A stretch of DNA of 21,998 nt from a virus: positions 1 through 21,998 of IMG/VR virus record IMGVR_UViG_3300010885_015529. One strand, given 5' to 3'. The position numbers were made by a program, and so were the translations under genes. The notes under the pieces were generated by a model. That model was not told the origin of the DNA. It was given only the letters and a program-made list of their open reading frames with translations, and searched no databases. This document shows positions 1 to 21,998 of the stretch, in pieces. Every line of letters starts with the position of its first letter. The first letter of the stretch is position 1.

Positions 1-1
1 C

Positions 2-520
2 AGTCAGTTACAAGAAGACATCAAAGTTGCTCGTGAGAACAATTTTGGACGTCGTATTTTTGAAGCGTATGCAAGTGAATTTGGTGCAACTCATTTAAAT
101 GAGAAGCAAGAAGTTCGTAAACTGCATGACACAATCGCTGCCAAAGATGCTAAACTGTCCGAGGCCATCAAATTCGCCCAGAAAGCAAAAGTTCTGGTCG
201 AGTCCAAAGAACGCGAAATGCGTATCCTTAAAGAATCTAATCAGCGTGAAGCTGCCTTAGAGGAATTGCTTGCTCCTTTGAACAAGGAAAAAGCAGAAGT
301 GATGCGTAATTTGCTTGAAAGCGTACAGACAACTCGTTTGTCCAATGCTTTTGAAAAGTATCTACCAGCAGTTTTAGAAGATCGTTCAGTAAAAGCTCCT
401 AAAGTAATTACCGAATCATTATCTGAAGCAACTGGCGATAAATCTGCCCGCAGTCCAGATGCAGATCAAGTTGAATCTCAATCCAACGTGATCGATCTAA
501 AGCGTTTGGCAGGGCTGTAA
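2..520 (+). CDS. gp22: Prohead core scaffolding protein, gp22-like (5' end cut off by window)
   Basis: The reading frame is open from base 2 to the TAA at 518-520, giving 172 residues of a protein that begins outside the window. The segment with NNFGRRIFEAYASEFGATHL followed by NEKQEVRKL is typical of the prohead core protein of marine T4-like phages, which forms the inner scaffold on which gp23 assembles and is later degraded by the prohead protease. The middle is charged and probably helical or coiled coil (Lys/Glu-rich, roughly bases 100-330). The C-terminus is acidic, Ser-rich and ends in KRLAGL. An internal ATG at 218 is not the start, because the conserved part lies upstream of it. The next gene is the capsid protein, 27 bases downstream, the order gp22-gp23 found in T4. 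The family assignment rests on recognised sequence and on synteny, not on a search. Confidence 0.85.
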   Translation, partial: SQLQEDIKVARENNFGRRIFEAYASEFGATHLNEKQEVRKLHDTIAAKDAKLSEAIKFAQKAKVLVESKEREMRILKESNQREAALEELLAPLNKEKAEVMRNLLESVQTTRLSNAFEKYLPAVLEDRSVKAPKVITESLSEATGDKSARSPDADQVESQSNVIDLKRLAGL

Positions 521-534
521 TCCAAGACATAATA

Positions 535-541
535 TAAGGAG
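535..541 (+). promoter_or_regulatory. Strong ribosome binding site of the capsid gene
   Basis: The sequence TAAGGAGA lies just before the capsid ATG at 548, with about six bases between the AGGAGA core and the start. It fixes the start of the gp23-like gene. No late-promoter octamer is visible in the 27-base gap, so the gene is probably co-transcribed with gp22. Confidence 0.8.
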
Positions 542-547
542 ACTTAA

Positions 548-1744
548 ATGTCACAAGAATTATTAGAAGGTCGTTGGGACGAAACTAAAGACGCACTCTT
601 GGAGGGTTTATCTGGCTCCAAGCGTACATCAATGAGTGTAATCCTTGAAAACACAAAAAAATACTTGCGTGAGAATGCAAGTGCAGGTTCTACAGTTTCT
701 GGTAACATCGCTACATTAAACCGTGTGATTCTGCCAGTTATTCGACGTGTTATGCCAACCGTTATTGCTAACGAATTGGTAGGCGTACAGCCAATGACAG
801 GTCCAGTAGGCCAAATCCACACATTGCGTGTTCGTTATGCACAGTCATTGACTGATGCCTCAAGTGCTGCTACTAGCGTTACTGCTGGCCAAGAAGCTTT
901 GAGTCCATTCACAATTGCTACTGCATATTCCACAGTACCACAAGCTGCTACAACAGCTAATCAGTACACTGGTAACAACACAGCAATCATGGAAGGTACA
1001 GGCGGTAAGCAAATTTCTGTACAAATCTTGAAACAAGCTGTTGAAGCTAAGACACGTAAGTTACAAGCTCGTTGGACATTTGAATCAGCACAAGATGCTC
1101 AAGCTATGCATGGCATTGACGTAGAAGCTGAAATCATGGCTGCTCTTGCACAAGAGATCACAGCTGAGATTGATCAAGAGATTCTCTTGAGCTTGTCTAC
1201 ATTGGCTGCAACTGAGTACACATACAACCAAGCTACTGTATCTGGTACAGCAACATTTGTTGGTGATGAGCATGCCGCTTTGGCAGTGTTGATCAACCGC
1301 GTTGCTAACTTGATCGCTCAGCGTACACGTCGTGGCGCTGGTAACTGGGCTGTAGTATCTCCAGCAAGTTTGACAGTATTGCAATCTGCAACAACTTCAG
1401 CTTTTGCTCGCACAACAGAAGGCACATTCGAAGCTCCTACAAACACCAAGTTTGTTGGTACATTGAACGGTGCAATGCGTGTGTTTGTAAACAGCTATGC
1501 TGCTGACACTGCGTCTGTATTGGTAGGTTACAAAGGCACAAGCGAAGCTGATGCTGCTGCGTTCTATTGCCCATACATTCCTTTGATGAGTAGTGGTGTT
1601 GTTCTTGATCCAAGTACATTCGAACCAGTCGTATCATTCATGACACGTTATGGCTTCGTAGAATTAACCAACACAGCAAGTTCCTTCGGTAACGCTGCTG
1701 ACTACGTTGGCGAAATCGCTGTACAAAACTTGTCATTCTCCTAA
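548..1744 (+). CDS. gp23: Major capsid protein, gp23-like
   Basis: This 398-residue protein is the main shell subunit of the T4-like head (HK97 fold in the family). The recognisable core is residues about 60-100, with IRRVMPTVIANELVGVQPMT and then GPVGQIHTLRVRYAQ, matching the R(R)(A/V)(I/M)P...GVQPM...PTGQ signature of gp23. Around residues 245-260 RVANLIAQRTRRGAGNWAV is a further typical block. It is shorter than T4 gp23 (521 residues); the N-terminal propeptide and the insertion domain appear reduced. T4 gp23 is matured by cleavage after Glu in an (I/L)-X-E context. Possible sites here are LLE at 5-7, LLE at 17-19, ILE at 32-34 and LRE at 40-42, and I cannot tell which is used. A strong SD precedes the start and an intrinsic terminator follows the stop. 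Confidence 0.95.
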   Translation: MSQELLEGRWDETKDALLEGLSGSKRTSMSVILENTKKYLRENASAGSTVSGNIATLNRVILPVIRRVMPTVIANELVGVQPMTGPVGQIHTLRVRYAQSLTDASSAATSVTAGQEALSPFTIATAYSTVPQAATTANQYTGNNTAIMEGTGGKQISVQILKQAVEAKTRKLQARWTFESAQDAQAMHGIDVEAEIMAALAQEITAEIDQEILLSLSTLAATEYTYNQATVSGTATFVGDEHAALAVLINRVANLIAQRTRRGAGNWAVVSPASLTVLQSATTSAFARTTEGTFEAPTNTKFVGTLNGAMRVFVNSYAADTASVLVGYKGTSEADAAAFYCPYIPLMSSGVVLDPSTFEPVVSFMTRYGFVELTNTASSFGNAADYVGEIAVQNLSFS

Positions 1745-1787
1745 TCAGAGATTGTTTGTTTACACTACCCAGGGATGGGAAGTGCAG

Positions 1788-1812
1788 AAAAGGACCGAAA
1801 GGTCCTTTTTTG
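1788..1812 (+). terminator. Intrinsic terminator after the capsid gene, possibly bidirectional
   Basis: AAAAGGACC (1788-1796), a GAAA tetraloop (1797-1800) and GGTCCTTTT (1801-1809) form a perfect 9-bp stem followed by more T. Because the left arm begins with an A-run, the reverse complement is also a hairpin with a U-tract. It could therefore also stop - strand transcription coming from the glycosyltransferase gene. Confidence 0.9.
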
Positions 1813-1820
1813 TTGACCAA

Positions 1821-1828
1821 ATAAATAT
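1821..1828 (+). promoter_or_regulatory. T4-type late promoter octamer ATAAATAT
   Basis: ATAAATAT matches the T4 late promoter consensus TATAAATA and the octamers seen before other genes in this window. It sits just after the capsid terminator but overlaps the ATG of the small ORF at 1827, so a transcript from it would have essentially no leader. Confidence 0.45.
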
Positions 1829-1970
1829 GAATATGATTTCAAAGATAAATTTTTCAAATTTGTTTCCGGTTAAACATAAAAGCCCAGTTGGCAACGAGAG
1901 TGGATACTATTTGACTCCAGCCCAGGCACTAGATAAAAAAATACAGCAAGCTAAAGCTAACAAGCGTTAA
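1827..1970 (+). CDS. Small hypothetical protein (47 aa)
   Basis: The frame begins with two ATG codons six bases apart (1827 and 1833) and encodes a 47-residue basic protein, with a central SPVGNESGYYL and a Lys/Gln-rich C-terminal helix ending KIQQAKANKR. I do not recognise the family. The frame is open further upstream (to about 1707), but that part runs through the capsid gene end and the terminator, so the start after the terminator is preferred. No Shine-Dalgarno sequence is visible; the late-promoter octamer touches the ATG, so translation would have to be leaderless. Its TAA overlaps the stop of the convergent glycosyltransferase gene by two bases. The close packing favours a real gene, but it may be chance. 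Confidence 0.45.
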   Translation: MNMISKINFSNLFPVKHKSPVGNESGYYLTPAQALDKKIQQAKANKR

Positions 1971-3115
1971 ACTTTGTACCAGCTTAGATATTTGTGTATT
2001 TTATCAACAACGGATGCCCAATCGCCAATAGAGGGTTGTCTAAATAACGTAGCACTAGGATACCAAGGGCTTGAATCACGATTTAATAACCAACGCCAGT
2101 CGGTACCATACCAATTAAGTGGAATCCATGTTGGCCTGCCCATTGCGCCGGCTAAATGAGCAACAGCGGTGTCTATACTAATGACTACATCCATATGATG
2201 TATTAGAGCTGCCGAGTCAGCAAAATTTCGTATAGCCCCAGGATACTTTTTTACTCCCAAGGTTTCTAAAACAGTAGCAGACTCTTCACTACATTCGACT
2301 TGTAAATTTACCCACTCATAGTTTGGATTTTTACGAATCAAGTCGCACATGGTATCAAACGGCATTGCCTTGTGTTGATTAATCCACGAGTCGGGTCGAC
2401 CTGACCAACAAAAGCCAACTCTTAATCGATTTTTTGCCCCTAACGTTTCTTGCCATTGTTGGGCCAGGTCGGCACGAGCACCAAGATATGCCAGCTGTGA
2501 CGTAAGATTTTCAAGAGTAACTCCAATGACTCCAGGAATACTCATCATGGGAATCCAGTAATCAAAATCTGTAGGTGTATCAGCAACGTCTATAATTTTA
2601 GAAATGATTGGACTTTGCTCAAACAACGGAGCAAGATTGTTGTTGGTTTGTAAAATAACTTTGGCACCAGCGGTGTGTAACGGAAACAAAAATCTTATAA
2701 ACTGTATGGTATCACCAAGACCTTGTTCTTGACAAACCAAAATAGTTTTGTCTTTGAGATCTTGCCCGGTCCATCTGGGTTGTTCAAACTTTGGTAAAGT
2801 ACCAGCCAAGTGTTCGTACTGCCAACGAACCTCGTAAGCAGGCCATCCACGAGCATAATCGCCTGATAACAAATATGCCACTCCAAGATTAAATTGTGCT
2901 GTGACATTTTTAGGGTCTAACTGAATAGCCCGTTGTAAAAAAGATATTCCAGCTTCTGGTTCGCCACATTCACGCAAGACATTACCATAGTTGTTGAATG
3001 CACCAGCATGGTGTCGGTCTTGTATTAATGCCTGAGCATAATAAGCCAATGCCTGTTCTGGTTGATATTGTTCGCGAGCAGTATTACCGTGCGCAATTAA
3101 AAGTTCTGTTTCCAC
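1967..3115 (-). CDS. TPR-repeat protein with GT9-like glycosyltransferase domain
   Basis: This 382-residue protein has two parts. Residues about 4-105 hold roughly three tetratricopeptide repeats, seen as ALAYYAQAL, AFNNYGNVL, AISFLQRAI-like and TAQFNLGVAYLLSGDY segments. Residues about 120-380 resemble the GT9/ADP-heptose transferase-like domain: CQEQGLGDTIQFIRFLFPL (128-146), VGFCWSGRP (233-241) and VISIDTAVAHLAGAMGRPTW (311-330) followed by WRWLLNRDSSPWYP. Bacterial proteins of this architecture are usually placed in sugar transfer to surface glycans; acceptor and donor cannot be read here. It starts with GTG at 3115; no convincing SD precedes it, and TTAAATA lies just upstream on this strand. 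It is the only - strand gene in the left 18 kb and breaks the structural gene series, so it looks like an acquired accessory gene. Confidence 0.85.
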   Translation of the reverse strand: METELLIAHGNTAREQYQPEQALAYYAQALIQDRHHAGAFNNYGNVLRECGEPEAGISFLQRAIQLDPKNVTAQFNLGVAYLLSGDYARGWPAYEVRWQYEHLAGTLPKFEQPRWTGQDLKDKTILVCQEQGLGDTIQFIRFLFPLHTAGAKVILQTNNNLAPLFEQSPIISKIIDVADTPTDFDYWIPMMSIPGVIGVTLENLTSQLAYLGARADLAQQWQETLGAKNRLRVGFCWSGRPDSWINQHKAMPFDTMCDLIRKNPNYEWVNLQVECSEESATVLETLGVKKYPGAIRNFADSAALIHHMDVVISIDTAVAHLAGAMGRPTWIPLNWYGTDWRWLLNRDSSPWYPSATLFRQPSIGDWASVVDKIHKYLSWYKV

Positions 3116-3162
3116 GATTCTATTTAATTAAACTGCTTGCGAGTCAAAATATTTGTTAAGCC

Positions 3163-3170
3163 ATAAATAC
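3163..3170 (+). promoter_or_regulatory. T4-type late promoter octamer ATAAATAC
   Basis: ATAAATAC lies 96 bases before the ATG of the structural gene at 3259, in the gap between that gene and the divergent glycosyltransferase gene. It resembles the other late octamers of the window. Transcription from it would include the structured leader at 3176-3240. Confidence 0.65.
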
Positions 3171-3175
3171 TTGTC

Positions 3176-3240
3176 AACGCAATACGGCGTTTTATGCAGG
3201 CTTTACCCCCTGCGTAGCGGCTAGAACCCGCATCGGGCTT
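3176..3240 (+). promoter_or_regulatory. Structured 5' leader with three consecutive hairpins
   Basis: Hairpin 1 pairs AACGC (3176-3180) with GCGTT (3187-3191). Hairpin 2 pairs ATGCAGG (3194-3200) with CCTGCGT (3209-3215). The third region can form either GCGG/CCGC (3217-3220 with 3228-3231) or CCCG/CGGG (3227-3230 with 3234-3237), which exclude each other. The latter is followed by CTTCTTT, a weak terminator-like end. AAGGAG at 3245-3250 is the ribosome binding site of the next gene, left free by these hairpins. Confidence 0.45.
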
Positions 3241-3258
3241 CTTTAAGGAGAAAACAAA

Positions 3259-4047
3259 ATGGGACGTCCACTTAAGATTCAAAAATATAACACATCTACA
3301 TCTACACCAGTAGATCAAGCATATCCTCCATTTGCATCACCAACTTCAATGGACACAGCCACTGCCACATATCCAACTGGCGGTACTAATCCACTGTGGC
3401 TTGGTGTAGTTGGCGGAACACGCGGCACAGCAGTAAGTACAACATATCCAGTTGTAAAATGTCGTGTGTTTGTTACAGGTTTTGCTGAAGCAGATGGTGT
3501 TATTATACGCCAAAAAGGTTCACGCAAATTTATGGTAGCCGATGTAACTGCTAGAACAGCTCTGGTATCTGGCTATGCATACCGTATCACTGTAGTAGGT
3601 GATACCGACTGGGCCAGCTATGGTGCCACTAACGCACAAGTAGGCACAATTTTTACAGCCACTGCTGCTCTCGCCAACACAGGCACAGGTCGTGTAAACG
3701 CTGTTGGAACATGTGTGTTAACCAGCGATTTATCGCCTACCGCAGGCAACATGAGCATTAGTTATTTCTCTGGTGCAACCGACTCAACCGAACAGGCAAT
3801 TAGCAAATTGACCAACAAGTTCTTCCAGAACTTTGATGGCGGCGAGACTGGTGGTAATGCTAACACAGGCGATGTTTGGCTTGATACACAAGTTGTTAAC
3901 AACGTGGCACTTGATGCCAACTTCTTCTCAGACGAGGGCACTGTAGCCAAGTCTGGTGCAGAAGCAGATACTTGGGGTGTTAACGGCAGTGAGCAAAATG
4001 CAGGCGGCACATTAAGTCTTGGTATTGTTGAAAATTACACATCGTAA
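3259..4047 (+). CDS. Virion structural protein, MGRPLK-type (262 aa)
   Basis: The N-terminus MGRPLKIQKYN is one I associate with a structural protein of marine T4-like phages. Residues about 55-95 form a beta-rich region, with FVTGFAEADGVIIRQKGSRKF. Residues about 105-140 carry a module with SGYAYRITVVGDTDWASYGA then VGTIFTATA and GTGRV; this type recurs in phage fibre and baseplate-associated proteins. The C-terminal third has many Asp/Asn/Gly residues (TGDVWLDTQVV, WGVNGSEQNAGG). No enzymatic motif and no membrane segment are visible. AAGGAG at 3245-3250 is a good SD. The gene opens the rightward fibre cluster and is followed by a strong hairpin. The exact role in the particle is unknown. 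Confidence 0.75.
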   Translation: MGRPLKIQKYNTSTSTPVDQAYPPFASPTSMDTATATYPTGGTNPLWLGVVGGTRGTAVSTTYPVVKCRVFVTGFAEADGVIIRQKGSRKFMVADVTARTALVSGYAYRITVVGDTDWASYGATNAQVGTIFTATAALANTGTGRVNAVGTCVLTSDLSPTAGNMSISYFSGATDSTEQAISKLTNKFFQNFDGGETGGNANTGDVWLDTQVVNNVALDANFFSDEGTVAKSGAEADTWGVNGSEQNAGGTLSLGIVENYTS

Positions 4048-4061
4048 TTTTGTTGTAACCC

Positions 4062-4098
4062 AAAAATCCCTGCAGATAAGTACTGTGGGGATTTTTTT
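4062..4098 (+). terminator. Strong hairpin with U-tract that also covers the next gene's ribosome binding site
   Basis: Bases 4062-4075 pair with 4083-4096 (14 pairs with two G-T wobbles, 7-base loop), followed by T to 4098. This has the form of an intrinsic terminator for the preceding gene. However, the ATG of the next gene is at 4099, directly after the T-run, and its only SD-like sequence (GGGGA, 4087-4091) is inside the right arm. Confidence 0.85.
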
Positions 4099-4686
4099 AT
4101 GACTGTAGCATTTGTGTTAGGCAACGGCATTAGCCGTAAACCTGTTGATTTATCAGTGCTGAAACAGCACGGAACTGTCTATGGTTGTAATGCTGTATAT
4201 AGAGAATTTGTACCTGACGTTCTAATAGCCACAGATAAACCTATTTCCACTCACATACAAGAAACTGGATATTCTTGTAAAAATCGTTTTTACACTCGCA
4301 GACCCTTAGAAGGGCTAGGTGCCATGCCGGTACCACACGAATACTTTGGCTATAGTAGTGGGCCTATAGCTACATCTCTCGCTGCCCAAGATGGCAATAG
4401 ACGTATATATTTGCTGGGATTTGACATGGGACCCACCCCGGATCAAAAGTTCAACAATTTATATGCCGGCACAGAGTTTTACAAAACACCCGAATCTACA
4501 CCCACTTTTACCGGAAACTGGATTAGACAAATAAGCCGTGTAATTACAGACTATAAAAGAACACGATTTTTTAGAATCTGTGGTCCAACTACAGCCAGAA
4601 TTTCTGAACTTGAAGCACTGAATAACCTTGAACACCAAGACTTGGCCCAGTTCCTAGACCGCATAAATAACAAAAAGGATCTTTAA
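4099..4686 (+). CDS. GT42/DUF115 (MptE)-like Rossmann-type protein, putative sugar-related enzyme
   Basis: The 195-residue protein starts with VAFVLGNGISRKPVDLSVL then VYGCNAVYREFVPDVLIATD (to about residue 45). This is a glycine-rich first strand-loop followed by CN and PDxxxxxD, as in DUF115/MptE-like proteins and GT42 sialyltransferases. Residues about 95-118 read SSGPIATSLAAQDGNRRIY then LLGFDMG, matching the SG...A...A...IYL.G.D element of the same superfamily. The likely ligand is a nucleotide or nucleotide sugar, but the substrate is not readable, and at 195 residues it is shorter than typical enzymes of either family. The only SD-like sequence is in the terminator-like hairpin directly upstream. 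Its stop is directly followed by the ATG of the next structural gene. A second, divergent relative lies at 17621. Confidence 0.6.
   Translation: MTVAFVLGNGISRKPVDLSVLKQHGTVYGCNAVYREFVPDVLIATDKPISTHIQETGYSCKNRFYTRRPLEGLGAMPVPHEYFGYSSGPIATSLAAQDGNRRIYLLGFDMGPTPDQKFNNLYAGTEFYKTPESTPTFTGNWIRQISRVITDYKRTRFFRICGPTTARISELEALNNLEHQDLAQFLDRINNKKDL
4663..4670 (+). promoter_or_regulatory. Possible late promoter octamer ATAAATAA
   Basis: ATAAATAA lies inside the 3' end of the preceding gene, 24 bases before the ATG at 4687. That spacing is close to the 28-30 bases seen for the octamers at 6011, 14096 and 16653. AAGGAT (4675-4680) then provides the ribosome binding site. Confidence 0.45.
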
Positions 4687-5286
4687 ATGGCGACCTACAA
4701 GAATACCAGTGGCGATTGGTACATCACAGTTGACAGTGGTGTTGGAACAATTTATGTTGACGGAAACTTGGATGTTTCTGGAAACATTACCTACGTCAGT
4801 GAAATTGCAGTTAACGATGCGTTTATCGCTGTAGCGGCAAACAACAACGGCACAGTGACCAGCATGGGCTTGATTGCTACCAAAGTAGCCAATACTCAAT
4901 GGGCCGGCTTGCGATTTAACACTATTACCAGCCAATGGGAAATTAGTCCATCGGTCTATGGCAACGGTGCACCTATTTCGGCCTATGCAACTATTGCCAC
5001 AGGAAATGCCACTGCGGGTGGATCCAACACAGAAGTACAATTCAATAATGCAGGTGCATTTGGTGCCAACATTAATTTGAAATTTGATTTTGCCAACAGC
5101 AGACTGACCTTGCAAGGTCATCAAGTGTTTGGCAACACTGCTACTCCAGCCAACGTGTCCAACAGTGTGGCAGTTTATAGTAACGTGGTTGGAGCCGGTG
5201 GTACAGGATTGTATTTTACCAGCTCAGCAGCCAACGACGAGTTGGTCAGCAAGAGCAAGGCCATAGTATTCAGTATTATATTTTAA
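4687..5286 (+). CDS. Small fibre/structural protein (199 aa)
   Basis: The protein opens with MATYKNTSGDWYITVDSG and continues YVDGNLDVSGNITYVSE then VNDAFIAVAANN (residues about 25-60), a fibre-type start seen in structural proteins of marine T4-like phages. The middle (residues about 75-105) has WAGLRFNTITSQWEISPSV, and the later part NTEVQFNNAGAFGAN and FDFANSRLTLQG, common repeat-like elements of trimeric phage fibres. It contains no catalytic motif. ATG follows the previous stop without a gap. It is followed after nine bases by the next small structural gene, with AAGGAA as its ribosome binding site. Attachment to a baseplate or longer fibre is inferred from context only. Confidence 0.7.
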   Translation: MATYKNTSGDWYITVDSGVGTIYVDGNLDVSGNITYVSEIAVNDAFIAVAANNNGTVTSMGLIATKVANTQWAGLRFNTITSQWEISPSVYGNGAPISAYATIATGNATAGGSNTEVQFNNAGAFGANINLKFDFANSRLTLQGHQVFGNTATPANVSNSVAVYSNVVGAGGTGLYFTSSAANDELVSKSKAIVFSIIF

Positions 5287-5295
5287 GGAATAAAA

Positions 5296-5607
5296 ATGAC
5301 TATTCAAGTAGCCAATGTAACCTCAGCAGGCAACATCGTTTATACCAGTAGCGGTAATACTGCTATTACATTTTTAAGTTTGTGTAACTATTCTGCAGGC
5401 AATGTTACAGCCAACGTGTATGTAGTTCCTAGTGCAGGTACAGCTGGTAATACCAACATTATATTAAACAATTTACCTCTATCCAGCGGTGACACTTATC
5501 AACTGTATGCTGGTGGTGAAAAATTGCTATTAGGCCCTGGAGATTTTGTGCAAATACAGTCCAATGCCAACACAGTTACATCGGTAGTTAGCTTCACCAC
5601 AATCTAA
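5296..5607 (+). CDS. Small beta-rich structural protein (103 aa)
   Basis: This short protein is almost entirely beta-prone: AITFLSLCNYSAGNVTANVY, then VVPSAGTAGNTNIILNNLPL, DTYQLYAGGEKLLLGPGDFV and a final SVVSFTTI. The pattern N.....VYVVP....NT....LPL...DT.....EKLLL..GD is one I recognise from small proteins located next to fibre genes in aquatic phages, where the function is not established. The SD AAGGAA lies before the ATG. Its TAA overlaps the next ATG by one base (TAATG at 5605-5609), so the two are probably translationally coupled. Confidence 0.7.
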   Translation: MTIQVANVTSAGNIVYTSSGNTAITFLSLCNYSAGNVTANVYVVPSAGTAGNTNIILNNLPLSSGDTYQLYAGGEKLLLGPGDFVQIQSNANTVTSVVSFTTI

Positions 5608-6005
5608 TGGGATACTTTGTTAAGAACCGCCAGCTACAGTCCGGCAGTTCGGGCGTGGTATTACCTACGGGTAGTTCATCACAACGACCAACTAGCCCAG
5701 CGTTTGGACTCATACGCTACAACACCGATTCTGGGCTAATAGAATATTTTGATGGCACACAATTTTTAAGTTTGTCTGCAGGCGGCATAACTTATACTGT
5801 AGATAATTTCACCGGCAACGGAGTACAAACAGTATTCAACATGAGTTCTGCCCCAGCTAACGCCCAACAAATCACTGTTTTTGTAGGCTCAATTTATCAA
5901 ATACCCACTACAAATTACACCGTGGATGGAAGCAGTGTAGACATTACTTTTACATCGGCTCCGCCCAATGGTATATCCATTAACGTCATTCACACCGCCG
6001 CTTAA
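5607..6005 (+). CDS. Small fibre-module protein (132 aa)
   Basis: The protein consists almost only of two modules that occur again inside larger neighbours. Residues about 17-55 contain VVLPTGSSSQRPTSPAFG, LIRYN and EYFDGTQF. Residues about 60-132 contain the NFTGNGVQTVFNMSS...IYQIPTTNYTV...SVDITFTSAPP unit. The first recurs at 10118-10222 in the 344-aa protein and at 12605-12720 in the 1130-aa fibre; the second follows in both. It could be a stand-alone fibre knob, adaptor or cap. Translation is probably coupled to the gene before it through TAATG. No enzyme motif is seen. A late promoter for the next gene follows directly after the stop. Confidence 0.7.
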   Translation: MGYFVKNRQLQSGSSGVVLPTGSSSQRPTSPAFGLIRYNTDSGLIEYFDGTQFLSLSAGGITYTVDNFTGNGVQTVFNMSSAPANAQQITVFVGSIYQIPTTNYTVDGSSVDITFTSAPPNGISINVIHTAA

Positions 6006-6010
6006 TTTAG

Positions 6011-6018
6011 CTAAATAT
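6011..6018 (+). promoter_or_regulatory. T4-type late promoter octamer CTAAATAT
   Basis: CTAAATAT is 28 bases upstream of the ATG of the 1125-aa fibre gene and is repeated exactly before the genes at 14124 and 16683, with 28 and 30 base spacing. It agrees with the late-promoter core of T4-like phages. Confidence 0.75.
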
Positions 6019-6038
6019 TCTATCACTGGGAATAATCT

Positions 6039-9000
6039 ATGGCTATAAGTTATGTACAAGGGCAAATGCTTGCTGACAATCTTGAAAGAGACGGCATTGA
6101 CTTGTCTATTAGCAACGCCAATGTAGGCATTAACACCCTAACTCCAGAATCAGAATTTGAAGTTGTTGGTAATATCACTGTTGGAAATATCATAATTTCT
6201 AACATTGGTAATATTAGTGCTGGCAATGTTAATATTAACAATTTGGCTACTCCGGTAGCCAATGCAGATGCCACTACAAAACTCTATGTTGATAATTTAG
6301 TAAGCAACGTTTCTGCTAATGTATTTGGAAACGTAATTCCGTTAGGAACGCCCACCGACGGTAGCTTGACAGGAAATACTGTAGCATATGATGGATGGAC
6401 CACTGCTACTTTTGTAACAGACAGCGTAGACGATCTTAATCAAGTGGCATTAAACATTGCCAAAGGAACCTTTGTTGGCCAGGCCAATCTTGTGGCTAAT
6501 GTAACATCGGGTCCAAGTCCACTAAGTGTGGCCTTTACTGGAACCTATGTAGGCACAGCCACTAATTTTTTATGGGACTTTGGTGACGGTACCACAGCAT
6601 CCACACAAAACCCTACAAAAACCTACAGCAATGTATCGGGCGGCCAATTCTCAGTTACATTTACCGCTTGGAATACTAGCGGAACCTACGCTGGCAATAC
6701 CACCGCCGGAGCCAAAGGATCAGTTGATTCCACCACTCGCACCAACTACATTACGTTGTTTACACCATTGCCAATTCCGTCATTTACTACAAGTCCAACA
6801 ACGTTAAACACCGGTAGCAGTGTAACATTGACCAATACTAGTTTGTATGCTACGTCGTATACCATCAACTATGGTGATGGTAATTCAGCAGTTAATCCCG
6901 GAAATGCTTTTGTCACCAACAGCCATACCTATATTAACTCTGCCAACACTGATGCTATATATGGAATCAATCTAACAGGCACTAATCAAACTGCTGGAAA
7001 TGCTCCGCCCTACAGTGTCACATCGTCCAACACCAATGTTAAAGTCTACACACAGCAAAGTCCTGCAGTCACTGCCAACACAACAACTACCATCAACTAT
7101 CTAGCCACATCTGGCGGCAATGTCCAATTTAGAAACGACACTCCGGGAAGTCCTGGTAACACAGCAAGTTTTGGTGCGCAACAGATTTATAATTTCCAGT
7201 GGGGCGACGGCACTGCCAACAGCAACATCAATATCCAAACTGGTCTAGCCGGCAACCCGGGTGCGGCCAACACCTCACATGTTTTTGCCCTTACTTCAAC
7301 GCAACAAAATGCCGCTACCACAGTTAACTATGTGGCCAATCTTTGGTTATACACCGGCTACAGTACCAGCCCATTCAAATCAAGCAACGTGACCATTTCC
7401 ATCGAGCCAGAAGTCAGAGCTAACTTTGTAGGAACCAGCAACACACAAACAGATGCCACAGGATTTACCTCCAATGCACAGGTTGGATATCTATACACCG
7501 ACTATAATGGCCGCGATCGTAGTTTGTTTAATTTCCAAAATCAAACATCGCCCAACGTGGCGTTCACAGGAAATGTATTCAACTGGACCTGGGGCGACAC
7601 TACCAGCAACAGTGTAACAACATTTGCTAATATTTCTCATTCATATTTGAATGCAGTTGGATCTCCAACTACAGGATCAAAAACTGTGACATTACAGGCC
7701 AACGGCACTCCTGGAACTATATCACAAAGTAACACACAAACCAAAACATCCTATATCACGATATTGGCCAATCCCACAGCACCTACCAATCTCAGTGGAT
7801 TTAGTAATGTGACCATAGCCAACGCCAGTCAAGGCACTAGCCCGCTGTTGGCCGCAGGAGCCAATGACAACACTGGCGGTAATATTGTAGCCAATGGCAC
7901 AGCAGTAACACGATTTGCCACAACCACACCTATTGCTACTGCTGGCAATGTAACTCTTGCCAACACAGCCACCACTGGCACATTGACTGCTTATGTTAAT
8001 AACACAGCCGCAGGCACAGCAACCTTCAGTGTTGGTACTAGCAATACTGGAACGTTTGGGGGACTGATTGTCAGTGCTGATCAAGATTTACATGTGTCTA
8101 ATGCCGCGGTGCCCACAGGATTTTATAAAGTATTTTCAGCCAACATCAGCAATACACTAGCAAGCCTGGGCACAGGTTACAACAACTATAAATTTGTTCA
8201 CAGTGTTTCTGGCAACACCAACTATGTGGGCTTTGTCAAAGACAATTTAAATTCAGCACCCACTTTGGTTACCAGCAACGTGATCATGTCGGGCAACGTT
8301 AGCGGAACCTACACGTATATTTCTGGGATACCATATTACAGTGCCACAGGAAGCCCAAGTATTACTGTGTCTACTTTAGAACTACAAAACTTCACTGGTC
8401 AAACTTTCCGCAGTGCCGATCCATTTACACTGGGGGCTGGATCAGCCTTAGAAGGAACTGGATCAATTATAGCAACACAAACTAAATCTTTGGCTCAAAT
8501 TGACGGATCAAGCACAATGTTAACCGGTAGCAATGTCAAAGCTAACACAGGTATCTCATCAAACTATACCATGGGCAATCTCAATGTGTTGATCAACGGA
8601 GCAGTCAATGCCGTAGCAAACGTAACAGCCAATATATTCAACGTGGTTGGGACCAGCACCACAGTTCAATTGCCAACCAAGATACAGGTAAACGCCACAG
8701 CTAATACCGGCATCAGCGAAGGCAATATTGCGGTCAGTGCCACCCTGGGATCTGTGTACACTGACAACGGCCTACGCATAACCGGGTTTGGTGCCGCTGC
8801 CAACACACCAGCATTCAATGGTGCTACAAATAACTATACTGCCAATATCTGGTCTGGAGCACAGACCATTGCTGGCACCCAAGAAGCAGTTGATCGATAT
8901 GGAGTACTCAAGCATTTTGTGACCAATCTCAGCACCGGATATCTGCCAGTGGGCCCTGACTTGGCTACAGGACGCACCGGATTACAATACTTTACTTTTG

Positions 9001-9416
9001 CGTTCCGCAGAGCCACCATGGCCAACTTTGATATTAGACTCACTACCACTACAGGCATAGCCGGCTTGTGGATTGCGGCGCCTGGAACACCCATTGACAC
9101 TGGTGGATTTAGCTCACCCACGCCAGGGTTTCCTGGCCCAACCAGCACGCTCAACGGTTGGTTGAGTTGTTCACTACAATACAACGGATCAGGGGTGCCC
9201 GGAGCAAGTATCGCAGGTGGTGGCAACGGCAGTAACGGTGTTGCCTTGACTGGTGCTGACGTAGTACCACTCAACTCGGCCATTGCTAATGTGGGCTACA
9301 CCATGACACTAGGTTCACAAAATGCAAGCAACAGCACAGGCAACAATATTTTAGTTCGGATAGCATTAAACACTAATCAAACGATAACTGCGCTTTCGAT
9401 AGGAGACGCTGCATAA
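6039..9416 (+). CDS. Large tail fibre protein with PKD/Ig-like domains (1125 aa)
   Basis: The N-terminus, MLADNLERDGIDLSI followed by NVGINTLTPESEFEVVGN, is of the type that anchors fibres in marine T4-like phages. A short TKLYVDNLV element and WTTATFVTDSVDDLN follow near residues 85-135. From about residue 150 come several PKD-like Ig folds marked by WDFGDGT (about 178), INYGDGN (about 276), FQWGDGT (about 385) and WTWGDTT (about 515). PKD domains are known in extracellular glycan-binding and structural proteins, so contact with the host surface is a reasonable inference. Residues about 600-1125 are Thr/Asn/Gly-rich beta sequence, with a region around 930-1125 that lacks the short repeats and may be the receptor-binding tip. 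The upstream SD is weak (TGGGAA). Its TAA overlaps the next ATG by one base. Confidence 0.85.
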   Translation: MAISYVQGQMLADNLERDGIDLSISNANVGINTLTPESEFEVVGNITVGNIIISNIGNISAGNVNINNLATPVANADATTKLYVDNLVSNVSANVFGNVIPLGTPTDGSLTGNTVAYDGWTTATFVTDSVDDLNQVALNIAKGTFVGQANLVANVTSGPSPLSVAFTGTYVGTATNFLWDFGDGTTASTQNPTKTYSNVSGGQFSVTFTAWNTSGTYAGNTTAGAKGSVDSTTRTNYITLFTPLPIPSFTTSPTTLNTGSSVTLTNTSLYATSYTINYGDGNSAVNPGNAFVTNSHTYINSANTDAIYGINLTGTNQTAGNAPPYSVTSSNTNVKVYTQQSPAVTANTTTTINYLATSGGNVQFRNDTPGSPGNTASFGAQQIYNFQWGDGTANSNINIQTGLAGNPGAANTSHVFALTSTQQNAATTVNYVANLWLYTGYSTSPFKSSNVTISIEPEVRANFVGTSNTQTDATGFTSNAQVGYLYTDYNGRDRSLFNFQNQTSPNVAFTGNVFNWTWGDTTSNSVTTFANISHSYLNAVGSPTTGSKTVTLQANGTPGTISQSNTQTKTSYITILANPTAPTNLSGFSNVTIANASQGTSPLLAAGANDNTGGNIVANGTAVTRFATTTPIATAGNVTLANTATTGTLTAYVNNTAAGTATFSVGTSNTGTFGGLIVSADQDLHVSNAAVPTGFYKVFSANISNTLASLGTGYNNYKFVHSVSGNTNYVGFVKDNLNSAPTLVTSNVIMSGNVSGTYTYISGIPYYSATGSPSITVSTLELQNFTGQTFRSADPFTLGAGSALEGTGSIIATQTKSLAQIDGSSTMLTGSNVKANTGISSNYTMGNLNVLINGAVNAVANVTANIFNVVGTSTTVQLPTKIQVNATANTGISEGNIAVSATLGSVYTDNGLRITGFGAAANTPAFNGATNNYTANIWSGAQTIAGTQEAVDRYGVLKHFVTNLSTGYLPVGPDLATGRTGLQYFTFAFRRATMANFDIRLTTTTGIAGLWIAAPGTPIDTGGFSSPTPGFPGPTSTLNGWLSCSLQYNGSGVPGASIAGGGNGSNGVALTGADVVPLNSAIANVGYTMTLGSQNASNSTGNNILVRIALNTNQTITALSIGDAA

Positions 9417-10450
9417 TGGCTGCTTCATTTGGTGAAAGTCAAAAACTAGACTATCTCTGGAAGAAACTGGGGTACGGAGTAGCCAAGACTTCTATACCTC
9501 CTCCGGGATCGGGCAGTAAAGAAGCCTTTAACGAAAGCATACCCAGTCCGTTACTGTATCGTGGCGACTTGGTTTGGACTGAAAGCGGAAGCATACCCAA
9601 CATTCCTCCGGCCAGCACCTCATCAATAGTACAAGTCTACAAAGATGGTGGCGGCAGCTACAGCCCCACAGTAGAATGTACCGAAGATCTAACAGCACCC
9701 GACAATCAAACTTGGAAAACCAATTTAACCAACTGGATACCCACCCAGTTTGGCGACAACTATTTGGTAGTGGTTTATGTAGACACTTCAGGATCTACTA
9801 CTCCACAAACCACTGGTACTAGATTGTTCCAAGCAGGCTCTGGCTCAGACGACACCTGGTTTTTTGATTATCAGGCCGGCATTTTAAACTTTAACGGCGC
9901 AACTATTCCAACGGTAATTGCTGGTGGAGTTTCAGGAAAATCTGTGTTTGTTGTGGGCTACAGATATGTAGGCACATTTGGAGTTGGTGGTGCTGCTGTA
10001 TTGGGCAACTTGACCATAAGCAATACTACAATCAGCACTAGTTTGGCCAATGCCACAATCACAATACAGCCCACAGGAACTGGGCTAGTTACTATAGACA
10101 CTGTTACTGGATTACTATTACCGGTGGGCAATACTGTTCAACGTCCTAGCCCGGCCAACACTGGAACTATTAGATTTAATACTACAACTTCTAGACTAGA
10201 AGTTTATGACGGTACTGAATGGGACCAGGTTGGACAAGGTGCTATTACCAATCAAACGCTCAACGGCGATGGGTCGACTACAACATTTACCCTGGATCGT
10301 TCAACAACCACAGCTGCCGCATTGATCATGTTAAACGGTATCACACAAATTCCTACCCAAGCATACGCAATGAGTCCTAGCCCTGGTACAAACTTGGTGT
10401 TTACACAAGCACCTGCTGTTGGCGACGTCATAGACATTAGATACCTATAA
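9416..10450 (+). CDS. Fibre-associated structural protein (344 aa)
   Basis: The N-terminus SQKLDYLWKKLGYGVAKT followed by SPLLYRGDLVW (residues about 8-55) is a conserved start of a structural protein in aquatic T4-like phages, perhaps a baseplate or fibre connector. Residues about 100-195 contain WIPTQFGDNYLVVVYVD, DDTWFFDYQAGILNF and SVFVVGYRYVG, a beta-rich domain. The C-terminal third is the shared two-part module: LLLPVGNTVQRPSPANTG and EVYDGTEW, then LNGDGSTTTFTLDRS and PAVGDVIDIRYL. It shares that module with the 132-aa protein at 5607 and the fibre at 10655. An SD AGGAGA lies at 9401-9406 and the start overlaps the previous stop (TAATG). Confidence 0.75.
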   Translation: MAASFGESQKLDYLWKKLGYGVAKTSIPPPGSGSKEAFNESIPSPLLYRGDLVWTESGSIPNIPPASTSSIVQVYKDGGGSYSPTVECTEDLTAPDNQTWKTNLTNWIPTQFGDNYLVVVYVDTSGSTTPQTTGTRLFQAGSGSDDTWFFDYQAGILNFNGATIPTVIAGGVSGKSVFVVGYRYVGTFGVGGAAVLGNLTISNTTISTSLANATITIQPTGTGLVTIDTVTGLLLPVGNTVQRPSPANTGTIRFNTTTSRLEVYDGTEWDQVGQGAITNQTLNGDGSTTTFTLDRSTTTAAALIMLNGITQIPTQAYAMSPSPGTNLVFTQAPAVGDVIDIRYL

Positions 10451-10457
10451 ACACAGG

Positions 10458-10607
10458 CTAAAACACTAGATTTTTTACAGTAGAATAAATACAATATCCA
10501 TCAATAGACCACTGCCGTCTGCTCGGTAACACGTTTGCTCTAGAGTGAATTCCTCCAAAAATTGTTTTGTAATACCCAAAATATCCAGGTCCTGGTAAAT
10601 ACATCAT
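10458..10607 (-). CDS. Possible small antisense ORF (49 aa) in the gap before the 1130-aa fibre
   Basis: The gap between two fibre genes holds, on the opposite strand, a 49-codon frame starting with two ATGs at 10607 and 10604. The peptide begins MMYLPGPGYFGYYKT, continues IFGGIHSRANVLPSRR and QWSIDGYCIYS, and ends KNLVF. Its composition is protein-like and not the V/L/P-rich pattern of the frame shadows in this window. AGG lies just upstream of the start, a weak SD. It overlaps the late promoter of the next + strand gene. It may be a small gene, a gene remnant or chance; I do not recognise a family. Confidence 0.3.
   Translation of the reverse strand: MMYLPGPGYFGYYKTIFGGIHSRANVLPSRRQWSIDGYCIYSTVKNLVF
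10485..10492 (+). promoter_or_regulatory. Late promoter octamer ATAAATAC with long leader
   Basis: ATAAATAC lies 170 bases before the ATG of the 1130-aa fibre gene, much further than the 24-30 bases found for most octamers here. A weaker TAAATAC match at 10596-10602 lies closer. Between them I see no tRNA or strong hairpin. Confidence 0.55.
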
Positions 10608-10643
10608 AGCCTGTGAAATGTCACGGCTGTTAGAATGCCAAAC

Positions 10644-10648
10644 AGGAG
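10644..10648 (+). promoter_or_regulatory. Ribosome binding site AGGAG of the 1130-aa fibre gene
   Basis: AGGAG with six bases to the ATG at 10655 supports the chosen start. Confidence 0.7.
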
Positions 10649-10654
10649 ACTAAA

Positions 10655-13600
10655 ATGGCCGTTACAAGAATTAAGAATAATCAGATCACTGATGCAACTA
10701 TTGCTGCTAATGCTAAGGTAGTACCCTATTCGGTCACATCAACCTTATTAGCCAACAACCTTACATACGGTTCAAACTTTACCGTTAGTGGAAACTTGAC
10801 TGTTAATGGAACTACCACTACAGTAGACACATTTAACACCTTGATCCAAGACCCAATCTTGGTCTTGGCTGACGGTCAAACTGCAGGTAGCCCCACAGTA
10901 GATATTGGTATTTTGGGCTATCGTGGTAGCCAAAACAGTTCATTTATTGGTTGGAAAGAAAGTGCCACAACATTCATGGCCATCTTGTCCAACACCACAA
11001 TCAGTAACACCACAGTCAACGTCTCTAGCTATGCAAATTTCACAGCCAGCACAATCACTACACAGGCCAATTTAAGTGTAATTGGCAACGTACTTGGCAA
11101 CTTAAACGCAACCAGTTATGTCAATGCTGGCAACGTCACCACTCCTGGATTGATCAGTGCCACTGGCAACATCACGGGTGGCAACATCCTAACTGGTGGA
11201 TTGATCAGTGCCACTAGCACAATTACTAGTGCTGCAAACGTCATTGGTGGTAATTTAACTACAGGCGGACAAGTAAGTGCCACTGCCAATATCACTGGTG
11301 GTAACGTGTTAACTGGCGGATTGATCAGTGCCACTGCCAATGTAACTGGTGGTAACGTCCTAACAGGCGGCCTGGTTAGTGCTACAGGAAATGTCACCGG
11401 TGGTAACGTTAATACAGCAGTAGTTCGCGGTGCAAGCGGAATAACTGTTAGTACTGGTAGTGGTAGCATTAATTTGTCACCAACTACAGGTAACATTGTA
11501 GTTAACGCTACTTACATCAATGGGGTATCAGATCCAGTACAAAATCAAGACGTTGCTACCAAAGCCTACGTTGATAATTTTGCTACAACTGGTATCGCAT
11601 ATCACACACCAGTTGCGGCAGCTACTGTAGCCAACTTGGCCACAGCCACAGGTGGTACAATTACCTACACTCAACCCAATGGTGCAGCCAACGGCGTTGG
11701 TGCATTGTTGACCACAACTGGTGCATTTAACTTGATTGACACAGCCAACGTTCAAACCGTAGGCACACGTATCTTGGTCAAGAACGAAGGTAATGCTGTA
11801 TTCAACGGTATTTACACCTGGGCCAATGCCACAAACATTGTTCGATCAACTGACACTGACACATACGGTGCAGACAGCACAACCGACTTGAGTATCAACG
11901 ATTACTTCTATACCACAGGTGGTAATGTCAACGCAGGTACAGCCTTTATTGTCAACGCACCTACAGGCACAATTACCTTTGGTACAAGCAACATTACGTT
12001 TGCCACATTTAGTACAAGTCAAGTTTATTCAGCCAACACATCAGCTGGTATCAGTTTAGCTGGCACTGTAATTAACGCCAAGATTGACGGAGTTACAACA
12101 TCCTTTGATGGTGGCGGCAATATTCAAGTTAAACCAAGTGCAAACTTAACAACACCTAACATTGGTGCTGCTACAGGTACAAGTTTAAGTGTAACTGGTG
12201 CTGTCAATGCTGGAACCACAATAAGCACTGGCGGCAACATTACTGGTGGTAATGTGTTAACAGGTGGCCTGATCAGTGCTACTGCTACTATTACAGGTGG
12301 CAACTTGGCCACTGGTGGCACAGCCAGTGCCACAGGCAACATCACAGGTGGTAATATCCTAACTGGTGGGTTGATTTCAGCTACTAGTACAGGAACATTT
12401 GGTAATATCACAGTTGGTACCAACAGTATCAACAGTGCCAACGGTAGAATCACTGTCAACAGTGGCAGTGCCGACACAGACATTGCCTTTAACGGACTAA
12501 CAGCCAACGTAATGTATATTGATGCTGGTGCCAACTCGGTCAGCTTTGGTAACTCAACACAGTATACCAATGCTTTAGCAGCTTTCAATACTAGTACCTC
12601 AATTGTGGTACCGGTTGGTAACTCTGCACAAAGACCAAGTAATGCTACCAGTACCACTGGTATGGTGCGTTTCAATAGTACCTTAAACAGTTTGGAAATT
12701 TATAACAATACTGCTTGGACCACAGTTGGTGCAACAGTGTTTACAGTTATTGCTGATCAACAGTTCAACGGCGATGGAGCAACTGTAGCATTTACATTGA
12801 GTTCTGCACAGACAACCAACAGTTGTATTGTCAGTATCAACGGTGTGGTACAGATTCCAACTATTGCTTACTCTGTAAGTTCAACAACGCTGACATTTAC
12901 AGAAGCTCCAGCTACAGGCGACGTCATTGATGTACGTCAAATTACCACAACTAGTTCAGTTATAAACATCAGTAACAGTAACGGTAACGCAGCAGTATCA
13001 GTTCTAGACACCAGTAACGTTGTTGCTGTAACAGGATCAATGAGCGTGGCTGGTTCTATAACAGCATCTAGTTTTGTTGGCCTAGACGCTACCAAGATAT
13101 CCAACGGTACAAGTCAAACAGCGGTAGTTTCTAGTGGTGGTAACATCCAAAGCAACATTGCTGGCACAACTGTAATGACTATTAGTCCTGGATTGGTAGA
13201 CATTGTGGGTAACTTGACCGTGTCTGGAAATGCTACACTCAGTGGTAACATTTTGGGTGATCGTATTCAAAACGGCACCACACAGATTGATATCCAAACA
13301 GCCAGCGGTAATGCCAACATCACAGTTGGTGGCACAAGTAACGTGGCAGTGTTTGCTACAACTGGTGCATATATCACTGGCGTAACAAGTGTTAGTGGCA
13401 ACGTAACTGGTGGTAACATCCTGACAGGTGGCTTGATCAGTGCCACTGGAAACCTTACTGTTGGTGGCGACTTAAACTTGGTTGGTAACATTGTTGACAC
13501 AGGCCCTATGTTCCTTATTACTTCAAGTAACGGCAATATTAGCTTCTTACCCAACGGTACAGGAAACATCAACACCGGTGCTAATATTATGCCAACAGCC

Positions 13601-14047
13601 AATGCCACAGCCAATATTGGTAGTTCTTCATTTACCTACAATACAATATTTGCCAAAGCAACGTCGGCACAATACGCTGACTTGGCAGAGAAATACACAG
13701 CTGACGCTGAGTATGCTCCCGGCACAGTGGTTGCGTTTGGTGGTACACATGAAGTTACACTCAGTACACAAGATGCAGATCGTCGTGTAGCAGGTGTGAT
13801 ATCTACTAATCCAAGTTACATCATGAACGGTGGACTTGAAGGTACCAACATAGCAACAGTAGCCCTGACTGGACGTGTTCCATGCCAGGTAACTGGCACA
13901 GTAGCCAAAGGTGACTTGATGGTTAGCAATGGTGATGGTACAGCTAGAGCTGAAGCAGATCCACGTGCAGGTGCAATCATTGGTAAAGCTCTTGAAGACT
14001 TTGCTGGTAGCACAGGCACAATTGAAGTGGTTATTGGTCGTTTCTAA
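10655..14047 (+). CDS. Large repeat-containing tail fibre (1130 aa)
   Basis: Residues 1-115 form an N-terminal domain with VTRIKNNQITDATIAANAKV, then IQDPILVLADG, VDIGILGYRG and FIGWKES, typical of marine phage fibres. Residues about 155-265 and 510-585 hold repeats of about 16-17 residues (type GLISATGNITGGNILTG), probably a trimeric beta-helical shaft. Between them QDVATKAYVDNF (about 297) is followed by a domain with TRILVKNEGNAVFNGIY (about 370). Residues about 650-765 are the shared QRP/NGDG module. From about 930 to the end comes a C-terminal block (AKATSAQYADLAEKY, RVAGVISTNPSYIMN, VALTGRVPCQVTG, IGKALEDF) shared with the protein at 16683. It resembles fibre C-terminal folding or autocleavage domains (distantly Peptidase_G2-like, unproven). 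A strong terminator follows the stop. Confidence 0.85.
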   Translation: MAVTRIKNNQITDATIAANAKVVPYSVTSTLLANNLTYGSNFTVSGNLTVNGTTTTVDTFNTLIQDPILVLADGQTAGSPTVDIGILGYRGSQNSSFIGWKESATTFMAILSNTTISNTTVNVSSYANFTASTITTQANLSVIGNVLGNLNATSYVNAGNVTTPGLISATGNITGGNILTGGLISATSTITSAANVIGGNLTTGGQVSATANITGGNVLTGGLISATANVTGGNVLTGGLVSATGNVTGGNVNTAVVRGASGITVSTGSGSINLSPTTGNIVVNATYINGVSDPVQNQDVATKAYVDNFATTGIAYHTPVAAATVANLATATGGTITYTQPNGAANGVGALLTTTGAFNLIDTANVQTVGTRILVKNEGNAVFNGIYTWANATNIVRSTDTDTYGADSTTDLSINDYFYTTGGNVNAGTAFIVNAPTGTITFGTSNITFATFSTSQVYSANTSAGISLAGTVINAKIDGVTTSFDGGGNIQVKPSANLTTPNIGAATGTSLSVTGAVNAGTTISTGGNITGGNVLTGGLISATATITGGNLATGGTASATGNITGGNILTGGLISATSTGTFGNITVGTNSINSANGRITVNSGSADTDIAFNGLTANVMYIDAGANSVSFGNSTQYTNALAAFNTSTSIVVPVGNSAQRPSNATSTTGMVRFNSTLNSLEIYNNTAWTTVGATVFTVIADQQFNGDGATVAFTLSSAQTTNSCIVSINGVVQIPTIAYSVSSTTLTFTEAPATGDVIDVRQITTTSSVINISNSNGNAAVSVLDTSNVVAVTGSMSVAGSITASSFVGLDATKISNGTSQTAVVSSGGNIQSNIAGTTVMTISPGLVDIVGNLTVSGNATLSGNILGDRIQNGTTQIDIQTASGNANITVGGTSNVAVFATTGAYITGVTSVSGNVTGGNILTGGLISATGNLTVGGDLNLVGNIVDTGPMFLITSSNGNISFLPNGTGNINTGANIMPTANATANIGSSSFTYNTIFAKATSAQYADLAEKYTADAEYAPGTVVAFGGTHEVTLSTQDADRRVAGVISTNPSYIMNGGLEGTNIATVALTGRVPCQVTGTVAKGDLMVSNGDGTARAEADPRAGAIIGKALEDFAGSTGTIEVVIGRF

Positions 14048-14060
14048 ACAGGCAACTGTT

Positions 14061-14093
14061 AAAAATAGGGCTCCAAGTGAGTCCTATTTTTTT
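14061..14093 (+). terminator. Intrinsic terminator after the 1130-aa fibre gene
   Basis: AAAAATAGGGCTC (14061-14073) pairs with GAGTCCTATTTTT (14079-14091) with one G-T wobble and a 5-base loop, followed by TT. It separates this transcript from the late promoter at 14096. Confidence 0.9.
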
Positions 14094-14095
14094 GA

Positions 14096-14103
14096 CTAAA
14101 TAT
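14096..14103 (+). promoter_or_regulatory. T4-type late promoter octamer CTAAATAT
   Basis: CTAAATAT lies three bases after the terminator tract and 28 bases before the ATG at 14124. The terminator-then-promoter arrangement marks a transcription unit boundary. Confidence 0.8.
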
Positions 14104-14123
14104 GTGATATTACAGGAACTACA

Positions 14124-16637
14124 ATGGGCTTAACTAAACCACGTGCCGCACAGATTTACAATTTAGATTATAAACAAGCCACACGGGTAGTCACGGTTGC
14201 CAACGTTACTTTAAGTGGCGGTGCTCCGGCATCAGTTGACGGAGTAAGTCTTAGCCTAAATGATCGCATATTAGTTACAGGTCAAGGCACTGGCAGTCAA
14301 AATGGATTATATTATGTAACCACAGTAGGTACAGGCAGTAACGGAACCTGGGCTCGAACCACAGATGGCAATGAAACTGGTGAAATTGAAGCTGGCATGA
14401 TTGTCATGGTTACCGAGGGTTCTATATATGCGGATACTCAGTGGAAACTGATCACTGACGATCCTATTACCATTGGCACAACGGCATTATCTTTTACACA
14501 AAACTATTCAGCAAATTCAATATCGGGCGGAAACAGTAACGTAGCAGTATTTTCAAACGCCAATGTAACAATCAGTTCAGCCGGCACAGCCAATGTGCTG
14601 ACAGTCAGCAACACTGGTGCTTTTGTGAGTGGCGTGGCCAGTGCAAGTGGTAATATCACAGGTGGTAATGTCCTAACTGCTGGATTGATTAGTTCTACCG
14701 GCAATATTACAGGTGGCAATATAAGTGCTACCAATTACACAGGCACTGCGGTCAGTGTCACCGGTACTGTAACTGCTGCCAGTGTAGTGGGTGGAATCAT
14801 TACAGGCACAAGTGTCAGTGTCACTGGCACTCAAACTGCCGCAAGTACAGTGGGTGGTGTAATCACTGGTAGTTCTCTCAGCGTCAGCGGGGGGATAACC
14901 AACAGCGCCACAACCGGCAACACTAACCTTGGAACCAGTACAACATCGGGACTTATCACCATGGGTGGCGTAAACCAAACTGGTGCCATTAATCTAGGTC
15001 GTAGCACAGCCAACTCGACCATTGCCATCGGCAACGGCGTTACCGCATCTGGATCAACCAAAACTATTGACATAGGAACCCTGGGTGCTGCCAACTCAAA
15101 CACCAATATCAACATTGGACCTGTGGCTGGCAATTCAACAGTGCAGTTCTTGGCCAATGCCCAAGTAGCCATAGCCAACACTAGTGGATCCGCACTCAGC
15201 GTAGCTGGCAACGTCACAGGTGGCAACATACTTACAGCAGGAGTTGTCAGCGCCACAGGCAATGTCACAGCAAATTATTTTATAGGCAACGGTGCTTGTT
15301 TGACCGGCGTAGTGACCAGCTTGGCCAACATCAACAACGGCAACAGCAATGTCACAGTCATAGCCAACAGCAACGTCACTGTGGGCATAGCTGGCACCAG
15401 CAACGTGGCTGTGTTTGCTACCACAGGAGAATACATCACAGGTGTATTGAGTGCATCGGGCAACATCATCGGTGGCAATATCTTAACTGGTGGTTTAATT
15501 AGTGCCACTTCAACAATAACAGGTGCGTCCAATATCACCGGTGGCAATATCTTAACTGGTGGTTTAATTAGTGCCACTTCAACAATAACAGGTGCGTCCA
15601 ATATCACCGGCGGCAATTTACTAACTGGTGGATTAATTAGTGCCGCAGGCAACATTACAGGTGGCAACATTATTGGTACTATTGTTGGCAACTTAACTGG
15701 TACCACTGTTAGTGCATCGGGTAATGTTACAGGCGGCAATTTACTAACTGGTGGATTGATTAGTGCAAGTGGCAACGTAACTGGTGGCAATATTTTAACT
15801 GGTGGATTAATCAGTGCCACCGGTAATGTTACTTTTGAAAATAGTGGCTCAGCTAATGCTACATATAATATTGGCACTCAATCGCAGAATAGTGGCGTTA
15901 GTAAAACTATCAATATTGGAACTCTAGGAAAAGCAGGAGCCATTACTACTATCAGTATTGGACCGTCTGGACCATCAGCCGTTGCTGGCACAACAACATT
16001 TAACTCATCGACTACAGTTGCTATAGCCAACACCGGTGGATCTGCACTTAGCGTAGCTGGTAACGTAACTGGTGGTAATTTATTGACAAGTGGATTGATT
16101 AGTGCCACAAGTACCATAACCTCAGCAGCCAATGTTACAGGCGGTAACATACTTACAGCCGGATTGATTTCTGCTACTTCTACAATCACAAGTGCCGCCA
16201 ATATTACAGGTGGCAATATCTTAACAGCCGGCATAATGAGCAGTACAGGCAATGGCATCCATGGCAACGTACTAACAGTGGGTCAAGTGAGTGCCACAGG
16301 CAATGTAACCGGCAATTTCTTCATAGGAAACGGAGCATTTTTAACCGGACTTAGTGCAGGCACCAGCAACGGTATCAGCAACGGTGCAACCAGTATCAGC
16401 ATACCTGTAGCGTCGGGCAACATTGCCATGAGCGTGGCCGGACAGTCAAACACTGTGGTTATTAACCTAGGTAGTTTGACCATGTATGGTACTTTTGCAG
16501 GACCCAGAACTTTAAGTGCCAACGTAAGTGTGGCCGATGCGGTAAACGCTGTGATTTTTGGACCGGTTACCATAGCCGATGGTTTTAATATTACTGTGCC
16601 AAATGCATCGGTTCTGTACACATATTCAGGTTCTTAA
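14124..16637 (+). CDS. Repeat-containing tail fibre (837 aa)
   Basis: Residues about 15-130 form an N-terminal domain with RVVTVANVTLSGGAP, VDGVSLSLNDRILVTGQG, NGLYYV, WARTTDGN and ITIGTTALSFTQNYS, known from many phage fibres; a relative lies inside the 1130-aa fibre. From about residue 165 the protein is made of 16-23 residue repeats around GGNILTGGLISA. A block with SKTINIGTLG, VAIANT and SALSVAGNVTGG occurs twice (from about residues 290 and 580), an internal duplication. Within the repeats is an exact 69-bp tandem DNA duplication. The last 75 residues (FAGPRTLSANVSVADAVN, GPVTIADGFNITVPNAS) are a non-repeated tip domain of a type common in aquatic phage fibres. The late octamer and the SD AGGAA precede the start. 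Confidence 0.85.
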   Translation: MGLTKPRAAQIYNLDYKQATRVVTVANVTLSGGAPASVDGVSLSLNDRILVTGQGTGSQNGLYYVTTVGTGSNGTWARTTDGNETGEIEAGMIVMVTEGSIYADTQWKLITDDPITIGTTALSFTQNYSANSISGGNSNVAVFSNANVTISSAGTANVLTVSNTGAFVSGVASASGNITGGNVLTAGLISSTGNITGGNISATNYTGTAVSVTGTVTAASVVGGIITGTSVSVTGTQTAASTVGGVITGSSLSVSGGITNSATTGNTNLGTSTTSGLITMGGVNQTGAINLGRSTANSTIAIGNGVTASGSTKTIDIGTLGAANSNTNINIGPVAGNSTVQFLANAQVAIANTSGSALSVAGNVTGGNILTAGVVSATGNVTANYFIGNGACLTGVVTSLANINNGNSNVTVIANSNVTVGIAGTSNVAVFATTGEYITGVLSASGNIIGGNILTGGLISATSTITGASNITGGNILTGGLISATSTITGASNITGGNLLTGGLISAAGNITGGNIIGTIVGNLTGTTVSASGNVTGGNLLTGGLISASGNVTGGNILTGGLISATGNVTFENSGSANATYNIGTQSQNSGVSKTINIGTLGKAGAITTISIGPSGPSAVAGTTTFNSSTTVAIANTGGSALSVAGNVTGGNLLTSGLISATSTITSAANVTGGNILTAGLISATSTITSAANITGGNILTAGIMSSTGNGIHGNVLTVGQVSATGNVTGNFFIGNGAFLTGLSAGTSNGISNGATSISIPVASGNIAMSVAGQSNTVVINLGSLTMYGTFAGPRTLSANVSVADAVNAVIFGPVTIADGFNITVPNASVLYTYSGS
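15471..15608 (+). repeat. Exact 69-bp tandem duplication within the 837-aa fibre gene
   Basis: Copy 1 is 15471-15539 and copy 2 is 15540-15608, identical base for base and 23 codons long, so the frame is kept. A third, partial and diverged unit follows (GGCGGCAAT...). Identical silent positions imply a recent event, as the other repeats of the gene differ at many third positions. Confidence 0.95.
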
Positions 16638-16652
16638 ACAAAAATAAAACAG

Positions 16653-16660
16653 CTAAATAT
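16653..16660 (+). promoter_or_regulatory. T4-type late promoter octamer CTAAATAT
   Basis: CTAAATAT is 30 bases before the ATG at 16683, in a 45-base gap without a terminator. AAGG at 16671-16674 serves as the ribosome binding site. Confidence 0.75.
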
Positions 16661-16682
16661 GAATACTTAAAAGGATTAGAAC

Positions 16683-17621
16683 ATGGCATTATCATTAGAC
16701 GGAACAACTGGCATATCATGCACTGGTAATATTGTATCTAGTGGAGGTATCATTAGTGCCACTGGTAATATCTACGGTGGTAACATCATTGGCACCATTG
16801 CTCCTAGTGCTATTACTGTTACAGGTAATGCCAATGTGGGTAATTTATTCAGCTCAGGAGTTGTTTCGAGTACCGGTAACATCACAGGTGGCAACATCTT
16901 GGGTGGTGCCAACGTCAATGCCACAACACACACAGGAACCACAGTTAGTGTAACTGCCAACATCACAGGTGGTAACTTACTCACCGGTGGATTGATTTCA
17001 GCTACCGGCAACATCACTGTTGGTGGCGACTTAAATCTAATTGGCAATCTTGTTGACACAGGGGCAATGTCTCTTATTACTAGTAGCAACGGCAACATTA
17101 CTTTGTCTCCAAATGGCACTGGTGTAGTGGTAGTCAACACAGATATACGGAACGGACAAGCCAGCGGCACAGGCAACATTGGAGCTGCTGGTGCTACATT
17201 CAATACTGTATTTGCCAAGTCCACAAGTGCGTTGTATGCTGACCTAGCAGAAAACTATGAAGCTGATGCCAATTATGAGCCCGGAACTGTGTTAGAGTTT
17301 GGCGGCGATAAAGAAGTAACACAAACAACCAGCAGCCATCGAACACAGGTGGCTGGAATTGTTTCAACCAATCCTAGCTACTTGATGAACTCTGGTATAT
17401 CCGGGGATAAAGTTGTTGCTGTGGCCCTGACTGGACGTGTTCCTTGTTATGTAGTGGGTACTATTGTCAAGGGCGATCGACTAGTTTCTAGCAATACTCT
17501 TGGTGTAGCCACAGTATTAGACATAACACAATATCAACCTGGTTGTATCATTGGCAAGGCCTTGGAAAACTACAACAGTCAAGAAATTGGCCGCATTGAA
17601 GTCGCTGTAGGTCGATTCTAA
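16683..17621 (+). CDS. Short fibre with C-terminal domain shared with the 1130-aa fibre (312 aa)
   Basis: Residues 1-115 are a short start (ALSLDGTTGISCTGNIVSSG) with four to five GGNI-type repeats. From about residue 115 the sequence runs parallel to the end of the 1130-aa fibre: TVGGDLNLIGNLVDTG, LITSSNGNI, SPNGTG, FNTVFAKSTSALYADLAENY (about 172-191), AGIVSTNPSYLMN, VALTGRVPCYVVG, IIGKALENY and a final IEVAVGRF. The bases 17424-17443 match 13862-13881 exactly. It may be an alternative tip or a shorter fibre that assembles with, or replaces, the longer one. A late promoter and an SD precede the start, and the stop overlaps the next ATG by one base. Confidence 0.8.
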   Translation: MALSLDGTTGISCTGNIVSSGGIISATGNIYGGNIIGTIAPSAITVTGNANVGNLFSSGVVSSTGNITGGNILGGANVNATTHTGTTVSVTANITGGNLLTGGLISATGNITVGGDLNLIGNLVDTGAMSLITSSNGNITLSPNGTGVVVVNTDIRNGQASGTGNIGAAGATFNTVFAKSTSALYADLAENYEADANYEPGTVLEFGGDKEVTQTTSSHRTQVAGIVSTNPSYLMNSGISGDKVVAVALTGRVPCYVVGTIVKGDRLVSSNTLGVATVLDITQYQPGCIIGKALENYNSQEIGRIEVAVGRF

Positions 17622-18283
17622 TGCAAGCCCGATATAGATCGGACTATGCTGGCGAATTTGTCATACTGGAAACACAATGGGTTGGTGGCAAACGCACAGA
17701 GAAACGCGAGTGGATATCAAATCCCATCGATAATCAACACATATCAGGGCGTGCAGCCTGCATTGGCAGCAACACAGACTCAGACATTTTTAACTATACA
17801 ATACTACAGCGACATCGCGGCGGTCTACTGAGCAGTAAAAAACTTCAGACCTATGGAGTTGGATCAATAGCTCAGACAATGCCATTAGACTTTGCTGTAG
17901 AAACCAAAGAAACTCAGTTACCTACATTAATAGAAAACAAGTATTCTGAGAATAATGTGGTCTACACCACTGGTAGAAACTGTATCAACCATCCTGGACA
18001 GTTTTATTTGATTCCAAACAATCCTAGACTATTAGATATTTCTACCATTGCTTATCTAGCAGCATTCGATGGACATCAAGAAATCTTTTTATTAGGCTAC
18101 AACCGCGACTCTCCTGTAGAGAATCCAACGTGGCATACTCAATTATGTTCGCTGATTGAATCATATGCTGGTGTAAAATTTTATTTTGTTGGCGAAAAAA
18201 CCAATATGTTTCCAGAATGGTTAGAATTGGCCAATGCTGAGTTTATTACCTACAACAATTTTATAAGTTATTGCGACGTTTGA
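17621..18283 (+). CDS. Second GT42/DUF115-like protein (220 aa), function unknown
   Basis: This 220-residue protein starts with ATG overlapping the previous TAA by one base (TAATG, 17619-17623). I do not recognise a firm family. Residues about 42-60 read SGRAACIGSNTDSDIFN, a possible nucleotide-binding start, and residues about 143-165 read DISTIAYLAAFDGHQEIF then LLGYN. The latter corresponds to TSLAAQDGNRRIYLLGFD of the protein at 4099 (spacing A-A-DG--(R/E)I-LLG(F/Y)). This suggests a shared Rossmann-like fold and perhaps a nucleotide-sugar ligand, with an N-terminal extension of about 40 residues. A transfer activity is only inferred. The gene is the last of the fibre series and converges with the Nudix gene, overlapping it by 16 bases at the 3' ends, with no terminator between them. 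Confidence 0.5.
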   Translation: MQARYRSDYAGEFVILETQWVGGKRTEKREWISNPIDNQHISGRAACIGSNTDSDIFNYTILQRHRGGLLSSKKLQTYGVGSIAQTMPLDFAVETKETQLPTLIENKYSENNVVYTTGRNCINHPGQFYLIPNNPRLLDISTIAYLAAFDGHQEIFLLGYNRDSPVENPTWHTQLCSLIESYAGVKFYFVGEKTNMFPEWLELANAEFITYNNFISYCDV

Positions 18284-18708
18284 ATCGTCTGTTCAATAGT
18301 TAAAATTTTAGTTTGCACCGCGTCAAAATTCACAGTTGACCACAATCCAGGATGCATGGGCTTGGGCCATGTACCCGAATCAATCCAGGCATAGCCCAGG
18401 TGCTCATCGTTTAGTATTGGTTGAAATTCCGTGTCAACAATACAGAAAAAAGTATGATATTCAAAGCCAGAATCTGCGGTGGTAAATTTTTCTAATGGAA
18501 TCATTCTAAAATATTCTGGAACAAATCCTAATTCTTCGCGACATTCGCGATTCATAGCATCCAGTAAAGTTTCCCCAGATTCTACACGACCACCAGGCAG
18601 GCCCCAGGCTCCTGGATGTTTAGGATCGCTACGCATGAGATATAGATACCGGCGGGTGTTGATAGCATAAAACCAAACACCTACCGCTTTTACAGAACTA
18701 GACTCCAT
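18268..18708 (-). CDS. Nudix hydrolase (146 aa)
   Basis: A complete Nudix box lies at residues 40-62: GRVESGETLLDAMN followed by RECREELGF, fitting GX5EX7REUXEEXGU with Cys in the hydrophobic U position. Before it comes GAWGLPGG. Nudix enzymes hydrolyse nucleoside diphosphates linked to another group with a divalent metal; the substrate cannot be told (nucleotide sugar, oxidised dNTP, Ap4A or RNA cap are options). T4 carries a different Nudix gene (nudE). The frame is open to 18747, but the start at 18708 is preferred because AGGAGG lies three bases before this ATG. It overlaps the 3' end of the gp15-like gene by 19 bases and is the last gene of the leftward operon. Confidence 0.9.
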   Translation of the reverse strand: MESSSVKAVGVWFYAINTRRYLYLMRSDPKHPGAWGLPGGRVESGETLLDAMNRECREELGFVPEYFRMIPLEKFTTADSGFEYHTFFCIVDTEFQPILNDEHLGYAWIDSGTWPKPMHPGLWSTVNFDAVQTKILTIEQTIQTSQ

Positions 18709-20081
18709 TTGCCTCCTGGATACAGTCCTTGATAACTCTTGACCCACGAGCTACCAGTCCATTCGTATTGTATGCTGGTTGTGATATTTGTGACATACTG
18801 TATATTATCTGGGCTACTGGTGCTGTCAAAATAAATTGTCCAGCGTGTGCCATCGTATTCGACAATGTCGTTGGCATAGGCCACCAATGGTTGTCCAGAA
18901 ACACCTTCCCAAGCTACAGCATCGCCCTCGCTCCAGCTTCCAGTGGATTCAGTCAACAAATATCTTTGTCCTACAGCGGCTGCTGGTAATCCAGCACCAG
19001 GCCCACTTAGTAATGGGTTAATAACAGCAGTAACTGGATCCAGTGTGTTGGCCGGAACTGTGTCTTGATCCACATCAAACAACAAAAATCTATCATCGGT
19101 GGGATCATAAGCAACTGTGCCCATGACTTCGGTGCCATCATCTTGTTCTAATTTAATGTAGCTTATGCCTGGCCTTAGCACACCGTACATGCCAACCACT
19201 CCTTGCCACATTAGATTACTAGGAGGACTATCTGGAGGAGTTAGGCTACTGTTTGGCTGGTCAATGACCTGCTGTTGTCTTAAGGCCTGTAGTTTGTTGC
19301 CAATTAACAGCACCTGATAACCGTATGGGGTAAACACTTGCCGTGTGCCCAGCAATAAATCATTATCTAGGATAGCATTTGACGCATCGCCTTGAGCATC
19401 AAATATCTGTGCCACGATACGTTCGACCACACCCAATTTTTTAACTTTGGCTGGACTTGAAATCCAAATTGGCATGGTAAATGTCAAGGTGGCAATGTCT
19501 ATGGGATTTTCTGTACCCACAGGTATACTTCTACTGGACCACTGTGTGCTTTCAAGTTCGCACACACTCAAACTGGTCCAGTCAAGATAGTTGTCGGTAC
19601 TTTGTATCTCTAATGCAGGATTGAACAACACCAAAATCTGTTCTAACAGTTGCATTTTTTGGTTGGTATTTGATGTCCATATGTCCAACTTCATGGTCAA
19701 CTTGTAAGGCACAGGCATTAGTCGATCAATAGTAAACGCATTGCCCTGTGTGGTTTCGTACGAGTCTGTTGCATCATCATAAGTTCTTTGACGCACAGCA
19801 ATAGTGCTGACAAAATATGGATCTTGCATTCTTTCACGAGCATAATCTAAGCCACTCACATAAAAAGTCATTAGCGGTGTTGATGGCAACTCATTGGCAC
19901 TGTTTTGTTGAATGATAGTTTGAGCCTGACGACTTGAATCGCCATAGCGTACTGGAACACGTATCAAGGTGTGCTCAGTGCCCTCTTCGTTGCGACCATA
20001 CTCTACTTGAAAGTTACTAAAAATTCTAGCAAACTGCAACATAAAGCGACGTATTTGTTCATCATAAAAAAATTGTGCCAT
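18690..20081 (-). CDS. gp15: Tail sheath stabiliser and completion protein, gp15-like (463 aa)
   Basis: The N-terminus FFYDEQIRRFMLQFARIFSN then FQVEY, TLIRVPVRYGDSSRQ (residues about 4-52) corresponds to T4 gp15 (YFYNSSFRRY...LFSNIQI...FIRVPITYAS). Residues about 125-155 (YKLTMKLDIWTSNTNQKMQ, LLEQILVLFNPALEI) match the gp15 block around IFTRYEDDMFQIVEQILPYF. In T4, gp15 caps the tail tube and sheath and joins the tail to the neck. The protein is 463 residues against 272 in T4. The extra C-terminal half (from about residue 280) is a beta-rich extension with AVGQRYLLTES, VEYDGTRWTIYFDS and a final GGKWSLVL, as seen in marine relatives. The start overlaps the stop of the gp14-like gene by one base (TAATG), with AGGA upstream. 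Confidence 0.85.
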   Translation of the reverse strand: MAQFFYDEQIRRFMLQFARIFSNFQVEYGRNEEGTEHTLIRVPVRYGDSSRQAQTIIQQNSANELPSTPLMTFYVSGLDYARERMQDPYFVSTIAVRQRTYDDATDSYETTQGNAFTIDRLMPVPYKLTMKLDIWTSNTNQKMQLLEQILVLFNPALEIQSTDNYLDWTSLSVCELESTQWSSRSIPVGTENPIDIATLTFTMPIWISSPAKVKKLGVVERIVAQIFDAQGDASNAILDNDLLLGTRQVFTPYGYQVLLIGNKLQALRQQQVIDQPNSSLTPPDSPPSNLMWQGVVGMYGVLRPGISYIKLEQDDGTEVMGTVAYDPTDDRFLLFDVDQDTVPANTLDPVTAVINPLLSGPGAGLPAAAVGQRYLLTESTGSWSEGDAVAWEGVSGQPLVAYANDIVEYDGTRWTIYFDSTSSPDNIQYVTNITTSIQYEWTGSSWVKSYQGLYPGGKWSLVL

Positions 20082-21469
20082 TATCGTCCTGGAGGTCTTG
20101 GGTTAGGAGGTAAGTTACCGCCAGCATCACCGTTGTCGGCTTGTGGTTTAAGTATTTCACTCAAGCTCTGACGGCTAGGTATATTACCCAGGTCAGTGGT
20201 AGCAACTGTGTATGTATTGTTAACAAAGCTGGCTCGTTGTGTAAGTGCTGGGGTAGCCAAGTCAAGATCAGTTCTGACATTGTCTTCAATCTTGATCCAT
20301 CTTGCACCATCATAACGGAACAAGCGATTAGGGAAATAATCCAATCTCAAAGCATAGTCTCCGGCCACAGCATTTTGTGGAAAGCTCACACCAGGGGTTA
20401 CAGGCAAACCATTGGGCGGAATCAAATAACCAGTTCCAGGATCAACACCGCCGGTCAAGTAGCCCATGGTGTAACCAAAACTCTTGGGAGTGATACCTTC
20501 GCCGGTTTCGGTGCCGTCTACTGTGGGATGTGTATCGTCGGCTGTGTATCCTGCGGCAGCTGGTTGACCTTCTGGTGTGGTTGGCAGTATATAAAATTTA
20601 ACTGTGTCATACCCACTCAGTGGAACCTCGGCATAGGCCTGTGTAAGTATAGCGTCATTGATCTCCAAGTCCTTGGGACGAGTACTCATCTGATCGCCTA
20701 CTGTGGTAGGATTTGGTATCAAAGTCCAATAAGGTTGTCCAGTGCCAGGATTAACAGCATCAATTGGAGTGCCAGCTGGAACATTGCCATTGGCTTGATA
20801 ATACGTATTACCATCATTAACTACAGTGCCGTTGGGATAAAAATTGCCCGGATCCCAAATGTTCTCTGGCATAAATGGTTGATTGATAATTTGCTGGTAC
20901 TCTTGAGCATTGACCAACGGAGTGGCCTTGACACGCCATACGTGCGGCAACCAAGTTTGACTAAAACCTTCGCTGGAGTAATTGCCGTCTTGTATTACAT
21001 AATATCTAGGCAAGGCGTTAGGAATACTTTTGTCCAGCGGATGGTAATCTTTCAAGTTAGGAACTTCAATCACATCGCCAACCATGAGCTTACGACCAAA
21101 CGTGTCAATCATGTTGTTGTAGTGAAAAGAAATAAACAAGGTATCGTTGTTTAAAAACAATCCAAACTGTGTCAAATCAAAATCTACGTCTTGTGTACGA
21201 TACACACCTCGCATGATGTATACATCTGGATCATAAGCACGATCACGGTTTTCCAACAATAGCAAATCTTCAATGAACAAGGGATTTGAACTACCGTAAA
21301 CTGGTAAGGTTGCATCCTGATCACCTAGATCACCAGTTTGCGGCCCCAGGTACTTGTGTATGTAAATGTCCAGCCCGCCCACAGTGAACATTTCTTTAAT
21401 GGTTTTGTCAAAGAACTGGTAGTCGTTGGTTCTATTAGGGCGGTAAAGGCTTAAACGTGGCATAGTCAT
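20081..21469 (-). CDS. gp14: Neck protein, gp14-like (462 aa)
   Basis: Residues about 60-185 form the recognised core: FIEDLLLLENRDRAYDPDVY, IMRGVYRTQDVDFDLTQFG, LFLNNDTLFISFHYNNMID, GRKLMVGDVIEVP, PRYYVIQDG and FSQTWLPHVWRVK. T4 gp14 has the same order of features (FGEDLKNKF, SKFGMQ..DEVTLSI, PKEGDLIYFP) and is a neck protein between portal and tail. It is much longer than T4 gp14 (256 residues). Residues about 205-250 (NFYPNGTVVNDGNTYYQAN, GQPYWTL) look like a small carbohydrate-binding-type beta module, and the end is Pro/Gly-rich (GGNLPPNPRPPGR). Immediate coupling to a gp15-like gene supports the call, because gp14 and gp15 are adjacent in T4. ATG at 21469 is preceded directly by a late octamer; ATG at 21463 is an alternative. 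Confidence 0.7.
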   Translation of the reverse strand: MTMPRLSLYRPNRTNDYQFFDKTIKEMFTVGGLDIYIHKYLGPQTGDLGDQDATLPVYGSSNPLFIEDLLLLENRDRAYDPDVYIMRGVYRTQDVDFDLTQFGLFLNNDTLFISFHYNNMIDTFGRKLMVGDVIEVPNLKDYHPLDKSIPNALPRYYVIQDGNYSSEGFSQTWLPHVWRVKATPLVNAQEYQQIINQPFMPENIWDPGNFYPNGTVVNDGNTYYQANGNVPAGTPIDAVNPGTGQPYWTLIPNPTTVGDQMSTRPKDLEINDAILTQAYAEVPLSGYDTVKFYILPTTPEGQPAAAGYTADDTHPTVDGTETGEGITPKSFGYTMGYLTGGVDPGTGYLIPPNGLPVTPGVSFPQNAVAGDYALRLDYFPNRLFRYDGARWIKIEDNVRTDLDLATPALTQRASFVNNTYTVATTDLGNIPSRQSLSEILKPQADNGDAGGNLPPNPRPPGR

Positions 21470-21477
21470 GTATTTAT
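21470..21477 (-). promoter_or_regulatory. Late promoter octamer ATAAATAC on the - strand
   Basis: Read on the - strand, ATAAATAC ends directly before the ATG of the gp14-like gene, so the transcript would start close to the second ATG (21463). It is the only good late octamer before the leftward operon gp14-gp15-Nudix. Confidence 0.6.
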
Positions 21478-21485
21478 GGGTTAGA

Positions 21486-21514
21486 TTGACTTAAAAATCA
21501 AAACATCATATAAT
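21486..21514 (+). promoter_or_regulatory. Near-consensus sigma70 promoter (TTGACT-17-TATAAT)
   Basis: TTGACT at 21486-21491, 17 bases of spacer and TATAAT at 21509-21514. The expected start, seven bases after the -10 box, is 21521, exactly the ATG of the next gene. It would be served by the host RNA polymerase and is typical of early expression. Confidence 0.85.
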
Positions 21515-21520
21515 TACAAA

Positions 21521-21772
21521 ATGGACGAACTATTTCAACGCTTAGATCAAGCAGAAAAAGCTATTGCCGCTGTTAAAAACAAAGTAGCCCGTAAAGATTT
21601 GCTAAAAATGGTCAAAGGTGTAGATCAAGCCATTGTGGCCGCGGATATGGAAAGTGTGGAATGCCGTAGAATGCGTCGAGAAACAAGCCGTTATCAAGAA
21701 TTGGTCCAAACGGTAAAAGATAGACTTACAAATTTAGAACAACACATAACCTTTGCTAACCTGCTTGGTTGA
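21521..21772 (+). CDS. Small coiled-coil protein (83 aa), unknown function
   Basis: The protein is highly charged and helical throughout (ELFQRLDQAEKAIAAVKNK, RRETSRYQELVQTVKDR, LTNLEQHI), with heptad-like spacing of Leu/Ile/Val. I do not recognise a family. There is no Shine-Dalgarno sequence before the ATG, and the promoter just upstream predicts a transcript without a leader. The gene stands apart from the structural genes in promoter type and is divergent from the gp14-like gene, 51 bases away. Small coiled-coil proteins of early phage regions often bind host or replication proteins, but nothing here shows that. Confidence 0.7.
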   Translation: MDELFQRLDQAEKAIAAVKNKVARKDLLKMVKGVDQAIVAADMESVECRRMRRETSRYQELVQTVKDRLTNLEQHITFANLLG

Positions 21773-21797
21773 CCTTACTCAAACTTTCATATACAAT
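21769..21797 (+). promoter_or_regulatory. Second sigma70 promoter (TTGACC-17-TACAAT)
   Basis: TTGACC at 21769-21774 overlaps the stop codon of the preceding gene; the -10 box TACAAT is at 21792-21797 with 17 bases between. The predicted start, about 21804, is one base before the ATG at 21805. Confidence 0.75.
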
Positions 21798-21804
21798 AAA
21801 CACT

Positions 21805-21998
21805 ATGGCTAAATCAAACGAAATCAAAAGACTAAACCCCAAGGGTGCTGAAACCAAATATGTAGGCTTCGAACCCGAGTGGAAATTTCAACCAGACGAA
21901 ACCAATCGCATCAGCAAACTGGCCAATGCGTTTCAATGGTACAACTATCACTATGGTAAAAAAGATGCCAAAGAAATGTTGTGCCATTATTTAGAACA
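21805..21998 (+). CDS. Hypothetical protein, 3' end outside window
   Basis: The frame from ATG at 21805 is open to the end of the window (64 codons). It begins MAKSNEIKRLNPKGAET and continues KYVGFEPEWKF and NAFQWYNYHYGKKDAKEML. The WYNYHYGKKDAKE segment looks like a conserved aquatic-phage protein, but I cannot name its function. Like its neighbour it has no visible SD and a sigma70 promoter whose start coincides with the ATG. Confidence 0.7.
   Translation, partial: MAKSNEIKRLNPKGAETKYVGFEPEWKFQPDETNRISKLANAFQWYNYHYGKKDAKEMLCHYLE

Follow-up and report, generated by a model that had tools for sequence, protein, structure and literature searches.

Two promoters and three genes at the end of the window

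The stretch of DNA analyzed here (the window) is a 22-kb virus record from IMG/VR (21,998 nucleotides). Its capsid protein is of the gp23 type (phrog_138, E = 5e-97), with 61-65% identity to those of the jumbo phages PA5oct, Vibrio phage 2.275, and GAP32. A tail-sheath-type protein is also present, and there were virion-protein matches in PA5oct, Atu_ph07, and Vibrio 2.275. Relatives of the window's proteins are encoded in hundreds of IMG/VR stretches. A 7-kb query found no relative at the DNA level in the phage collection, and our searches brought up no cultured phage of this lineage. By its sequences, the lineage appears to be one of very large freshwater T4-type (jumbo) phages, which would be widespread. 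T4-type traits seen in it include the gp23-type capsid and a gp55-like sigma factor (a weak match, E about 2e-5 to 4e-5, in six related contigs) together with TATAAATA late promoters. A search with bS21 gave a weak hint of the host, pointing to Burkholderiales or other Proteobacteria at 55-58% identity. Elsewhere in the window, two long fibre-like ORFs (10655 to 16637) carry many repeats of type SATGNITGGNILTGGLI, and a similar repeat occurs at 16683 to 17621.

Three genes meet at the end of the window. Gene 1 (21521 to 21772, plus strand) encodes 83 amino acids with a conserved N-terminus, has no SD sequence, and its product is predicted to be a three-helix protein (AlphaFold pLDDT 91). Gene 2 (21805 to 21998, plus strand) is the 5′ part of a gene for a protein of about 381 amino acids (phrog_11903) and runs off the window. 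A structure search for functions of genes 1 and 2 gave no significant match. A virion structural gene (phrog_11591; 20081 to 21463, minus strand), also without an SD sequence, diverges from gene 1.

The original prediction placed the promoters TTGACT-17-TATAAT and TTGACC-17-TACAAT just before the ATGs of two genes that lack SD sequences, and both observations were borne out. The first promoter, P1, consists of a −35 box TTGACT (21486 to 21491) and a −10 box TATAAT (21509 to 21514) on the plus strand, separated by 17 nt. The 6 nt TACAAA lie between the −10 box and the ATG at 21521. The second, P2, is on the same strand. Its −35 box TTGACC (21769 to 21774) overlaps the TGA stop codon of gene 1 (21770 to 21772), its −10 box TACAAT (21792 to 21797) follows a 17-nt spacer, and 7 nt separate that box from the ATG at 21805. 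P1 matches 11 and P2 10 of the 12 consensus positions, and P1 was the best sigma70 site in the 10 kb scanned. No SD match of at least 4 nt precedes the ATG of gene 1 or gene 2, and gene 1 has no in-frame alternative start upstream of its ATG.

Sigma70 promoters initiate transcription some 7 nt downstream of the −10 box. Because of this spacing, we infer a +1 on the A of the gene 1 ATG (21521, plus strand) and another on, or one base before, the A of the gene 2 ATG (21804 to 21805, plus strand), which would leave a leader of zero or one base. It is highly probable that P1 and P2 are early-type promoters used by host sigma70, with transcripts that start at or one base before the A of AUG, and that both mRNAs are leaderless. 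We call them early because of the kind of promoter and because other leaderless genes (see below) act in replication and repair; the timing itself is inferred. In this mechanism, host RNA polymerase would begin at this distance from the −10 box and produce an RNA beginning 5′-AUG. A 70S ribosome with initiator tRNA would then bind the 5′-terminal AUG without SD pairing, presumably by the known leaderless pathway.

Conservation of the promoter-to-start distance

We compared the upstream regions of about 100 distinct relatives, reaching down to about 41-50% protein identity. For gene 1, a promoter matching at least 10 of 12 positions was present in all 98 loci with one found, and five loci had none in reach. 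The spacer measured 17 nt in 97 of the 98. The ATG followed the −10 box by 6-7 nt in 97 loci and by 8 nt in the remaining one, and three loci also had an extra in-frame ATG at a gap of 1. Once near-identical sequences were removed, the −35 and −10 boxes were the most conserved elements. TTGAC of P1 was invariant in this deduplicated set, and the information content reached 2.0 bits per position for TTGAC of the −35 box and 1.95/1.62 bits for the −10 box, as compared to 0.93/0.43 for the spacer.

Gene 2 occurred in two states. In 88 of 99 loci it was leaderless by geometry, with a gap of 6, 7, or (in a few) 9 nt and no SD sequence. The other 11, L025 among them, had a gap of 23-26 nt, all with an AGGAG-type SD, and no locus among the 99 had a gap of 10-22 nt. 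One additional locus outside this set (L191) had been paired with the wrong −10 box, at a gap of 0. Gene 2 thus interconverts between a leaderless and a leadered arrangement. Several of the leaderless gene 2 loci had N-termini longer by 1-7 codons, and they still placed an in-frame ATG 6-9 nt after the −10 box. Since the N-terminus varies while the ATG keeps its distance to the −10 box, the start codon tracks the promoter and not the N-terminus of the protein.

These alignments bear on whether the two promoters could be chance matches to the consensus. False sites are common in a simple scan (32 in 10 kb where 21 were expected), but both boxes and the gap were kept in about 100 divergent loci, and related genomes have an excess of leaderless starts (see below), so that coincidence is hardly credible. 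The repeated geometry had been called unlikely to be chance when it was first noticed, and the rate at internal ATGs agrees, at about 0.55 per 773 candidate starts in one related genome. We regard the conservation as stronger evidence than this estimate.

Two promoter-to-start distances across related genomes

We surveyed three related contigs (G001, G002, and G003; 344, 337, and 317 kb) alongside five comparison phages: T4, PA5oct, GAP32 (320 kb read), Atu_ph07 (400 kb read), and Vibrio 2.275. Genes were called with a home-made greedy longest-ORF rule. For each genome we computed the distance from a strong sigma70 promoter to a candidate ATG start, with the expectation taken from internal ATGs. 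The original prediction had proposed a search of other early genes for an ATG 6-8 bases after the −10 box, and in these relatives the excess fell at 5-7 nt. There were 15, 9, and 14 genes in this range against 0.55, 0.32, and 0.58 expected (Poisson P = 6e-17, 7e-11, and 3e-15; the three genomes have orthologs in common, so the tests are not independent, and with the simple gene calling these P values are guides). A second, leadered peak at 26-35 nt comprised 24, 19, and 18 genes. The leaderless peak was absent from the comparison phages, with counts at 5-7 nt of 2 in PA5oct, 1 in T4, 2 in GAP32, 1 in Atu_ph07, and 0 in Vibrio 2.275.

The two groups of genes also differed in their translation signals. 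Across the three genomes, an SD of at least 5 nt preceded none of the 41 leaderless starts versus 43 of the 75 leadered ones (Fisher P = 1e-11, subject to the same caution). AUG was the start codon in 38 of the 41 leaderless genes, and both window genes begin with ATG. Nine ortholog groups were leaderless in all three genomes, some via weaker matches: the primase, the phrog_11279 protein, the exonuclease, and one unknown had a 9/12 promoter in at least one genome, and a UV-endonuclease-like protein (our reading of its sequence) had a gap of 8 in G003. Gene 1 is among the nine, as are genes for a DNA primase, an exonuclease, a phosphoribosyltransferase, and unknown proteins. Each phage appears to have about a dozen or more leaderless genes, and by sequence the lineage has two discrete modes, the leaderless one and a second in which about 26-35 nt separate the −10 box from the start codon, mostly with an SD.

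Since the reading frame alone was used to call start codons, the ATGs might be false, with the true starts downstream behind ordinary leaders. We consider this very improbable. The proteins of genes 1 and 2 keep their N-termini in relatives. For the phrog_11279 protein, the relatives in the isolated phages Atu_ph07, PA5oct, and GAP32 begin at the identical residue, though behind SD-like sequences, in support of this protein's start codon.

The initial transcribed bases suggest how the two modes are related. Of 60 leadered promoters, 40 had AU at the predicted +1 and +2, followed by A in 29 of the 40 and by G in only 3, while for leaderless promoters the definition itself places AUG at the predicted 5′ end. 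Early promoters thus seem to favor AU at +1 and +2. A G at +3 would create a leaderless start, and an A would give the non-start AUA that is typical of leadered promoters and precedes their leader. Because AU is shared, both modes would be one promoter type that differs at +3 and in the following leader, and a leaderless start could arise by a single base change.

The same bias allows another reading: longer read-through transcripts would be the main templates for translating the genes, and an ATG at +1 would be a by-product of a promoter preference for initial AU. If AU is common at this position, one further base makes AUG. Between gene 1 and gene 2 lie 32 nt in which no terminator is listed, and gene 2 may also be read from P1 on a leadered transcript. 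We find this unlikely as the general explanation, as leadered promoters seldom have G at +3 and the gap stays while N-termini change. Neither gene would have an SD on a longer transcript, and the gene 2 loci with a gap of 23-26 nt do all have one. Leaderless translation of both genes, as first predicted for the window, remains our preferred reading, and the comparison supports it strongly through the fixed gap, the missing SD sequences, the promoter-tracking start, and the clade-wide mode. The geometry, its conservation, the missing SDs, the two modes, and the two states of gene 2 can be read directly in the sequences.

It would be a more elaborate proposal, and a doubtful one, that the two modes form a genome-wide code switched at +3 and joined to remodeling of the host ribosome (e.g. 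by the phages' own bS21), with each mode favored at a different time. We rejected bS21 itself as the cause of the leaderless mode: it is encoded not only by all three genomes but also by PA5oct, Atu_ph07, and Vibrio 2.275, where this mode is absent. A phage initiator tRNA was also rejected, since G002 has the leaderless mode with no tRNA genes detected. An initiator-like tRNA-Met (C1 and A72; our sequence reading) is present in G001, PA5oct, and Atu_ph07. We also discarded the idea that the promoter spacers share an AATTC motif, which only a few sites have. As side observations, the bS21 gene lies directly behind a ClpX-like reading frame (also our sequence reading) in G001, G002, and G003, and G001 (locus L219) has an array of 26 tRNA genes at 10354 to 17602, with the initiator-like tRNA-Met at 11282 to 11355.

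Late promoters, known systems, and other viruses

The divergent virion gene has a T4-type late promoter box, CATAAATA, at 21471 to 21478 on the minus strand. Its true start is most likely the second ATG (21463; MPRLSL...), which is conserved and lies 7 nt after the box. The first ATG of the ORF (21469) lies upstream of the predicted late transcription start and is not conserved. From the second-ATG start, the virion gene is itself most likely leaderless or has a leader of 1-2 nt. Among 92 relatives with a TAAATA box, 89 had it 5-7 nt from the start without an SD, and 3 had it at 20 nt with one. In the virion genes of L018, L174, and L020, a leader with TAGGAG replaces the leaderless ATG and ATT stands where the ATG was, possibly as an AUU start.

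The same proximity occurred genome-wide. A NATAAATA box stood 4-8 nt ahead of a candidate ATG 32 times in the three lineage genomes (134 sites) and 5 times in the five comparison phages (431 sites). T4 late promoters lie about one helical turn before the transcription start (PMC2988020), and at that spacing the lineage's close late boxes would give leaderless or nearly leaderless mRNAs. Late promoters thus also appear to have a leaderless and a leadered mode. Leaderless early genes had at first been set against SD-led structural genes. The other structural genes of the window are indeed mostly SD-led, but that contrast was too simple: among the lineage's sigma70 (early) promoters with an assignable gene, the majority are followed by a leader, generally one that carries an SD, and late promoters include leaderless ones.

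On leaderless mRNAs, 70S ribosomes can bind at the 5′-terminal AUG (PMC4965119, PMC9031893). Among phages, such mRNAs have been known chiefly for single repressor genes and for one Thermus phage. Transcripts of lambda cI and of PY54 cI and cro were mapped to begin with AUG (PMC4488713). Those are single regulatory genes of temperate phages, while the lineage's predicted cases comprise many conserved replication, repair, and structural genes. Another likeness is to phiYS40 of Thermus thermophilus, which has many leaderless middle and late transcripts and reported changes in IF2 and IF3 (PMC3594737). Both would have many leaderless genes and not one repressor gene, although phiYS40 differs in that the lineage is T4-type, with sigma70 and T4-late promoters and SD-led genes as well. 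In the parts of one study we drew on, Thermus hosts belong to a group rich in leaderless genes, and the leaderless genes of Actinobacteria and Deinococcus-Thermus, which are bacterial and not viral, have a −10-like signal at leaderless distance and no SD; those parts contained no description of two-mode use with a +3 switch (PMC3160421). AR9 was ruled out as a precedent by its 5′ UTRs of 26-491 nt (PMC5312081).

T4 resembles the lineage in its sigma70-type and TATAAATA promoters and its gp55-like sigma factor, but it has only the leadered mode. The related T4-type jumbo phages PA5oct, GAP32, Atu_ph07, and Vibrio 2.275 also have no leaderless excess, apart from one probable case, the PA5oct primase. 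We found no report of genome-wide leaderless use in a T4-type phage in the literature searched, which mostly excluded subscription journals. Leaderless phage mRNAs as such are already known. P1 and P2 are most likely true leaderless promoters and exemplify a two-mode initiation system in this T4-type lineage. The lineage seems to keep two routes of translation start at its early promoters and at its late ones, and a single gene can switch naturally between the two. It therefore allows direct comparisons that address what makes a virus retain leaderless genes and how the two modes share ribosomes. Gene callers that rely on SD sequences may misplace starts in such phages.

Similar spacing was found beyond the lineage. 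Among the IMG/VR matches listed, a consensus promoter followed by an ATG opened a plausible gene in 71 of 130 cases at a gap of 6 versus 27 of 120 at a gap of 12. In contigs fetched for the 12-nt pattern, the other sites also peaked at a gap of 6, with 12 as compared to about 1 at gaps of 9-16. With this peak in other environmental viral contigs, the feature may be common and overlooked. Leaderless-type spacing was also seen in viral contigs, such as L428, L403, and L446, that blastn did not match to the lineage genomes. The PA5oct primase (NC_071039.1, 145878 to 145892) has a sigma70 promoter matching all 12 of 12 positions with an in-frame GTG at 145890, 6 nt downstream of TATAAT. Its annotated start, at 145884, comes immediately after the −10 box, and it is likely a single leaderless case in that phage.
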